Shown here: in pieces, positions 1 to 64,000 of the stretch
Layout: every line of letters begins with the position of its first letter
Numbering within the stretch: the first letter of the stretch is position 1
Assembly: GCA_021850095.1 (NCBI GenBank)
Contig: JAJZRX010000010.1
Location: 1 to 64,000, forward strand
Length of the DNA: 64,000 nucleotides
Reading direction: 5' to 3'
Origin: Deltaproteobacteria bacterium
GTDB taxonomy: Bacteria > Desulfobacterota > Desulfuromonadia > Geobacterales > Pseudopelobacteraceae
The notes under the pieces: generated by a model
The model's input: the letters and a program-made list of their open reading frames with translations, nothing else
Database searches by the model: none
Told to the model about the DNA's origin: nothing
Translations under genes and position numbers: made by a program

Positions 1-177
1 ATAGTTACGAGGTCGGCCAGCCATTTTTTGCTCATAATGTCAAGCAAAATATGCGGCAAATAGCTATTATTATTCGATTTCTAAAGACCAACAACACTAC
101 TGCAATTCTTTAACCGGACAGTGCTGACCGGAACAATAATAAGATTACTGAGCTGCATCAATCATAATGGAGAATCA

Positions 178-1821
178 ATGCACCTCAGCAGGAACCATAC
201 CGTCACAATAGCTCTGTCAGCAGGCCTGATCTGTCTTTTGCTGTACCTGCGGGCGCTTTCCTGTGACTTTGTCAATTTTGACGACCCCGATTATGTCATC
301 GAAAATCCAGCCATCAGAATCCTGGACTGGCAATTTCTCACCGAGGCTTTCTCCACATCCTACATGGGCTGGTGGATGCCGTTGACCTGGATCTCCCTGG
401 CGATTGATTACAACTTCTGGGGCCTGAATGCGCTGGGTTTCCATCTGACCAATATCCTGTTGCATGCTATCAACACCGCCCTGGTAGTGCTGATTGCCGA
501 CCGGCTGTTGAGGCAGGTAATGGAAAGCGAAGCGGATCAGAACAGCAGAGGATCCTACCTGTACCCGGCGACACTTCTGTTGGCGGGACTGCTCTGGGGA
601 ATTCATCCACTGCGGGTGGAGTCGGTGGCCTGGGTAACGGAAAGAAAGGATGTACTGAACGGCATTTTTTCGCTTGGTTCAATACTGTGCTACCTGTGCT
701 ATGCGCACAAGAAAGAATCAGCTGAACAAAACAATGGGGCGATCAGGGATTATATACTGTCGCTGGTTTTACTTCTGTTGTCGCTGATGGCCAAGCCGGT
801 CAGCGTTGTTATACCGGCGATGCTGCTGGTGGCGGACTGGTATCCGCTGGGGCGCTTGCAAAGGGGGAGAATTGTGGCAGTCCTGATCGAAAAAATCCCC
901 TTTCTGGTTCTTTCCGCGTCACTGTCCATCGCCACCGTGCATTTTGCTTCCGATGCCACCATCCTGGTTTCATTTCAGGATTTTCCACTGGCAAAAAGAG
1001 TTGTTTTGGCCGGTAACTCCATTTTTGAGTACGTCAGCCTGAGCGTTTATCCGGTCGGCATCACCCATTTGTATCTGCTGCCGCGAGTTTTCCCGGTTTC
1101 ATACTATTTGGCAATGGCGCTAGCCATCTCCTTCACCATTTTCTGTATCTGTAACTACAAGAAAAGACCCTGGCTGTTCGCAACCTGGCTGGCTTTTATT
1201 CTTCCACTATTACCCGTTCTGGGGTTCCTCCAAAACGGGGCCCAGGCCTATGCCGCACGCTTTACCTATCTTCCGGCAGTCGCCCCCAGCATTGCCGTAG
1301 CGGCCATTATTGCCGCACTATACAGAAAATCAGCTTCAATACCCGCTCGTTTTGCACGAAATATTTTTATTTGCCTGGTCGCGGTTCTGCTATTGTTTTA
1401 TGGAACGACGACGGTAAAACTCATCGGCTCTTGGAAGAATTCGGCAACGCTGTGGTCCAGAAGCATTGATATCCAACCCTCAGGAAGAGCATTCTATTTT
1501 CGGGGAGATTATTACCTGCAAAAAGGGAAATATCTCGCTGCGGCGGAAGATTTGTCTGTTTCCATTCGTATGGGGCAAGAGGCCGGATTCCCCGGGCTGT
1601 TCAATCTGCATGCTCTTCGCGGCGATGCACTCAGCAAGGCCAGGCACTATGAAGAAGCGGTTAAGGAATTCACTTCTGCAATCCAGTTAAATCCGTTTCC
1701 TAACTATTTCTATCACCGTTGGCTTGCATTGAAGGCCTTGGGGAATTTAAAAGCGTCAGAAGAGGATTTCAAGCAGGCGGGGACGGAAACCGGACCGATA
1801 ACGTGGCAGCCGTTTCAATAA
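178..1821 (+). CDS. TMTC-like multi-pass membrane protein with C-terminal TPRs
   Basis: The 547-residue product has an N-terminal hydrophobic segment and many further membrane helices to about residue 440, followed by about three TPR-like repeats to the end. The motif FDDPDYV near residues 34-40 and the stretch [16 protein letters not shown] are typical of the TMTC/O-mannosyltransferase-like TPR family, whose members are GT-C-fold glycosyltransferases using lipid-linked sugars. The ATG at 178 is preferred because GGAG lies just upstream and it gives a normal membrane start; an earlier GTG at 121 is in frame. The next gene, a GT2 transferase, begins 2 nt after the stop, suggesting that it supplies a lipid-linked sugar donor. 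Family assignment is fairly secure; the acceptor is unknown. Confidence 0.75.
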
Positions 1822-1823
1822 AT

Positions 1824-2588
1824 ATGACCATTCAATCTGCCATCGGGAATTCTGACAGTATGAATCCAGCTCATTCAGAACCGGCCGCACAGGCTCATCA
1901 ACCGAGGATTTCTGTCGTCATCCCGGTCTTCAACGAGGCACATTTCCTGGTGGAAACAATCGCAAGAATCCAGGCTTCCGGTGTGACGTCGGAACTCGTT
2001 GTCGTTGATGATGGTTCCAGCGACGGCACGCGCGAGATCCTGCAGGGATTCAAAAACACTCCGGGGTTGATAGCAATTCACCACGACCTCAACCGGGGCA
2101 AGGGAAAGGCGCTCAAAACCGGTTTCGATGTTTGTACTGGTGATGTGATCATCATTCAGGACGCAGACCTTGAATACGACCCCCGCGACTACCCGAAACT
2201 GCTCGGCCCGATCCTGGATGGAAAGGCAGACGTGGTTTACGGCTCGCGTATGACCGGAGACGGGCCGCACCGGATCATGTATTTCTGGCACATGCAGGGA
2301 AACAAGTTTCTGACGCTGTTGTCGAACATGCTCACAAATCCTAATCTTACCGACATGGAAACCGGCTACAAAGCCTTCACCCGTGACGTATTATCAAAAC
2401 TGGTTCTGGTCGAGAATCGTTTCGGATTCGAACCGGAGTTCACCGCCAAAGTATCCCGTATCGGAGCCAGAATCTACGAAGTCGGCATTTCCTATACCGG
2501 CCGTACCTACGCCGAGGGGAAAAAAATTACGTGGCGTGACGGCATCTGGGCCATCTGGTGTATTTTCCGGTATAACATGTTCCGCTAG
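1824..2588 (+). CDS. Family 2 glycosyltransferase (DPM1/GtrB-like)
   Basis: This 254-residue GT-A enzyme probably transfers a hexose from a nucleotide sugar to a polyprenyl phosphate. Visible motifs are VVIPVFNEA near the start, [11 protein letters not shown] (nucleotide binding), a [15 protein letters not shown] stretch holding the metal-binding DxD-type site, VYGSRM and ETGYKAF. No C-terminal membrane helices are seen, so it resembles the soluble DPM1-type form. The ATG at 1824 follows the preceding stop by 2 nt; an ATG at 1860 is an alternative because the first residues are Ser/Ala/Gln-rich and not conserved. It is co-transcribed with the TMTC-like gene. A second DPM1-like gene lies at 44508-45230. 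Confidence 0.85.
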
Positions 2589-2628
2589 TAAGTTTGCCTT
2601 AAGTCTCAGCGGCAGGTTGGTTCCGTTG

Positions 2629-2688
2629 TTTAGAGTTTAGAAATTACGAAAAATTTATAAGCGGGCAGCTGCCCCCAAAAACTCTAAA
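2629..2688. repeat. 10-bp inverted repeat enclosing a 12-bp palindrome
   Basis: TTTAGAGTTT (2629-2638) is matched perfectly by AAACTCTAAA (2679-2688), and the spacer contains the perfect palindrome GGGCAGCTGCCC (2663-2674). The structure ends 4 nt before the sigma-54 promoter candidate. It could be a binding site for an enhancer-binding protein or a terminator-like stem for the upstream pair, although no clean T-tract follows it. Confidence 0.55.
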
Positions 2689-2691
2689 ACT

Positions 2692-2707
2692 TGGCACAAG
2701 TTGTGCT
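2692..2707 (+). promoter_or_regulatory. Sigma-54 (-24/-12) promoter candidate for the radical SAM operon
   Basis: TGGCAC-N5-GTGCT has the GG-N10-GC spacing diagnostic of RpoN promoters and lies about 46 bp before the ATG at 2754. Transcription would start near 2719. An AGGA ribosome-binding site at 2746-2750 follows. The match differs from the TTGC consensus of the -12 box by one base. Confidence 0.6.
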
Positions 2708-2753
2708 TTAGTTGTTCGGTTGGGCAACCCTTGTTTGTGTGCCATGAGGATTT

Positions 2754-3758
2754 ATGTATTCACTAGATAAAATCAGCGAAAATAGAGGAAGCGAACTGGA
2801 TCTAATCGAGTTACTTACGGCGACAGGAGACCTACAGCAGGAATTGTTCGCACGAGCACGAGAAGTGCGGCGGCAACACCATGGAGATAAAGTCCTGCTC
2901 CGAGCCGTCATCGAAATATCCAGTCACTGCCAAAAAAACTGCAGCTATTGTACCATGCGTTCCGCCAACAAATCCCTTGACCGGTATTCGCTCCATCCCG
3001 AAGAAATACTTGCCTTGGCAGAGAGCATCAATAGTGCGGGGCTTGAGACCGTTTTCCTGCAGGGGGGGCAAAATCCCTGCAATGATCACTACCTTGAACA
3101 GGTGATTCCCGTCATCAAGCATGATATGAACCTGGAGGTACTGCTGTGCCTGGGAGAACGTCCCAAATCCGTATATGAGAAATTTGCTCGGCTGGGAGCG
3201 AATTCATATATCCTCAAATTCGAGACCTCTGACCCGGAACTCTATCAGAAAATTGCCCAGGTATCCCTGGCCGACAGGCTGCAGTGCATTTCCCGGATCA
3301 AGGAAGCAGGCCTAAAGCTCGGCACGGGAAACATCATAGGCCTGCCGATGCAGACCTTGAACACCATTGTCGAGGATATCAAGCTCGCCCTCAAGATCCA
3401 ACCCGATTTCATCAGTTGCTCCCCCTTTACACCGGGCGGTAACACACCCTTTCAGCACTTTCCCGCCGGCGGTCTTTCCCTGACACTCAACACAATGGCG
3501 ATCTATCGGATTCTCCTGCCATCCGCTCTTATCCCGTCAGTCAGCGCCCTGGAAACGCTCCAAAAAGGAGGACAGCGAATGGGTTTGGATGCCGGAGCCA
3601 ATGTCATGACGATCAATTTTACCCCCAGAGAAAAGCGGGAGTTATACAAAATCTATACCGAGCAGCGCTTTGTCGTCAGCCTTGATCATGCACAGCAGAC
3701 TGCTGAAAAAGCCGGACTACGTATCCGAGAGCGCACTCACGCCAGTCACCAGGCATGA
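2754..3758 (+). CDS. Radical SAM enzyme, BioB/HydE/PylB-like
   Basis: The 334-residue protein carries a CX3CX2C cluster motif at C59, C63 and C66 (CQKNCSYC), which binds the [4Fe-4S] that cleaves S-adenosylmethionine. The LHPEEILALAESINSAG and FLQGGQNP stretches and the C-terminal half fit the biotin synthase/HydE/PylB branch with a BATS-like barrel end. HydF and HydG are not in the window, so hydrogenase maturation is not supported, and the biotin synthase neighbours are also missing. It starts at ATG 2754 behind AGGA and overlaps the next gene in ATGA. Its operon contains a second, HemN-like radical SAM enzyme, a transporter and an exported methyltransferase, suggesting a small-molecule modification pathway. 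The substrate is unknown. Confidence 0.8.
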   Translation: MYSLDKISENRGSELDLIELLTATGDLQQELFARAREVRRQHHGDKVLLRAVIEISSHCQKNCSYCTMRSANKSLDRYSLHPEEILALAESINSAGLETVFLQGGQNPCNDHYLEQVIPVIKHDMNLEVLLCLGERPKSVYEKFARLGANSYILKFETSDPELYQKIAQVSLADRLQCISRIKEAGLKLGTGNIIGLPMQTLNTIVEDIKLALKIQPDFISCSPFTPGGNTPFQHFPAGGLSLTLNTMAIYRILLPSALIPSVSALETLQKGGQRMGLDAGANVMTINFTPREKRELYKIYTEQRFVVSLDHAQQTAEKAGLRIRERTHASHQA

Positions 3759-4648
3759 TCGACTCGAACACAATCGGTATACTCGCCGCTCTTGGCTCGG
3801 CAGCCTCGTGGTCCATCGGTGCGGTGCTGTTCAAGCAGCTGGGAGAATCGCTTTCATCCTTTGCCATGACCCTGATAAAGGGAGCGGTGAGCGTCGTGCT
3901 CCTGGGACTCGCAACCCTTTTGGTCGGCGGGTTTGCGAACATCGGCATGGATGCCTATCTCTATCTCATCCTGAGCGGGATACTGGGGGTTGCCCTGTCA
4001 GACACCTTCTTTTTCAGCGCCCTGAAAGAGGTCAGTCCCCAGGCGCTTACCCTCCTGCTCACCTTCGGACAGGTACTTACGACGCTTCTTGCGGTGCTCA
4101 TGCTGGGAGAGACGCTTCCCCCGCTGGGATGGGCGGGCATTGCAATCATCATCACCGGTATCACCATTGGCATGTTCCAGAGTTTTGCGGACAAAGGACA
4201 TTCATCCTTACGCGGCATTCTTTTTGGCCTCATTTCCGTTCTAGCCATGTCGGTCGCGGCCATATTGACGAAGAAAGGGCTGCATGACACGTCCACCCTC
4301 CATGCCACCTTCATACGGATGCTGGCAGGTACGGTCGGGATGCTCCTGGCAGGGATCGCGACAAGGAGACTGGGGGGCTGGGTGTCGCCATTCCGGGATA
4401 TACGACTGATATGTAAGTTCACCCTCTCCGTCTTTGTCATCACCTTTGGCGGTTTCTGGCTGGCGATCGTCGCCTTCAAGTATACGAGCGTCGTGGTGGC
4501 CAACAGCCTGATTGCCACTGAGCCGATTTTTGTCCTCCCCATGGCGGCTATTTTTCTCAAAGAAAAGGTGACACTCCATGCGGCAGCGGGAGCGGTAATC
4601 GCTACCGTGGGAGTAATTATCCTTTGTACGAGCGGTATCGTCACATAA
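3755..4648 (+). CDS. EamA/DMT-family transporter
   Basis: The 297-residue product shows the duplicated five-helix pattern of the drug/metabolite transporter superfamily: an N-terminal ALGSAASWSIGAVLFK segment, a repeat break near residue 145, and ATEPIFVLPMAAIFLKEKVT close to the end, a hallmark of EamA domains. It probably exports a small polar compound across the inner membrane. The ATG overlaps the preceding stop (ATGA), so translation is coupled to the radical SAM gene. Within this operon it is the natural candidate for moving the pathway's product or precursor, but this is inferred from position only. Confidence 0.88.
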   Translation: MIDSNTIGILAALGSAASWSIGAVLFKQLGESLSSFAMTLIKGAVSVVLLGLATLLVGGFANIGMDAYLYLILSGILGVALSDTFFFSALKEVSPQALTLLLTFGQVLTTLLAVLMLGETLPPLGWAGIAIIITGITIGMFQSFADKGHSSLRGILFGLISVLAMSVAAILTKKGLHDTSTLHATFIRMLAGTVGMLLAGIATRRLGGWVSPFRDIRLICKFTLSVFVITFGGFWLAIVAFKYTSVVVANSLIATEPIFVLPMAAIFLKEKVTLHAAAGAVIATVGVIILCTSGIVT

Positions 4649-4731
4649 GGGGCATGACCGTAAAACGGCTGGCGCTGCATCCGGGCACCTCATGCCTCAC
4701 CCAAGATTTGTGGCGTGAAAGGAATCTTTCT

Positions 4732-6168
4732 ATGGCTGACAAGCTGAAGACCGACAGGTTGGAATTGATCGCGAAATCCCAGCAGTTCATGGGTCAGTAC
4801 CACAAACTAAAAGAAGCCGGATTCATCAGCCGCAGGGGGGATTTCTTCCCATCGGTTCACTATCCGCCTATCACTATGTACCCGCGTGCCACTCAAACCG
4901 ATCTCTTCCATTCGTATAAACTCCCACATGATCGTTTATTTGATGTCTATGCCCATCTCCCGTTCTGCCAGCAGCGCTGCCTATTTTGCCACTATCCGGT
5001 AAGACTGGGCAACAGGGACAGCGAAAAAGATATTTATCTGAATGCCCTGGAAAAGGAAATGGATCTCTATCTACAGGTTCTCGGGCTCCGGCAGGTAAAA
5101 ACCAGATCAATTCTTGTCGGTGGGGGGACCCCAACATTTCTCTCTCCGGCACAACTGAAAAGGTTTCTCGGTTTCTTCGTCAAGCGGCTTGACATATCCA
5201 GGTGCGAGCAGTTCAACTACGATGTCGATCCAACCACGCTGATAGGTAGCGACGGCAGGGAACGATTGTGCATACTGCGCGATCATGGTGTAAACCGATT
5301 GACCATTGGCGTCCAATCGTTGAATGACCAGACGCTTGCCAACATGAATCGGCACCACACCGTTGCCGAATCGCTTAAATCCATCGAAGAGTCTCGAAAA
5401 CTTGGTTTCAAACTGAATATCGAGTTTATCTTTGGCTATCCCGGCCAAACCCTTGCAAGCTGGCTCGATGACATTGAAATGGCGATGACCCTTGATGTCG
5501 ACGAGATTCAGCTCTACCGGTTGAAGGTCGGGGCCTATGGTGATTACCAGGGACCGATACGGGATTTGATTGAAAAGAGATCAGTTAACGCATTGGATGA
5601 CGATGAAACCCTATCGATGAAAAAAACGGCGATCGACCTGCTCGCCAGTAATGGGTTTAAAGAGAACATTAGGAGGGTGTTCAGCAGAACCGTGAATGAT
5701 TACTCTCGCTATGCCTGGAACCAGTGTTGTCTGTTATATGACCAGATTGGCTTCGGTTTAACGGCGTTCAGCAGCCTGCGGGACCGCTTTGTCTTGAACA
5801 CCCAGAGCTTTGATGAGTACTACGCGATGATTGCAGATGGAAAACTTCCCGTCAACCGGGGCCTCGTCAGGAGCAGGGAGGAACAGATGCGCTGGGGGAT
5901 GATCCTTCCTCTCAAGAACAGCTTTGTGCTGAAAAGCAGATTCCAGGAAGTCACCGGAGGGTCAATCGAGTTTTTCCGAGATACTATCGAGAAATTGAAA
6001 CAGTATGACCTGCTGGTGGAGGATGATATGAAAGTGCAAACAACACCGTTGGGAGCGTTTTTTGCTGACGAAGTCGTACAGCAGTTTCATAATGCCGAGT
6101 ATATCCCCTTTCCTTGTGACGATTATGCGCCGGGGCCAGTCAATCCTTACTGCGGACAGCAGTCATGA
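4732..6168 (+). CDS. HemN/HutW-like radical SAM enzyme
   Basis: The 478-residue protein has the CX3CX2C motif at C79, C83 and C86 (CQQRCLFC) after AHLPF, the GGGTPTFL motif near residue 131, and NRLTIGVQSLND, all typical of coproporphyrinogen dehydrogenase-like radical SAM proteins. A YAWNQCCLLYDQIGFG segment occupies the region where HemN proteins have their substrate-side motif but is not identical to it. A winged-helix-like tail follows. The family also includes HutW/ChuW haem-degrading methyltransferases, so the product could be a tetrapyrrole modifier. The ATG at 4732 has GAAAGGAA well placed upstream; earlier in-frame starts at 4624 and 4654 overlap the transporter gene or have a poorer site. 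Confidence 0.78.
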   Translation: MADKLKTDRLELIAKSQQFMGQYHKLKEAGFISRRGDFFPSVHYPPITMYPRATQTDLFHSYKLPHDRLFDVYAHLPFCQQRCLFCHYPVRLGNRDSEKDIYLNALEKEMDLYLQVLGLRQVKTRSILVGGGTPTFLSPAQLKRFLGFFVKRLDISRCEQFNYDVDPTTLIGSDGRERLCILRDHGVNRLTIGVQSLNDQTLANMNRHHTVAESLKSIEESRKLGFKLNIEFIFGYPGQTLASWLDDIEMAMTLDVDEIQLYRLKVGAYGDYQGPIRDLIEKRSVNALDDDETLSMKKTAIDLLASNGFKENIRRVFSRTVNDYSRYAWNQCCLLYDQIGFGLTAFSSLRDRFVLNTQSFDEYYAMIADGKLPVNRGLVRSREEQMRWGMILPLKNSFVLKSRFQEVTGGSIEFFRDTIEKLKQYDLLVEDDMKVQTTPLGAFFADEVVQQFHNAEYIPFPCDDYAPGPVNPYCGQQS

Positions 6169-6200
6169 AAGGCGTGGACCGAACACGACTGGAGTTCAGT

Positions 6201-8048
6201 ATGCCACCAAAGATAATCCAGCCCATGATGACTCTCATTGGTCTCATGATTCTTGTGCTGTTGTTTGCACCATCTGCCCATGCCGCCGGCAAAACGACGG
6301 TAGGAGGGAGAGTTGTCACAGATGCCGGTCCCTTCAACGGAGCCAAGGTCCATGCCTACGCAACCTACGGCGACATCAGTGGTGGGGGCAAAGCCATCGC
6401 ATCCGCCGACTGCGACAAACGCGGTTCCTACAGTTTCAGACTACCAAAGGGGGAGTACTACTTCGTGGCGAGGGGTCATCTGAAAGGGAAGGAGTTCTTC
6501 GCCTTTCACGGCAACAACCCCATAAAGGTGGATACCGGGGAAAACACATGGATTGCCTTGCTGGCCACCGAGGTCAAGCAACCGGTTTACACGGAAGGGG
6601 AATCGGCACTCACCGGTATAGTCACCTACAAGGGTAAGCCCCTAACAGAAGGGGAAGTCACCCTTTACAAGCCGGATACCAAATTCAAGGGTCCCGGGGT
6701 ACAGATGGAATCGTTGGCGGATGATGGAACCTTCCGGCTCAACGTTCCCGTAGGTAACTATGTTGTGATCGCCAGAAAGAGAGATGGGGCAAAGGGAAAC
6801 CGGCCGCTGAAGAATGGGGAGTTGTTCTGTTATTACCCCGTAAACCCGGTAGAAGTCCGCAAAAGCAAGACAACCCAGATTGAGGTCCCGTGCTATCCCA
6901 AGGATGATCGAAATGCGTTTGTCGATACGGCACAGATAAAGCCTGGCTCGTTCAAGACCATTGACAACCTGGCGACCGGTGTCACCAATGGCATCAGAGG
7001 TCGTGTGACCGGCCAGGACGGCAAACCAGCGGAGGGGTTGCTAGTACTTGCCTTCCGTGCTTTCAAGCCGAATTTCCTGACCCATTACCTCAGTCAAGGC
7101 GCCGATTACTGGACCGAGACGGGCGCCGATGGCTCCTATCTCATTCCGGTTGATATCTCGGGGGACTACTATATTGTCGCAAGGGAAACCCTCGGCGGAA
7201 TCCCTCAAACCGGGGAACTGTACGGCCTCTTCAATGGAAACAGCAGGCATGCCGTAACCTATGAAAAGAGCAAAGTGCTGGATAACGTCAACCTCACCGT
7301 CACCATGATGGCGGACAAGCAGGTTTTTAATGTTCTGCCAACACCGGCAAATGAGAGGGTGTCATCCCCCTCGGGGAACGACCACGGCGACACCAACGCT
7401 CAAATTGAGGGGCGGAGCGTTGCCCATAAGAGCCAAGAGCAAAAAAAGTCGGGTTCAGAAGGTCAGTGGTTGAACAGCCTGACAACCGAAGGCAATATCC
7501 AGTACCTGGAAGCAGAAAGCAGAAAAGAGTGGTTGAAGCCGGAAGAGATCGTCGAGCAGTTGTTTATCAAGCCCGGCGAGACCATTGCCGACCTTGGTTC
7601 AGGCACAGGCTCTTTTTCGACCCTGCTCGCCAGAAAAACTGGCAAGAAGGGGCTTGTCTATGCTGTCGATATTGAGCCGGAGATGGTTGAATATCTGGAG
7701 AAACGAGCATCCAAAGAGGGTCTGGACAACATCAGAAGCATTTTGGGCAAGCCGAACGACCCTCTGTTACCGCCTGCCTCCGCTGATCTGGTCTTAATGT
7801 TCAACATTTATCCCGCAATTGATAACCGCGTCCAATATCTGGCCCGAGCGAAGGAAATCCTCAAAAAAAACGGCCGATTGGCTCTCATCTCCTATACCAT
7901 GGCAGAGACGCCAGACGGGCGCCCCCCCATGCACAGGCGGATATCCAGAGATGTGGCAGTACAGGAGGCAGTAAAGGCGGGATTAAAACTGTATGCGGAG
8001 TATTTTTTCTTACCGTATCATTATTTTCTGATTTTTGAAAAACGCTGA
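6201..8048 (+). CDS. Exported carboxypeptidase-regulatory-like repeats fused to a SAM methyltransferase
   Basis: The 615-residue product has a signal peptide (hydrophobic TLIGLMILVLLFA, cleavage near residue 28). Three or more beta-sandwich repeats of the carboxypeptidase-regulatory type follow, each with GSYSFRLPKGEYYFVA-like or DGTFRLNVPVGNYVV-like cores. From about residue 430 a class I methyltransferase domain follows, with motif I DLGSGTGSFS near residue 463, then AVDIEPEM and a late RLALISYT strand. Methyltransferases normally act where SAM is made, so a secreted one is odd. ATG 6201 has TGGAG upstream; an in-frame ATG at 6165 overlaps the previous stop (ATGA) and would only lengthen the signal peptide's basic end. 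It is the last gene of the operon. Confidence 0.8.
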   Translation: MPPKIIQPMMTLIGLMILVLLFAPSAHAAGKTTVGGRVVTDAGPFNGAKVHAYATYGDISGGGKAIASADCDKRGSYSFRLPKGEYYFVARGHLKGKEFFAFHGNNPIKVDTGENTWIALLATEVKQPVYTEGESALTGIVTYKGKPLTEGEVTLYKPDTKFKGPGVQMESLADDGTFRLNVPVGNYVVIARKRDGAKGNRPLKNGELFCYYPVNPVEVRKSKTTQIEVPCYPKDDRNAFVDTAQIKPGSFKTIDNLATGVTNGIRGRVTGQDGKPAEGLLVLAFRAFKPNFLTHYLSQGADYWTETGADGSYLIPVDISGDYYIVARETLGGIPQTGELYGLFNGNSRHAVTYEKSKVLDNVNLTVTMMADKQVFNVLPTPANERVSSPSGNDHGDTNAQIEGRSVAHKSQEQKKSGSEGQWLNSLTTEGNIQYLEAESRKEWLKPEEIVEQLFIKPGETIADLGSGTGSFSTLLARKTGKKGLVYAVDIEPEMVEYLEKRASKEGLDNIRSILGKPNDPLLPPASADLVLMFNIYPAIDNRVQYLARAKEILKKNGRLALISYTMAETPDGRPPMHRRISRDVAVQEAVKAGLKLYAEYFFLPYHYFLIFEKR

Positions 8049-8060
8049 GATGCCAAGTGA

Positions 8061-8933
8061 TTATTGTGCCTGCAAGTTCCGGATGTTTTTCCAAACCTTT
8101 TCATGTGGCGGTGGTGGGGATGTGGCTTCAGAGCCTGATCCAGGCCTGCTGAATTTAATGACGTTCAAGACAACCCCCTTCAATTTTTGGTGTTTTTCAA
8201 GAGACACCTTCAGAGGTTTGAATTCATTGGTGATATTGAGAAACTCACCTTCCTGGGGTTTACCTCCTCCATAAACGCTTCTCACTTTAAGATAAAACGT
8301 CCCGCCATCATGGACACGCAACATATATTTCCCATTTTTGTCACTTCTCTCCGAAACAAACGTCGGTCTTCCGGTCGCTACCTCTGAAAGATAACCAAAG
8401 ACGAGCGCTTTCTCAACTGGATTTCCCTTGTTGTCAAGGATAATCCCTTCGATTGAAGTGATGTCTTTAGTGAGCTCAGCCATACTTGGCTCAAAAAGAA
8501 ACGCATTCAGTATGCCGAGGTCGTGGGTGCTGGTGGTGATAGTTATTGGAAGCAGCTTTCCATGGGCATCTTTGTGAGAATAAAAATAATCACTCTCCTG
8601 GGGCGGCCCTATTTCACCATCAGGCTTTTTCTGGGCAACCTGCAAATAGTAGACGCCTTTGGGAACCCGTATTGCAAATCTTCCATTGCTGTCAGTCCCG
8701 GTTATCATGTCTGGAACCCGCCAGTATCTGGTAGAAGGAGGGGGTCCCAGAGTTTTATCGTATAGCAAAACAACTCCGGTAACCATTGGGGCTTTGTCCT
8801 TGATGAGCACCTGGCCTGAAATGGTACCGTTACTGTCCATTGAAGACACAGTTGCATCCAGAGTTGTGGATGTTTCAGAGTAGGTGGGGACTGCTGCTAA
8901 AACAAACAGGAGTATCAGTTTAAACAGTTTCAT
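8061..8933 (-). CDS. Exported carboxypeptidase-regulatory-like repeat protein
   Basis: The 290-residue product begins with a clear signal peptide (LFKLILLFVLAAVPTYS, cleavage near residue 20). It has two beta-sandwich repeats: GTISGQVLIKDKAP with GRFAIRVPKGVYYLQVA, and SIEGIILDNKGNPVEKALVFGY with GKYMLRVHDGGTFYLKVR. These match the repeats in the convergent methyltransferase fusion, whose stop lies only 12 nt from this stop. Such domains are usually structural or ligand-binding. The C-terminus is charged and has no membrane anchor. It is probably a periplasmic or surface partner of the neighbouring operon, although it is transcribed separately. Confidence 0.72.
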   Translation of the reverse strand: MKLFKLILLFVLAAVPTYSETSTTLDATVSSMDSNGTISGQVLIKDKAPMVTGVVLLYDKTLGPPPSTRYWRVPDMITGTDSNGRFAIRVPKGVYYLQVAQKKPDGEIGPPQESDYFYSHKDAHGKLLPITITTSTHDLGILNAFLFEPSMAELTKDITSIEGIILDNKGNPVEKALVFGYLSEVATGRPTFVSERSDKNGKYMLRVHDGGTFYLKVRSVYGGGKPQEGEFLNITNEFKPLKVSLEKHQKLKGVVLNVIKFSRPGSGSEATSPPPPHEKVWKNIRNLQAQ

Positions 8934-9167
8934 AAGTCTTATGTTGTCCTTGTGAGTGAGATACTGGTTAACGCCATTATTTTAGAAAATCATGGAAAAT
9001 TAAAAAAAATCAGCTTCTAAGTGTAAAATCGATTCTTTCTATTTCCTGTACGGTGACCATTTAGTGCGTCAGAGGCGCACCATTTTTGCATTTTTGTTAA
9101 AAAAACCATGACAAGGCGTCTATTTTCAAGTGTAACATTGGTGTAACGAGTGTTCCAGCGGAGTCCG

Positions 9168-10109
9168 TCACGGCGCCGTGACGTTGACCACCTGGCTCCA
9201 CTCCCCCCCCTGGTTGACGACCTGAATCCGGAAATCCTTGTTGGTGGATGAGTAGGGGTGACGCTGATAAATCATGCGGGTACAGTCCACATAGATCAGC
9301 TTTTCCCGCTCGACCATCTCCTGCCCCCCTTTGCCGCCGATTCTCTCGCCGTCGACGTAGATGGCCGAATTCTGCTGGAAATTCCTGCCGTAAATATTCA
9401 ATTCATAATAATTCACATATTCGTTGCCGATCGAAACCTGGCTGATCTCCGGCTTGGTTTCATAGGCCAGGGCCAAGGGCAGGGAGCCGTTTTCCGGGTC
9501 GTTTTTGACCATGACCTGATGCAGGCCGCCGGCCGCCTGGGGGGCGCTGAAGACGATCTGCTCCGGGGAGACAGTCCGGCTGGTAATCACGGCTCCGTCA
9601 AACAGAAGAGATGCGCGCTCGCTGAAGTTTTTTCCCTGGGCGGTCACCTCCCGCTCTCCACCGACGGCACAGATACTGACCCGGTCCGGCGTCAGGGAGG
9701 TCAGCACCGGACGCAGCGCCTGCACGGCAAAGTTGTAGACCCGGCCGGTCACGCCGTCGGCCCGCTTGACGTAAAGCGCATACAGACCCGCATCCAGCTG
9801 CGGAATGACCATTTCCAGCTGTTTGCCCTCCACGACTCTGGCCGGAATCTCGACGCTTCCCAAAAAAACCGAGGCCTGTTCACCGAAACCGGAGCCGAAG
9901 ATGCTTATCTTGGCGCCCGGTTCGCCCTGGGCCGGAATGATGCTCAAGATTGCCGGCGCCGGCGCAACGGCAGGCTGGGCCGGAGCAGCCGCAGGAACCG
10001 TAGCAGTGCGGGACTTGACCCGCTGGGGACGTTCGGCCGCCGGGGATGGGGAAACGGCTGCAAGGGTGGCCAGCATCAAAGCGGTTGTCAGCAGTAGTAT
10101 CCGTTTCAT
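9168..10109 (-). CDS. Exported IPT/TIG-domain protein
   Basis: The 313-residue protein has a signal peptide (ILLLTTALMLATLAAVSPSPA), an Ala/Pro-rich linker to about residue 55, then two or three immunoglobulin-like IPT/TIG modules. The first shows the typical PAILSIIPAQGEPGAKISIFGSGFG pattern split over a strand and a glycine-rich turn; the second starts RPVLTSLTPDRVS. Such modules bind ligands or act as spacers at the cell surface. The gene lies 16 nt downstream of lptG and is probably read with lptFG, so a link to envelope biogenesis is possible. The stop lies in a perfect 16-bp palindrome (9167-9182). Confidence 0.75.
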   Translation of the reverse strand: MKRILLLTTALMLATLAAVSPSPAAERPQRVKSRTATVPAAAPAQPAVAPAPAILSIIPAQGEPGAKISIFGSGFGEQASVFLGSVEIPARVVEGKQLEMVIPQLDAGLYALYVKRADGVTGRVYNFAVQALRPVLTSLTPDRVSICAVGGEREVTAQGKNFSERASLLFDGAVITSRTVSPEQIVFSAPQAAGGLHQVMVKNDPENGSLPLALAYETKPEISQVSIGNEYVNYYELNIYGRNFQQNSAIYVDGERIGGKGGQEMVEREKLIYVDCTRMIYQRHPYSSTNKDFRIQVVNQGGEWSQVVNVTAP

Positions 10110-10125
10110 ATAAGCTCCTTGTTCG

Positions 10126-11205
10126 CTAGCGTTTGACCGTCATGGCCAGCCAGATGCCGCCCAGGGCGAAGATTCCGTTCGCTCCCCAGGCGGCGACCAG
10201 AGCCGGCAGGGCGCCGCTGCGGCCATAGGACAACAGGACCGCGTTGACGACAAAATAGGCAAAACCGATCGCCACGCTGGCGCCGATCCCCAGGGCCACG
10301 CCGCCGGAGCGGCTGTTACGCATGGCGAATGGAATCCCCAGAATAACCATCACCAGCGCCGCAAAAGGCGCTGACAGCTTGGCGTGCATCATGGTCCGGT
10401 AGCGGAAAGCCTGATAGCCGCCCCGCTGGAGGTTCTCTGCGTATTCGTGAAGCTTACGGTAGCTCAGGCTGTCGGCGTTTTTATCCAGCACCTTCAGGTC
10501 ATCGACTTTCAGATTGAGCGCCACCTCCATACTGGGAAGCTTGCTGGAGGTAAAGCCGGAGCCGGCGCTGAAATCCTTGGCGTCCACCTGCTGCAGAGTC
10601 CAGCGTCCATCCCGGAATTCGGCCCGCTCGGCATCGATGCGGCTGACCGGAGTCAGTGTTTCGTCCAGGGTCCAGAGAGTGACCCCCTTCAGAACCTGCA
10701 GTCGCGGGTCGAAAGCCTGCGCCTGCAGTATCAGGCTGTCGCTGCGGAACCAGATGTTGTTGAGCTTGAAAACCGCATTGGCGGCTTTTTTCTTGATTTT
10801 AATCCGTTCGATGGAGCCCATGCGCTGGGAGCTTTTCGGCACGATCAGTTCGGCGTTGACCAGCATCAGCAGGCTGACGGCCAGGCCAAGCGCCAGCATC
10901 GGCAGCGAAATGCGCGGCAGACTGATCCCGCAGCTGCGCATGGCGATGATTTCCGAATTGCGGGATAGTAGACCCAGGGTCAGCAGGGTCGCCATCAGGG
11001 TCGAAAAGGCGGCGGTCTGGCCGAGCATTTCCGGCAGTTTATAGATGAAGTATGCGGCCATATCGCCCAGAGTAGCGCCGTCCCGCAGGAAGCGGGGAAT
11101 CCTCTCCATCATGTCGATGACCAGATAAACCGCCACGAAACTGACCAGGCACAAGCCGAACAGCCGCAGCCAGGTGACGGCGATATAACGGTTCAGGATG
11201 TGCAT
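10126..11205 (-). CDS. lptG: LPS export ABC transporter permease LptG
   Basis: The 359-residue inner-membrane protein has the family layout: N-terminal helices (LNRYIAVTWLRLFGLCLVSF), a large periplasmic beta-jellyroll in the middle (KGVTLWTLDETLTPVSRIDAE and following), and C-terminal helices with SAPFAALVMVILGIPFAMRNSRSGG. With LptF and the cytoplasmic ATPase LptB it extracts lipopolysaccharide from the inner membrane and passes it to the periplasmic bridge. Its ATG lies 1 nt after the lptF stop, as is usual for this pair. The order within the pair is assigned by similarity and by its being second in the operon. Confidence 0.9.
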   Translation of the reverse strand: MHILNRYIAVTWLRLFGLCLVSFVAVYLVIDMMERIPRFLRDGATLGDMAAYFIYKLPEMLGQTAAFSTLMATLLTLGLLSRNSEIIAMRSCGISLPRISLPMLALGLAVSLLMLVNAELIVPKSSQRMGSIERIKIKKKAANAVFKLNNIWFRSDSLILQAQAFDPRLQVLKGVTLWTLDETLTPVSRIDAERAEFRDGRWTLQQVDAKDFSAGSGFTSSKLPSMEVALNLKVDDLKVLDKNADSLSYRKLHEYAENLQRGGYQAFRYRTMMHAKLSAPFAALVMVILGIPFAMRNSRSGGVALGIGASVAIGFAYFVVNAVLLSYGRSGALPALVAAWGANGIFALGGIWLAMTVKR

Positions 11206-11206
11206 G

Positions 11207-12358
11207 TCAGCGCGTTCTCCACTTCAGAATGCCGGCAACATATTCCGGAGAAGGGAATGGTATCCGGCGTTCCAGCGAAGCCAGCCGCAGCAGGTACCAG
11301 CCGATAGCCATAAAAATCAGGTTGGGCAGCCAGAGTGCCAGCGCTATCGGAATACCCCCCTTTTCGGCGATGGTTTTCATCAAAGAAAGCAGCAGATAAT
11401 ACATCAGCAGCAGAAATATACTGACCGAAAAGCCGGCCGATTTTCCGGAGCGGCGGTTCTGGATCCCCAGCGGCACGGCGATAACGGCAAACACCAGCGA
11501 TGCAAAGGGGAGGGAATAGCGGCTGTGCAGTTCGGACGACATTTTAAAACGGGTCCGGGGTGCGGTGGCAGGGTCGGCGATCTGGCGTTTCAACTCGGCA
11601 ATGCCCAGATCAAGCTCGTTGAGGCTGATTCCGGCTGCTCCCCCTTCCCCGCCGACCGACATGACATATTCGCCGAAATGCACCAGACGGTATTCGGCTC
11701 CTCGCCCGGCGGAGTGAATACTGCCGTCGGCCAGCAACAACTGCAGCGCCTGGCGTCCGTTGCCCCCGCTGACCGAGCCCTGTTTGGCAAAGATCGTCAG
11801 GGGGCGCTCAGGATTGCGGCCGTCGTGAATCACGACCCCTTTCAGGGTCTGTTGGCGTTCATCGTAATGATCGGTATAGAGGATCACACCCGGAATTTCG
11901 TCCCAGAAGACCTTTTCATCGATTGTCGCTGCCGCGTTCTGCTTTAAAACTCTAAAGCTCAACTCCTTGAATGCCTGGTTGCCCCACGGCACACCCACCA
12001 GGCTGGCCGTCAATGCCAGCAGGGCCGCAACCAGGGCGCAGACCAGAACCGGCGGCATGATCTGCACCAGGCTGACGCCGCTGGCCTTGATGACGGTTAT
12101 CTCGTTGTCGGCCGAAAGTCGGCCGAAAGCCAGCAGCACGGCCAGCAGAAAAGCCATCGGGATGGTAAAAACCAGAAAGGAGGGCATCAGATAAACGATC
12201 ATCCAGGCCACGTCTGAAAAGGGGACTCCCCGCGACACGACCAGTTCGGTCAGCTTGATCAGGCGCCCCATCAGCAGCACCAGGGTGAAGACGGTGATAC
12301 CCAACAGAAAGAGACCTGTTATTTCACGGATTATGTAAAAGCCGAGGATGCGTTTCAT
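11207..12358 (-). CDS. lptF: LPS export ABC transporter permease LptF
   Basis: The 383-residue protein has the YjgP/YjgQ permease architecture: N-terminal helices with FYIIREITGLFLLGITVFTLVLL, a coupling segment GRLSADNEITVIKASGVS that contacts LptB, a periplasmic domain (residues about 120-250) and C-terminal helices including RYSLPFASLVFAVIAVPLGIQ. It partners LptG in lipopolysaccharide export. It is the first gene of the lptF-lptG-IPT unit. A terminator belonging to the upstream desulfoferrodoxin gene separates it from that gene, so lptF must have its own promoter in the interval around 12360-12410. Confidence 0.9.
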   Translation of the reverse strand: MKRILGFYIIREITGLFLLGITVFTLVLLMGRLIKLTELVVSRGVPFSDVAWMIVYLMPSFLVFTIPMAFLLAVLLAFGRLSADNEITVIKASGVSLVQIMPPVLVCALVAALLALTASLVGVPWGNQAFKELSFRVLKQNAAATIDEKVFWDEIPGVILYTDHYDERQQTLKGVVIHDGRNPERPLTIFAKQGSVSGGNGRQALQLLLADGSIHSAGRGAEYRLVHFGEYVMSVGGEGGAAGISLNELDLGIAELKRQIADPATAPRTRFKMSSELHSRYSLPFASLVFAVIAVPLGIQNRRSGKSAGFSVSIFLLLMYYLLLSLMKTIAEKGGIPIALALWLPNLIFMAIGWYLLRLASLERRIPFPSPEYVAGILKWRTR

Positions 12359-12407
12359 TGGCGCGGATGATACATGAGAGGCTGGTCAGTGTAAAGGCGT
12401 TCCAGAA

Positions 12408-12437
12408 CAAAAACGGGATTCCGTTGCCGGAATCCCG
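12408..12437 (-). terminator. Rho-independent terminator after desulfoferrodoxin gene
   Basis: On the minus strand the stem CGGGATTCCG / CGGAATCCCG with a 4-nt loop is followed directly by TTTTTG. It lies 31 nt past the desulfoferrodoxin stop. Confidence 0.85.
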
Positions 12438-12468
12438 CATTGTCCGTAACTATTTCCGCCCTAAAAAA

Positions 12469-12843
12469 CTAGGCCGCCCACAATCCGTGCAGATTGCAGT
12501 ATTCACGGGCGGTCAGGGTTGTGGCGCTGACATTGAAGGTTGCCGTGGCAACTTCGCCCGGCTTCAAAAACTGGCGATAGGCTTTTCCATCGGCGATCAG
12601 CTCGATCCACTCGATGTAATGCTTTTCCTCCATCGGATGGGGAACCGAACCGACCGTTACCTTGACGAAGCCGGAACCGACTTCGATCACCGGCACATGC
12701 TTTTCCTTGGCAGCATCAACGGTGTTTTCGGTCATAAGCTTCATTTCCTGGCCGCAGCAGACCAGTTCACCGCCGCCGGCGTGGATCACCTCGACCATAT
12801 TTCCGCACAGTTCACATTTGTAGACTTCAAGTAGCTTCGGCAT
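12469..12843 (-). CDS. dfx: Desulfoferrodoxin (2Fe superoxide reductase)
   Basis: The 124-residue protein reduces superoxide to hydrogen peroxide without making oxygen, a defence typical of anaerobes. The N-terminal rubredoxin-like centre I has ligands C10, C13, C29 and C30. The catalytic centre II has H49, H69, H75, C116 and H119. E47 and K48 precede H49 at the same positions as in characterised desulfoferrodoxins. AAAGGAG lies at a good distance before the ATG. The gene stands alone between its own terminator and that of citrate synthase. Confidence 0.96.
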
Positions 12844-12942
12844 GCTGTTTTCTCCTTTTTCGAGTCTGGGATAAGGCCGCCCTCAAATGCGACCGATATG
12901 GTCTTTTATACAGCAGCTATTTTTTTTTGCAAGCACTAATCT

Positions 12943-12974
12943 AAAAAAAACGGGAGCACATCACTGTGCTCCCG
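12943..12974 (-). terminator. Rho-independent terminator after citrate synthase gene
   Basis: The minus strand forms the stem CGGGAGCACA / TGTGCTCCCG with a short loop, followed by an eight-T run. It begins 28 nt past the citrate synthase stop. Confidence 0.9.
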
Positions 12975-13002
12975 CGATTGAATACTAACAGATGACCCGA
13001 AA

Positions 13003-14331
13003 TCAGGACAGCTGACGGCCGCCTTCTGCAGCCCACTTCTCGAGCATGGCAGTCGTAACGGACTTGGGACGCTCGATGGCATAACCCAGACCACGGTCCC
13101 AGGTGATGTTGGCCATGCAGCCAAGGGCGCGGCCCACACCGAACAGAACGGTGTAGAAGTCGTACTCGGTCAGACCATAGTACATCTGGATAACGCCGGA
13201 CTGTGCGTCGACGTTCGGCCAGGGGTTCTTGGTCTTGCCGTGCTCGGTCAGTACGCCAGGAGCAACTTCAAAGATCTTGGCGATAACCTTGAAGAGCGGA
13301 TCGTCTTTCAGGCCAGGAGTGGCCAGACAGAACTCACGCTGTGCCATGTAGCGCGGGTCGGTTTTGCGGAGAACGGCGTGGCCGTAACCCGGAATAACCT
13401 GACCGGCGTTGAGGGTATCCCAGAGAGCTGCTTTGATCAGTTCTTCGGTCGGCTCTACATTCTTGCAATACTTCTCCTGGAACTTGAGGGTCCAGTCGAG
13501 CACTTCCTGGTTGGCCAGGCCGTGCAGCGGGCCTGCCAGGCCGTTCAGACCGGCTGAATAAGCGTAGTACGGATCGGACAGCGCCGAGTGAACCAGGTGA
13601 GTCGTGTGAGCGGAAACGTTGCCGGACTCATGGTCGGAGTGCAGGATGAAGTACATACGGGCGACATCCTTGTACTCTTCGCACTGGCCGATCATATGGG
13701 CGAAGTTGGCGCCCATGTCGAGGCTCGGGTCGATGGCGATCTGCTTGTCGCCGCGATACTTGAGGTTGTAGATGAAAGCGGCAACGACGGGGATACGGGC
13801 TACGATGTCGCAGGCGTCTTCATAAACGGATTCCCAGGCGGTCATCTTGTTGAATTTGCCGGAGTTGTAGAAAGCGGCGAATTTGGAGTCCTTCTGCATT
13901 GCCAGCATGGCGACCGACAGCATGACCATCGGATGGCTGTCACGCGGCAGGGCGCGAATAGCGTCGAATACATACTGCGGGACAACCTGGCGGACTTTCC
14001 ATTCGGCCACGACTTCGGCAACCTGTGCGTCGGTGGGGACATCGCCGGTCAGCAGGAAATACCAGAAGGACTCGACGGTCGGATAGTTGGAACCGGCAGC
14101 CTTGGGCAGCGCTGCAAACGTCTCGGGGATGTTCTTGCCGCGGAAGCGGATGCCTTCCTGCGGGTCAAGGTAGGAGATGTCGGTAACGAGCGAGCGGATG
14201 TCGCGGGCGCCACCAATGCACTGGTCAATGTTGACCTGATCAATGATAACCTTACCGAACTCTTTTACCAAGCGGGTGGTGCGTGGACGATGTTCCTCGA
14301 TCTTCTGTTTGAGCGTGTCTTTCAATGCCAT
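13003..14331 (-). CDS. gltA: Citrate synthase, eukaryote-like type
   Basis: The 442-residue enzyme condenses acetyl-CoA with oxaloacetate at the entry to the TCA cycle. Catalytic His regions are visible as LNGLAGPLHGLANQEVL and VIPGYGHAVLRKTDPR, with SAHTTHLVHSALSDPYYAYSA between them, a pattern found in mitochondrial enzymes and in Geobacter-type citrate synthases but not in the E. coli hexameric type. AGGAGAG precedes the ATG. It is a single-gene unit with its own promoter and terminator, and it is central to acetate oxidation in this group of bacteria. Confidence 0.95.
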   Translation of the reverse strand: MALKDTLKQKIEEHRPRTTRLVKEFGKVIIDQVNIDQCIGGARDIRSLVTDISYLDPQEGIRFRGKNIPETFAALPKAAGSNYPTVESFWYFLLTGDVPTDAQVAEVVAEWKVRQVVPQYVFDAIRALPRDSHPMVMLSVAMLAMQKDSKFAAFYNSGKFNKMTAWESVYEDACDIVARIPVVAAFIYNLKYRGDKQIAIDPSLDMGANFAHMIGQCEEYKDVARMYFILHSDHESGNVSAHTTHLVHSALSDPYYAYSAGLNGLAGPLHGLANQEVLDWTLKFQEKYCKNVEPTEELIKAALWDTLNAGQVIPGYGHAVLRKTDPRYMAQREFCLATPGLKDDPLFKVIAKIFEVAPGVLTEHGKTKNPWPNVDAQSGVIQMYYGLTEYDFYTVLFGVGRALGCMANITWDRGLGYAIERPKSVTTAMLEKWAAEGGRQLS

Positions 14332-14474
14332 CTGGGTACTCTCCTTTCGTGGTGTGGACTACTCTGGGATGAACGACGGATAAGACTGGAACAACATTAA
14401 AGCGTACTGCAGATCAAGCGCGTGAAACACCTGAAAATCTCTTTTTAGGATACTGTATACAATTTGTTGTCGCA

Positions 14475-14503
14475 GTTATACTGGCAACATTTAAAAAATG
14501 CAA
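14475..14503 (-). promoter_or_regulatory. Sigma-70-type promoter for citrate synthase
   Basis: On the minus strand TTGCAT (14498-14503) and TATAAC (14475-14480) are 17 bp apart, giving a leader of about 135 nt before the citrate synthase ATG. The palindromic GTATAC just downstream might be part of an operator. Citrate synthase is known to be transcriptionally repressed in Geobacter, but I cannot identify the regulator from this sequence. Confidence 0.5.
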
Positions 14504-14522
14504 CAAAAAATTTTAAGGAATA

Positions 14523-15719
14523 TCAAACCGCCAGAAAAACCAGTTCCTCGCTGGAGTGCGTTAGCTGTTTAAGCCCCTCATTACTGAGATAAAAGGTATT
14601 TTCGATGCCGATTGCGCCTTCTCCGGGGAAAACCAGTTTGGGCTCAAAAGCGAAGGCCATCCCGACCTCCAGGGTCATTTCATTGAATCCCCGGGCAATA
14701 AAGGGATATTCGTCGATTTCGATCCCCAGACCGTGACCGATGAAAGAGACCTGCGAACCGCGCGCCCCCATGAAGCTGTCGGCGTAGCCCATCTTGAGCG
14801 CCAGTTCCAGACATTGATCGTAGACCGCGCCCCAGACGGCGCCGGGCACTGCAATTTCGGTCATTTTATGCTGAATTTCGAGCATATCCTCATAGCCGCG
14901 CCGCAGACGGTCCGAGATCTGACCCACAACGAAGACCCGGGTCTGATCAGTCAGATAACCATCCACACAGCCGGCAAAATCGATCAGCACCGCTTCGTCG
15001 GGCTCAATCCGCTTCAGTCCGGCCCCCTGCCCAAAGGACGCGTTAAGGCCGAGCCCCCCCAGCGGGGTGTCAGGATAAGCCGGCACGGCACTGTCGACGC
15101 CTGAAAATATCTGGGCGTAGAACAGTTCGGAGTTGAAACCGCGCATGCGCACCAGCCCCTGGTGTCCGTTCTTGCGGGCGGTATACTCCAGTTCAGCCGC
15201 AATTTCCAGGTCTGTGACCCCGACCCGGATGATTTCCTTGGCGCGCCGGTAGACCAGATCGTTCTGGTCGGCGGCATCTTTCATCAGATGAATTTCATAA
15301 TGGGACTTGATCATTCTGACCTTGCGGATCAGCGGTGTGGCATCCACAAATTCGGCGTCGGGATAGACCTTCTGGTAGCGCTGGAAAAAGTTCACCGGCA
15401 ACACGTCCAACTCCATCCCGATCCGCTTCGGTTCGGGATAGCGGTACTGCAGCAGGATGCCGGGAATATCCTTCATCGAACCGAAGGGCAGCACCTCTTT
15501 AAGTCCGGACTCCATCCGCGCCCGAGCGGCATCCTTGCGCACCATGAAGATCGGCTGCCCCTCTGCCGGGACGTACAGATTGCCGCTCTGGACCGTACCG
15601 GTAAAATAAAACAGATCTGCGTTCTGGACGATGATGACCGCATCCAGTCCAACGGCGGTCATCTGGTCCTGTAATTTTTTGCAACGATATTCCAGTTCAA
15701 CGGCGGGGGTCAGTCGCAT
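14523..15719 (-). CDS. M24-family aminopeptidase/Xaa-Pro dipeptidase-like
   Basis: The 398-residue protein has a creatinase-like N-terminal domain (to about residue 170) and a pita-bread catalytic domain. The expected dinuclear metal ligands are present: Asp in VLIDFAG, Asp in LTDQTRVF, His in IGHGLGIEIDE, Glu in AFEPKLVF and Glu in GIENTFYL. The family removes N-terminal residues before proline or hydrolyses Xaa-Pro dipeptides in the cytoplasm. AAGGAG precedes the ATG. It lies between citrate synthase and the SPFH gene with no evident functional link to either. Confidence 0.88.
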   Translation of the reverse strand: MRLTPAVELEYRCKKLQDQMTAVGLDAVIIVQNADLFYFTGTVQSGNLYVPAEGQPIFMVRKDAARARMESGLKEVLPFGSMKDIPGILLQYRYPEPKRIGMELDVLPVNFFQRYQKVYPDAEFVDATPLIRKVRMIKSHYEIHLMKDAADQNDLVYRRAKEIIRVGVTDLEIAAELEYTARKNGHQGLVRMRGFNSELFYAQIFSGVDSAVPAYPDTPLGGLGLNASFGQGAGLKRIEPDEAVLIDFAGCVDGYLTDQTRVFVVGQISDRLRRGYEDMLEIQHKMTEIAVPGAVWGAVYDQCLELALKMGYADSFMGARGSQVSFIGHGLGIEIDEYPFIARGFNEMTLEVGMAFAFEPKLVFPGEGAIGIENTFYLSNEGLKQLTHSSEELVFLAV

Positions 15720-15753
15720 GTCATCTCCTTGATATTTTTATTTATGATTATGG

Positions 15754-16875
15754 TCAGCCGGCCCGGTCAGGCGGCAGCGGCGGTGGTGTTGATTCAAAAA
15801 GCGGCGCCAGTTCAGCCAGGCTGGAAGCGCTGTCCCAGGAGGCCATGCCCTGTTTCCAGACCAGCGATTCGCGCCCGAGTGTTCCGGACAGCACCAGATC
15901 CCGCATGGTCGCCAGGTCAAAGGGGCCGGATGATTGACCATCCTGCGCGACATGGTACAGGGGCTGAAGCGGCGGCGGGGCGGCGGCAGATGATGACGGA
16001 GATGGCTGGCCGTTGCCAAAGCCCCCCAGCGCTCCGGCCACCTGCCCCCCCAGGCCGAAGCCCATTCCTACCCCGACGCCGGCCGCCGCCAGCCCGCCCG
16101 GATTGTTGGCCGCGTCACGGATGGCGCTGGCGGCTTCATACTGGGTATAGGCCTGCAGATTGCCAATGGCCCGCATGGCTCCAGCCTTGTCGATGGCTTT
16201 TTCCACCTCTTCCGGCAGGCCGATATCCTGCACCTGCACTTCCATCAGTTCCAGCCCGAAAGCCGCGAAATCCGCTGCGATGCGGGACTTGAGCGTTTCT
16301 CCCAGCTGCACGACCCTGCTTTCCAGATCAATAAACGGGATGCCGGCTTCAGGCATGACCTCCTTGATGCGGGTGCCGATTTTGCCCCGCAGGTTGTCTT
16401 CAATCGAAGCGGTCGTGAAACTGCCGTCCGTGCCGACTATTTCCCGAATAAAAACGGCCGGTTCCTTGATCCTGATCGAATAAAGGCCAAAGGCGGTTAC
16501 TCGCAGCGCACCGAACTCCGGGTCACGCATCAGACAGGGGCCGGGTGTGCCCCATTTCAGATTGGTAAACTGACGGGTGCTGCAGAAGTAGACTTCGGCC
16601 TTGAAGGGACTTTCAAAGCCGTATTTCCACCCCTGCAGGGTGGCCAGCACCGGCAGGTTTTTTGTTTCAAGCGTGTAGGTGCCGGGCCTGAAGACATCCG
16701 CCAACCGACCTTCGTTGACAAAGGCCGCCATCTGCCCTTCGCGCACCACCAGGCGGGCCTTGTACTTGATCTCGTTACCGTAGCGCTCAAAGCGGTAGAC
16801 CATGGTGTCGTTCGCATCATCCAGCCACTGGATGATGTCGATAAATTCGCCCTTCAGTTTATCCAGCAGACTCAT
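15754..16875 (-). CDS. SPFH-domain (virion core-like) protein with C-terminal GYF-2 domain
   Basis: The 373-residue protein has an SPFH/band-7 domain of the YdjI virion-core type (residues about 20-260), with AFVNEGRLADVFRPGTYTL and LMEVQVQDIGLPEEVEKAIDKAGAM. A Gly/Ala-rich linker with GVGVGMGFGLGGQVAGALGG follows, then a GYF-2 module near residues 310-365 (LYHVAQDGQSSGPFDLATM, WKQGMASW). There is no membrane segment. Such proteins oligomerise at membranes or scaffold complexes, and the GYF-2 domain probably mediates contacts. GGGGG precedes the ATG. Precise function is unknown. Confidence 0.82.
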   Translation of the reverse strand: MSLLDKLKGEFIDIIQWLDDANDTMVYRFERYGNEIKYKARLVVREGQMAAFVNEGRLADVFRPGTYTLETKNLPVLATLQGWKYGFESPFKAEVYFCSTRQFTNLKWGTPGPCLMRDPEFGALRVTAFGLYSIRIKEPAVFIREIVGTDGSFTTASIEDNLRGKIGTRIKEVMPEAGIPFIDLESRVVQLGETLKSRIAADFAAFGLELMEVQVQDIGLPEEVEKAIDKAGAMRAIGNLQAYTQYEAASAIRDAANNPGGLAAAGVGVGMGFGLGGQVAGALGGFGNGQPSPSSSAAAPPPLQPLYHVAQDGQSSGPFDLATMRDLVLSGTLGRESLVWKQGMASWDSASSLAELAPLFESTPPPLPPDRAG

Positions 16876-16956
16876 CTTCAGCCCCCTTCGGGAAGATTTT
16901 CGCTTTGACGGCAGTACTGCATAGTAGCGTTAACTCTGAAAAAAGCAAGGTCGCTT

Positions 16957-16985
16957 CAAAAAAAATGGCCCCGTCACGAGGCCAT
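16957..16985 (-). terminator. Rho-independent terminator after chemoreceptor gene
   Basis: On the minus strand ATGGCC pairs with GGCCAT around a 9-nt loop that can extend the stem by CG/CG, and an eight-T run follows. It lies 27 nt past the chemoreceptor stop. Confidence 0.8.
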
Positions 16986-17011
16986 AGTATTATGAGAATT
17001 TTATTTCTTTA

Positions 17012-18544
17012 TCAGAAACTGAAACGGTTAACCATCCTGGTCAGTTTCCCCACCTGCTGTTCGAGGTTTTTGGCCGCTTCCAGCGATTCAGCAGCCCCCT
17101 CGGCGTTTTTGTCCGTAACGATACTTATCTCGGCCGCCGTTTTGCTGATCTGTTCCAGACCGGTCGTCTGCTCATGAATATTCGACGAGATTTCGTCAGC
17201 AAAAGCACTCAACGCATGTGCACCCTGCACAGCGCCCTCCAGCTGGCGGTCTATTTCCTGCGAAAGCTGTACGCCGCTTTTGGAAAGGGATGCCGATGAT
17301 CGCGTCAGAGCGCTGGTTTTGTTGGCGGCATCGGCCGATCTGACCGCCAGACTGTGGATTTCATCGGTCATGACCTTGAATTCGTTGCCGGCCCCCTCGA
17401 CATGGGCCGCTTCGATGGCGGCGTTGACCCCCAGCAGATTGGAAAAACGGGCAATACTCATCAGATTGGCGATCAGTTCTCCGAACTCCTCCTGCTGGTC
17501 TTCGCTCATTTTCTTTTCAAAGGCCTTCATGGCGCTGGCTGTTTCGGAGCATTGCCGCGAAAGCTTGCGGATTTCCTGGGCGACAACACCGAATCCCCCG
17601 GCGGAAATGCGCATCCGGACAGCCTTTTCCACGGCGCCCCCGGCCAGCGTACCGGTTTCCTTGGCAATGCCGTCAATCTCGTTGGCGATCGAGGTCGTGT
17701 TTTCAGCCGCGCCGCTGATATCGCTCATGGAAGCAACCATGCGGTTCATGGACTCCTTGGCCTTAAGAATGGCGTCCGTCGCCTGCCTGGCATTTTCATG
17801 CGCCCTGGCGGTACTCTGGGCGCTGTGGTTGGCACTTTCCGAGAGCGAGGCCAGGCTCATGGAGGTTTCGTTCAGCTGTACGCTCTGATCCTCGGCTCCT
17901 TTGGTGACAACCGAACTGATGCGGGTGATCTGCTGGCCGACCTCCGAGACGAGTTTGACGGTTTCTGAAACCTGGGAGATGGATTCATGCAGCGATTCGG
18001 CGGTCGCGTTCATCGCCTTACGTATGGCGGCGTGTTCACCCCGGTACTTGCCGCTCATCCTGGCTTTCAGATCATAGTGCGCCAGCTTTTCCAAAACCGC
18101 ACCAGCCTCGTTGATCGGTGCGATCACCGCGTCCAGGGTCGCGTTCATGCCGCCGATCAGCTCTTTCCAGATCCCCTCGTAATCCCAGTCGTTGCCGCGG
18201 GTCTTGAGTTTGCCCTGACTGACGCTGCTGATCAGGTGTTCGGTCTCCCCGTGCAGTCCGTAAAGTATAGCCAGCAAGGTGTTGATATTTTGTTTGATAT
18301 CATGGAATTCACCCGGGTAGTCGTCGATCACGAAGGGGGGCAGCCGGCCGTGGGCTATCTCGTCCAGCGCGTTGCCGGCCAGACGCAGGGGAGAGACAAG
18401 GGCGTCAAGCATATTATTGATCAGCAGGATGGTTTCGGCATCTTTTCCCTCCAGGGAAGCGGTATCGCCCCGGGAATCGAGCTGCCCGGCAACCATTGCC
18501 GCGGATAACTGTTTCACCACCTCGTAAACAGACGCACTCATCAT
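17012..18544 (-). CDS. Soluble methyl-accepting chemotaxis protein with duplicated hairpin-tip motif
   Basis: The 510-residue protein has no signal peptide or membrane helix. Its first half looks like tandem HAMP-type modules (VSPLRLAGNALDEIAHGRLPP and IAPINEAGAVLEKLAHYDLKA, each with a following helix). The second half is a coiled-coil signalling domain. Two versions of the conserved tip are visible: a degenerate one around VEKAVRMRISAGGFGVVAQEIRK and a better one around VNAAIEAAHVEGAGNEFKVM. Cytoplasmic receptors pass signals through CheW to CheA; here CheW is 4 kb upstream in the hydrogenase operon and no CheA is in the window. It probably senses an internal redox or energy signal, but the ligand is unknown. 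Confidence 0.85.
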   Translation of the reverse strand: MMSASVYEVVKQLSAAMVAGQLDSRGDTASLEGKDAETILLINNMLDALVSPLRLAGNALDEIAHGRLPPFVIDDYPGEFHDIKQNINTLLAILYGLHGETEHLISSVSQGKLKTRGNDWDYEGIWKELIGGMNATLDAVIAPINEAGAVLEKLAHYDLKARMSGKYRGEHAAIRKAMNATAESLHESISQVSETVKLVSEVGQQITRISSVVTKGAEDQSVQLNETSMSLASLSESANHSAQSTARAHENARQATDAILKAKESMNRMVASMSDISGAAENTTSIANEIDGIAKETGTLAGGAVEKAVRMRISAGGFGVVAQEIRKLSRQCSETASAMKAFEKKMSEDQQEEFGELIANLMSIARFSNLLGVNAAIEAAHVEGAGNEFKVMTDEIHSLAVRSADAANKTSALTRSSASLSKSGVQLSQEIDRQLEGAVQGAHALSAFADEISSNIHEQTTGLEQISKTAAEISIVTDKNAEGAAESLEAAKNLEQQVGKLTRMVNRFSF

Positions 18545-18564
18545 TGCCCCCTTTTAAATAATCG

Positions 18565-18615
18565 GTAGGGGCGAGGCGGTGCCTCGCCCAGGGCGACCGG
18601 TCGGGTCGCCCTTAC
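18565..18615. repeat. GTAGGGGCG-type intergenic palindromic repeat
   Basis: The element starts GTAGGGGCGAGG, holds nested palindromes (GGCGAGGC / GCCTCGCC and GGGCGACC / GGTCGCCC) and ends CGCCCTTAC. It fills most of the 77-bp gap between the chemoreceptor and hydrogenase protease genes. Related sequences occur near 47649, 60675, 61225 and 63129. Confidence 0.75.
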
Positions 18616-18621
18616 GATTCA

Positions 18622-19080
18622 TCAATCATTCAGCAGTTCCCGTATACACGTCACCGCTCCCTCAATTGCATCCCGGACTTCAGCGGTCATATATTCTCTG
18701 GTGCGATCAAAGCAACGCCCCTCGATGCCTACCAGCGTAACCCGTGCCGGCATAGTGCCCGGATACAGAATGGAGCCAATCTCCAGGGCCTCACGCAGTC
18801 CGAGACCATGAGAAGAGATGGCGCTGCTATCACCGGGCAGAAAATCCCAGGGAATGATATGGATGGTTCCCGCCGGTGCTCCGAGCTGTACCGCATCCAC
18901 AACGATCATGTCCGTTTCGCCTTCCAGCAGCGCCAGCAGATCAATGCCGCCGACACTGCAATACTCCCGGCGAGCCCGACAGCCGGCCAGTCGGTTGTAG
19001 ATCTCGAATCCGGCCGCATCATCAGCCACCAGTTCATTGCCGATACAGATGATTATTGTACGGCGGTCTGCAGCTGACAC
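18622..19080 (-). CDS. Hydrogenase maturation endopeptidase (HycI/HyaD family)
   Basis: The 152-residue protease removes the C-terminal tail of the [NiFe] large subunit after nickel insertion. The metal-sensing residues are in place: Glu/Asp in GNELVADDAAG near the N-terminus, Asp in VVDAVQLG and His in SSHGLGLREAL. It starts with GTG at 19080 behind GGTGATGAG and overlaps the V4R-like gene by 28 nt. It is the last gene of the hydrogenase operon, and its expected substrate, the large subunit, lies three genes upstream with a 28-residue tail after the final cluster-binding histidine. Confidence 0.92.
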   Translation of the reverse strand: MSAADRRTIIICIGNELVADDAAGFEIYNRLAGCRARREYCSVGGIDLLALLEGETDMIVVDAVQLGAPAGTIHIIPWDFLPGDSSAISSHGLGLREALEIGSILYPGTMPARVTLVGIEGRCFDRTREYMTAEVRDAIEGAVTCIRELLND

Positions 19081-19511
19081 TCATCACCAACCGAGATGAT
19101 CGTCGACTTGACCGGCCGGCACAAAAGACCGTTGACGATGCCGTCGAAATAGGAGTGAAACAGCTGGCAGAGCGCCCCCCCGGTCGTAATGTTGCGAACC
19201 GCGCACATCTCCCTGATAATACAGGATCTGAACAGCAGCCTGTTATCTTCCGCCAGGGTGAAATCGAAACCAGCCCGCATCTGTTCGCTCAAAACCCTGA
19301 TGATATCCGGCAGAGTCGGGTCGACCAGGTCAAAGGGGAGTTTTTTGGCGGTATCGCGCCCCGCAATCCTGCCGACCGGAGCCGTATTGCCCCCCATGAT
19401 ATTGTCGATCGTGCTGGCAAAGGCGTCCAGCAAAAAGGCGACTTCAATCGTGGCCTTCTGGTAATCTTCCGGCGACAGGTCAAGCACATATTTGGAGTCT
19501 GTCGTATTCAT
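19053..19511 (-). CDS. V4R-like small protein in hydrogenase operon
   Basis: The 152-residue protein is cytosolic with a Cys-containing C-terminus (FRSCIIREMCAVRN, GGALCQLFHSYFDGIVNG, SVGDECQL). This layout resembles V4R/hydrocarbon-binding proteins, in which conserved cysteines and a Gly-rich helix form the C-terminal half. It is paralogous to the frameshifted gene at 22121-22616: both share FLL/FLG-AxAST-like helices, an AGxxxxKKL block and FRxCxIR followed by a G(A/S)LC motif. The ATG overlaps the ferredoxin stop (ATGA). It might bind a small ligand or assist hydrogenase assembly; its role is not known. Confidence 0.75.
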   Translation of the reverse strand: MNTTDSKYVLDLSPEDYQKATIEVAFLLDAFASTIDNIMGGNTAPVGRIAGRDTAKKLPFDLVDPTLPDIIRVLSEQMRAGFDFTLAEDNRLLFRSCIIREMCAVRNITTGGALCQLFHSYFDGIVNGLLCRPVKSTIISVGDECQLQTAVQ

Positions 19512-19762
19512 AGGTATTTACCCATCCTTTGGCAGAATTCGGCATCGCGGTAGAAGTTTTTTACTGCGTGGTAATCGCTGTGGGTGATGGCGTTTGAGGG
19601 GCAGATATAGGCGCAGGAAAGGCAGGCGATGCAATCATCGGCCTGCTTGACGACACACAACCGTTTTTCGGCGTCCAATTCGAAAACCTTGGTCGGGCAG
19701 ATGTCGATGCAGAGTTCGCATCCGCGGCAGGATTGTTCGTGAACGGTTATTTCTAGTGACAT
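19508..19762 (-). CDS. 2[4Fe-4S] ferredoxin subunit
   Basis: This 84-residue bacterial-type ferredoxin has two complete CX2CX2CX3CP motifs: C12, C15, C18, C22 and C44, C47, C50, C54, plus a non-cluster C36. It should carry electrons to or from the hydrogenase small subunit. The ATG at 19762 overlaps the large-subunit stop by 10 nt; a longer reading upstream is only the large-subunit gene in another frame. No flavin, NAD- or F420-binding subunit follows, so this ferredoxin is the only electron-transfer partner visible in the operon. Confidence 0.92.
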   Translation of the reverse strand: MSLEITVHEQSCRGCELCIDICPTKVFELDAEKRLCVVKQADDCIACLSCAYICPSNAITHSDYHAVKNFYRDAEFCQRMGKYL

Positions 19763-21180
19763 GAGGCGTCCCTCCGGATGATTCTGACGGTTTCGCCGCC
19801 ACGGGTGACAGCTATTTCCAGCGGCATCCGCCCGACGGCATGGGTGGCACAGGAAAGGCACGGGTCATAGCAGCGGATGCTGAACTCGACCGCATTCAGC
19901 AGGGCGGCGTCATCGCTTCTGCCGATCACATGTGATTGAGCGGCCTGTTCGATGGAGCGGTTGATGATGGCATAGTTCTGCTGGGTGGCGACAATCAGGT
20001 TGGCGGCGCGGATGACCCCCCGTTCGTCGATCTCGTAGTCATGGATCAGCGTTCCGCGCGGCGCCTCCACATGACCGCCCCCCCTCCCCCCTTTGAACCT
20101 GACCGGAACACGGGTTTCGCCCCATACCGCCGGATCGTTGATGATCTGGTCGGCCCGTTCGATCGCCCAGACCGCTTCCACCAGCTTGGCATAGGTCTGA
20201 AACACGGTATGGTGGCAGGGACTGCCGCCGAGTTTGACGAATTCGGCCAGTTCGGCATCGGCCATTTCCGTGCCAAAGCGACCAATAGCGTTCATTCTCG
20301 CCATGGGTCCGACACGGTATTCGTGCAATCCGTCGTGGTTAATGTGCACTTTTTTCATGTACGACCAGTCCACCACCGACTCAACCAGATACTTGTCGTA
20401 CTCTTCCACGCCAAACTCAAGCATGCTGGCACCACTTTCGTCAATCGCCCGCAAGCGCCCTTCAATCAGGGAAACCCGGTCGTTCAGCACGGTGCCCAAT
20501 CCCCAGGAGGGTGCGATCCAGTCGTTGAGCATGGCAGGGTGCTTGTCCAGAGCGTTCAGCAGTAGCCCCTTGACCGCAGGAACAACGGCTGGTAGCAGCG
20601 ATCGGGCTTCCGTGATCCACTCCTGAATCGTTTTTTTCTTTTCCTGATCCAGCACAAACGTGATTCCGCCGGCAACCGAGGTGACCGGGTGGGTTCCGCG
20701 GCCGCCGACCATTTCGTTGATCTTCTGGCCGAGAGTCCGCAGCCGGAGAGCGATTTTAGCAAGCTCGGGGTTAGCCTGGACGATGCCGACCACATTCCTG
20801 ACAGCTGGATCGGCATCCAGCCCCATGACCAGATCCGGCCCCTGCAGGACAAAGATGGAGAGGCTGTGGGAATGGAGGATGTGCCCCATGTACATCAACT
20901 CACGCAGCAGCATGGCCGCCGGCGGGGCTTTGACCCCGGCGGCATGATCCAGGGCGTTGGAGGCGGCGATGTGGTGAGCGGTCGGGCAGACGCCGCAGAT
21001 CCGGGCGGTGATATGCGGCATGCGATCGGCTTCCATGCCGATCAGGATCTTTTCAAAACCGCGCAGCTCGTTGACCACCAGACCGGCGTTTTCGAGCGTG
21101 CCGTCGTCGTTGAGATTGATGAAAATCTTGGCGTGACCTTCTATGCGGGTCACCGGATCAATTCGGATCGTTTTTTTCAT
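19753..21180 (-). CDS. [NiFe] hydrogenase large subunit, group 3 (Mvh/Hox)-like
   Basis: The 475-residue catalytic subunit has the L1 motif RICGVC (C62, C65) and the C-terminal L2 motif DPCLSC-ATH (C441, C444, H447), which together bind the NiFe(CN)2CO centre. The 28 residues after H447 are the tail removed by the protease encoded downstream. The IRIDPVTRIEGHAKI start and compact size resemble the cytosolic Mvh/Hox branch and not membrane-bound uptake enzymes; no twin-arginine signal is present on the small subunit. The ATG overlaps the small-subunit stop (ATGA). It may oxidise H2 or evolve it, depending on the ferredoxin partner. Confidence 0.93.
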   Translation of the reverse strand: MKKTIRIDPVTRIEGHAKIFINLNDDGTLENAGLVVNELRGFEKILIGMEADRMPHITARICGVCPTAHHIAASNALDHAAGVKAPPAAMLLRELMYMGHILHSHSLSIFVLQGPDLVMGLDADPAVRNVVGIVQANPELAKIALRLRTLGQKINEMVGGRGTHPVTSVAGGITFVLDQEKKKTIQEWITEARSLLPAVVPAVKGLLLNALDKHPAMLNDWIAPSWGLGTVLNDRVSLIEGRLRAIDESGASMLEFGVEEYDKYLVESVVDWSYMKKVHINHDGLHEYRVGPMARMNAIGRFGTEMADAELAEFVKLGGSPCHHTVFQTYAKLVEAVWAIERADQIINDPAVWGETRVPVRFKGGRGGGHVEAPRGTLIHDYEIDERGVIRAANLIVATQQNYAIINRSIEQAAQSHVIGRSDDAALLNAVEFSIRCYDPCLSCATHAVGRMPLEIAVTRGGETVRIIRRDASCH

Positions 21181-22124
21181 GCTGCTCCTCCCGCTTCATA
21201 ATCGGCGTTTTCGTCTTCAATCCATTTTTTTATGTGGAAGGTGGGCTTGCTGCCGATCATTGCCGTGGCCATGGTGTAGGAATAGTGGGATTTGGAGGAG
21301 CGTTCCAGTGAAGCGACGATGGCGGCGCGGTCTATCTTGGTCAGGCGGGACATGCGCTCGGCGATTTCGGTGCGGATATCCCGGTTCGGTTCGGTCAGGA
21401 TCTGCATGGTTGCGCCGGCGCAGCCGGTGCAGGGCACGCCGTTGGCCGGACAGGGCGCCAGGCAGCGGTCGATGGTGACCGAGCCCATGCAGGTGTAGCC
21501 CTGGCTTAAAAAGCATTGCTCGGCATTCGGCAAACCGTCGGAATTGGATTTTATCTGGCTGACATCGGTTTTTTCCATGCTGCGCTTGCATTTTGCGCAG
21601 ACCGAGCGCTTGTTGACCTCCGGCTGCCGCCCCTCCACCAGCGCCGACAATGACTCGAAGACAAAGGCCGGATGCGGCGGGCAGCCGGGAAGATACAGAT
21701 CCACATCGATCACGGCATCCAGGGGCGACACGACCGACTCAAGCGCTGACACCTCATGACTGGGGGGATTGGCGGAAGTGGTGGTTTTGTTGTCAAGATA
21801 GACCGCCCGGCCGATTTCGGCCGGAGTGTGGATATTGCCGGCCCCGGCCGGGCCGCCGAAAACGGCGCAGGAGCCCCAGGCGATGATGATGTCGCAGGCC
21901 TTGCGCATCTCGATGGCGGCGTGCCGGTCGTGTTCGTTGCGAATGGCGCCCGACACCAGCCCGACGGTGGCATGGGGATAATCCTTGATATCGGTCAGCA
22001 CCGGGCAGCGCTGGATCTTGACCGCCTGCAGGACGTTGAGGATCTTCTCGTGCAGATCGACTATGGCGATGTGGCAGCCGGAGCAGTCGCTCAGCCACTC
22101 GGTGTTGATGCTGACGTCGCTCAT
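21177..22124 (-). CDS. [NiFe] hydrogenase small subunit, Mvh-like
   Basis: The 315-residue electron-transfer subunit lacks a Tat signal, so it is cytosolic. The proximal cluster ligands are seen in LSDCSGCHIAI, AWGSCAVFGG and LYLPGCPPHP. Further cysteines (CAKCKR, CFLSQGYTCMGS, CLAPCPANGVPCTGC) supply two more Fe-S clusters, as in MvhG-type subunits. The C-terminal stretch from about residue 265 is helical and charged. It is translationally coupled to the frameshifted V4R-like gene upstream and to the large subunit downstream, both through ATGA overlaps. Confidence 0.92.
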   Translation of the reverse strand: MSDVSINTEWLSDCSGCHIAIVDLHEKILNVLQAVKIQRCPVLTDIKDYPHATVGLVSGAIRNEHDRHAAIEMRKACDIIIAWGSCAVFGGPAGAGNIHTPAEIGRAVYLDNKTTTSANPPSHEVSALESVVSPLDAVIDVDLYLPGCPPHPAFVFESLSALVEGRQPEVNKRSVCAKCKRSMEKTDVSQIKSNSDGLPNAEQCFLSQGYTCMGSVTIDRCLAPCPANGVPCTGCAGATMQILTEPNRDIRTEIAERMSRLTKIDRAAIVASLERSSKSHYSYTMATAMIGSKPTFHIKKWIEDENADYEAGGAA

Positions 22125-22616
22125 GGCGCCCTCCTGACGGTCAGTTTTTTATAGCAGGCATTTTCACCGGCGTGGACAATCTCCAGGGAAGAGTCCTGAC
22201 CCATGATGTTCTGCAGCGCTCCGGCGAAAAAACCGTACATCATGTTGCAGAGCGAGCCTTTCTGGGTGTGGCCGAAGCGGAACAGCGACTGGCGGATCAT
22301 GCAGTCCCGGAAAACCAGCATGACATGGGTGCCGTCCTGATCTTCCAGGACGACCGTTTCCTGATCATGGGGCTTAAAGGGCTCGAACAGCCAGAGGTAA
22401 TCGTTTTTTCCCAGGACTTCCCGGGTGGCATCCAGCGCCTGCAGAACATCGCCGGTATGCGCCACCCCTTCGGAAAGCTTTTTGCCAAGATTGACCCCGG
22501 CCAGATAGGAAATGCTGTTGGCCGATCTCACCGATGGCCTGCTCCGTTCCCGATGCGATCGCTCCCAGAAACACCATTGCGTCCTGCAGTGCCAGTCTCT
22601 GTCTGTTTGTCTCCAT
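22121..22616 (-). pseudogene. V4R-like protein gene interrupted by one frameshift
   Basis: The reading frame opens at ATG 22616 behind GGGAG and encodes METNRQRLALQDAMVFLGAIASGTEQAIGEIG in pieces, then loses similarity. The continuation ANSISYLAGVNLGKKLSEG is in a different frame from about 22525 onward to the stop at 22121. The total of 496 nt is one more than a multiple of three, consistent with a single net +1 or -2 change. The joined product (about 164 residues) aligns along its length with the intact paralogue at 19053-19511, including FRDCMIRQ and GSLCNMMYGFFAGAL. It may be a true pseudogene, a programmed shift or a sequencing error. Confidence 0.72.
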
Positions 22617-22703
22617 TGACGACTCCCGCTCCTGATCAACAGGATTAATGAGGTAACTCCTGCCGCCATCCGGAAAGATCCGGTAAAGACGGCTGGCAAG
22701 CCA

Positions 22704-23132
22704 TTACACCAGATGTTCCAGATTCAGAAATACAACCATTTTTTGATGCAGATCCAGAATGCCCTCTATCCAGGGCTGGGCGGCCGTTTCCATGGGGGGG
22801 GGCTGGATATCGCCGCGCTTGACCCGGACGACATCCGAAATCTCATCGATCACGAAACCGGTCAGTTCGCCCTTGAAATCCATGATCGCGATGCAGCTCA
22901 AGCTGTCGTCGTCTTTCTCGGGAAATCCGAAACGGCTGCGCAACGATATGATCGGAACGATAGAGCCGCGCAGGTTGATGATACCTTGTACATAGGGTGG
23001 GGAATTGGCGGTTCTGGTGATATCGGTCATGCTGCTGATCTCCCTGACCCGCATGACGTCGATGCCGTACTCTTCGCCATGCAATAAAAAGGTGACCAGC
23101 TGAATATCCGCGTGTGCTGCTGATGGTATCAA
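22704..23132 (-). CDS. cheW: CheW chemotaxis coupling protein
   Basis: The 142-residue product is a single CheW domain: QLVTFLLHGEEYGIDVMRVREI, VQGIINLRGSIVPIISLRSRFGF and FVIDEISDVVRVKRGDI are the standard blocks. CheW links chemoreceptors to the CheA kinase. It starts with TTG 23132, supported by GGGGGA seven bases upstream. It is the first gene of the hydrogenase operon, 87 nt before the frameshifted V4R-like gene. Together with the soluble receptor just past the operon's end it suggests hydrogenase-linked chemosensing. No CheA, CheY, CheR or CheB gene is present in this window. Confidence 0.93.
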   Translation of the reverse strand: MIPSAAHADIQLVTFLLHGEEYGIDVMRVREISSMTDITRTANSPPYVQGIINLRGSIVPIISLRSRFGFPEKDDDSLSCIAIMDFKGELTGFVIDEISDVVRVKRGDIQPPPMETAAQPWIEGILDLHQKMVVFLNLEHLV

Positions 23133-23432
23133 AGCAATCCCCCTTTATCTGTCATTCTGCCGCTTCGCCCGGCGCTTGTGCGGGAACTTCAGCCTTGGAA
23201 AAACCGGGAATATCCGCTCCTGAAATTTATCCGCAGAAACGATGATCTACTCTACCAGACTATTCTAATAATTAAAGCGCAGGTCAAGAAAAAATTTCAT
23301 TAACCCAGCTTTTTTTTGCGCCGCAGCGGCAGGATATCCTGTCCGGCAGCAGCGCTGTGGATCTAACGGTTGACCGGCCGCCCTAAATTGACTAGTATCG
23401 GCTTCCTTGCGATCGACGCAACAATTGACGAC
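23133..23432. other. Divergent intergenic region between cheW and the ParA-like gene
   Basis: This stretch of about 300 bp must carry promoters for both directions. It holds the CheW-side promoter candidate at 23259-23287 and an AT-rich tract. I see no RNA gene, clear operator or start with a good ribosome-binding site for the plus-strand gene. Confidence 0.5.
23259..23287 (-). promoter_or_regulatory. Sigma-70-type promoter candidate for the cheW-hydrogenase operon
   Basis: On the minus strand TTGACC (23282-23287) and AATAGT (23259-23264) are separated by 17 bp. The -10 box is imperfect, with an overlapping TAGAAT at shorter spacing. The leader to the TTG start would be about 120 nt. Confidence 0.4.
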
Positions 23433-24851
23433 ATGACGGCGGTAAACAGGATGCACGCATACCCCTACACGATCACCATCTCCTCTGAAAAAGGGGGGGT
23501 CGGCAAAACGACCCTGGCCACCAACCTGGCCATTTATCTGAAAGCGATGCGCGAAGATCTGCCGGTAACAATCCTGTCGTTTGACAATCACTTTACGATC
23601 GACAAGATGTTCGAAATAAAGAAGAGGGGCGATGACACCGCCGATGTGCATGCGCTGCTGCTGGGCGCAGCCGCCCGGGAGGTCGTCCAGACCGGCCAGT
23701 ACGGCGTTGGCTTCATCCCCTCCTCCACCGAACTTGGCGATATCAACGAGCGCTTCAAGGGTCCGATGACCCTGACCAGAATGCTGGCCGAATCAGGATT
23801 GTCCGGAATCGTCATTATCGACACCCGCCCCGACCTGAACATCCTGACCCAGAATGCGCTGTATGCCGCCGACCGGGTTCTGATTCCGGTCAAGGACATG
23901 CCGAGCCTGGAAAACTGCAAGAACATCTTCGCCCTGTTCGACCAGCGCGGCATCGACAAAAAATCCCTGGCGCTGATCCCCTGCCTGATCGACTCGCGTA
24001 TCAAGTTTGACGGCCTGTTCAAAGATCAGAAGACCCTGCTGCGCGCCTTTGCGGTCAATCGCGGCTATCGCTGTCTGGATACCTACATCTCCAAGAGCCC
24101 CAAGGTGGAAAGCCTCAACACCAATCCGGACGGCAAGATCTACCCGATTCTGACCCACGCCCGCGGCACCGAGGTGCATAGCCAGTTCATGGAGATCACC
24201 CGCGACATTCTGCGGAGCGTTGACGCGACCAGGGAAACCCGCGCCTGCCTGTTTCACCGCTGGCTGCTGGAAAAGGAATCCCGCAAAAAGGAATCCTATC
24301 TGGCACGCCTGGAGGGTCTGGCCGAGCGCTGTCTGATCTGCGGCTCGCTCCTGGCGGAAACGCCGCACGGGCGCAGTTTCTACTTTGAAACCTCCGATCG
24401 GGCCGCACGCGGTTTTCTGCATGGTGATTGCATGAGCGACATGCTCTGTTCAACGCTCTACGGCCTGAACAGCAGTTCCCAGGCGTATACCGCCGCCCGT
24501 CTGGCGGTGGCCGACAAGGCCGCCCGGGCGGTGTCGCTGCTGGCACCGCGCCTGACCGGGGCGGACAGTCAGCTTGACTACCGCCAGTTCAGCCTGAATG
24601 GTGAACAACTGCTGCGCAAGAATGTTGAAATGCCAGGCTTTGATTCCGGTGAGTTTGACGGTTTGAATGACAAGCTGTATCTGCTGCTGAATGAAGCTTT
24701 AGCCGGCTTTGAAGGGAAATTGCGCGAGGGGAGCTGGCTGGCGGTCTACCCGGTCGACCCGGCCAACCCGGAAGCGGTGCTGCATGAAGAATACTACAAA
24801 ACGATCCAGAAGGTTCAGCAGTGCATCGCCCGCGAGCTGGAGACTACCTGA
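23433..24851 (+). CDS. ParA/MinD-like ATPase with extra C-terminal Cys-containing region
   Basis: The 472-residue protein has a deviant Walker A motif SEKGGVGKTT at the N-terminus, FDNHFTIDKM and a VIIDTRPDLN Walker B-like strand, giving a ParA/MinD-type fold to about residue 260. The remaining 200 residues are unusual for ParA: a CLICG pair near residue 300, HGDCMSDMLCS near residue 334 and an alpha-helical tail. Start choice is uncertain: ATG 23433, ATG 23451 and TTG 23370 are all in frame and none has a good ribosome-binding site. It is divergent from cheW; ParA homologues position chemoreceptor arrays in other bacteria, so a link is possible. The last 8 nt overlap the convergent deacetylase gene. 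Confidence 0.78.
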   Translation: MTAVNRMHAYPYTITISSEKGGVGKTTLATNLAIYLKAMREDLPVTILSFDNHFTIDKMFEIKKRGDDTADVHALLLGAAAREVVQTGQYGVGFIPSSTELGDINERFKGPMTLTRMLAESGLSGIVIIDTRPDLNILTQNALYAADRVLIPVKDMPSLENCKNIFALFDQRGIDKKSLALIPCLIDSRIKFDGLFKDQKTLLRAFAVNRGYRCLDTYISKSPKVESLNTNPDGKIYPILTHARGTEVHSQFMEITRDILRSVDATRETRACLFHRWLLEKESRKKESYLARLEGLAERCLICGSLLAETPHGRSFYFETSDRAARGFLHGDCMSDMLCSTLYGLNSSSQAYTAARLAVADKAARAVSLLAPRLTGADSQLDYRQFSLNGEQLLRKNVEMPGFDSGEFDGLNDKLYLLLNEALAGFEGKLREGSWLAVYPVDPANPEAVLHEEYYKTIQKVQQCIARELETT

Positions 24852-25833
24852 CCAGCCGGGAAGCGGTCACCAGCGTTATGCCCCGCTCCTCCAGGCCGGG
24901 CAGCGCAGCAGCCAGAGCCGAGATTGTGGCCGGATGGGGGTGGCAGATCGCTATGGCGGTGCCGCTTCTTTTGGCCAGCCTGACCGCCTGATTGAGCTGG
25001 CCGATGATGTAGCCGCGCTGCTGCTCGTTATCCAGAAAAACATTCCTGCGAGCGCTCTTCATACCCAGTTCACGCGCCAGCCGTATCCCGGTTGACTGCG
25101 GCGTGGTGACACTGTCCAGAAAAAACAACCCCTTTCCCTGCAGACTTTCCAGCACCGGCCGCATCTTGTCGCCATGCTCGGTGAATTCCGATCCGGTATG
25201 ATTATTGGCGCCGGCCGCGCCGGGGATCTCACGCATAAATCCCGCCACCCGCTCACGCAATTCGGCCTCTTCCATCGAAACCAGCAAGCCGTTGGATTCC
25301 AGACGCCGGCCCGGCCAGCCCTTGGACTGCATCGGAATATGAATCATCGTTTCCAGGCCGGCGGATGCGGCAAACGAGGCGACCTCACGGGATTTCGGCA
25401 AACCGGGGATGATCGCAAAGGTCAGAGGAACACCGATCGACGCCAGGGAACGGGCTTCGGACAGGCTGCTGCCCATATCGTCAATCACGATTGCCAGGCG
25501 GCCTGCCCCAGCGGAGTCGGGCAGTGACTGTACCTCTTTCTCAAGCGGAGCTGCACGTTCCGGGGAGCGTTCAGCTTTGACCGCCAGAGGTTTCTCCACT
25601 ACAGCCGACTGGTGCGCAGTTGCATTGGAAAAGGGTGCCGGCACAGTGGTGCTCCGGACCGGCGGCACGAGTACGGGCGCCGCCTGCCGTGCAACCGGCG
25701 GCGCGGTTTTTCGGGAGGGGGCGAAAGCCCAATAGCAGCTTGCTACGATGACGATCAGGACAAGGATCGCCAGTGCGGCAATCCCCGAGCCCGATTTCTT
25801 TTTTCTGAATCTGTTTCTGGTGGATCTGGACAC
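24844..25833 (-). CDS. Divergent polysaccharide deacetylase family protein (DUF610)
   Basis: The 329-residue protein has an N-terminal membrane anchor (IAALAILVLIVIVASCYWAF), a Pro/Ala/Val-rich linker to about residue 100 and a periplasmic deacetylase-like barrel: RLAIVIDDMGSS, LTFAIIPGLPKS, MIHIPMQ, GANNHTGSEFTEH and AICHPHPATI hold the conserved Asp/His residues. Members are often found beside ctpA and envC-type genes, as here, and are thought to act on the cell wall. It is the last gene of the long minus-strand run, 2 nt after the cohesin/dockerin-like gene. Confidence 0.85.
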   Translation of the reverse strand: MSRSTRNRFRKKKSGSGIAALAILVLIVIVASCYWAFAPSRKTAPPVARQAAPVLVPPVRSTTVPAPFSNATAHQSAVVEKPLAVKAERSPERAAPLEKEVQSLPDSAGAGRLAIVIDDMGSSLSEARSLASIGVPLTFAIIPGLPKSREVASFAASAGLETMIHIPMQSKGWPGRRLESNGLLVSMEEAELRERVAGFMREIPGAAGANNHTGSEFTEHGDKMRPVLESLQGKGLFFLDSVTTPQSTGIRLARELGMKSARRNVFLDNEQQRGYIIGQLNQAVRLAKRSGTAIAICHPHPATISALAAALPGLEERGITLVTASRLVR

Positions 25834-25835
25834 AA

Positions 25836-27179
25836 TCAGCGGGGGGGAGCGGTTTTTGCCGGTTTAGTCGTTGCGCTGTCGCGCTGCTGCCGCTTGAGCT
25901 GCCAATGAGCAAGCAGGATGTAGTCATCCAGATAATCCTGTTGTCCGTCAGAATTCAGATCATAGGGCAGCGGCCGGATTTTGTTGTCCGCTTTCAGCAG
26001 CAGCTTCTCCAGATCAGGATCGGACAATTCCTGCAGAGCGGCCGCCAGCGGCGGAACGACCAGCAGGGGGATCTGCGCCACCTCTTTCTGAAATACGATC
26101 GAGAGGCGCACGTCCTGCTTCCCTTTTTGCGGCATTATATCCAGCTCCAGCATCTTGTCCGACAGAGTCCTGATGCCTTTCAGATTAGCCCCTTTCAGTG
26201 AAAAGCTGGGGACAGCCGAAGCCGGCGGAAGTTCCACCTTGACGTTAACCGTTCGTTTACCGTCAGACACCGCAATGCGGGGTGTCTGCTGCAAACCGGC
26301 CTTCTTGGCCATGCTGAAATCGAACAGCTCTGAAAGCGCCTTCAGTGTCCGCTCACCACGGTGCGTGCGGAAACGTTCAGCCACACTTTGATACATTTTC
26401 AGGTTTGTTAAAAATGCTTCAACAGTGGCGGCTTTGCCGGTTTTATCAGTTCCGCCGTCTGCCGTAGCCGGAGCGGACGGTGTTTCCTCTGCGGAGACAC
26501 CCGCCCGGCTCTGACTGTAGGACACTTCCGGAGCGGTTTCCAGGGCAGCATCGGCTGCCGGTGCAGCGTTTTCCTGCCCAGCTTCGGCAAACGTCGAGCG
26601 GGGCCCGGCCGGATCGGATGAGACGCTGGTCGCAACGGTAGTTCCGCCGGGCAGATTGCCCATGCCGTCATTAGTGTATCTGATCTGGCCAACCGCAGCG
26701 GAGGAGCCGGCGGCTGCCGGGCCTGAAGCGGCGGTCGTGCCGGCAGGCGGGGTGACAATCGGCTGAACCGCCACCGAGGCGCCTTCAGACGAGACAATGC
26801 TGGATTCAAGCGTGGGGGGCCGGGCCGCTAAAGAGCCTTTGCGGGTAAAAACGACCGTTGCCAGCTTGCCCGGTTTTTTGAAGCCTTTGCTGGAAAGATA
26901 AACCACCCGCAGCTGGCCGGGAACCGTTGCGTTCAGTTCCCGGTAGGCGGCCGCTTCGGCCGCCAGTTCACCATCATTGACCAGCGGGTCCCGCAATGCT
27001 TCGGCATCATAATTGATCGTAAAGTCGATGGCGGCGGCATTGACAACATTGGCGACCGACACGGAGTAAACCCCTTCGGACGCCTGGGTCACCGTTACCG
27101 TCGCAGCCGCCTCCGCCTTGACCACACTCCCCAGACAGCAGAAAACAGCGGCAACCATCCACAATCGAAGCGGCTTCAT
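25836..27179 (-). CDS. Exported cohesin-like domain protein with C-terminal dockerin/EF-hand-like motif
   Basis: The 447-residue product has a signal peptide (LWMVAAVFCCLGSVVKAEA) and a cohesin-type beta-sandwich near residues 25-130 (YSVSVANVVNAAAIDFTINYD, LATVVFTRKG). A long Ala/Pro/Thr-rich disordered middle and a second folded region follow. Near the end DLNSDGQQDYLDDYILLAHW is a calcium-binding EF-hand-like repeat as found in type I dockerins. A cohesin domain also ends the secretin encoded upstream, so one may bind the dockerin of the other. ATG 27179 has AGGAG; an upstream ATG at 27215 overlaps ctpA. Confidence 0.72.
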   Translation of the reverse strand: MKPLRLWMVAAVFCCLGSVVKAEAAATVTVTQASEGVYSVSVANVVNAAAIDFTINYDAEALRDPLVNDGELAAEAAAYRELNATVPGQLRVVYLSSKGFKKPGKLATVVFTRKGSLAARPPTLESSIVSSEGASVAVQPIVTPPAGTTAASGPAAAGSSAAVGQIRYTNDGMGNLPGGTTVATSVSSDPAGPRSTFAEAGQENAAPAADAALETAPEVSYSQSRAGVSAEETPSAPATADGGTDKTGKAATVEAFLTNLKMYQSVAERFRTHRGERTLKALSELFDFSMAKKAGLQQTPRIAVSDGKRTVNVKVELPPASAVPSFSLKGANLKGIRTLSDKMLELDIMPQKGKQDVRLSIVFQKEVAQIPLLVVPPLAAALQELSDPDLEKLLLKADNKIRPLPYDLNSDGQQDYLDDYILLAHWQLKRQQRDSATTKPAKTAPPR

Positions 27180-27204
27180 ACCGGCACTCCTTGAGTTTTG
27201 GCCT

Positions 27205-28584
27205 CTACTTGTCATTTCCCATCGACTTGATCAAATCCCAGCCTTTGAGCAGATCGAGGGCGCGCATGGCCTGGTAATCGTTTTTCAGATTCTCTTCCAG
27301 CCTCTGTGAGCGTTCATCTTTTTTCTCTTCTTTTTTCTCTTCTTTCTTGGTTCCCTTGGCTTCGCCGTCAGCGGGGGTTTTATCCTCGACCTCGAAATGG
27401 TTTTCCAGATCCTTCTCACGCAGGTGCATACCATCTTTTTTGGCCGCGGACTCCTTGGGAAGCTCTACCCGCTCGACAACGATGTCGGGCGTGATGCCCT
27501 TGGCCTGGATGGAGCGCCCCTTGGGGGTGAAATAGCGCGCGGTCGTCAAACGCAGTCCGGAATCATCGGAAAGCGGGATGATGGTCTGAACCGAACCCTT
27601 GCCAAAACTCTGGGTACCCATGACGATGGCCCGCTTGTGATCCTGCAGGGCGCCGGCCACGATTTCGGAGGCGCTGGCGCTGCCGCCGTTGATCAGCACA
27701 ACGATCGGGTAGCCCGGCTCCTTGCCGCCGCTTTTGGCGGTGAACTGCATCTTGGAGTCTTTTTCACGCCCTTCGGTGTAAACGATCATCTGACCTTCCT
27801 GTATGAAATGGTCAGCCACCCTGACCGCCTGATCCAGAAGCCCGCCCGGGTCATTGCGCACATCAAGAACAAGCCCTTTAAGATCACCCTTGTTCTGCTC
27901 CTTCAGGGCCTTGAGAGCTTTCCCCAGATCATCATCGGTTTTTTCCTGGAACTGGGCGATGCGGACATAGCCGTAACCGCCATCCATCAAAGCCGAGCGC
28001 ACGCTCTTGACCTGGATGATGTCCCGCACCAGCGGAAACTCTTTGGGTTTGTCAAATCCCTCGCGCATAATCGTCAGAACCACCTTGGTGCCCTTCAGGC
28101 CGCGCATCCGTTTGACCGCATCGTTGATGTTCATGTCCTTGGTGAACTTTTCATCAATTTTCAGGATCTGGTCTCCGGCCTTGATACCGGCTTTGAACGC
28201 CGGGGTATCCTCGATCGGGGAAATGACGGTCAGGACACCGTCTTTGATTGAGATCTCAATGCCCAGGCCGCCGAAGGCCCCCTTGGTATCGATCTTCATC
28301 TCTTTATAGGTATCGGGAGGCATGAATGAGCTGTGCGGATCAAGGGACGAAAGCATGCCGTTAATTGCGCCGTAGATCAGTTTTTTGGTATCGACTTCCT
28401 CGACGTAGCTCTTCTTGACAATCGCCATGACATCGGTGAAAAGCTCGATCGACTCGTAATCACTGCCCTTGCCTTCGGCCGAGCAATGTCTCTGTGAACT
28501 GATGGCGATAAAAGCCACCAGCACGGCGACCAGCATTGCGAATCCCGCGACAACCCGTGTTCTTTTGCTGCCTGTTACTCTCAT
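27205..28584 (-). CDS. ctpA: C-terminal processing peptidase (S41 family)
   Basis: The 459-residue protease has an N-terminal membrane anchor (VVAGFAMLVAVLVAFIAISS), a PDZ domain near residues 85-165 (GGLGIEISIKDGVLTVISP) and a catalytic region with the Ser in NGGSASASEIVAGAL and the Lys in GTQSFGKGSVQT. Family members trim periplasmic proteins and control cell-wall hydrolases. The C-terminal 60 residues are rich in Lys and Glu. ATG 28584 is chosen because GGAGG sits 8 bases upstream; an in-frame start at 28614 lies before it. It follows the envC-like gene, a common pairing for amidase control. Confidence 0.93.
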   Translation of the reverse strand: MRVTGSKRTRVVAGFAMLVAVLVAFIAISSQRHCSAEGKGSDYESIELFTDVMAIVKKSYVEEVDTKKLIYGAINGMLSSLDPHSSFMPPDTYKEMKIDTKGAFGGLGIEISIKDGVLTVISPIEDTPAFKAGIKAGDQILKIDEKFTKDMNINDAVKRMRGLKGTKVVLTIMREGFDKPKEFPLVRDIIQVKSVRSALMDGGYGYVRIAQFQEKTDDDLGKALKALKEQNKGDLKGLVLDVRNDPGGLLDQAVRVADHFIQEGQMIVYTEGREKDSKMQFTAKSGGKEPGYPIVVLINGGSASASEIVAGALQDHKRAIVMGTQSFGKGSVQTIIPLSDDSGLRLTTARYFTPKGRSIQAKGITPDIVVERVELPKESAAKKDGMHLREKDLENHFEVEDKTPADGEAKGTKKEEKKEEKKDERSQRLEENLKNDYQAMRALDLLKGWDLIKSMGNDK

Positions 28585-28620
28585 TGTGTTCCTCCATGTA
28601 TCTGGTTTCTGCATTATCGG

Positions 28621-29805
28621 TTAGCGAACCCAGCCGGCCGGATCAACCGGCTTGCCCTGATGACGGATTTCAAAGTAAAGAATGGGGCCCTTTGTCGAAT
28701 CCACATCGCCCACGGTGGCGATCGTTTCGTTGCGCGAAACTTCGGCTCCCACCCGTTTGGCGATCCGGGAAGCGTGGGCATACAAGCTGAAGTATCCCCC
28801 GCCGTGGTCAACGATGATCATATTTCCGAAGCCTTTGAAATAATCGGCGAAAATGACGCTGCCGTCATAAATCGACTTGATTTCCGAACCGGCTCCGGCT
28901 GAAATCGACAAGCCCTTGCTGAAGGTGTATGAATTGAATTCCGGGTGTTTGTGCTTCCCGAACGATTCCAGAATGCCCCCGCGCACCGGCATGGACATGC
29001 GGCCTTTCTGGGAGGCGAAACCGCGATCCGGCACCGGCGGCAGTTCCGCCAGGGGTTTGGACTTGGCGCCCGGTTTTTCATGACGGGATACAAGCTTGCG
29101 GCGGCTCTGGGCTTCGAGGCGTGCCATCATCGACTGCAGGCGGGAGGCATTGGCCTGTAACTCTTTCAGTGAAGCTTCGTAACTTTTGCGATCCTGGCGC
29201 ACTTTAACCAGATAATTGGCTTTTTTCAGTTTCTCCTGCTCAATTTCACGCTTCTTCTGGGCCACGCTGGCCATGATGTGCTCTTTTTTTAGCGCATCCC
29301 GTTCCAGATCGCTTTTGAGCTTTTTCAGCTCTTCGATTTTCTGATTGTACTCCACGAAAATCCGTTTGTCATTACCAAGAATCGAACGCATATAGCGAAT
29401 ATTCTCCGCTATTTGCGGAAAGGATTCCGCCGAGAAAAACATCCGCAGCGCACCCAGTTCTCCGGCTTTGTACAATGAAGACAGCCGGCGCTCAATCTCC
29501 CTGCGTTTGAGATTGGCATCCTCGGAAACCTTGCCGATCTGCAGACCGGTGTGACCAAGATCCGATTCCACACTTCGCAGGTCGTTATCCAGGCGTCCCA
29601 GATCCGATTTTTTCAGTTCCAGATTACGATTGATCTCCTGGAGTTCGGTCGATATGACCGCTTCAACCTTGCGGGTTTTGGTAATCAGCTGCTTTTGGGC
29701 CTTGATCTCCCGCTTGACGCCTTTAAGCTCGTCTTTAGGATTTGCAGCCGGCAGGGTGGAAACGGAGGCAAAAAGCAGGAACAGTATATAAACGGACAAT
29801 TTCAT
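28621..29805 (-). CDS. envC: EnvC-like murein hydrolase activator (degenerate LytM/M23)
   Basis: The 394-residue protein has a signal peptide (SVYILFLLFASVSTLPA), long coiled coils from about residue 22 to 250 and a C-terminal LytM domain. In active M23 enzymes the first metal-binding motif is HxxxD; here the equivalent is GLSISAGAGSE, with no His, while HGGGYFSLYAHA and EIRHQGKPVDP remain. The domain is therefore probably inactive and serves as an amidase activator, as in E. coli EnvC. It is read immediately after ftsX, whose product recruits EnvC in E. coli, supporting the assignment. Confidence 0.9.
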   Translation of the reverse strand: MKLSVYILFLLFASVSTLPAANPKDELKGVKREIKAQKQLITKTRKVEAVISTELQEINRNLELKKSDLGRLDNDLRSVESDLGHTGLQIGKVSEDANLKRREIERRLSSLYKAGELGALRMFFSAESFPQIAENIRYMRSILGNDKRIFVEYNQKIEELKKLKSDLERDALKKEHIMASVAQKKREIEQEKLKKANYLVKVRQDRKSYEASLKELQANASRLQSMMARLEAQSRRKLVSRHEKPGAKSKPLAELPPVPDRGFASQKGRMSMPVRGGILESFGKHKHPEFNSYTFSKGLSISAGAGSEIKSIYDGSVIFADYFKGFGNMIIVDHGGGYFSLYAHASRIAKRVGAEVSRNETIATVGDVDSTKGPILYFEIRHQGKPVDPAGWVR

Positions 29806-29808
29806 CTG

Positions 29809-30777
29809 CTACACATTGATAAAACGTTTCAGCGAGGTCAGACTGCCGATGAAGCCCAGCAGGGCGCCCGCCAGAAGCAGACCGAAGATGTATTCCAGCG
29901 GAAGAAAACCCAGGCCGGAAGCGACCGGATTAAAGGTCAGAAAGCTGCCGGCATTCTGCAGAAAGCCCTCGTATAATCCGAACAGCAGAACAATCGCAAT
30001 CAGGGAACCGGCCACGCCCTGGATCAGCCCCTCAATCAGAAAGGGAGCCTTGATGAAGAAACGGGTCGCCCCGACCAGCGACATGACATCCAGCTCGTCG
30101 CGGCGGGCGTAAATGGTGAGTTTGATGGTGTTGGAAACAATAAACACAACCGCCACCACCAGAAAGCCCCCCAGCAGAGCACCCAGCAGTCGCATGAAAT
30201 TGAGGAAGGAATTGAAGCGCCGCACCCACTCTTCGCCGTATTGAACTTCATCGATACCCGGTATGCGCTTCAGGGCCGAAACAAAACCCTCAACTTTCTG
30301 GGTATCGCGGCTGGCCCGTTTGAGCGTGATTTCGAAAGAGGTCGGAAGCACCTCCGGGCCGACCCCTTCCAGAATGGTTTCCTGTCCGCGCAAGCGTTCC
30401 TTGAAACGCTTGAGAGCTTCTTCACGGGACACATAGGTGACGCGCGATGCGCCCGGCAGCGCCAGAATCTTGTCACGCAGCCCGGATTGCTCGCCAGCGC
30501 TCAGTTCCTTGTCAAAGTAGACCGTCACCTGAACACGCTCACTCCAGTTTTCGGCGACGCCTTCAAGATTGACAAACACCAGCAGAAAAAGCGCAACGAT
30601 CAGCAGGGCCAGCGTGATCGTGGCGATGGTGACCACATTTACAAAAACATTTTGACGGATATTGGTGACGGCTCGCGCGAAGAAATACCCGGCCCGGCCG
30701 CCGAACGTATCACCCGCCAGCCCGGGCCGTTTAAAGGGCTTGACCGTTGCTGCCTGTTTCTTTTTCCACCTGTTCAA
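29809..30777 (-). CDS. ftsX: Cell division protein FtsX
   Basis: The 322-residue permease has four membrane helices, with an N-terminal AVTNIRQNVFVNVVTIATITLALL, a periplasmic loop (residues about 75-190) and C-terminal helices with IKLTIYARRDELDVMSLVGAT, the segment that contacts FtsE. It transmits FtsE ATP hydrolysis to the EnvC-type activator encoded next. The start is set at TTG 30777 because AAAGGGG lies 7 bases upstream; this overlaps the end of ftsE by 47 nt. A more distal in-frame start at 30852 lies deep in ftsE and has no comparable ribosome-binding site. Confidence 0.92.
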   Translation of the reverse strand: MNRWKKKQAATVKPFKRPGLAGDTFGGRAGYFFARAVTNIRQNVFVNVVTIATITLALLIVALFLLVFVNLEGVAENWSERVQVTVYFDKELSAGEQSGLRDKILALPGASRVTYVSREEALKRFKERLRGQETILEGVGPEVLPTSFEITLKRASRDTQKVEGFVSALKRIPGIDEVQYGEEWVRRFNSFLNFMRLLGALLGGFLVVAVVFIVSNTIKLTIYARRDELDVMSLVGATRFFIKAPFLIEGLIQGVAGSLIAIVLLFGLYEGFLQNAGSFLTFNPVASGLGFLPLEYIFGLLLAGALLGFIGSLTSLKRFINV

Positions 30778-31423
30778 CGATTTCCCCTTTATTGAGAGTA
30801 ACGAGCCGTTTATGGCTCTGTTCGATAAGACGGCGATCATGTGTGGCGACAACTACCGTTGTTCCCCGTACATTGGCTTCTTTGAAGATGTTGAAAATCT
30901 GGTTTTTATTGGCATCGTCCAGATTGCCGGTCGGCTCGTCCGCCAGCAGGATCTTGGGATCGTTCACCAAAGCCCTGGCCAGCGCGACACGCTGCTGTTC
31001 ACCTCCGGAAAGACGCTGCGTCAGCAGATTGAATTTGGATTCGATCCCCATCTGCTTGAGGATATGCATGGTCTTTTTACCGATATCCGCCCTGCCCCAC
31101 CCCAGAACTTCCAGGGTAATGGCGACATTTTCAAAAACCGTCCGATTCTGCAGCAGCTTGAAGTCCTGGAAGACCACGCCGATTGTCCGGCGCAGATAGG
31201 GGATCTGGGAGGCCGGCAAACGGGACACATTCTGGCCGTCGATCAGGACCTGGCCGCGGGTGGGCTCAAGTGCGCCGTAGAGCAGTCGCAGCAGCGTGGT
31301 TTTGCCGGCTCCGGAAGGGCCGGTCAGAAAGACGAACTCACCTTTGCCGATATTGAGATTAATGTTGTTAAGGGCGGAGGCATCCTGCTGGTAGGCCATC
31401 GATACGTTGTGCAACTGAATCAT
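30731..31423 (-). CDS. ftsE: Cell division ATP-binding protein FtsE
   Basis: The 230-residue ABC ATPase has Walker A GPSGAGKTT, the Q-loop region VFQDFKLL, signature LSGGEQQR and Walker B ILLADEPTG. It pairs with FtsX to regulate septal peptidoglycan hydrolysis. The product ends in a short polar tail after KGEIVEQ, which covers the ftsX start. The ATG at 31423 lies 3 nt past the second pseudopilin stop, so division and secretion genes are transcribed together here. Confidence 0.95.
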   Translation of the reverse strand: MIQLHNVSMAYQQDASALNNINLNIGKGEFVFLTGPSGAGKTTLLRLLYGALEPTRGQVLIDGQNVSRLPASQIPYLRRTIGVVFQDFKLLQNRTVFENVAITLEVLGWGRADIGKKTMHILKQMGIESKFNLLTQRLSGGEQQRVALARALVNDPKILLADEPTGNLDDANKNQIFNIFKEANVRGTTVVVATHDRRLIEQSHKRLVTLNKGEIVEQVEKETGSNGQAL

Positions 31424-31426
31424 TTA

Positions 31427-31930
31427 TCACCACTCATTGTAAGGTGTTCCATTGGTGCCGACCAGATTTGAACCGCTGTGCACATCATAAACATTTCCGG
31501 TGGGGGTACCGCTGCCGGAACCGCCCGCCATGGAGGAAACCGATACGGCGCCTGACGGCGCGGAGGAGCTTTCGGGCGGAGGCGGAACGGTCACCCAGGA
31601 ATCGGTCAGACCGGTAAAGGGGTCTTTGGGGATATCACGCATATATTTTTTTTCCTTCAACTCTTCAATCGAATCCGGATACTTGCCCTGATCGGCGTAG
31701 AACTGATCGATGGTCGTGCGGAAATTGTACAGGTCTTCGCGCAGAACGGATTCCTTGGCTTTGATAATGCCCCATTGGTAGTTGGGAACGGCAATCGCGG
31801 CCAGAATGCCGATAATCGAAACAACAATCATCAGCTCGATCAGGGTAAAACCGGACCGACTGTTCCGCAGCGCACGGAGGAACGCTCCAGGCCGGCCAGC
31901 GGCCTGCTTTTGTTGAGGCTTACCACTCAT
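31427..31930 (-). CDS. Type II secretion pseudopilin (GspG/OxpG-like), second of pair
   Basis: The 167-residue prepilin has a basic leader ending RNSRSG before FTLIELMIVVSIIGILAAIAV; cleavage would follow G27 and E32 is the conserved Glu+5. The globular part has FYADQGKYPDSIEELKEKKYM as in GspG major pseudopilins. A Ser/Gly/Pro-rich stretch precedes the C-terminal YNEW, which is also the end of the preceding pseudopilin. ATG 31930 overlaps that gene by 11 nt. The locus resembles the atypical secretion cluster containing OxpG, which is described in Geobacter sulfurreducens as required for reduction of insoluble metal oxides. Confidence 0.88.
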   Translation of the reverse strand: MSGKPQQKQAAGRPGAFLRALRNSRSGFTLIELMIVVSIIGILAAIAVPNYQWGIIKAKESVLREDLYNFRTTIDQFYADQGKYPDSIEELKEKKYMRDIPKDPFTGLTDSWVTVPPPPESSSAPSGAVSVSSMAGGSGSGTPTGNVYDVHSGSNLVGTNGTPYNEW

Positions 31931-32428
31931 TATATTTGGTACCATCAATAGCGGTTCCTTCATTCAGTGAATAGACATCGAAGACATCTTCCCCACCCCA
32001 ACTGGTCGAATCCGGCTTGTCCGCATATGAGCGCAGCCCCCACTTGGGCTCTTCGCCGGGACGGACAACATTCATCGGATCCATCGGGATCTTTCTTAAA
32101 AACTTGTGTTTCGATGTTTTTACATCCCCGAAGTCGTACCCGTCAACCAGCACCTGCAACGTTTCAGGGTAACCGCTGCTGTTCATGACTCCGGGAATTT
32201 TTTTATCATCGATCGCCTTGTCATATTTTTTCTTGTACTCGTCAATGGCGGTGCGGATTATGCGCAGATTGCGCCGCAATTCAATTTCACGGGTTCGCTT
32301 GGCTGTCATCTGGGAAAGCGGCAGGACGACCGAGGCCAGAATCCCCAATATAGTAAGCGTCACAACCAGTTCCACCAGCGAAACACCCCGCCGGGACTTC
32401 AGACGAGCGGGCAGAAACATGTGTATTG

Positions 32429-32432
<4 letters not shown>
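31920..32432 (-). CDS. Type II secretion pseudopilin, first of pair
   Basis: The 170-residue prepilin has RRG before VSLVELVVTLTILGILASVVL, with the cleavage site after G16 and Glu at +5. The body includes IRTAIDEYKKKYDKAI, FLRKIPMDPMN and a C-terminal calcium-site-like region ending GTKYNEW. It is paralogous to the next gene. GTG 32432 overlaps the secretin stop (GTGA); an in-frame ATG at 32420 with GGTGA upstream is an equally good start and would shorten the leader by four residues. Confidence 0.88.
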
Positions 32433-35056
<2,624 letters not shown>

Positions 35057-35083
35057 TAGCAGCGTCTCCTCAAAAGTGTTATC

Positions 35084-35713
35084 TTATTTTGCGGCGGCCA
35101 GCGGCCGGTTTTCTATCAGCGGAATGACGATTTCATCGCCGGTATCGCTTACCACCAGCGTCAAAGCCTGGTCGGTAATCGAGGATGCTTCGTAGCGCCC
35201 GGCGATTTTGTCACCTTTCTTCACCAGAATAATATCCTTGTCCTTGGCCAGAAAGATTGTACGTTGGGCGTCCTTCTTGAGAAAGCCCAGAAAAGTGAAA
35301 CGCGCCAACGGAGCAGATTCGGGTCTGGCAGCGATCACTGGCACCGGCTGCGCCGGCTCCGGCGGAGCGCTTTTGGGCGGCGGCACGGGCAGCGCCACTG
35401 CCGGCGGCTTTAAAGCCACCGCCTTCTGCTTGGTCAGCTTGACCTCATCCACGAAGACCGGCTTGAATATGTTGCGGCGATAGCCCTTGAATGACATTTG
35501 ATCCTGCTGCGGCACGGCAAGAGCCAGGATGCGGCCGTCGCTGGCTCCACCTGAAGCCGGTTTTGCCGGGGGTGCGACAGCTCCGCCCTTCTGAACGGGT
35601 GGATATTTGAGAGTGCTGACGGTTTTTTGCCGCGGTCTGGCGCTGTAACTCCAGACCACCGCGAGCACCAGGAGAATGGCAAGCACAAACAGGATCAGGC
35701 GCTGACGGTTCAT
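35084..35713 (-). CDS. PilP/GspC-like inner-membrane protein
   Basis: The 209-residue protein has one N-terminal membrane helix (LILFVLAILLVLAVVWSYSA), a Pro/Ala-rich linker and a small C-terminal beta domain: FTFLGFLKKDAQRTIFLAKDKDIILVKKGDKIAGRYEASSITDQ is split over several strands as in PilP and the HR domain of GspC. Such proteins connect the inner-membrane platform to the secretin N-domains. It is the last of the M-N-O-P series and lies directly before the secretin gene, as expected. Confidence 0.82.
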   Translation of the reverse strand: MNRQRLILFVLAILLVLAVVWSYSARPRQKTVSTLKYPPVQKGGAVAPPAKPASGGASDGRILALAVPQQDQMSFKGYRRNIFKPVFVDEVKLTKQKAVALKPPAVALPVPPPKSAPPEPAQPVPVIAARPESAPLARFTFLGFLKKDAQRTIFLAKDKDIILVKKGDKIAGRYEASSITDQALTLVVSDTGDEIVIPLIENRPLAAAK

Positions 35714-36255
35714 GCCCCCTCCCGTAAATAAATTGTCAGGCCCAGATCCATGGTCACATTTTCAACAAACGGATCCGTATTGGAAAGTGAAACTTTGTCA
35801 ATAACGATCAATTCGGGATAATTCTGCAGATCAGCCAGATAACTCTTCACCGCAGCATAACTGCCGTTCACGGAAAGCGACAACTGATAGGAAAGCAGCT
35901 CTTCGTCCTTGACTTTTTGAGGATTATAATTGACCGCACCGGTCGTGACGCCGCTGGAGGAGGCCGACTCGAACAGGTCACTCAACACCCGGGCGAACTC
36001 ACGCCGTGGGGGAATCCGGGTTCTGAATGTTTCCAGATCAATGGCCGTCTGCCGGTAGCGTGCGGCTGCATCGGCCTTTCCGGCTGCGGCCGCCTGACGC
36101 CGCAAATCGCTCCATTTTGCTTGAGCGGCGGCCAGCGCTTTCGTCTGGTATGAGCCGACCAGCACCATCAAGGCCGCATTCAGCAGAATCAGCAGCAGTA
36201 TGGCGGCCAGGGCGAACTTTTTCTTGCGAAGTATTTCAATCAGTATGCGGTTCAT
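35710..36255 (-). CDS. PilO/GspM-like inner-membrane assembly protein
   Basis: The 181-residue protein has a single N-terminal membrane helix (KKFALAAILLLILLNAALMVLV), a coiled-coil segment with alternating Ala/Arg, and a C-terminal ferredoxin-like fold (EELLSYQLSLSVNGSYAAVKSYLADLQNYP). It should pair with the PilN-like protein to form the periplasmic part of the assembly platform. ATG 36255 shares a base with the preceding stop (TGATG), and its own stop overlaps the pilP-like start. An in-frame start at 36273 is less likely because it lies inside the preceding gene. Confidence 0.85.
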   Translation of the reverse strand: MNRILIEILRKKKFALAAILLLILLNAALMVLVGSYQTKALAAAQAKWSDLRRQAAAAGKADAAARYRQTAIDLETFRTRIPPRREFARVLSDLFESASSSGVTTGAVNYNPQKVKDEELLSYQLSLSVNGSYAAVKSYLADLQNYPELIVIDKVSLSNTDPFVENVTMDLGLTIYLREGA

Positions 36256-36791
36256 CAGTTGCGCACCCGGCATGATATAACAAACTGTACTCCCCGCCCG
36301 GTTTCGCCGATCAGCAATTCCTGGTGGGACTGCAGCAGCACATTGGTGAAATGTTCCGATTCCTCCAGCTTTTCCAGATAGCGGCGCACGGTTGCAAACG
36401 ACCTGGCGCGCCCCTCCAGCCTCAAATCATCCTTATCCTTGCCCGGGGCGATCAACGACATGGCGATTCCGTCCGGGGTGACCTCTTCGATCAAGGCAAG
36501 CTGACGCATCCAGTTCACCCTTCTGCCGCCGGCAATTTCGTTATAAAAACGGATCTGGGCCTGCTGCCGGGCAAAATCCTTTTCCGACACATCGCCCGGT
36601 TTTTTATTGAAGCGGCTTTCCAGCGATGCGATTTCATCGTCCAGTCGGCGCAGTTCGCCCTGGTTCCAGGATGCCCGGGTGACATTCCAGCCCAGCAGCA
36701 GCACCAGAAGCGCAATCACCCCCCAGCAGACCTGGTTCAGCAGGCGGTTGTCCAGATAGGTCCGGGTTGCGAGATTGATCGTAAAACGCAT
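36255..36791 (-). CDS. PilN/GspL-like inner-membrane assembly protein
   Basis: The 178-residue protein begins MRFTINLATRTYLDNRLLN, the conserved PilN start that binds PilM, followed by one membrane helix (VCWGVIALLVLLLGWNV), a coiled coil and a C-terminal alpha/beta fold with LRLEGRARSFATVRRYLEKLEES. ATG 36791 shares a base with the pilM-like stop (TGATG); a GTG one codon earlier gives MM and cannot be excluded. Translation is coupled along the M-N-O-P series. Confidence 0.87.
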   Translation of the reverse strand: MRFTINLATRTYLDNRLLNQVCWGVIALLVLLLGWNVTRASWNQGELRRLDDEIASLESRFNKKPGDVSEKDFARQQAQIRFYNEIAGGRRVNWMRQLALIEEVTPDGIAMSLIAPGKDKDDLRLEGRARSFATVRRYLEKLEESEHFTNVLLQSHQELLIGETGRGVQFVISCRVRN

Positions 36792-37717
36792 CACAGGCTC
36801 CTCAAGGCCGCGCCGATGGCAGCGGTATGGGCAAACAGCGCGTTGTGATCACCGGGTGCGGCATTGCCGGGAGTAACCACCGCTTTTGTTTCCAGCGGCA
36901 CCGGTTCCAGGCCGCTTGCTTCGGCTACCATTTCCCGGAACTCCGGAAAGTCGGACGGTGCGGCCAGACAGTAGATGGTCTGGCTGACCCGATCCGGAAA
37001 ACGGTTTTTGTACACCATCAGAGAGCTGTTGATTTCCATGAAAATCCGGCTGTCGGCGTCGGCCGGGCCGGAGAGGTCTTTTACCCGGATAAACTCCGGC
37101 ACGCTTTGGGAAAATGCGATGAAGCCCAGGGTGCTACCGTAATAAAAAACCAGAATGCCTTCCTCGCTCAATGACATTCTTCGATCAAAGAGCCGGCACA
37201 GGTTGAAAGAGTTGAAATCGATGTTGATCGGCGTCAGCCCGGCCTGGAGCAGCAGCTCCTCGTACTGGGAAATAACCGTTTTGGACACCAGGGCCACCAG
37301 CAGAGACATATCGCCATTTTCCCGGACCGCCAGCTTTTGATAATCAAGATGGGTGTCGGCCAGATCAAACGGTATGCTTTTCTTCAGTTTCCAGCGGATC
37401 AGATCCAGCGCTTCCGCACGGCTTTTGAAGCGCCCTTCGAGATCCAGCAGCAGAATTCTGCCGACGGAATCCGGCAGGGTTACCGAAACTTTGCCGGAGC
37501 GGGACAGCAGCAGATTATGGGCCGAACGGATCCGGTCGACAAAAATCTCCGGCTCGAGAACGTTTTGTTCCCGCAACGAGATATGCAGGGTATTTTCCGG
37601 AAAGGTCGCGCTGGCAACCCGCTCGAGACGGGGTGCGGCGGCCGATCCTGCGATTGTGGCGAAAACCGCCCCGTGCGGATTTATTTCCAATCCGGTGGAG
37701 TTACTGGCAAACAACAT
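36791..37717 (-). CDS. PilM-like actin-fold cytoplasmic assembly protein
   Basis: The 308-residue protein lacks membrane segments and has the ASKHA/actin-like layout of PilM and the cytoplasmic half of GspL: an N-terminal GLEINPHGAVFATI strand pair, KVSVTLPDSVGRILLLDL, EALDLIRWKLKKSIPFDLADTHLDYQKL (split) and EGILVFYYGSTLGFIAF. It would bind the N-terminal peptide of the PilN-like protein next to it. It starts 16 nt after the ATPase gene. Confidence 0.85.
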   Translation of the reverse strand: MLFASNSTGLEINPHGAVFATIAGSAAAPRLERVASATFPENTLHISLREQNVLEPEIFVDRIRSAHNLLLSRSGKVSVTLPDSVGRILLLDLEGRFKSRAEALDLIRWKLKKSIPFDLADTHLDYQKLAVRENGDMSLLVALVSKTVISQYEELLLQAGLTPINIDFNSFNLCRLFDRRMSLSEEGILVFYYGSTLGFIAFSQSVPEFIRVKDLSGPADADSRIFMEINSSLMVYKNRFPDRVSQTIYCLAAPSDFPEFREMVAEASGLEPVPLETKAVVTPGNAAPGDHNALFAHTAAIGAALRSL

Positions 37718-37733
37718 AACTGACCCGTTCCCG

Positions 37734-39452
37734 TTACTCTACAAACGTAACGCGATTTATCTCCTTGAGAGTTGTTATTCCGTTTTCAAGCTTTTCTTCA
37801 GCCGAATCCCGCAGGAACATGACGCCGTTATCCCGTGCGGCCTGTTTGAGCCGGGTCGCGGGTACCTTGGCGATGATCAGATCGCGCAACTGGTCATTCA
37901 GCTCCAGCAGTTCCACAATCGCCACCCGACCGCGGTAACCGGTGCCGTGACATTCGTCGCACCCCTTGGCCTCGTAGAGTGTTTTCCCGCGAAAACGTTC
38001 GGGGTCGACCCCGCCTTCGCGCAATTCGTCATCGCTGTACTGCACCGGCCGGCGACAGCTGTTGCAGACCCGGCGGATCAGGCGTTGCGCCATGACGCAG
38101 TTCAGGCACGAAACGAAGTTGTACGGGTCGATGCCCATGTGGATAAAGCGGCCGATAACGTCGAATACGTTGTTGGCATGCACGGTGGTGAAAACCAGAT
38201 GGCCGGTCAGAGCCGACTGCACTGCGATCTGGGCGGTTTCCGGGTCACGGATCTCGCCGACCATGATTTTGTCCGGATCGTGCCTCAAAATGGAGCGCAG
38301 ACCCTTGGCAAAGGTCAGGCCTTTTTTCTCGTTGACCGGTATCTGCAGAACGCCGCGCAGCATGTATTCCACCGGATCTTCGATGGTGATGATTTTGTCC
38401 TCACCGGTGTGAATCTCGGTCAGGGCGGCGTACAGGGTGGTTGTCTTGCCCGATCCTGTTGGGCCGGTCACCAGCACCATGCCGTACGGTTCGCGGATTT
38501 TTTTGCGCAGGCGCTTGATTTCCCGCTCGCTGACCCCCAGGTTCTCCAGGGTAAGCCCTTTCAGATCGCTGGCGATGCTCTCCTTGTCCAGAATACGGAT
38601 AACGGCGTCTTCTCCCAGCGAACTGGGCATGATCGAAACGCGGAAGTCGATCGATTTTTCCCCGAAGCGGATTTTAAAACGGCCGTCCTGGGGGATGCGG
38701 CGTTCGGATATGTCCAGCTCACTCATGACTTTGAGGCGCGAAATAATTGGAGCCTGGAAATGCTGGTCGATGGTGTCGTTGGCCTTGTAGAGTACGCCGT
38801 CGATACGATATTTGATGTCAACCCCGTCCATCCCGGTCTCGATATGTATATCGCTGGCCCGGCGATTGAGCGCATCAAGGATGGTGGTATTGATCAGCTT
38901 GATGATCGGGCTGGTATCGTCCGAAATCGACTCGACCGACAGAATTTCTTCGCCGCGGTCGGTTTCCTTGACCAGCTGGAGCATGAAGTCTTCCGAGACC
39001 TCACGCAGCACACGGCGCGTCCCTTCCCCGGCCTTGATGACACCGGCAATGCCCGATTCGGAGGCGACCCGGATCTGCACCTGACGGTCGAGCAGCAGCT
39101 CCAGCTCGTCCAGCTTGACCACATCGGTCGGATCGGATACGGCGATCACAACCGCATGGGGATTCATTTCCAGCGGAACAAAGCGGAAGCGGTAGATGGC
39201 ATCCGGCGGAAGCGAGTTCAGCAGTTCCTCATCCATCTTGAAGGTGCGCAGATCCACATATTCCAGATTGAACTGTTCCGCCAGGGCCAGAGCCAGAGTC
39301 TCTTCCGAAAGATAGCCTTCATGAACGGCAATCTCACCGAAACGCATACGGGTCGAACCCAGCTTGTCAACAATCACCGCCAGTTGCTCGGGAGTCAACT
39401 TTCCCCACTCCAGCAGTATGTTCCCTATATTTTTTCGTCTGAAGGTGTGCAT
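37734..39452 (-). CDS. gspE: GspE/PilB-type secretion/pilus assembly ATPase
   Basis: The 572-residue hexameric ATPase powers pseudopilus extension. An N-terminal MshEN-like module (residues about 5-145, with ILLEWGKLTPEQLAVIV) may bind cyclic di-GMP in some relatives. The catalytic part has Walker A GPTGSGKTTT, an Asp box IEDPVEYM, Walker B ILRHDPDKIMVGEIRD and a His box LTGHLVFTTVH. A zinc-binding segment has CNSC and CDEC pairs. It is followed by the PilM-like gene and preceded by gspF. Confidence 0.95.
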   Translation of the reverse strand: MHTFRRKNIGNILLEWGKLTPEQLAVIVDKLGSTRMRFGEIAVHEGYLSEETLALALAEQFNLEYVDLRTFKMDEELLNSLPPDAIYRFRFVPLEMNPHAVVIAVSDPTDVVKLDELELLLDRQVQIRVASESGIAGVIKAGEGTRRVLREVSEDFMLQLVKETDRGEEILSVESISDDTSPIIKLINTTILDALNRRASDIHIETGMDGVDIKYRIDGVLYKANDTIDQHFQAPIISRLKVMSELDISERRIPQDGRFKIRFGEKSIDFRVSIMPSSLGEDAVIRILDKESIASDLKGLTLENLGVSEREIKRLRKKIREPYGMVLVTGPTGSGKTTTLYAALTEIHTGEDKIITIEDPVEYMLRGVLQIPVNEKKGLTFAKGLRSILRHDPDKIMVGEIRDPETAQIAVQSALTGHLVFTTVHANNVFDVIGRFIHMGIDPYNFVSCLNCVMAQRLIRRVCNSCRRPVQYSDDELREGGVDPERFRGKTLYEAKGCDECHGTGYRGRVAIVELLELNDQLRDLIIAKVPATRLKQAARDNGVMFLRDSAEEKLENGITTLKEINRVTFVE

Positions 39453-39459
39453 TGACGTC

Positions 39460-40668
39460 CTATCCTACCGTTCCGGCAATCTTGAAAATCGGGAGGTACA
39501 TGGCCACGATTATAACACCGATTATCAATCCCATGACAACCATGATAGCCGGCTCTATGGCCGTGGTCAGAATGTGCATGCGTTCTTCAAGCTCATCTTC
39601 CAGATAATCCGAGATGTCGATCAGCATATCCTCCAGCGAACCGGTGGTTTCTCCAACGCCCAGCATCCGCAGCGCCAGGGGAGGCATGATATTGATTCTT
39701 TCCAGTGCGACCGAAAGCCGCCCCCCCTCCTCGATAAAGCGCACCGCTTCAAAGAGGCGCTTTTCCATATACACGTTATCCAGAGTCCCGATCGACATGC
39801 GCAATGATTCGATGATCGGGATGCCGCTCCCCAGCACCGTCGCCAGAGTCCGGGAAAAACCGGCCACGGAGTACTTGGTGAACACGTCGCCGATAACCGG
39901 CAGGGTCAGCTTGAGGCGGTCAACGGTATAACGCCCGGCTTCCGTATTTTTCCAGGTTCTGAAACCGGCGATCAGCCCGGCCGCAACGGCAATCCCCAGG
40001 AGGAAGTAACGGCGCAGCAGCGATGTGAAGGAGATCAGGAACTGGGTCAGAGCCGGCAGCTGGGAGCCCGAATCGGCATACACCTGACTGAAGGTGGGAA
40101 CGACATAGACCAGGAGCAGCGTAATGGCCAGACAGGCAAAGACCACCAGTATGGACGGGTAAAAAACCGCCGATACGACTTTTTTCCGGATGCCGTCCAC
40201 CCGTTTCAGATACTGGATATAGCGCCGGATCGTTCGAGGGAGGTCTCCGGTGCGCTCGCCGGCCCGGATGGAAGCTATATAAAGGTAAGGAAAAGCCCGA
40301 CCATGCTTTTCCATGGCGGCCGACAAGGCCGCGCCCCCCTTGACATCTTCCCGCACCTGCTGCAGAACCTCCGACAGTTTGCCCGAATCATGCCGTTCCA
40401 GAATCGCATCCAGAACCTGCATGATCGGCATACCGGCCTTGATCAGCACCAGCATTTCCTGGTTAAAGGTCAGGAGGGCCTTGTTATCGATCTTGCGCCG
40501 CTTGATGCCCTTGTCAAACAGAAACTGAAACGGTTTCTTGTTAACCTCAAAGACAAAAAAACCTTGATCCTCAAGGCTCTTTCGCAGCACATCGGTTTCC
40601 GCAGCTTCGAATTCCCGGTAAAGAATCTTGCCGTCCGACGCTCCGAGTTTGCAGGTGTAAAGTGGCAT
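39460..40668 (-). CDS. gspF: GspF/PilC-type inner-membrane platform protein
   Basis: The 402-residue protein has the duplicated GspF domain with three membrane helices. Conserved blocks are LLTFNQEMLVLIKAGMPIMQVLD, FPYLYIASIRAGERTGDLP, and in the second copy RTLATVLGSGIPIIESLRMS and PPLALRMLGVGETTGSLEDM. It anchors the ATPase to the pseudopilus base. It is the first gene of the secretion set and lies 105 nt downstream of the last cytochrome gene, with no terminator seen between them. Confidence 0.95.
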   Translation of the reverse strand: MPLYTCKLGASDGKILYREFEAAETDVLRKSLEDQGFFVFEVNKKPFQFLFDKGIKRRKIDNKALLTFNQEMLVLIKAGMPIMQVLDAILERHDSGKLSEVLQQVREDVKGGAALSAAMEKHGRAFPYLYIASIRAGERTGDLPRTIRRYIQYLKRVDGIRKKVVSAVFYPSILVVFACLAITLLLVYVVPTFSQVYADSGSQLPALTQFLISFTSLLRRYFLLGIAVAAGLIAGFRTWKNTEAGRYTVDRLKLTLPVIGDVFTKYSVAGFSRTLATVLGSGIPIIESLRMSIGTLDNVYMEKRLFEAVRFIEEGGRLSVALERINIMPPLALRMLGVGETTGSLEDMLIDISDYLEDELEERMHILTTAIEPAIMVVMGLIIGVIIVAMYLPIFKIAGTVG

Positions 40669-40772
40669 AATCTAGTTTAAGTACCATATATGGTAAGAGA
40701 ATCAAACAGAAAAACCACAGACTTCCCGTCAGTGCCCCCTGTTTACCCGGCTGCAGCGCAGCCTGCTGTCCG

Positions 40773-41210
40773 CTATTTGTCGTGGCAGGAGAGACACAGG
40801 GAATCGGCCGGCAATCGCAAACGGTAAAAGGTCTGCTGAGGGTCGTCGGTATGAATATGCATCTGGTGACAGGTCGTAGCACAGGTGATGGTTCCATCGA
40901 CCGCCAGAGGCAATTTGGCGCGGTTTATAGCCGTCATGCTGCCGGTGGCATGGCCAAAACCGGAACCGTGGCATGTCTGGCAGACCTGGACCGGGCCACC
41001 CTTCATCTCCTTTTTGGTGGAAGCGAACGCGAACCAGCTGCGCAGTTTTTCAGGCGGAGCGACGTGACACAGGCTGCAGTCGCCACTGTCCGTATGGGGA
41101 CTGCTGCCATATTGTGCCCGGGCAGCCGGATCACCGGCGTGGCAGACCGCAGCGAAGAGAAGCAGTCCCAACAGCAGAGCTGTAACGGCAGTCAGAGCGG
41201 ATAATTTCAT
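40773..41210 (-). CDS. Small multiheme cytochrome c (four haem sites, one CX3CH)
   Basis: The 145-residue protein has a signal peptide (ALTAVTALLLGLLLFAAVCHA) and four haem-attachment motifs: CSLCH, CQTCH, CATTCH and CLSCH. The third has three residues between the cysteines and not two, a variant known in some Geobacter cytochromes. It should be periplasmic or surface exposed and carry electrons with its two upstream neighbours. It lies 12 nt after the stop of the eight-haem gene. Confidence 0.88.
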   Translation of the reverse strand: MKLSALTAVTALLLGLLLFAAVCHAGDPAARAQYGSSPHTDSGDCSLCHVAPPEKLRSWFAFASTKKEMKGGPVQVCQTCHGSGFGHATGSMTAINRAKLPLAVDGTITCATTCHQMHIHTDDPQQTFYRLRLPADSLCLSCHDK

Positions 41211-41222
41211 AATGGCCGGCCC

Positions 41223-42323
41223 TCAATACGACTTGGGATTATGATCAACCCCGTGGCAGCTCAACCAGCATTCCCCGTGGAAGGTATAGGTGCCCTTCTC
41301 GACGAACTTCAGTTTTCCGCTGGAGCTCTCGGAAACATAATCACGATTGAAGCGGATCAGATACCTGTTTTCACTGCTGCCATGGGAGGAATGGCAGGTG
41401 TGGCAGGATGTCCCGCCCCCTTTGAAATTCCGTTCGCCAACGATATGACGCGAATGCTCGGGAAAACTTTCATTGGCCAGTATGCTGGAGCGCTTGTGGC
41501 AGCGATAGCACAGGGCATAGGTGAAACTCCCCTCCACCAGGTTGTCACCGGTGGCATAATTATCCACCAGCAGTCCCTGGTATTTGGAGCCATGGGGTCC
41601 GCGCGGCGCATTGGGATCATCGCTGCCATGGCAGTCTCCGCAGGTGATGACCGAGATATCGCTGGGTGAGCTCTTCTTTTCACGGTAGGGGCGCATCAGG
41701 CTGATAACGGCCAGGTTCTTCCCCTCCCCCTCGACCGGATGAAAGGACGGATTGGAGGTGGCGAATTCAATCCGCTTGTTGGTAGACTTGAGCGGCAGAT
41801 TGGCGCTGTCGGAATGGCAGCGGTAACACAACTCGTATTCCTTGGTGATCTGGGCGTTGAAGTTACCCAGGCGTTTGCCTTTGATTCCATTGTAAGGTGC
41901 GCCGGGAGCAAGATGATGGGGACTGTGGCAATCCACGCAATCCGCGTGCCGGGGCGCGGCGGGATTAATTTCAGGCAGAACTTCTCGCGCATCGTGAATG
42001 CCCGGTTTGTCAAAGACCGGATGACGGTAGTTTTTGGCGAAATCCTTGGATATGTCAGCCACCGGCTGGCGGTCCCTCATCCAGCCGGCCGAAGCTTGGG
42101 TCGGCTTACCATGACAGAGCAGACAGCGGTTGGCGCCGCCGCCATACTTGAACTCCATGCCGACATGGCAGCTGCCGCAGCCGTAGGGAAGATAATTTTT
42201 GTTGAGGTGGGATGGTACAACCGGTGCCGCAGCTGCGGAAAGAGCCCAAAGCATGATGCACAAACAAAGCGTATTTGATAATAAGCGCATGATCATGGTG
42301 TTGACCTTCCCGATAGTGTTCAT
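41223..42323 (-). CDS. Octaheme-type cytochrome c (seven CXXCH, one CX3CH)
   Basis: The 366-residue exported protein has haem motifs CGSCH, CLLCH, CVDCH, CYRCH, CGDCH, CYRCH, CHTCH and a final CWLSCH with three intervening residues. Many distal His residues are available as second axial ligands. The signal peptide covers LLSNTLCLCIMLWALSAAAA. ATG 42323 overlaps the previous stop (ATGA); ATGs at 42296 and 42290 would give a more compact signal. It probably belongs to an electron conduit with the adjoining cytochromes. Confidence 0.88.
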   Translation of the reverse strand: MNTIGKVNTMIMRLLSNTLCLCIMLWALSAAAAPVVPSHLNKNYLPYGCGSCHVGMEFKYGGGANRCLLCHGKPTQASAGWMRDRQPVADISKDFAKNYRHPVFDKPGIHDAREVLPEINPAAPRHADCVDCHSPHHLAPGAPYNGIKGKRLGNFNAQITKEYELCYRCHSDSANLPLKSTNKRIEFATSNPSFHPVEGEGKNLAVISLMRPYREKKSSPSDISVITCGDCHGSDDPNAPRGPHGSKYQGLLVDNYATGDNLVEGSFTYALCYRCHKRSSILANESFPEHSRHIVGERNFKGGGTSCHTCHSSHGSSENRYLIRFNRDYVSESSSGKLKFVEKGTYTFHGECWLSCHGVDHNPKSY

Positions 42324-43246
42324 GGCGTTGACCTTGGCCAGGGCGGATTCGAACCACCGACGTTGTATGGTGCATCCATGACGTCTAACGGCTCAACCGT
42401 ATCCTTATGGCAACTGTTACAAACCGCGTCATGCCCCGCTACGGCGCTGGCGCCGCTATATACCCAAAATGGAGTAATTTTGCGATCTATATCTGGAGCT
42501 GGGTACGTTGTCGCTTCGTTGCCCATGTTCTGGTGTGGATCATGACAGGTGGTGCACTGCATCCAGCCGCGGCCATCCCGTTTGGAATCCTGCAGTTTTA
42601 CTTTCTCGGCCATTAGCGGCTGGGTACTCTGCTTTGGAATGGTGAATGATGCGCCGTTCAAGCCAATGATGGTTCCATTTTGCGTTTTATAATTAAAGCC
42701 GGTTGCATACACAAAAGAGACCGGATGATGCCCGACTTTCATCTTGTTGGTTTGGGGGTTAAAAGAGGTTACTCTGTTCGTGGAGATGCTGTTACCCCCC
42801 TCCATCTGAATCTGTCCCAGTTGCCCGCTGCGGATCACATCCCCCAGACCGGTGACGCCGTCATGGCAGGAGAGACAGAGACGCGAAGAACCGTTGGGCT
42901 GTCCTTGGGCATCGCCATCAGCCCGGTATTGGGAGGCTGCAATCGTGCCGATTTTCAATGTATTGGAGGAATAACGGGCAAAGGTTTCCTTTGTATCCTT
43001 ACGGTTCCAGAGCGGCCCCTGCGGTTGAGAGTTGTGCGGAGTGTGACAGAAGATACAGATCTGCTGGCCACCCGGGTTTGAACCAGCCACATTTTCCTTG
43101 GCGCGATAGAATACCCCGGTGTTTTGAGCGGAAAGGTTGTGCTTGTTTCCCAACTCCGAGACCATCGGGCCCCGGGCATTGAGGTCACTGGCCACAACAA
43201 GAATGACTGCAGATGTACAAAAAAGAGATAACCAACGCTGGCTCAT
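42320..43246 (-). CDS. Tetraheme cytochrome c
   Basis: The 308-residue exported protein has four haem motifs: CIFCHTPHN, CLSCHDGVTG, CTTCHDPHQN and CNSCHKD. HTPH and HDPH pairs are typical of Geobacter-type cytochromes of the doubled CXXCH family. The signal peptide is WLSLFCTSAVILVVASDLNA. The last 20 residues (VGGSNPPWPRS) are encoded by a stretch that looks like the T-arm of a tRNA. Start and stop overlap neighbours in ATGA, tying it to the NHL lipoprotein upstream. Confidence 0.88.
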   Translation of the reverse strand: MSQRWLSLFCTSAVILVVASDLNARGPMVSELGNKHNLSAQNTGVFYRAKENVAGSNPGGQQICIFCHTPHNSQPQGPLWNRKDTKETFARYSSNTLKIGTIAASQYRADGDAQGQPNGSSRLCLSCHDGVTGLGDVIRSGQLGQIQMEGGNSISTNRVTSFNPQTNKMKVGHHPVSFVYATGFNYKTQNGTIIGLNGASFTIPKQSTQPLMAEKVKLQDSKRDGRGWMQCTTCHDPHQNMGNEATTYPAPDIDRKITPFWVYSGASAVAGHDAVCNSCHKDTVEPLDVMDAPYNVGGSNPPWPRSTP

Positions 43247-44322
43247 TTTGACGTATCCTCTTTGAGATACTGATAAATCTGGATCCGGTGATTAAACGTA
43301 TCCGACACATAAATCCGGTCGTTCTGGTCGATAAAAATTCCGCTGGGAAGCATCATCTCGCCCGGCAGGGCACCCTCCTGCCCCACATACAGCAGTAACT
43401 GCCCCTGCTGATTAAAAATCTGGAAGTTGCTCAAGATGGAATCCATCACATAGATGTTCCGATCTCTATCCACGGCTACCCCCTTGGGACGGGCAAAAGA
43501 GCCGGGAGTGTCGCCGATCCGTCCGATGCTGCGGATATAGGTACCGGCAGAATCAAAAACCCTGACGGTAAAGTTCATCGTATCGGTCACATAGATGTTA
43601 TCGGCCGCATCGACCGCAACGTAAATCGGCATCCGCAGCCCATCGGCCAGGTCGGAACCGGGAAGTTCGCGCTGCAGGGTGTCGTCGGCGCCAAAGATGA
43701 ACACCTTGTTGGCCTGCAGGTCGGCGACGACTTTTTCGCCTTTGGAGGTCAGCGCGATACCGGCCGGCCCCTTGAGCTTGCCCCTGCCGTCCAGCTCCGC
43801 GACCAGAGAGCCATCCAGGCGCAGTTTGAAAACCGATCCCAGCAGGGAATCGGTCACATACAGATGCCCCTTGCCATCCAGAGCGACCCCCACCGGTCGA
43901 ATCAGCTTTTTTTCACCAGCCTGAAAGATATAATTAACTTCCTTGCTTGCCAGATTATAAGCATGAATCAGGCCAACTGAAGGGTCGGCAATATAAATCA
44001 GACCGTTTCCATCGGCGGCAATACATTGGGGAGTAAAAAAATCCAGATAATCTTCCCGGGCACCGACAATGAAGTCAAACATCCTGTTCACGGTTCCGGA
44101 GGGGGCGCTCAGCACATCCCTGGGTCCCTGAATGACCTTGAGCAGTTTGATACGGGCTCTTTCCGGCGGCTGCGGCCAGACCATATCCAGTCGTTTGTCC
44201 TGCCAGGCGGCGTCTTCAAGCCTGACCGGAGCGCAGCCTCCGGCAAAGACCGCCACCAGCACCAGCAGCGCCAGCACTAACGCCAGCCGGGCAGCGCTCT
44301 TATGGGAGAAATGTTCAGGCAT
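43243..44322 (-). CDS. NHL-repeat beta-propeller lipoprotein
   Basis: The 359-residue product has a lipoprotein signal with lipobox FAGGC (C30). Five or six NHL repeats follow from about residue 100; clear copies are PVGVALDGKGHLYVTDSLLG, PIYVAVDAADNIYVTDTMN, PKGVAVDRDRNIYVMDSIL and PSGIFIDQNDRIYVSDTFNHR. NHL propellers mediate protein contacts, and NHL proteins often sit beside multiheme cytochromes in Geobacter electron-transfer clusters. Its stop overlaps the tetraheme cytochrome start, which supports a joint role in the envelope. Confidence 0.85.
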   Translation of the reverse strand: MPEHFSHKSAARLALVLALLVLVAVFAGGCAPVRLEDAAWQDKRLDMVWPQPPERARIKLLKVIQGPRDVLSAPSGTVNRMFDFIVGAREDYLDFFTPQCIAADGNGLIYIADPSVGLIHAYNLASKEVNYIFQAGEKKLIRPVGVALDGKGHLYVTDSLLGSVFKLRLDGSLVAELDGRGKLKGPAGIALTSKGEKVVADLQANKVFIFGADDTLQRELPGSDLADGLRMPIYVAVDAADNIYVTDTMNFTVRVFDSAGTYIRSIGRIGDTPGSFARPKGVAVDRDRNIYVMDSILSNFQIFNQQGQLLLYVGQEGALPGEMMLPSGIFIDQNDRIYVSDTFNHRIQIYQYLKEDTSK

Positions 44323-44500
44323 TCAGCAGTCCGATAATCCAGACAACAAATGAAACCACAACCGCTGCGCCCCAGCGGACACCGGCAGTCGGGTTGAAAA
44401 CGTCTTTTTCGGGAAAGGCCCGGAACATCAAAAAGATACTGGAGGCGATCCAGCCGATTAATCCGATGAGGAGAACGATTGACCAGATATCGTGCGACAT
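44315..44500 (-). CDS. Small two-helix membrane protein
   Basis: The 61-residue protein has two hydrophobic helices (IWSIVLLIGLIGWIASSIFLMF and WGAAVVVSFVVWIIGLL) around a short polar turn EKDVFNPTAG. It overlaps the NHL gene by 8 nt and follows the mannosyltransferase gene by 7 nt, so it is clearly a member of this operon. I recognise no family; a small subunit or assembly factor for the neighbouring membrane proteins is possible. Confidence 0.7.
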   Translation of the reverse strand: MSHDIWSIVLLIGLIGWIASSIFLMFRAFPEKDVFNPTAGVRWGAAVVVSFVVWIIGLLNA

Positions 44501-44507
44501 GGGCGCT

Positions 44508-45230
44508 TCACCTGCTCCAAAGTTTTGAAAAAATCGATCCGAGACGCAGCTTCCAGACCATCAGAACCGCCTCGCGAACAATTTTGCGGGACATTTTCGA
44601 GCTGCCGGCATGGCGATCGATGAAGATAATCGGAATTTCGGTTATTTTCAGTCCTTTTTCCATGCAGCGGTAATTCATCTCAATCTGAAAGGAATAGCCG
44701 TCGGAGCGGATCCTGTCAAGATCGATGCATTCCAGAGCAGACCGGCGAAAGCACTTGAAGCCGCTGGTGCAATCCATCAGCCGCAACCCGGTCACCCAGC
44801 GGGTGTAGACACTCGCGAAATAGCTTAAAATCAGCCTTCTGATCGGCCAGTTAACGACACTGACGCCATGGAGATAGCGGGAACCGATCACCAGATCACT
44901 CTCCCGGGCGGCGTCCAGAAAAACCGGCAGCACCTCGGGATCATGCGAAAAATCGGCATCCATCTCGATTATGTAGTCAGCGCCCAAAGAAAGCGCTCTT
45001 TTGAACCCTTCACGATATGCAGACCCCAGGCCAAGTTTTCCGGACCGGTGCAAAACATGTATACGATCATGGTCGGCAACCAGGCTGTCAATAATTTTTC
45101 CGGTGCCGTCGGGTGAGTTGTCGTCCACGAAAAGAATGCTGATATCCGGGTGCTGGGCAAGAACGGCGCTGGCAAGTCGGGCGACATTGTCCTTCTCGTT
45201 GTAGGTCGGAATGACCACGATAGCTTTCAA
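44508..45230 (-). CDS. Polyprenol-phosphate mannosyltransferase (DPM1-like GT2)
   Basis: The 240-residue soluble GT2 enzyme shows [48 protein letters not shown] (the DAD metal site), VIGSRYLHG and [16 protein letters not shown]. These match dolichol-phosphate mannosyltransferases, which make lipid-linked mannose for protein or envelope glycosylation. It follows the PpiC-type isomerase gene by 3 nt. Its placement before cytochrome and secretion genes suggests that some exported proteins may be glycosylated, but no acceptor enzyme is adjacent. Confidence 0.88.
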
Positions 45231-45233
45231 GAT

Positions 45234-46205
45234 CTACTTGTCTCCGGGATAGGATATTTTGGCTGTGCTATACAATCCCTTCATCCAGGATTCCAGCAGC
45301 TGTTTTTTTTCGGACTCCACCAAATCTTTCCTGATTTTATCCTGAATCTCATCAAACGGGATCTGGCGCGGCGCACGGCGCTCTGCCAGACGGATGATAT
45401 GGTAACCGTAGAGGCTTTCGACAACCTTACTGGTCTCTCCAACCTTCATCTTGAGCAGGGCTTCTTCAAATTCGGCAACGGCCTGGCCCGCATGGAAATA
45501 GCCCAGATCGCCCCCCTTGATTCTCGAGAGATCATCGGATTCATTCAGCGCCAGCTCCTCGAACTTTTCACCAGCATTGAGCCTCTTCAGGAGCGCTTCA
45601 GCTTTCAAACGGAGCGCCTGGCGCTGCTCGGAGGTTGATGCCGGATCAACCTTCACCAGAATATGGCTGGCTCTGAACTCCTCTGGTTTGCTGTATCGGG
45701 AAACATTCTCCGTGTAATGATGCTTGACTTTTTCGGGTGTGACCGTGACTTTCCCGTCAACTTCAGCCAGCCTGATCTTCTCGGCCAGTAAGCGGCGTTC
45801 GGTAATTCTGGCCAACGTTTTTTCGCTAAAACCGGAAGCCTTGTAGGCGGCAACGAAATCATCTCTGGTCTTGAAGCGCTTGGCCATGGTGCTGATCTCT
45901 TCGCTGACGACTGACGAGGGTATTTTCAGTCCTTTAGCAGTGGCATCCTGGGCTCTCAATTCCGAATCAACCAGATTTTTCATCGCCTCGGCCCGGATCT
46001 TATCCATTTTTTCAGCCGAAATATTGCCATGAAAAGACCTGTTCATGGGCATGATGATTCCTATTTCCTGATCAAGATCGGCCTTGGAAAGATTGACCCC
46101 GTTCACGACAGCCACGACCCTGCTTTCGGTTTCCGCACGAACAGACAACGGCAGACAGACACCCAAAAACAGAAGAAGTACAAAACCTTTGATGCCATTG
46201 AACAT
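45234..46205 (-). CDS. Periplasmic PpiC/SurA-type peptidyl-prolyl isomerase
   Basis: The 323-residue chaperone has a signal peptide (FVLLLFLGVCLPLSVRA), a SurA_N-like helical domain (VVAVVNGVNLSKADLDQEI) and one parvulin domain near residues 175-270: FRASHILVKVD, AEALLKRLNAGEKFEELAL, GGDLGYFHAGQAVAEFEEALLKM (split) and YGYHIIRLAER. It would assist folding of outer-membrane or secreted proteins, fitting the secretin, lipoprotein and cytochromes encoded after it. It is the first gene of the long minus-strand run. Confidence 0.9.
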   Translation of the reverse strand: MFNGIKGFVLLLFLGVCLPLSVRAETESRVVAVVNGVNLSKADLDQEIGIIMPMNRSFHGNISAEKMDKIRAEAMKNLVDSELRAQDATAKGLKIPSSVVSEEISTMAKRFKTRDDFVAAYKASGFSEKTLARITERRLLAEKIRLAEVDGKVTVTPEKVKHHYTENVSRYSKPEEFRASHILVKVDPASTSEQRQALRLKAEALLKRLNAGEKFEELALNESDDLSRIKGGDLGYFHAGQAVAEFEEALLKMKVGETSKVVESLYGYHIIRLAERRAPRQIPFDEIQDKIRKDLVESEKKQLLESWMKGLYSTAKISYPGDK

Positions 46206-46247
46206 AGTTACTCCGATCTTTGGATACGCTGGCAGATTAACTGGTCA

Positions 46248-46277
46248 ACAATACGAGACATGCCGTACAAAAGTCAA
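46248..46277 (-). promoter_or_regulatory. Sigma-70-type promoter candidate for the PpiC-cytochrome-secretion run
   Basis: On the minus strand TTGACT (46272-46277) and TATTGT (46248-46253) are 18 bp apart, about 45 bp before the ATG at 46205. Inverted arms TGCCGT and ACGGCA (46260-46294) overlap the -35 box and could be an operator. Confidence 0.5.
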
Positions 46278-46331
46278 GCTGTACAGGAACGGCATTGTTA
46301 CGGCACAACCTGTATAGTCAAGTCGCTGCAA

Positions 46332-47591
46332 TTATGGTTCTGCCCTGCGTTTGCCGGCAGTGATCAACCGTACCTGGCGTTCATGGAAGAAGTAGTAATA
46401 GGCCCAGTTCATCACCACCATCAGACGGTTGCGAAACCCGATCAGGTAAAACAGATGCAGCACCAGCCAGACCAGCCAGGCCGGGAAACCGCGAAACTTG
46501 AGACGTCCGGTGACCGCCACGGCCGAACTCCGGCCGATGGTCGCCATGGCCCCCTTGTCGAAATAGCGAAAGGGAGGCGGTTGTTCTCCGGCTTGGCGGG
46601 CCAGTATGGCACGGGCGGCATGACTCCCCTGCTGACTGGCCACCGGCGCCATCATCGGCAAGGGAGCCCCGTCCTGCAGGCAACAGGCCAGATCTCCGAT
46701 TACAAACACCTCCGGATGTCCCTTGATGCTTAAATCCGGCTGGACAACGATCCGTCCGCCCGCGCCCCGCTCCACCCCGGAAAATCCTTCGGCCAGAGGT
46801 GCTGCGGCCACACCGGCCGACCAGAACAGGGTCGGGGAAGCGATGGTCGTTCCGTCATGCAGCTCAACCGTTTCGGCGCTGGCGCCGACGACTCTGGTTT
46901 CAAGCAGGACTTCCACCCCCATGGCACGCAGCTTTGCGCAGGCATATTCGCGGAGGTCGGGGGGCATGGCGGTCAGAAGCGACCCGGCCGCCTCAACCAG
47001 CACGATTCTGGTTTCGTCCGGCGATATACGGGGATGATCCTTGGAAAGAACGTGTACGATCAATTCCCGCAGCGCCCCGGCAAACTCCACTCCGGTCGGG
47101 CCACCACCCACGATCACAAACGTCAGCAAGGCCGATCGGCGCAGCGGGTCAGACTCCCGGGACGCCCTTTCAAACAGCAGCAGTATCTGGTTGCGCAGAT
47201 CTTCGGCCTGATCCAGGCGTTTGAGATCGAAAGCGTGGCGTTCAACGTCTTTCATCCCGAAGAAATTGGTCCGGCTGCCGGCGGCAACGATCAGATAATC
47301 GTAAAAAATTTCACCGGCGGCGCTCCGCAGGCATTTACTTTCCAGATCGACCCCGACGATTTCTGTCAGCAGGAATTCCGCATCTTGCCAGCCGCGGGAA
47401 ATGGCGCGCAAGGGATAGGCGATCGCCTCCTGCTCCAGTCCGGCGGTGGCAACCTGATACAGCAAAGGCTGAAAAAGATGATAATTATTGCGGTCAATCA
47501 TCAAAAGATCAAAACCGTGCCCTTCCAGAGCTTTGGCTGCATTCAGACCGCCAAAACCCATCCCGACGATAACCACCCGCTTTTTTTGCAT
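46332..47591 (-). CDS. ndh: Type II NADH dehydrogenase (NDH-2)
   Basis: The 419-residue flavoprotein transfers electrons from NADH to quinone without pumping protons. It has an N-terminal FAD motif VVIVGMGFGGLNAAKAL, LLYQVATAGLEQEAIAYPLR near the quinone side, the NADH-binding LTFVIVGGGPTGVEFAGAL and a second FAD motif VFVIGDLAC. A C-terminal hydrophobic helix pair (WLVWLVLHLFYLIGF) attaches it to the membrane. It appears to be a single-gene unit upstream of the PpiC run. Confidence 0.93.
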   Translation of the reverse strand: MQKKRVVIVGMGFGGLNAAKALEGHGFDLLMIDRNNYHLFQPLLYQVATAGLEQEAIAYPLRAISRGWQDAEFLLTEIVGVDLESKCLRSAAGEIFYDYLIVAAGSRTNFFGMKDVERHAFDLKRLDQAEDLRNQILLLFERASRESDPLRRSALLTFVIVGGGPTGVEFAGALRELIVHVLSKDHPRISPDETRIVLVEAAGSLLTAMPPDLREYACAKLRAMGVEVLLETRVVGASAETVELHDGTTIASPTLFWSAGVAAAPLAEGFSGVERGAGGRIVVQPDLSIKGHPEVFVIGDLACCLQDGAPLPMMAPVASQQGSHAARAILARQAGEQPPPFRYFDKGAMATIGRSSAVAVTGRLKFRGFPAWLVWLVLHLFYLIGFRNRLMVVMNWAYYYFFHERQVRLITAGKRRAEP

Positions 47592-47800
47592 ACCTTAAAC
47601 CCTCCAGCCCGAACATGGTGCATTGTTAAGTAAACACTGAATCCCGGTCGCCCCTACAATTCTTATGGTTAACCACCGGCGGAAATGCAGCCAGGCCGCC
47701 ACAATCTGGTAAGAATCTTATAGACCTAAACCGGTCGGGGAGCAAAGTCCAAATCACCCACCTGTTGAGTCATACAATCCGAGTGATACCCTCCAAAACC

Positions 47801-47832
47801 GAAAGCCCCGGGAGGTTTCTCCCGGGGCTTTC
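47801..47832 (-). terminator. Strong hairpin terminator after the OFA transporter operon
   Basis: A perfect 14-bp stem GAAAGCCCCGGGAG / CTCCCGGGGCTTTC with a 4-nt loop is followed on the minus strand by GGTTTTGG. It lies 31 nt past the transporter stop. Confidence 0.85.
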
Positions 47833-47862
47833 GATTTATTGACAGAAAACAGTGCCGATGTG

Positions 47863-49236
47863 TCAGCGATTAACGGTAGCTTCCCGCGGAATACGAATCT
47901 GCGCCTGCTCATACCCGGCAAACACCTTGGCGCCCAGCATGAATTCGGCCCAGAATTCTTTCCATTGGGAGGGTTCTTCCTGACCTTCCGTAGCCGGTTT
48001 CAGTTCGGCCAGGAAAATCGTCAGAGCAGCACCGGCCGCCAGCAGGGCGCCGGAGAGCATGAAGGACTTGGACATACCGCCCGGCTGGGCGTTCAGCATC
48101 TCGGAAACCTTGCCCATCGCGAAACCGCCCACACCCCAGGCAGTGAAGAGAATGCCGTAATTGATGCCGTAGTTCTTGACTCCCCAGTAATCCTTCGAGA
48201 AGGAGGGGAACAGAGCCAGATTGGAACCGTAGTTGAAACCGATGAAGGTTGCCAGAACAACCAGCAGAACTGCATTGTTGGTGGCGATAACCGGCATGGC
48301 GACAAACATCAGCACCGCCTGGAAGGCCAGCATGATGAACAGGGTGGCGCGCCGGCCGATCTTGTCGGACATGACACCGGCCACAACACGGCCGGCGGCA
48401 TTACCGACCGCCATGATGGCAACCGCTACAAACGCCATGGACCCCATACTCTTCTTGGCCAGTCCGGCCACGCTGCCGATTACCATCAGACCGGCGCCGG
48501 CGCCGATGAAATAGGTCAGCCAGAGCACATAGAACTTGTAGGAGCGCAGCATCTCACTGGCAGCCGCGTTGATTTTGGGCTTGGCGGCATTCAGAGCGGC
48601 CACCGGACCGGGATTGGCGGGTTCGGGCGGAGCATAACCGGCCGGAGGATTGACCACGAAGAATGACAGTCCGCAGACGATCACCGCAAAACCGGCCGCC
48701 AGGATCAGCATGGAAGTCTGAATACCGAATTTACCCAGAAGCCAGGAGGAGAGCGGTGCGATATACACCGGAGCCAGGCCGAAACCGCCCACCACGATCC
48801 CGGCGATCAGGCCGGTTTTGGATGGCGAAAACCATTTCAGGGCCGGAGGAGTGGCGGCCGAGTAACCGAAACCGAAACCGGCGCCCCCCAAGATGCCGAA
48901 ACCGATCACCCAGGCCATATAACTGGACGAGAAACCCAGCAGACCGAATCCGGTACCCACCAGCACACCGCCGATCAGAGCGGTTTTTGCCGGACCGATC
49001 TTGTCTTGGCACTTGCCGGCCAGGATCATGGCAAAAGCAAAGGTCAGACAGCAGACTGCGTAAGGATCGTTGATCGATGCCAGATCCCAGTTGAACGCGC
49101 CCGGGCCGCCAGTTTCGATCGAAGCCTTGATGGCTCCCTTGAAGATACTCCAGGCGTACAGAACTCCCAGTGCCAGGTTGATGCCGGTGCCGGCGATAAC
49201 TACCTGCCAGCCTCTATTCTTGATCGTATCAGTCAT
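47863..49236 (-). CDS. OFA-family MFS transporter (oxalate/formate antiporter-like)
   Basis: The 457-residue protein has twelve membrane helices. GWQVVIAGTGINLALGVLYAWSIF is the typical OFA start, followed by CQDKIGPAKTALIGG, GFGFGYSAATPPALKWF and SDKIGRRATLFIML. OFA members exchange or take up small carboxylates such as oxalate, formate, lactate or acetate. It is the last gene of an operon with a putative membrane protein and small proteins, driven by a sigma-54 promoter candidate. Substrate is not decidable from sequence; a carboxylate electron donor is plausible. Confidence 0.88.
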   Translation of the reverse strand: MTDTIKNRGWQVVIAGTGINLALGVLYAWSIFKGAIKASIETGGPGAFNWDLASINDPYAVCCLTFAFAMILAGKCQDKIGPAKTALIGGVLVGTGFGLLGFSSSYMAWVIGFGILGGAGFGFGYSAATPPALKWFSPSKTGLIAGIVVGGFGLAPVYIAPLSSWLLGKFGIQTSMLILAAGFAVIVCGLSFFVVNPPAGYAPPEPANPGPVAALNAAKPKINAAASEMLRSYKFYVLWLTYFIGAGAGLMVIGSVAGLAKKSMGSMAFVAVAIMAVGNAAGRVVAGVMSDKIGRRATLFIMLAFQAVLMFVAMPVIATNNAVLLVVLATFIGFNYGSNLALFPSFSKDYWGVKNYGINYGILFTAWGVGGFAMGKVSEMLNAQPGGMSKSFMLSGALLAAGAALTIFLAELKPATEGQEEPSQWKEFWAEFMLGAKVFAGYEQAQIRIPREATVNR

Positions 49237-49253
49237 GTCCGTTTCCCCCTGAC

Positions 49254-50303
49254 CTAAGATTGTTTGGAAACGGCTTTTTTAAGCGGGCCGTTCATGCGGA
49301 TGGCGGCGGCGAATTCCATCCAGAAGACGAGGTAGATCGAAATCATCAGTGACAATCCCACATTCTGGTTTTCAGCACCCAAAGCCTTGGCCAGGATCGG
49401 AGAAGCGAATCCGGCGCCCAGGGTTCCGGTCACGCGCTCCAGCATATAGAAGGCCGGCAGGGTCAGCAGGGTTCCAACCACCATGATGGCGATACCGGTC
49501 GGACGCTTGACCCAGTATTTCGGGGAGAAGCCGTACATACGCATGAATATGACAACCCAGATAATCCAGACCGAGTAATCAACAGCGGCATCCGGCAGGG
49601 CCAGCTTGTTCTTGACCAGCACGACTTCCAGAACTGTTACGATACCCAGCAGACAGAACATCCAGTTGAATTTCTCGTTTGCCTGGGAATGCCATTGACG
49701 GCTGTCGGGGGCCTGAACTTCATTGTAGGAATGGTTGTGGGTGCCAAGGGCGGAAAAGAGGATTGCGAACCAGATACCGGCGTTGTGGAACAAAAGCGAA
49801 GCGTGGTTGCCGGCCAGATTGGCGATACGGGACATGGGATCACGGGCGAAGTCGCCGGCGATACGCATCAGGAACAGATTGGCGACAACGGAACAACCGA
49901 TGATAACGGCGATTGTAAATATCTTGCGCGGCAGCAGATAGGGGTCGACCTTGTCGGGAAAGCCGATGATGAAGGCGAACCAGATCAGGTACATGATCAG
50001 CGGAATGCCGAAGCAGATGCCATACACCGATTTTCCGGCGAAGTCGCCGCTTTGGGCGTAGATGACGACATCGTTATTGAGGTCGGCGTCCGTGTTAAGC
50101 AGTTTGGCTTCTTCCTTGGGCATCTTCTTGACATGCGGCAAAAGACCCATGGCGTACCAGCCATGATCACCCTGGGTGGTGTCCACAACCCAGTACTGGT
50201 CGCCCATCATCTCGTCGAGTCCGGCAAAAATCTGCATGCTGAATGCCGCACAGACGATGCAGACAACCAGCAATAGAATGGCATTGGATATTTTCATTGG
50301 CAT
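49254..50303 (-). CDS. Conserved multi-pass membrane protein of unknown function
   Basis: The 349-residue protein has about eight membrane helices, starting ILLLVVCIVCAAFSMQIFAGL and ending MISIYLVFWMEFAAAIRMN. A periplasmic loop follows the first helix (residues about 30-95, with WVVDTTQGDHGWYAM). His-rich membrane-border segments (GNHASLLFHNAG, LGTHNHSYNE) could bind metal or haem. I do not recognise the family. It lies 17 nt upstream of the OFA transporter gene and is probably a partner in transport or energy coupling. Confidence 0.75.
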   Translation of the reverse strand: MPMKISNAILLLVVCIVCAAFSMQIFAGLDEMMGDQYWVVDTTQGDHGWYAMGLLPHVKKMPKEEAKLLNTDADLNNDVVIYAQSGDFAGKSVYGICFGIPLIMYLIWFAFIIGFPDKVDPYLLPRKIFTIAVIIGCSVVANLFLMRIAGDFARDPMSRIANLAGNHASLLFHNAGIWFAILFSALGTHNHSYNEVQAPDSRQWHSQANEKFNWMFCLLGIVTVLEVVLVKNKLALPDAAVDYSVWIIWVVIFMRMYGFSPKYWVKRPTGIAIMVVGTLLTLPAFYMLERVTGTLGAGFASPILAKALGAENQNVGLSLMISIYLVFWMEFAAAIRMNGPLKKAVSKQS

Positions 50304-50315
50304 TTTAGGTTCCCC

Positions 50316-50567
50316 CTATTCCTTATGAGTTGTCCAGAACATCGAAACCGCATTGGCGGCAAACAGGCCATACAGCCACATCGTATTCCAGGCCGGGCCG
50401 GACCAGTGGCTTCCGCGACCGCCGCCGACAACGCCCGATGCGACCACGATTCCGATCAGGGCCGTAAAGGCCACCATTGCGACTGACCTCAAGATAGCGC
50501 TGTTGCGCCAGGTGTGCCGCTCGAGGTATTCAATCCTTGCCTGCAGTTCAAGCTCTCTTTCGCTCAT
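50316..50567 (-). CDS. Small membrane protein in the OFA operon
   Basis: The 83-residue protein has a charged helical start (MSERELELQARIEYLERH), one hydrophobic helix (ILRSVAMVAFTALIGIVVASGVVGG) and a second weak one (MWLYGLFAANAVSMFW). ATG 50567 is chosen because AGGAGA lies 8 bases upstream. The start overlaps a still smaller gene by 20 nt and the stop is 12 nt before the large membrane protein gene. No family recognised. Confidence 0.65.
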   Translation of the reverse strand: MSERELELQARIEYLERHTWRNSAILRSVAMVAFTALIGIVVASGVVGGGRGSHWSGPAWNTMWLYGLFAANAVSMFWTTHKE

Positions 50568-50670
50568 CGATTTTCTCCTTTGCAATTAGAATGAGTACAA
50601 ACAATGTGGTTACGGTAAGTGCCAGGACAGCGTGAAACTGATTGAAGCAAAGTGTCAGGTGATACAGCAT
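50548..50670 (-). CDS. Single-helix 40-residue membrane peptide
   Basis: A short frame opens at ATG 50670 behind AGGAG spaced 8 bases away, encodes MLYHLTLCFNQFHAVLAL, then TVTTLFVLILIA and a basic end KEKIDERKRA. It thus has one membrane helix and a positively charged tail. The coding end overlaps the next gene by 20 nt, a spacing common for co-translated small subunits. Ribosome-binding site, hydrophobic profile and tight packing support it being real; no homologue can be named. Confidence 0.6.
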   Translation of the reverse strand: MLYHLTLCFNQFHAVLALTVTTLFVLILIAKEKIDERKRA

Positions 50671-50703
50671 TGTCTTCTCCTTTCGTGAATGTTCGTGTAT
50701 GAA

Positions 50704-50895
50704 TCAGCTTGTTACCAGGTTTGTCAGCTCGTTTGGAAAGCGGTCCGCCAACTCCATATATTTGACGCATTCCTTGTGGCGGCCGCTGCAGTATCTGATG
50801 ATCATGTTCACATCGTGCGGCGAGATATATCCGCAACCAACGTCGCAGTAATCATCGTTTTTGCCGTAGAATGGACAGACGTTGGTTTTTCCCAT
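50704..50895 (-). CDS. Small Cys-rich protein heading the OFA operon
   Basis: The 63-residue soluble protein has five cysteines (CPFYGKNDDYCDVGCGYISP and RYCSGRHKECVKY), with spacing compatible with a metal or Fe-S site or a redox switch. AGGAG precedes the ATG at good distance. It is the first gene after the sigma-54 promoter candidate, ahead of the small membrane proteins and the OFA transporter. I recognise no family; a metal-binding regulator or redox adaptor is possible. Confidence 0.7.
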   Translation of the reverse strand: MGKTNVCPFYGKNDDYCDVGCGYISPHDVNMIIRYCSGRHKECVKYMELADRFPNELTNLVTS

Positions 50896-51213
50896 ATTCT
50901 CCTCGCATTGAAGCTCTTGCTGTTGTATACAGCACGTGCCGTGCCAAAGCAGAACACAGTCTTAAATACCATGTAATTCAAGCTAGTTAGAGATCATAAC
51001 CCTTCGAAACGCAATTCTGCTTTTTTGCAATCATGCAAATTGCAAACAAAGAGCGATGCAACCGGAAGTGCGGTCAAGCTTAAATCAGCTTTACTTAAAT
51101 ACGGTTAATATCGTGTGATATTGGACAGTTAGAACAACACAAACCTGTTTTGCACAATTGCAAAGGGATGTTTTTTGCATTTTTGCAACAATGCAAACGA
51201 AAACGGAGCAAGC
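50896..51213. promoter_or_regulatory. Divergent regulatory region with repeated TTGCA/TGCAA motifs
   Basis: This 318-bp region separates the OFA operon and a methyltransferase gene. TTGCA or TGCAA pentamers recur about eight times in three groups (51024-51046, 51149-51164, 51174-51198), several as TTTTGCA/TGCAAA inverted pairs. Another inverted repeat, ATATC-N4-GATAT, lies near 51108-51121. The groups could be operators for one regulator acting in both directions. No RNA gene is seen. Confidence 0.45.
50931..50946 (-). promoter_or_regulatory. Sigma-54 (-24/-12) promoter candidate for the OFA operon
   Basis: On the minus strand TGGCAC-N5-GTGCT shows the required GG-N10-GC spacing. It lies about 36 bp before the ATG of the Cys-rich gene and has the same -24 and -12 boxes as the site at 2692-2707. 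Confidence 0.6.
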
Positions 51214-51795
51214 ATGGAGAAGGATAGAATCAAGTGGAACAAGCGTTTCGAGTCGCAGGATTCCTATCTGGGAAACCGCCCCTCTCCCTTTCTGGCCGAT
51301 CAGATCAGCAGGATCAGGCGGCTGACGCCGGGAAACAAGGCCCTGGATGTGGCCTGCGGCGAAGGCAGAAACAGCATATTTCTGGCAAAGAACGGTTACC
51401 GGGTGACCGGCCTGGACATTTCGGAGGTCGGGCTGGCAAAGGCGGCCGCCAGGGCCGGCATGGAAGGCGTTACGGTAGATTTTCTGCGGGTTGATCTTGA
51501 CGATTACGAAATAGGCGAACGCTACGACCTGATCCTTAATTTCAATTTCCTGCTGCGGAAATTAATCCCGCAACAGGTGCGGGCGCTCAATCCGGGCGGA
51601 GTGCTGCTGTTCGACACTATTATGGAATCGCCGCAGCTGCTGGAGAGCCACAATCCGGCCTACCTGCTGGGCCGGGGAGAACTGGTCAGGCTGTTTGAAA
51701 AATACGATGGCGAGGTACTTTTTGCGGAGGAAAGCGAAAGCGGAGAGATGCCGACCGCCAGGCTGCTGTTACGGAAAAATCCGGCAACGACCTGA
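51214..51795 (+). CDS. Class I SAM-dependent methyltransferase (TehB-like)
   Basis: The 193-residue cytosolic protein has motif I ALDVACGEGRNSIFLA, the acidic loop VTGLDISEVGL and a FLRVDLDDYEIGERYDLIL stretch (motifs II-III). These resemble TehB/tellurite-resistance and thiopurine-type small-molecule methyltransferases. The tail is a short beta end (TARLLLRK). ATG 51214 has CGGAG six bases upstream; an in-frame start at 51175 lies within the TTGCA repeats. It is divergent from the OFA operon and stands alone. Confidence 0.82.
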   Translation: MEKDRIKWNKRFESQDSYLGNRPSPFLADQISRIRRLTPGNKALDVACGEGRNSIFLAKNGYRVTGLDISEVGLAKAAARAGMEGVTVDFLRVDLDDYEIGERYDLILNFNFLLRKLIPQQVRALNPGGVLLFDTIMESPQLLESHNPAYLLGRGELVRLFEKYDGEVLFAEESESGEMPTARLLLRKNPATT

Positions 51796-51858
51796 CAGGC
51801 GGTTGATCCTGAAAAAAGTTTTTAAAAATCTATCCGCTTTCAGCAGTAAGCAAACTCT

Positions 51859-51933
51859 ATATTCGTTAGGACATGAACACTGATTATGTCGTTACGAATA
51901 TATTTTGACATTATGTCTTTCAGGGTATATTTT
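51859..51933 (+). promoter_or_regulatory. hipBA promoter and operator-like inverted repeats
   Basis: Two 16-bp arms starting ATATTCGT (51859-51874) and ending ACGAATAT (51886-51901) match at 14 of 16 positions when inverted. Each ends toward the centre in GACAT/ATGTC, and a further GACAT-T-ATGTC lies at 51907-51917 across a TTGACA -35 box (51905-51910). TATTTT (51928-51933) is 17 bp downstream. Binding here by the HipB protein would block transcription, as is usual for autoregulated antitoxins. Confidence 0.6.
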
Positions 51934-51977
51934 TGTTCAGGAAGGTTGCTATTCCCGAGTTGTAGCAGGAGCCAGAA

Positions 51978-52229
51978 ATGATTCAGAAAATCAGCTCTCC
52001 AGAAACCCTGGGCCAGGCATTGCGGGCAGAACGCAAGAACAAGGGTATGTCGCAGAAAGCTGTCGGGCATTCAGTAGGCATGGAACAACACACTATTTCC
52101 AAAATAGAAAAAGGAAATCCGGGAACAGAACTGAACACGCTTTTTCGCCTCCTCGCCGCCCTTGACCTTGAACTGAATATTCAGCCTCGTCAGAAACCTG
52201 CCATAGAAAGCACTGGTGATAATTGGTAA
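51978..52229 (+). CDS. hipB: HipB-like HTH antitoxin
   Basis: The 83-residue protein is an XRE-type helix-turn-helix regulator: LGQALRAERKNKGMSQKAVGHSVGMEQHTISKIEKGNPGT (in two parts) is the DNA-binding domain, followed by LNTLFRLLAALDLELNIQPR, the HipB end that contacts HipA. It neutralises the kinase and represses the operon. AGGAG lies 8 bases before the ATG. Its stop overlaps the hipA ATG by one base (TAATG). Confidence 0.9.
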   Translation: MIQKISSPETLGQALRAERKNKGMSQKAVGHSVGMEQHTISKIEKGNPGTELNTLFRLLAALDLELNIQPRQKPAIESTGDNW

Positions 52230-53596
52230 TGGGACGGCCACGGATTACAGCAGATCTTCACCTCTTTATGAACGGTCAAAACGTAGGATGCCTGACCCGG
52301 ACCGCTGTCGGCCAGCTTCGTTTTGAGTACGGTGATGAATGGCTGCATTCTGAATTGGGGCGACCACTATCACTTTCCATGCCCCTCAGCCACAAGGTTT
52401 ACATCGGCACCGTGGTCGAGAACTTCTTCGACAACCTGCTGCCGGACAGCCAACCGATACGCAATCGCATTCAGGCTCGATTCGGGGCAAAGAGCAATCG
52501 CTGCTTTGATCTTCTCTGGCATGTTGGTCGTGATTGCGTCGGGGCACTGCAACTACTTCCGGAAGATGCAGCCGCCATTGATGTGCGCCGCATTGACACC
52601 GTGGAACTCACCGATACGCAAGTCGCAGAGGTGCTACGCAACTACGCCACCATGCCGCTCGGCATGAAAGGTGATGACGACTTCCGCATCTCAATTGCCG
52701 GTGCTCAGGAAAAAACGGCCCTGCTCCGCTTGAATGACCGATGGCACCGTCCCCTGGGTGTCACCCCGACCAGTCACATATTCAAACTCCCCATCGGCAA
52801 GATTGCTCATAGTGGTATGGATCTAACGGACAGCGTGGAAAACGAATGGTTGTGCCATCTGATCCTGAAAGCCTACGGCATTCCGGTTGCAAATGCTGAG
52901 ATAGCAACGTTTGAGGACGTAAAAGTTCTGGTGGTGGAGAGATTTGATCGCAGGTGGGCCGATGATCGTTCCTGGTTGATCCGTTTGCCGCAGGAAGATC
53001 TGTGCCAGGCGCTGAACATATCATCAGCCTTGAAATATGAAAGCGATGGCGGCCCGGGAGTTGAGCGCATCATGACCCTGCTTCTGGGATCGGCCTATGC
53101 ACTGGCGGATCGGAGCTTGTTTCTCAAAACCCAGGTGTTGTTCTGGTTACTCGGCGCTATTGATGGTCATGCAAAAAACTTCAGCATCTTCCTGCTGCCC
53201 GGCGGCAGCTTTCAGCTTGCTCCCATCTATGATGTCATGTCTGCCTATCCTCTGGTAGCAAAGAGACAGGTTGAATCGCAGAAGATGAAGATGGCAATGG
53301 CTGTCAGGGGAAAAAGCACGCATTACCAGTGGGAAAAAATACAACTTCGTCATTGGCTGTCTACAGCACGTGTCTGCGGGTTTCCGGTGGATGAGATGGA
53401 GTCCATTATCAAGGAGTTGCTTGAGAAGATGGATTTTGTCATTGAAGATGTGCAGGGAATGTTGCCATCATCATTTCCTGAAGAAATTGCCCAGTCCATA
53501 TTCGACGGAATGAAAGTCGTACGTAATCGGTTGAAACACGCCACCCAGGCTACATTGAGCGGCCGCGCCGCGAGCTGTGATTCAGAATTTCAGTGA
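52229..53596 (+). CDS. hipA: HipA-like serine/threonine kinase toxin
   Basis: The 455-residue protein has the HipA N-terminal subdomain (GRPLSLSMPLSH, NFFDNLLPDS) and kinase core: FRISIAGAQEKTALL is the P-loop-like ATP segment, AIDGHAKNFSIFLLP has the catalytic Asp and Asn, and PIYDVMSAYP carries the metal-binding Asp. E. coli HipA phosphorylates glutamyl-tRNA synthetase and induces persistence. Length is close to that of E. coli HipA and no key residue seems missing, so the toxin is probably active. A TTG two codons upstream is a weaker start. Confidence 0.92.
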   Translation: MGRPRITADLHLFMNGQNVGCLTRTAVGQLRFEYGDEWLHSELGRPLSLSMPLSHKVYIGTVVENFFDNLLPDSQPIRNRIQARFGAKSNRCFDLLWHVGRDCVGALQLLPEDAAAIDVRRIDTVELTDTQVAEVLRNYATMPLGMKGDDDFRISIAGAQEKTALLRLNDRWHRPLGVTPTSHIFKLPIGKIAHSGMDLTDSVENEWLCHLILKAYGIPVANAEIATFEDVKVLVVERFDRRWADDRSWLIRLPQEDLCQALNISSALKYESDGGPGVERIMTLLLGSAYALADRSLFLKTQVLFWLLGAIDGHAKNFSIFLLPGGSFQLAPIYDVMSAYPLVAKRQVESQKMKMAMAVRGKSTHYQWEKIQLRHWLSTARVCGFPVDEMESIIKELLEKMDFVIEDVQGMLPSSFPEEIAQSIFDGMKVVRNRLKHATQATLSGRAASCDSEFQ

Positions 53597-53638
53597 AACA
53601 TCAAAAGCCGCCCCGGCATCGGGACGGCTTTTGATGTT
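53597..53638. terminator. Bidirectional hairpin terminator between hipA and the large repeat protein gene
   Basis: AACATCAAAAGCCG pairs with CGGCTTTTGATGTT, and inner CCCG/CGGG extends the stem across a 4-nt loop. A and T runs within the stem allow it to work from either side. It begins at the hipA stop and ends 45 nt before the convergent gene's stop. Confidence 0.85.
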
Positions 53639-53682
53639 ATTGCATACCTGCAGCTTGATTGCCGGCCGGATGGAGCCGGAAC

Positions 53683-56600
53683 CTACCTGATCACCAACCC
53701 CTCCACCGTCAGACTCCCGGTCCTGATCGTCAACGTCCCTTTCAGAGTCGTGAAACTCCCGCTGTTGCTGCCAAACTCGGCATTCCAGCCCCCTTTGAAG
53801 ATCGTCGGCAGCGCGACACTCAATGACTCGATAAATTCAATCGCCCGCGCCTTGATCTGGCCGCTGGCCGCCTTGGCAAAGGCTGCCGTCAGGCTTGCGT
53901 AGGGAACCGTGCCGATCCTGGCCTTGTCGGCCTCGGTGAAGGTGGCGGTGACGGAGGTAACACCGTTGATCGTCAGCAGGCAGTTACCCGTACCGCTGCA
54001 GGCTCCGCTCCAGCCGTTAAAGATGAAGTTTGTTCCGGTTGTCGCCATAAGTATGAGGCCTGTGCCACTGGGGTAGGAGGTTGTGCAGGTAGTGCTGCCG
54101 CAGGAAAACCCGGAAGGATCACTGTTAACCGTACCATCACCTGAAACGGTCAGGTTGAGAGAAAACAAGGGAGTAAAAATGATACTGTCGTTGCTGACAA
54201 TTGACACATTACCAGCCAGGTCCTTAAATCTGACGTAGAGTGTTTTGGTGCCGCTTGCTCCACTGGCTGTCACAATCTTGCTGGACGAATATGCTTCCCA
54301 CGGCAGCCAGGTAACATTATCCCATGAAAGCTGCATCTGGGTGACACCACTGCCTCCATCGCTGGCATTCAAGCTTGCGGTCATGGCCAGAAGATTTGTG
54401 CTGCCGTCGCCACTGTTCAGGGATACGCTGCCGGTTGGGGAAAGGGTGTCCAGGATGATCGTTCCCCGATAAGCGATCGAGATGTTGCCTGCCGTGTCGC
54501 GATATTGAACATACAGATTTTTTGTTCCATCACCAGCCGGCAAGGTATAGCTTCGGCTGGTGGAATAGGCTTCCCAGCTGCTCCAACTGACATTGTCCAG
54601 TGAGAAACGTCTCTGGTAAAGATTGCCGCCGGCATCGGTAGCCGAGAGTGTCAGGCTGACCACATTGTTGGTGGTAGCCAGTGCCCCGGCGTTGATGCTG
54701 ATGCTGCCGGTTGGCACGGTCGTGTCAATCATACTGGCGGATACCTGGATAGTGTGATTGCCCTTTACATTGCTGAAGGTGTACGTAGTCTGCGGCCCCT
54801 GGGAAATGCCATCGACAACAACATCGCTGATTTGGTAGTTCGCTTGGGGGGAGATGCTGAAAAGCTGGCTGGTGCCGTCTGCCACAACAACGGTGCCGTT
54901 AGGCGATATGGAAGCACCGATGCCGGCTCCAGAGGTGATGATGTGGTTGACGGTCGCATTCTGTGCAAAAACGGCCGCGATGGTGTGGCGATCGATGATG
55001 CTGTTGAAAGTGTGGCTGGTGATTGCTCCTTTGGATACGCCATCCACGATGACATCGCTGATATGCCACCCGACCAGCGGGGCGATGGAGAACGTCTTGC
55101 TGGTGCCTGCCGCAGCGGTGATAGCGCCGGATGGTGATATGCTGCCGCCATTGGATGAGGTGGCGGCAATGACAAATGAGTTGGTATTGGTGCCAACCAG
55201 CACCGGTGAAAGTTTGTCGATTGTCGTTGTGTCACCCAGCTGTCCCTTGCTATTGGCGCCCCAGACATAAAGGGTGTTGTTGTTCTTGATGCCATAGGAA
55301 AGATTGCCGTGGGCGCTGATACTCTTCCAATCGCTGTCGGTACCCACCTGCACGGGGAAGTTGGTGGTAGCTCCACTTCCATCTCCCAGTTGCCCGCTGC
55401 TGTTGTTGCCAAAGGCCCAGATCGTGCCATCGGAGCGAAGCGCCAGGGTGTGGTAGTCACCGGCGGCAATCGCTTTCCAGCTCTGACCACTACCGATCTG
55501 AACCGGTGAAGCGCTATAACTGGGTATCTGGTCTGTGCCCAATTGCCCCGAGCTGTTGTCTCCCCAGGTCCAGAGTGTGCCGTTATACTGCAATCCGACC
55601 GTATGGGCAGTTCCGGCCGCCACCTGGACCCAGTTGTTAGCGCTGCCGGTTTGCACCGGTGTGCTGCGGGCAGTGATGCTGGAATCACCCAACTGTCCTT
55701 TGGTGTTAAGACCCCAGCTCCAGAGGGTGCCATCGGCCCGGATGGCGGCGGCATGACTGATACCGGATGTCAGTGTGACCCAGCCGGTTAATGCGGCGGC
55801 AGACAGACTGCCGCTGGGAGAAGCGCCCATCTGCTTGAAGCTTCCGGCAGTTTGCCGGGCATAGCTATAGGAACTGCTCTGCGGGATAGTTGGCCCAACG
55901 GTACCGGCCGCAGCCAGTTCCTGCCAGTCCGTGTTACTGTCGATCAGTACCGGCAAGGTGCTGCCGGATGTTCCCAGTTGCCCGCTGGTGTTGTCACCCC
56001 AGCCATAAAGGTTGCCGTTGGAACGTCGCGCAAGAGAATGGTAGGGGCCAGCGGCAACCGCTTGCCAGTCGGTGTAGGCCGTCACTCTGATCGGGTTGTA
56101 GCGGGGGTTTGTGGTGCCGTCACCCAGCTGATTGCCGCTGTTGTTGCCCCAGGCCCACATGGTTCCGTCTGCCCGAACCGCCAGGGTGTGGATATAACCG
56201 GGTGCGATCTGGTGCCAGTTGGCAAAGGGATCGGGTTCAAATGTGGCGTCGATGGTGTGACTGCCGAGGGTAGCCATACTGGTAAAAAGGTAGTTCGATA
56301 TCTTGCCGACAGACAGGCCGTCAACCTTGACATCGGCTATACGAAAACCCGGTTTGGGAGCAATTTTGTAGAGGCGGTTCAGATCGCACGAGTAGTAAGA
56401 TTCACCCGGCAAAGTGATCGTTCCATTGGCATCACTGGTTGCGGTTATTAAGCATTCAATTGTCACCGATGCGCTGGCAGATGTGGATATATTGCCAACG
56501 GCGTCTTTGGCCCAGGCGTAGAGTGTTTTGCTACCGGTAGAGGCAAAGGTGTAGCTGGTGGGCACGGCGGTGCTCCAACCGGGGTCTGTGGGCATTGGTA

Positions 56601-59013
56601 TTGTGGCGCTGGTAGTTAACAGATAGGCACCCACTCCCGACAGATCGTCACTCGCTGTAAAGTTGGATATCGTCACCAGACTACTGGAATGAAGTGGGAG
56701 TGTAAAAGCGGATATTGTCGGTTTTATCGTGTCAACAACAACGCTGGCCGTTGCCGGCAGCGATATATTTCCGGCGGCATCTTTGGCCCAGGCGTAAAGG
56801 GTTTTGCTGCCGTTGGTAACAAAGGTATAACTGGCAGGTGCTACAGAACTCCAGTCAGTGTCGCTTGCAAGAGGTGGTGTTGAGCTTTCGGTGATTTTGT
56901 AGCCGTTGACGGCCAGGTTATCAAAGGCTGTAAAGGCAGTTATGGGCACACTCAATGCTTGACTGGTTGCTGGAATGGCAAAGGCAGTAACCGTCGGAGT
57001 TGTTGCAACATCGCTTGTTGCACTGACTGCTGTTGAAATGTTTCCTGCGGTATCTTTTACCCAGGCATAGAGTGTTTTACTGCCGCTGCTACTGAATGTG
57101 TAGTTGACGGGTGCTGTTGACATCCAACTGCAGCCGGTTGGATCGTTTGTCTCTTTCAGACAGTAGCCGGTAACACCGATGTTATCGGTAGCAGTGAAGG
57201 TGGTTATGGGTAGTGTTAGTGATGTAGCGGCAGTCGGAATACTAAAAACAGTTATGGTTGGTTTCGTATCAACAGTGCTTGTTGCACTGGCGCTTGCAGA
57301 TATGTTACCAGCAGCGTCTTTGGCCCAGGCGTAGAGGGTTTTGCTACCGATAGATGTAAACGTGTAGCTGGTGGGCACAGTGGTGCTCCATGTGCAGCCT
57401 GATGAATCGCTTGTTTCGGACAGACAATAGCCAGACACACCAACATTGTCGGTGGCGGTGAGGGTAGTTATGGGTACAGTCGTGGTTGAACTTGCGGCCG
57501 GAATGGTGAATGCTGAAATGGTTGGCTTTATTGTTTCAATTGCAATTGTGGCACTGACTCTGGCAGATATGTTGCCAACGGCGTCTTTAGCAAAAGAATA
57601 GAGGGTTTTGCCTCCGCTACTTGAGAAGGTGTAACTTGTCGGGACGGTTGTTTTCCAACTGCAGCCAGCACTGCTGACGGCCTCTGTCAGACAGTAGCCG
57701 GTGACTTTCACATTGTCGGTTGCCGTAAAAGCCGTGACGGGTACATCAAGGGTGGTGCTGGTAGCCGGCAAGGTTAAAACATCAATAGTGGGTGCCGTGG
57801 TATCCGGAATCGTTATCGTGGTGCTCGCCGATTTACTGGCAGACACGTTACCAGCCAAGTCTTTAGCAAAGGCGTAGATAGTTTTTGCGGTGGGTACAGC
57901 TACCAGAATTCCGCTGAAGGTATAGCTGGATGGTGCTGTGGTGGACCATGTGCAGCCCGATGCATCGTTTGTTTCGGACAGGCAGTAGCCGGTTACTCCT
58001 ACGTTGTCGGTTGAGGTAAAGGTGGATATTGGAATTGTAAGGTTTGTGCTGGCGCCAGGTATGGTGAAGCTTGTTATTTCAGGCGGGGAGGATAGAACGG
58101 TCGATGAAATTGGAATATTATTACCGACCCCATTTGTAGTAATGGTCAGATTGGCGTTTTTGCTTCCCGCTGTTGCATAAATGGCATTTAGAAGTATGGT
58201 ACAGCGAGTATTGGATGCAAGGGTGGGATTTAAACTGCTGCAAGGTGAGTTTCCACCAGTTGTTACTGTAAAATCTGCGGCATTAACGCCGGAAACCGAT
58301 ATGGATGAGATTGCTATAGTAGAATTGCCATCGTTATTTATTTCAACCTGATGCGCAGCAGAAACTTTCCCGTCTGTATATGGAGCAAATTTAGGCATAG
58401 CAGAAATAGTCAAAGAGCCAAATACCCAAAACTGTCCCGCGCGAACGGGCCATACATAGAAGTTGCCAGACTTATAGTAGCTGCCTCGGCCACCGCTGCC
58501 CATATTCACGAACCAGGCGAAGAGGTTGACATTGTTTGCTGAACTGCTGGACGACCAATATTTACTCGAGAGGACGCCACTAAAGCCTTGGCTGTTCAGC
58601 CAACTGGCGTTATCGACCTGGCCGTGATTGATCAGGCTCAACAACTCTTTGCGGTTGGGCAGCCGCCAGTCGTCATATCCCCGGTAATTGGCACTATTGA
58701 GAGTTTTGATGTAATCCAGCGCTCCCTGCCAGTTTTTTGCAGATGCGGCCGGGTTGGCGTCCTTGCTCCAGACCAACCCGGTCAGGTTGTCGCTCACGGT
58801 CTGGTCACCATTGTCGACGAAACGGGGCGAGGGCCAGGCCACCCCCATCCGCAATTCGCCATCCTGTCCGCTGCCGGCGCAGGTGACAACTGAACCACCA
58901 GTATCGTAGCAGGTAGTCAGTCCAGTTTCGGGAAGCTGGATAGTTCCCGCGAATGCGGTTAAGTTCAGTAACAGTGCTGAAACAAGAATAAGTGCTGCAA
59001 TAATGTTTTTCAT
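53683..59013 (-). CDS. Giant exported repeat protein: DUF1566, Ig-like repeats, RCC1-like propeller, B-repeats
   Basis: The 1776-residue protein has a signal peptide (IIAALILVSALLLNLTAFA). An Lcl/DUF1566 domain follows to about residue 195 (YDDWRLPNRKELLSLIN, WPVRAGQ), then an Ig-like ASPM-type module. Six tandem repeats of about 88 residues each end in a KTLYAWAKDAAGNIS-like motif. A B-repeat leads to an RCC1-like propeller (residues about 930-1275), two more B-repeats, two Ig-like modules and a last B-repeat. No sortase motif or clear autotransporter barrel is seen. It is probably a surface or secreted adhesin-like protein. GGAGG lies just before the ATG. A shorter DUF1566 paralogue is upstream. 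Confidence 0.82.
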   Translation of the reverse strand: MKNIIAALILVSALLLNLTAFAGTIQLPETGLTTCYDTGGSVVTCAGSGQDGELRMGVAWPSPRFVDNGDQTVSDNLTGLVWSKDANPAASAKNWQGALDYIKTLNSANYRGYDDWRLPNRKELLSLINHGQVDNASWLNSQGFSGVLSSKYWSSSSSANNVNLFAWFVNMGSGGRGSYYKSGNFYVWPVRAGQFWVFGSLTISAMPKFAPYTDGKVSAAHQVEINNDGNSTIAISSISVSGVNAADFTVTTGGNSPCSSLNPTLASNTRCTILLNAIYATAGSKNANLTITTNGVGNNIPISSTVLSSPPEITSFTIPGASTNLTIPISTFTSTDNVGVTGYCLSETNDASGCTWSTTAPSSYTFSGILVAVPTAKTIYAFAKDLAGNVSASKSASTTITIPDTTAPTIDVLTLPATSTTLDVPVTAFTATDNVKVTGYCLTEAVSSAGCSWKTTVPTSYTFSSSGGKTLYSFAKDAVGNISARVSATIAIETIKPTISAFTIPAASSTTTVPITTLTATDNVGVSGYCLSETSDSSGCTWSTTVPTSYTFTSIGSKTLYAWAKDAAGNISASASATSTVDTKPTITVFSIPTAATSLTLPITTFTATDNIGVTGYCLKETNDPTGCSWMSTAPVNYTFSSSGSKTLYAWVKDTAGNISTAVSATSDVATTPTVTAFAIPATSQALSVPITAFTAFDNLAVNGYKITESSTPPLASDTDWSSVAPASYTFVTNGSKTLYAWAKDAAGNISLPATASVVVDTIKPTISAFTLPLHSSSLVTISNFTASDDLSGVGAYLLTTSATIPMPTDPGWSTAVPTSYTFASTGSKTLYAWAKDAVGNISTSASASVTIECLITATSDANGTITLPGESYYSCDLNRLYKIAPKPGFRIADVKVDGLSVGKISNYLFTSMATLGSHTIDATFEPDPFANWHQIAPGYIHTLAVRADGTMWAWGNNSGNQLGDGTTNPRYNPIRVTAYTDWQAVAAGPYHSLARRSNGNLYGWGDNTSGQLGTSGSTLPVLIDSNTDWQELAAAGTVGPTIPQSSSYSYARQTAGSFKQMGASPSGSLSAAALTGWVTLTSGISHAAAIRADGTLWSWGLNTKGQLGDSSITARSTPVQTGSANNWVQVAAGTAHTVGLQYNGTLWTWGDNSSGQLGTDQIPSYSASPVQIGSGQSWKAIAAGDYHTLALRSDGTIWAFGNNSSGQLGDGSGATTNFPVQVGTDSDWKSISAHGNLSYGIKNNNTLYVWGANSKGQLGDTTTIDKLSPVLVGTNTNSFVIAATSSNGGSISPSGAITAAAGTSKTFSIAPLVGWHISDVIVDGVSKGAITSHTFNSIIDRHTIAAVFAQNATVNHIITSGAGIGASISPNGTVVVADGTSQLFSISPQANYQISDVVVDGISQGPQTTYTFSNVKGNHTIQVSASMIDTTVPTGSISINAGALATTNNVVSLTLSATDAGGNLYQRRFSLDNVSWSSWEAYSTSRSYTLPAGDGTKNLYVQYRDTAGNISIAYRGTIILDTLSPTGSVSLNSGDGSTNLLAMTASLNASDGGSGVTQMQLSWDNVTWLPWEAYSSSKIVTASGASGTKTLYVRFKDLAGNVSIVSNDSIIFTPLFSLNLTVSGDGTVNSDPSGFSCGSTTCTTSYPSGTGLILMATTGTNFIFNGWSGACSGTGNCLLTINGVTSVTATFTEADKARIGTVPYASLTAAFAKAASGQIKARAIEFIESLSVALPTIFKGGWNAEFGSNSGSFTTLKGTLTIRTGSLTVEGLVIR
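55185..56220 (-). repeat. RCC1-like seven-blade repeat region in the giant protein
   Basis: Seven units of about 50 residues can be counted. Six carry a W/Y-x-W/F-G-x-N-x-x-GQLG-like core (AWGNNSGNQLGDG, GWGDNTSGQLG, SWGLNTKGQLG, TWGDNSSGQLG, AFGNNSSGQLG, VWGANSKGQLG). The third unit has lost it (SYARQTAGSFKQMGASPSG). Seven blades equal the closed RCC1 propeller. Confidence 0.75.
56455..58085 (-). repeat. Six tandem Ig-like repeats of about 265-270 bp in the giant protein
   Basis: Successive copies start near 58085, 57797, 57533, 57266, 57004 and 56728, each with a PTISAFTIPA-like strand. The first four share TATDNVGVTGYCLTET and a Cys pair (GYC, GCTW); the last two lack the Cys pair. They are closely similar at DNA level, especially around the AWAKDAAGNIS segment, indicating recent duplication or recombination. 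Confidence 0.8.
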
Positions 59014-59335
59014 GGCGCCTCCATTTCAGGCCATCAATAGTTTTCATCATTAGCGCCAATTTTTCACTAGGTGCTCTCCCCTTTGAGAAGGGGGCAGGGG
59101 GATTTGATTTTCTGGCTCAAAGCAAATTCCTGAATCCCCCTTTGTTAAAGAGGGCCTTGATCGCCAGCGGATGATTGACGCTTCTTCCGAAAGTGCCCCC
59201 CTCGAACAATGATTTCCACATGATCCACAAGCTTTATCGTGCTGCAATATATGGGCAGGTTATCATAGCGAGCCGTACTCTGATTCCGCCTTCCGTTTCA
59301 GACAAAACACTGGTTAATGACAATAATAAAATTTA
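59014..59335. repeat. Gap with imperfect inverted repeat between the two DUF1566 genes
   Basis: The 322-bp interval holds GGGGGATTTGATTTTC (from 59096) facing CTGAATCCCCC (to 59142), next to CCCCTTTGAGAAGGGG (59078-59093). This C-rich, G-rich palindromic pattern resembles dispersed intergenic repeats of Deltaproteobacteria. No gene is evident in the rest. It must also hold the promoter of the giant protein gene if that gene is not read from upstream. Confidence 0.45.
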
Positions 59336-59932
59336 CTACTGTCCCGCGCGAACAGGCCATACAGAGCAGGTGCTTCTAATGTCGGCGAAGGTCGTGCCAT
59401 CGCGATCCAGGAACACCATCCAGGCCCAGGCGTTGCCGGTGATGGCGCTGGACGACCAAAACACAACAAAACGGTCAGCGGTAAAAGGATGACCGGGTGG
59501 AAGCATTGGGTTTGGGTGCCGCTCATCAATCAGGCTTTCCAGTTCATTGACATTGGGCAACCGCCATTGACCGACAGTGGAGCCGTCGGAAAGGCCACAT
59601 TGCCCGGATGCCAGCGAACCGGCTGAAGAGAGTGCAGTTGTCCAAACCTGGGGTCCAAAACAGTCGGCATTTTTCAGCCAGATCAGCCCGGTCAGATTGT
59701 CGGTGACCGTGCCGTTACCGTTGTCGGTAAAACGCGGAACCGGCCAGGCAACACCGATTTGGGTCTCGCCATCCTGCCCGGTGCCGGCGCAGGGAATGGT
59801 CGTGCCTTCTGAGTCGTAGCAGGAGGTTTGGCCGGTGGCGGGGATTCGGGCTGGTGGGATTGCGTGGGACGGTGAACCAAAAGATAAAAACATTAGTGAT
59901 AACGAAGCAAAAATGTATATGGCGCGTTTCAT
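59336..59932 (-). CDS. Exported DUF1566 (Lcl C-terminal-like) protein
   Basis: The 198-residue protein has a signal peptide (IYIFASLSLMFLSFGSPSHA) and one DUF1566 domain nearly parallel to the N-terminus of the giant protein: TGQTSCYDSEGTTIPCAGTGQDGE, VAWPVPRFTDNGNGTVTDNLTGLIW (in parts), WRLPNVNELESLID and SVWPVRAGQ at its end. The domain resembles the collagen-like Lcl C-terminal fold, but no binding activity is established. Its ATG shares a base with the stop of the upstream gene (TGATG). It looks like a stand-alone duplicate of the giant protein's first domain. Confidence 0.82.
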   Translation of the reverse strand: MKRAIYIFASLSLMFLSFGSPSHAIPPARIPATGQTSCYDSEGTTIPCAGTGQDGETQIGVAWPVPRFTDNGNGTVTDNLTGLIWLKNADCFGPQVWTTALSSAGSLASGQCGLSDGSTVGQWRLPNVNELESLIDERHPNPMLPPGHPFTADRFVVFWSSSAITGNAWAWMVFLDRDGTTFADIRSTCSVWPVRAGQ

Positions 59933-60543
59933 CAGGCCGCCCCCCCGCTATTATTAAGGTGATGCTTGCCCACCGTATATACAAGCAGATCAGCAATCCT
60001 CGTTGCCGGGCAACCATTCAGAGCCGGTATTTTTTCCCTCACTTTTGCCAATATTTTTTTAAAATTTCGGTCCTGCTCCCACGCATTGTAGGTTGCACTC
60101 AACGTATTCAATTGGTGGGTAAACTTTGAAATCCTTGAATCATCATCGCCATACGACAGACTACTCAAACCGAAAAACGTTCTGACATGTTTGTCGTAAA
60201 CCGGTTTGCGCTCGTCACGAGTCGCCATCAACTTTGAAACAAATGAGAATTGGAGCGATCTATTCCCGTTTTGGCTGGGAAATTCTCTAAGTTCCTCGAG
60301 AATCTGTGAATAAGGTGCCTGCATAGATTCAATTTCTGTTGAAAAAAGAAGATCGAAATAGCGATCGATAAACTGGGCGGAAGGGTGCGCGACATTAAGA
60401 TGATAATAATTTGAGTAAATACGCCTGAATTCAGGGGTATCGCCGAGTGGATAGAGCCTCCGGACCTCCAGATATTTACTTGCATCAAGAAGTTCGACTG
60501 CACATTCAAATTTTTTCAGTTTTAGTTTATCAAGTTCCATCAT
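59932..60543 (-). CDS. Hypothetical cytosolic protein
   Basis: The 203-residue protein has no signal or membrane segment and is rich in charged and aromatic residues (LDASKYLEVRRLYPLGDTPEF, YDKHVRTFFGLSSLSYGDDD, ATYNAWEQDRNFKKILAKVRE). It is likely alpha-helical. No family is recognised. AGGAG lies 8 bases before the first of two adjacent ATG codons at 60543. It is coupled to the DUF1566 gene by a TGATG overlap, so the two probably form one operon starting from the repeat-rich region. Confidence 0.6.
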   Translation of the reverse strand: MMELDKLKLKKFECAVELLDASKYLEVRRLYPLGDTPEFRRIYSNYYHLNVAHPSAQFIDRYFDLLFSTEIESMQAPYSQILEELREFPSQNGNRSLQFSFVSKLMATRDERKPVYDKHVRTFFGLSSLSYGDDDSRISKFTHQLNTLSATYNAWEQDRNFKKILAKVREKIPALNGCPATRIADLLVYTVGKHHLNNSGGAA

Positions 60544-60621
60544 CTTGTTAGCTCCTTTTCCCTATAAAATGACTGCGAAGTCTGTAAAGTTGAGGCGTTA
60601 CAATATGGTTGTCCTAAACGC

Positions 60622-60664
60622 AAAAACGCCAATCTCCCAGGCAATGAACCGGGAAACTGGCGTT
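60622..60664 (-). terminator. Hairpin terminator, sister of the one at 63069-63100
   Basis: On the minus strand AACGCCAG-loop-TTGGCGTT with further inner pairing is followed by TTTTTGCGTTT. It has the same outer sequence (TAAACGCAAAAAC and GGCGTTGGT) as the terminator after the acyl-CoA synthetase gene. No minus-strand gene lies directly upstream, but it could end transcripts from the GEMM-like leader at 60960-61086. Confidence 0.65.
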
Positions 60665-60674
60665 GGTTGTACAT

Positions 60675-60750
60675 GTAAGGGCGATCCTTGTGATCGCCCG
60701 GTTTTTCTGTCCTGCTGCATCATCCGGGCGAACACCAGATTCGCCCCTAC
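60675..60750. repeat. GTAGGGGCG-type palindromic block, two units
   Basis: GTAAGGGCGATCC / GATCGCCC and a second unit CCGGGCGAA / TTCGCCCCTAC lie back to back. Ends and inner palindromes match the element at 18565-18615. Confidence 0.7.
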
Positions 60751-60772
60751 GGAAAAAATTACGGAATTGTAA

Positions 60773-60852
60773 GGCGTTGAGGCGTTGAGGCGTTGAGGCG
60801 TTGAGGCGTTGAGGCGTTGAGGCGTTGAGGCGTTGAGGCGTTGAGGCGTTGA
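60773..60852. repeat. Ten perfect tandem copies of GGCGTTGA
   Basis: The 8-bp unit repeats ten times with no mismatch and is followed by a partial GG. Another similar unit (GAGGCGTTAC) lies nearby at 60589-60598. There are no spacers between units, so this is a short-sequence tandem repeat and not a CRISPR array. Confidence 0.95.
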
Positions 60853-60959
60853 GGAAACGTAACTCCTGCCCTGCTAATGTCAAGCGGTATATGAGATGTG
60901 ATGTGCTGCTGTTTCACTTCGACAACCCCTCTATCCCCGGCCCTCACTTAAATGGGTGG

Positions 60960-61086
60960 GATGGTAGTTTTGCGACACACGGTTACCCGTGCTGTGCCTT
61001 TTCGGTGAATGTGATGATCCTGCTAGAAATTGTTACGCCCAATGCTTCATTAAGTCAAGGGTTCTGATGTTGATCAAACGAGAGTG
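60960..61086 (-). ncRNA. Promoter plus GEMM-like (c-di-GMP-I/cGAMP-type) riboswitch candidate, copy 1
   Basis: On the minus strand TTGACT (61053-61058) and TAACAA (61030-61035) are 17 bp apart. The transcript would contain CGAAAAGGCACAG, a hairpin CACGG-GUAA-CCGUG with a GNRA loop, and UGUCGCAAAACUACC (60960-61008). The order AAAAGGCA, GNRA-capped stem, then CGCAAA-x-CUACC is that of GEMM-I aptamers; the stem is shorter than usual. No start codon follows closely; the next gene on this strand starts at 60543. It is 93% identical to the copy at 62141-62267. Confidence 0.55.
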
Positions 61087-61291
61087 GGTCGTGGTGCGGG
61101 ATATTCAATCGCGGTTACGCTACATCACAGATTCTTTGACAAGATCCATTTCACATCGTCATGTACGTGACGAATGATATCCGATATTTTGATCCGTGGG
61201 ATAAATCCCACGACTACCATCAAACGCCCCTACAGGGATCTAAAACAATAGTGTAAGAACCTAGACTGAAATAGTTCTATGGTTCTGGAAC

Positions 61292-61462
61292 CTACAGATC
61301 ACGGCAAATCTTTTTTGCCAGAAAATCGTTTATTTCACGGTGTCGCGGTACTGCTGACGAACGCTGCGTTTCACGGTTTATGTAAACAGAATGGCTACCG
61401 CCTTCCCGAAACAATTCACAGCCATGAGACATCAAATGCCGCACAAGATCGATCCTTTTCAT
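61292..61462 (-). CDS. hicA: HicA-type mRNA interferase toxin
   Basis: The 56-residue product MKRIDLVRHLMSHGCELFRE with GGSHSVYINRETQRSSAVPRH is a HicA/YcfA double-stranded RNA-binding-like fold; His in GGSH is the catalytic residue. It ends IREINDFLAKKICRDL-like, as expected. ATG 61462 overlaps the hicB stop (ATGA); a longer upstream reading belongs to hicB in another frame. The antitoxin-first order is unlike the classical hicA-hicB order but is common elsewhere. Confidence 0.9.
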   Translation of the reverse strand: MKRIDLVRHLMSHGCELFREGGSHSVYINRETQRSSAVPRHREINDFLAKKICRDL

Positions 61463-61674
61463 GCTGCCAACAAAAAGGGTTCCCTGATAATATCCATTCC
61501 CTTGATGCGCTCTTCTGCAAGACAACGGTTTGCTTCCATAATCATCTCAACAGCCTCAGCCAAATTAACACGAGCCTCAACAAGTGTCTTTCCCTGAGTG
61601 TTGGCACCAGGCAATTCTTCAATGAACGCTATATATCCTTCGGCAACTTTTTGATAAACAGCCGTAAATTGCAT
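61459..61674 (-). CDS. hicB: HicB-type antitoxin
   Basis: The 71-residue protein has the HicB partial RNase H-like fold: MQFTAVYQKVAEGYIAFIEELPGANTQGKTLVEA in parts, with VNLAEAVEMIMEANRCL as the following helix. No C-terminal DNA-binding domain of clear type is present, so autoregulation would depend on a short tail. ATG 61674 has AGGTG near it; an in-frame start at 61695 is less likely. The third GEMM-like core lies about 50 nt upstream. Confidence 0.9.
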   Translation of the reverse strand: MQFTAVYQKVAEGYIAFIEELPGANTQGKTLVEARVNLAEAVEMIMEANRCLAEERIKGMDIIREPFLLAA

Positions 61675-61723
61675 GTGCGCACCTTTCCTTAGCAAGCTTT
61701 AAATATCAGTTGAGACCATTTGA

Positions 61724-61769
61724 ATAGTTTTTACGACACACGGTTACCCGTGCTGTACCTTTTCGGTGA
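61724..61769 (-). ncRNA. GEMM-like leader core, copy 3 (diverged), upstream of hicBA
   Basis: The minus strand has CACCGAAAAGGUACAG, the same CACGG-GUAA-CCGUG hairpin and UGUCGUAAAAACUAUU. It differs from copies 1 and 2 mainly in the 3' segment (GUAAAAA in place of GCAAA-x-C), which in GEMM aptamers is the ligand-contacting side, so this copy may be inactive. The copies' shared promoter part is not recognisable here. It ends 50 nt before the hicB ATG. Confidence 0.4.
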
Positions 61770-61875
61770 TTAATGAGTAAAACCGTACCACGATTTACAG
61801 CAGTTCAGAAAGATTTCCAGAATTCAGATCACTCCCAATCTTCCAGACATAAATCTGGCACTCTTGAAAATCCCC

Positions 61876-62097
61876 TTATAGTACACCCTGATCCTCACGA
61901 ACCAGCAGAAAACCCGCAAAACAACCTGCTGTCCTCTCAATGAAATCTTTCGGCCAGGTAGTGTCGGAAGTATGCGCTTTGATCTTTTCATCAACAGGAA
62001 TAACTATAATTTCAAGCTTGCGTTTCTGAAATGCGCGAGGAAGCTTGATTGAGATACTATCTTTATCCGCAGTCTGAAATTGTCGTAATGCTTGCAT
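61876..62097 (-). CDS. Antitoxin-like protein, possibly truncated
   Basis: The 73-residue protein begins MQALRQFQTADKDSISIKLP, with RKLEIIVIPVDEKI as in small antitoxins that have an AbrB/PHD-like start, and ends WPKDFIERTAGCFAGFLLVREDQGVL. Related proteins as I recall them usually run on for several residues after REDQG and are followed by a RelE or PIN toxin; here the next gene in that direction is hicB. It may be an orphan. The second GEMM-like leader lies 44 nt before its ATG. Confidence 0.6.
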   Translation of the reverse strand: MQALRQFQTADKDSISIKLPRAFQKRKLEIIVIPVDEKIKAHTSDTTWPKDFIERTAGCFAGFLLVREDQGVL

Positions 62098-62140
62098 AGT
62101 TAACCTCTTGGTATATTCGTGGTGAACTACGACGATGCCG

Positions 62141-62267
62141 GATGGTAGCTTTGCGACACGCGGTTACCCGTGCTGTGCCTTTTCGGTGAATGTGATGATC
62201 CTGCTGAAAATTGTTACGTCCAATGGCTCATTAAGTCAAGGGTTCTAATGCTGATCAAACGAGAGTG
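62141..62267 (-). ncRNA. Promoter plus GEMM-like (c-di-GMP-I/cGAMP-type) riboswitch candidate, copy 2
   Basis: On the minus strand TTGACT (62234-62239) and TAACAA (62211-62216) are 17 bp apart. The RNA has CGAAAAGGCACAG, a GUAA-capped hairpin and UGUCGCAAAGCUACC (62141-62189). CGCAAAGC is the most conserved block of GEMM-I aptamers. A further CUAC...GUAG pairing past the core may form the second stem. It sits 44 nt upstream of the antitoxin-like ATG at 62097, in position to control that gene. Probable class; the ligand is unproven. Confidence 0.6.
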
Positions 62268-62296
62268 ATCCCTTATTAATTCCAGGGACATTTTAC

Positions 62297-62707
62297 TTAA
62301 ATTCCTTTTGCCGGCACGACAGCATACTTCATCACTGAGAAATGCCGGTCAAAACCAAAAACCGTGGAAAGCTTCATGCGCTCCATCACGGCAAAGCTGG
62401 TGCAATCCACGAAGCTGAAATCCTGATCCCGGTATTTGCTGAAAATATCCCAGGCCCGCTCTTCATCGGCGGGTATAACCGCAATTACCCTGACGAAACT
62501 GCTCTCCTGCAGCTTCTGCCCGGAACTGCGTGCAGCCTCATGGCCGATTCTATAGCGAACAAGGGTAACTGTTTCCGAGAAAACGAAGTTAGTGGTAATG
62601 AGCGGCAGCGTGTTGGCGCCAAGGAAAGCCGCCGCCGCCTTATGATCGGTATCATCGCGGTCTACCAAGGCATACCAGGCGCCGGTATCGACAAAAATGC
62701 CGTTCAC
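62297..62707 (-). CDS. vapC: VapC-type PIN-domain ribonuclease toxin
   Basis: The 136-residue toxin has the acidic PIN residues in FVDTGAWYALVDRDD, Glu in VFSETVTLVRYR, and Asp in FSFVDCTSFAVMER, which bind Mg for RNA cleavage. GTG 62707 overlaps the antitoxin stop (GTGA), which couples translation. Length and motifs are complete, so the toxin is presumably active. It is unrelated to hicA and the kinase toxin in the same region. Confidence 0.92.
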   Translation of the reverse strand: MNGIFVDTGAWYALVDRDDTDHKAAAAFLGANTLPLITTNFVFSETVTLVRYRIGHEAARSSGQKLQESSFVRVIAVIPADEERAWDIFSKYRDQDFSFVDCTSFAVMERMKLSTVFGFDRHFSVMKYAVVPAKGI

Positions 62708-62952
62708 GGCTTCTTCCCGTAGAGAACGGCATCATGATCGCGTGCCGTATCTTTTTGTCCGCTACCGCCGATTCCGACAATGGAGTAGACCGGATCATTT
62801 TCCGCTACACCCGGCTTTGGGGCGAATTTTTCGCTGATCATCTCGCGGATCAGTGCGGAAAGACTTTTCTTGGTTTTGCGCGATAGATCCAGCAAAGTCT
62901 GATACTGCCAGTCGTCGAGAGAAATCTGGGTTCTATGTTTGATCGCTTCCAT
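62704..62952 (-). CDS. vapB: VapB-type ribbon-helix-helix antitoxin
   Basis: The 82-residue protein starts MEAIKHRTQISLDDWQYQTL, a ribbon-helix-helix DNA-binding module with LLDLSRKTKKSLSALIREMI as its helices. The flexible end (DPVYSIVGIGGSGQ and following) would wrap around the PIN toxin. ATG 62952 has GGAGG ten bases upstream; a TTG at 62973 is in frame. Promoter and palindromic operator lie directly upstream. Confidence 0.88.
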   Translation of the reverse strand: MEAIKHRTQISLDDWQYQTLLDLSRKTKKSLSALIREMISEKFAPKPGVAENDPVYSIVGIGGSGQKDTARDHDAVLYGKKP

Positions 62953-62973
62953 AACCGGATTACCTCCACACAA

Positions 62974-63002
62974 ATCTTACATCAGATGTAACTTGCCGTC
63001 AA
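62974..63002 (-). promoter_or_regulatory. vapBC promoter with palindromic operator
   Basis: On the minus strand TTGACG (62997-63002) and TAAGAT (62974-62979) are 17 bp apart. The perfect palindrome TTACATC-A-GATGTAA (62977-62991) covers the -10 box and spacer, where an RHH antitoxin would repress. Confidence 0.65.
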
Positions 63003-63068
63003 TCGTCAAAAAACCGGGGAATTCTGGGTAGAGTATACGCAACTCCGTTACGCCTAGCATATAAACGC

Positions 63069-63100
63069 AAAAACACCGTTCCTCCGGCGGTAAACCGGAA
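63069..63100 (-). terminator. Hairpin terminator after the acyl-CoA synthetase gene
   Basis: On the minus strand AACGCCGTT / AACGGTGTT encloses CCGG-rich inner pairing and is followed by TTTTTGCG. It is 53 nt past the stop and separates the synthetase from vapBC. Confidence 0.8.
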
Positions 63101-63128
63101 AAACGGCGTTGGTATTTTGTGCATACCT

Positions 63129-63156
63129 GTAGCGGGCGTATGCCATGCGCCCCTAC
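63129..63156. repeat. GTAGGGGCG-type short palindrome at the end of the synthetase gene
   Basis: GTAGCGGGCGTATGCC faces GGCATGCGCCCCTAC-like sequence (ending 63156). The synthetase stop codon TAG lies inside the element, so its last codon is within the repeat. Confidence 0.6.
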
Positions 63157-64000
63157 ACGCCATCCTCCAGCTGTAGCTCCTTGATGGCCATGTCGCGCAT
63201 CTTGAACTTCTGGATTTTGCCGGAAGCGGTCATCGGAAATGAATCCACAAACTTGACATATTTGGGGATCTTGTAATTGGCAATCTTGCCCCGGCAGAAA
63301 TCCCGCACCTCGTCCTCGCCCATCTCCAGCCCCTTTTTCAGAATGATGGAAGCCATGATCTGCTCGCCGTACTTACGGTCCGGAACACCGTAAATCTGGA
63401 CATCGGAAATTTTGGGATGGGTGTAGAGGAACTCCTCGATCTCCTTGGGGTAGATGTTCTCGCCGCCCCGGATGATCATCTGCTTGATGCGGCCGGTGAT
63501 CTTGCAGTAGCCGTTTTCGTCCATGATGGCCAGGTCACCGGTATGCAGCCAGCCGTCGGCGTCGATCACCTTGGCGGTCTCCTCCGGCATCTTGTAGTAG
63601 CCCTTCATGACCATGTAGCCGCGGGCGCAGAGTTCGCCCTGCTTCCCGGGCGGCAGCGTAGCGCCGCTCTCAATGTCGATGATCTTGACCTCGGCCCCCG
63701 GCAATGCCCGGCCGACGGTGGCCACCCGTAGCTCGATCGAATCCTCGGTGCGGGTCTGGGTGATGCCGGGTGAAGATTCGGTCTGGCCGTAGACACTGGT
63801 AATTTCGGTGATGTGCATATCCTTGCAGACCCGCTTCATGACTTCAATCGGACAGACCGAGCCGGCCATGATACCGGTCCGCAGGCTGGTAAGATCGAAT
63901 TTATGAAAGTCCGGGTGCTCCAGCTCGGCGATGAACATGGTCGGAACGCCGTGAACAGCAGTGCAACGCTCCTTCTCGACCGCCTGCAGCACCTTGAGCG
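63153..64000 (-). CDS. Acyl-CoA synthetase/AMP-binding ligase, C-terminal part (gene continues past window)
   Basis: The frame is open to the right edge; about 282 residues are visible. [12 protein letters not shown] and [12 protein letters not shown] (A5 motif) lie in the large domain, with [31 protein letters not shown] (A7-A8 hinge, in parts) and the catalytic-Lys motif [11 protein letters not shown] near the end. The enzyme activates a fatty or aromatic acid through an acyl-AMP and ligates CoA. Chain-length preference cannot be read from this part. It is the only clearly metabolic gene in the accessory right end. Confidence 0.92.

Follow-up and report, generated by a model that had tools for sequence, protein, structure and literature searches.

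A compact set of four genes in the window, the 64,000-nucleotide stretch of a Geobacterales genome (G000, 90% complete) analysed here, very probably encodes a single, undescribed pathway whose first steps are cytoplasmic and whose last lies outside the cytoplasm. The genes encode a HydE-like radical SAM enzyme, an EamA transporter, a HemN-like radical SAM enzyme and an exported methyltransferase. They almost certainly work together, and form a real, conserved but sparse pathway unit that has probably spread horizontally. The best reading is the one proposed from the DNA letters, an undescribed pathway whose last step is extracytoplasmic, because the unit is conserved and matches no curated family at equivalog level, and no description of the gene set was found in the literature searched. 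If this reading is true, an undescribed metabolite pathway is present across distant phyla, including on a conjugative plasmid of a peanut-associated Bradyrhizobium, and uses a relative of HydE without a role in hydrogenase maturation. It would also make testable how a methyltransferase works beyond the cytoplasm, in a place with no known supply of SAM.

The four packed, same-strand genes claimed earlier were all found as open reading frames on the forward strand between 2754 and 8048, and the claimed domains were borne out as well (Radical_SAM in the first and third proteins, two EamA repeats in the second, and CarboxypepD_reg together with Methyltransf_31/25/11 in the fourth). The HydE-like and EamA genes overlap by 4 bp, 83 bp separate the EamA and HemN-like genes, and the HemN-like and methyltransferase genes again overlap by 4 bp; translational coupling is thus probable within each of the two overlapping pairs. 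The features of the window and the gene content of the related loci are presented in Table 1. In the sister genome, paralogous exported CarboxypepD_reg-like proteins lie on both sides of the cluster (8061-8933 in the window; 2112-3038 in L080).

Table 1 Cluster features in the window and gene content of related loci
Feature or locus	Position	Strand	Details
Window: candidate sigma-54 -24/-12 element or dyad operator	2692..2707	+	TGGCACAAGTTGTGCT
Window: HydE-like radical SAM enzyme, probable clade apart from HydE	2754..3758	+	CX3CX2C at C59, C63, C66
Window: EamA/DMT inner-membrane transporter	3755..4648	+	PF00892 x2
Window: HemN-like radical SAM enzyme, marker gene for the cluster	4732..6168	+	Radical_SAM domain
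Window: signal peptide, CarboxypepD_reg-type region and class I SAM-dependent methyltransferase domain (residues ~453-627)	6165..8048	+	
Window: CarboxypepD_reg-like exported protein, convergent; possible accessory, membership uncertain	8061..8933	-	still adjoins the cluster in L080
L080 (DBMM01000071.1, genome G509; sister, 91-93% identical)			gene order as in the window
L079, L095 (Geobacterales)			exported LTXXQ-like protein, HydE-like, exported methyltransferase, EamA, HemN-like
L096 (Geobacterales)			methyltransferase, EamA, HemN-like; contig ends inside cluster
L082 (Verrucomicrobia MAG)			EamA, HydE-like, HemN-like overlapping; double exported methyltransferase nearby on opposite strand
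L087 (distant class of the phylum)			CarboxypepD_reg protein, methyltransferase, HemN-like, EamA
L086 (distant class of the phylum)			methyltransferase, EamA, ABC importer, HemN-like
L098 (conjugative plasmid, Bradyrhizobium sp. ISRA443)			methyltransferase, EamA, MacB-type ABC, amino-acid ABC, HydE-like, HemN-like
L097 (IMG/VR contig)			HydE-like and HemN-like adjacent
L081 (DYOB01000104.1, sulfur-cave MAG)			EamA, HemN-like, MacA-MacB-TolC

With the HemN-like gene as the marker for the cluster, surveys of other genomes showed a sparse distribution, which suggests horizontal spread: the marker was found in 5 of 277 genomes of the class, in 5 of 141 genomes of the order (4 of 29 genera), and at high similarity in 2 of the 37 genomes of the window's genus, while a sample of the phylum gave 3 of 395. 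One scan of 84,980 species genomes with the same marker gave four loci. Cluster gene sets were seen in other Geobacterales, in a distant class of the same phylum, in a Verrucomicrobia MAG and on a Bradyrhizobium plasmid, that is, in at least three phyla, and gene order and methyltransferase type differ between the copies. Conserved linkage in Geobacterales, the check proposed for the pathway idea, was therefore positive, with the same gene sets in relatives and a variable order. We also looked for signs that the genes are not together in relatives, or that each belongs to a different known route, and found neither, though the set is missing from most close relatives. The HydE-like gene was not found in L086 or L087, the two genomes of the distant class, and the core can therefore do without it. 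The L081 record is titled Borreliella garinii, a label that is surely wrong.

In a search of 72,556 plasmid records, Bradyrhizobium was matched at 56% identity by the HemN-like query (other genera listed, 28% at most), at 45% by the EamA query (31% for the next), and at 48% along most of the protein by the L079 methyltransferase query (31% over half for the next). All three best matches fall on one 13-kb Bradyrhizobium segment, which contains all four parts of the cluster with a MacB-type ABC exporter and an amino-acid ABC importer lying between them. Given that three separate queries meet on one plasmid segment, chance linkage was set aside. A wider scan of viral contigs gave no further cluster and only distant HemN-like relatives, known by protein match alone. 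Exported LTXXQ-like proteins lie upstream of the cluster in L079 (3815-4540), L095 (8460-9236) and L098 (2953-3702), form a fifth component in several copies, and are homologous between Geobacterales and Bradyrhizobium (E ~1e-8).

The first radical SAM enzyme had been labelled BioB/HydE/PylB-like, and NCBIfam scores showed this to be correct, with HydE as the nearest family. Like HydE (TIGR03956; PDB 3ciw and 5few), it possesses a CX3CX2C radical SAM domain, in which C59, C63 and C66 are invariant, and the identity to the best HydE proteins is 35-39% over about 290 residues. However, the window protein narrowly missed the curated cut-off of TIGR03956 (248.2 against 254.6 bits), and the other cluster copies scored 166-224 bits, clearly below it, while four true HydE controls scored 308-506. 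The residues TT (in P-x-T-T) and M[PFL] (before the [TS]P pair) were present in 30 of 30 HydE proteins compared and in 0 of 7 cluster proteins, all seven of which have [VIT]S[ASN]L[ED] and T[IV] or [TI][VT] at these positions. In the tree, a moderately supported branch (87/67; 85% of bootstrap trees) divided the cluster proteins from HydE. Searches of G000 found no match over the cut-off for HydG or HydF, and HydG was also not found over the cut-off in G028, G492 and G479. The sister genome G509, which holds L080, has a separate HydE-HydG-HydF set on another contig, with an aspartase-like gene between. Taken together, the cut-off, the residues, the HydG and HydF searches and the separate HydE set in G509 suggest that the cluster enzyme is a paralogue with a different substrate. 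PylB methylornithine synthase (TIGR03910) belongs to the same BioB/HydE/PylB group, but the cluster enzyme is far under its cut-off (134.5 against 348.2 bits).

An identity as H-cluster maturase was rejected, since the protein is below the HydE cut-off, lacks the HydE residues and occurs in a genome without detected HydG or HydF. It is thus very improbable that the cluster serves a divergent [FeFe]-hydrogenase maturation with a working HydE: HydE is the nearest family, TmHydE is the nearest solved structure and PF02906 matches of about 160 bits occur in G000 and its relatives, yet the absence of both residue pairs from all seven proteins, the HydG results in the four genomes, the HydF result in G000 and the distinct HydE of G509 beside HydG and HydF all speak against it. 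In G509, the HydE, HydG, aspartase-like and HydF genes and an [FeFe]-hydrogenase-like gene lie in one row (L107, G509:C79:4000-11613), a row that searches for HydG and HydF did not find in G000. Elsewhere in G000, a long 762-aa frame contains a weakly matched [FeFe]-hydrogenase large-subunit domain, at about 160 bits (L108, G000:C11 110193-110867). Proteins of this type recur in G000, G028, G492, G509 and G479, four of which gave no HydG over the cut-off.

The second radical SAM enzyme is related to HemN, HutW and HemW. Its predicted fold (mean pLDDT 73) had HemN (1olt) as the top Foldseek match, and C79, C83 and C86 of the CX3CX2C motif are invariant, together with Y73, across nine divergent HemN-like sequences. 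Y73 lies six residues ahead of the first cysteine, the position that we take Tyr56 to have in HemN. In both HemN (Y56) and NocN (Y34), this SAM-II tyrosine stacks against the second SAM (PMC12871812). Because Y73 matches it, a two-SAM reaction by the HemN-like enzyme is plausible. The cluster proteins thus share the HemN fold, the CX3CX2C motif and the SAM-II tyrosine with HemN and the class C radical SAM methylases (NocN 9p2u, C10P), but they form a family of their own, 37-93% identical to each other. The best NCBIfam match was STM4012, at 162 bits against a cut-off of 380.

The relationship to HemN, HutW and HemW is also what favours a tetrapyrrole or haem modification pathway, the origin suggested by the sequence-only reading. 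We found no support for it and consider it distinctly improbable: the equivalog cut-offs for HemN, HutW and HemW were all missed widely (150, 139 and 150 bits against 325, 400 and 205), and no tetrapyrrole genes were seen adjoining any copy. Moreover, HemN-like enzymes are diverse in function, with methylation, lactonisation and cyclopropanation among their reactions (PMC12871812).

All nine methyltransferases have an N-terminal hydrophobic signal-like segment, as judged by simple hydropathy and not by a dedicated signal-peptide predictor (the L096 copy is without its first residues), and an intact DxGxGxG motif. They belong to two types. Those of L079, L095, L096, L082 and L098 have a conserved N-terminal region, and the window-like ones of the window, L080, L086 and L087 stand alone or are fused to carboxypeptidase-regulatory-like domains; the window domain is only about 30% identical to that of L079, L095 and L082. 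The export signal common to these distinct types points to location being important. In L087, the methyltransferase is a gene of its own, overlapping a second gene that encodes the carboxypeptidase-regulatory-like part on a NosD-like beta-helix protein, and it is such a pair that appears to be fused in the window protein. For an exported methyltransferase to work, SAM itself or an adduct of it must be present outside the cytoplasm, and free SAM is not known to occur in the periplasm. Setting aside clusters truncated by a contig end, every other cluster read has a relative of the EamA protein (two PF00892 repeats, 124.9 bits), at 37-92% identity.

Amino-acid importers and MacAB-type exporters recur next to the cluster. 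In L095, a MetNIQ-type methionine importer (1460-3797, minus strand), whose permease scored over its cut-off, begins 45 bp past the HemN-like gene and is apparently co-operonic with it. The importer within L098 is of the Lys/Arg/Orn type, an APC amino-acid permease lies alongside L082 and L081, and a sulfonate/nitrate-type importer lies alongside L086; MacAB-type exporters adjoin L079, L081 and L098. The substrate of PylB is an amino acid, and relatives of HydE and PylB act on amino-acid-like substrates. From these importers and relatives we infer that the product is an amino-acid- or SAM-derived small molecule, which is a lead and not a result. A defence system was considered and rejected, as PADLOC gave a weak radical SAM match and a methyltransferase-domain-only match (mads_2).

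How the parts might act in sequence can be outlined. The HemN-like enzyme, of two-SAM type, would build a small compound in the cytoplasm, in most copies together with the HydE-like enzyme, and this compound would most likely be amino-acid- or SAM-derived. The EamA protein would carry a small molecule over the inner membrane, either the product or SAM for the methyltransferase; the exported methyltransferase would carry out the final step in the periplasm, from where MacAB-type exporters, in some copies, would pass the compound on. We give about even credence to this flow from cytoplasmic radical chemistry through EamA transfer to an extracytoplasmic methyltransferase step, and low credence to any one product. 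The retention of the genes together over long evolutionary distances, the signal-like segment and SAM motif of all nine methyltransferases, the missing HydG and HydF, the invariant SAM-II tyrosine, the amino-acid importers adjoining L095, L098 and L082 and the precedent of a SAM-transporting EamA protein in Rickettsia are consistent with it. On the other hand, the low identity between the methyltransferase domains means that the last step may differ between copies, the importer types vary by copy and could be chance neighbours, and the flow has to contend with the lack of known free periplasmic SAM. It is somewhat unlikely that the EamA protein is instead a carrier of SAM (or SAM/SAH) that feeds the exported methyltransferase, with the radical SAM enzymes in a linked but separate step. 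An EamA protein of the same transporter family is a characterised SAM transporter in Rickettsia, but it imports SAM in an intracellular parasite (PMC5615194). An exported methyltransferase lies near EamA in nearly all copies, even those without the HydE-like gene, and the methionine importer of L095 also fits a SAM supply; against this, the substrates of the EamA family are many, and the 8.9-kb contig of L081 has EamA and HemN-like genes with no methyltransferase.

A further arrangement, which we regard as rather improbable, is suggested by analogy. The HemN-like enzyme would use its second SAM to make a SAM-substrate adduct, EamA would export it, and the exported methyltransferase would resolve it in the periplasm by methylation, cyclopropanation or ring closure; a second radical modification would come from the HydE-like enzyme. 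Since the adduct would be made in the cytoplasm, no free periplasmic SAM would be needed. According to the available part of the account of CC-1065 biosynthesis, C10P and C10Q form a two-component cyclopropanase in which the methyltransferase resolves the SAM-substrate adduct (PMC6050322). The two systems, likened by enzyme type alone, share the pairing of a HemN-like radical SAM enzyme with a methyltransferase, but that part of the account mentions neither export of C10Q nor a HydE-like partner. Finally, that the genes are chance or house-keeping neighbours without a common function is scarcely credible: absence from most close relatives and the varying methyltransferase types would fit it, yet every locus read, in several phyla, has at least two of the four parts, and the three plasmid queries were independent.

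The sigma-54 control claimed for the operon could not be established. The sequence TGGCACAAGTTGTGCT at 2692 departs from TGGCAC-N5-TTGCW at a single position, and the window holds 3 such matches against 2.84 expected by chance; the site is only loosely kept in the sister locus L080, where GGGCAC replaces the -24 box, and no sigma-54-like site was found at the corresponding place in the distant clusters. The bases of this region also form the perfect dyad GCACAA-G-TTGTGC, and a putative operator is, from the letters, a reading equal to a sigma-54 site. The dyad survives ahead of the L080 operon as GCACA-N3-TGTGC (5962-5977) despite the altered -24 box, which favours an operator.
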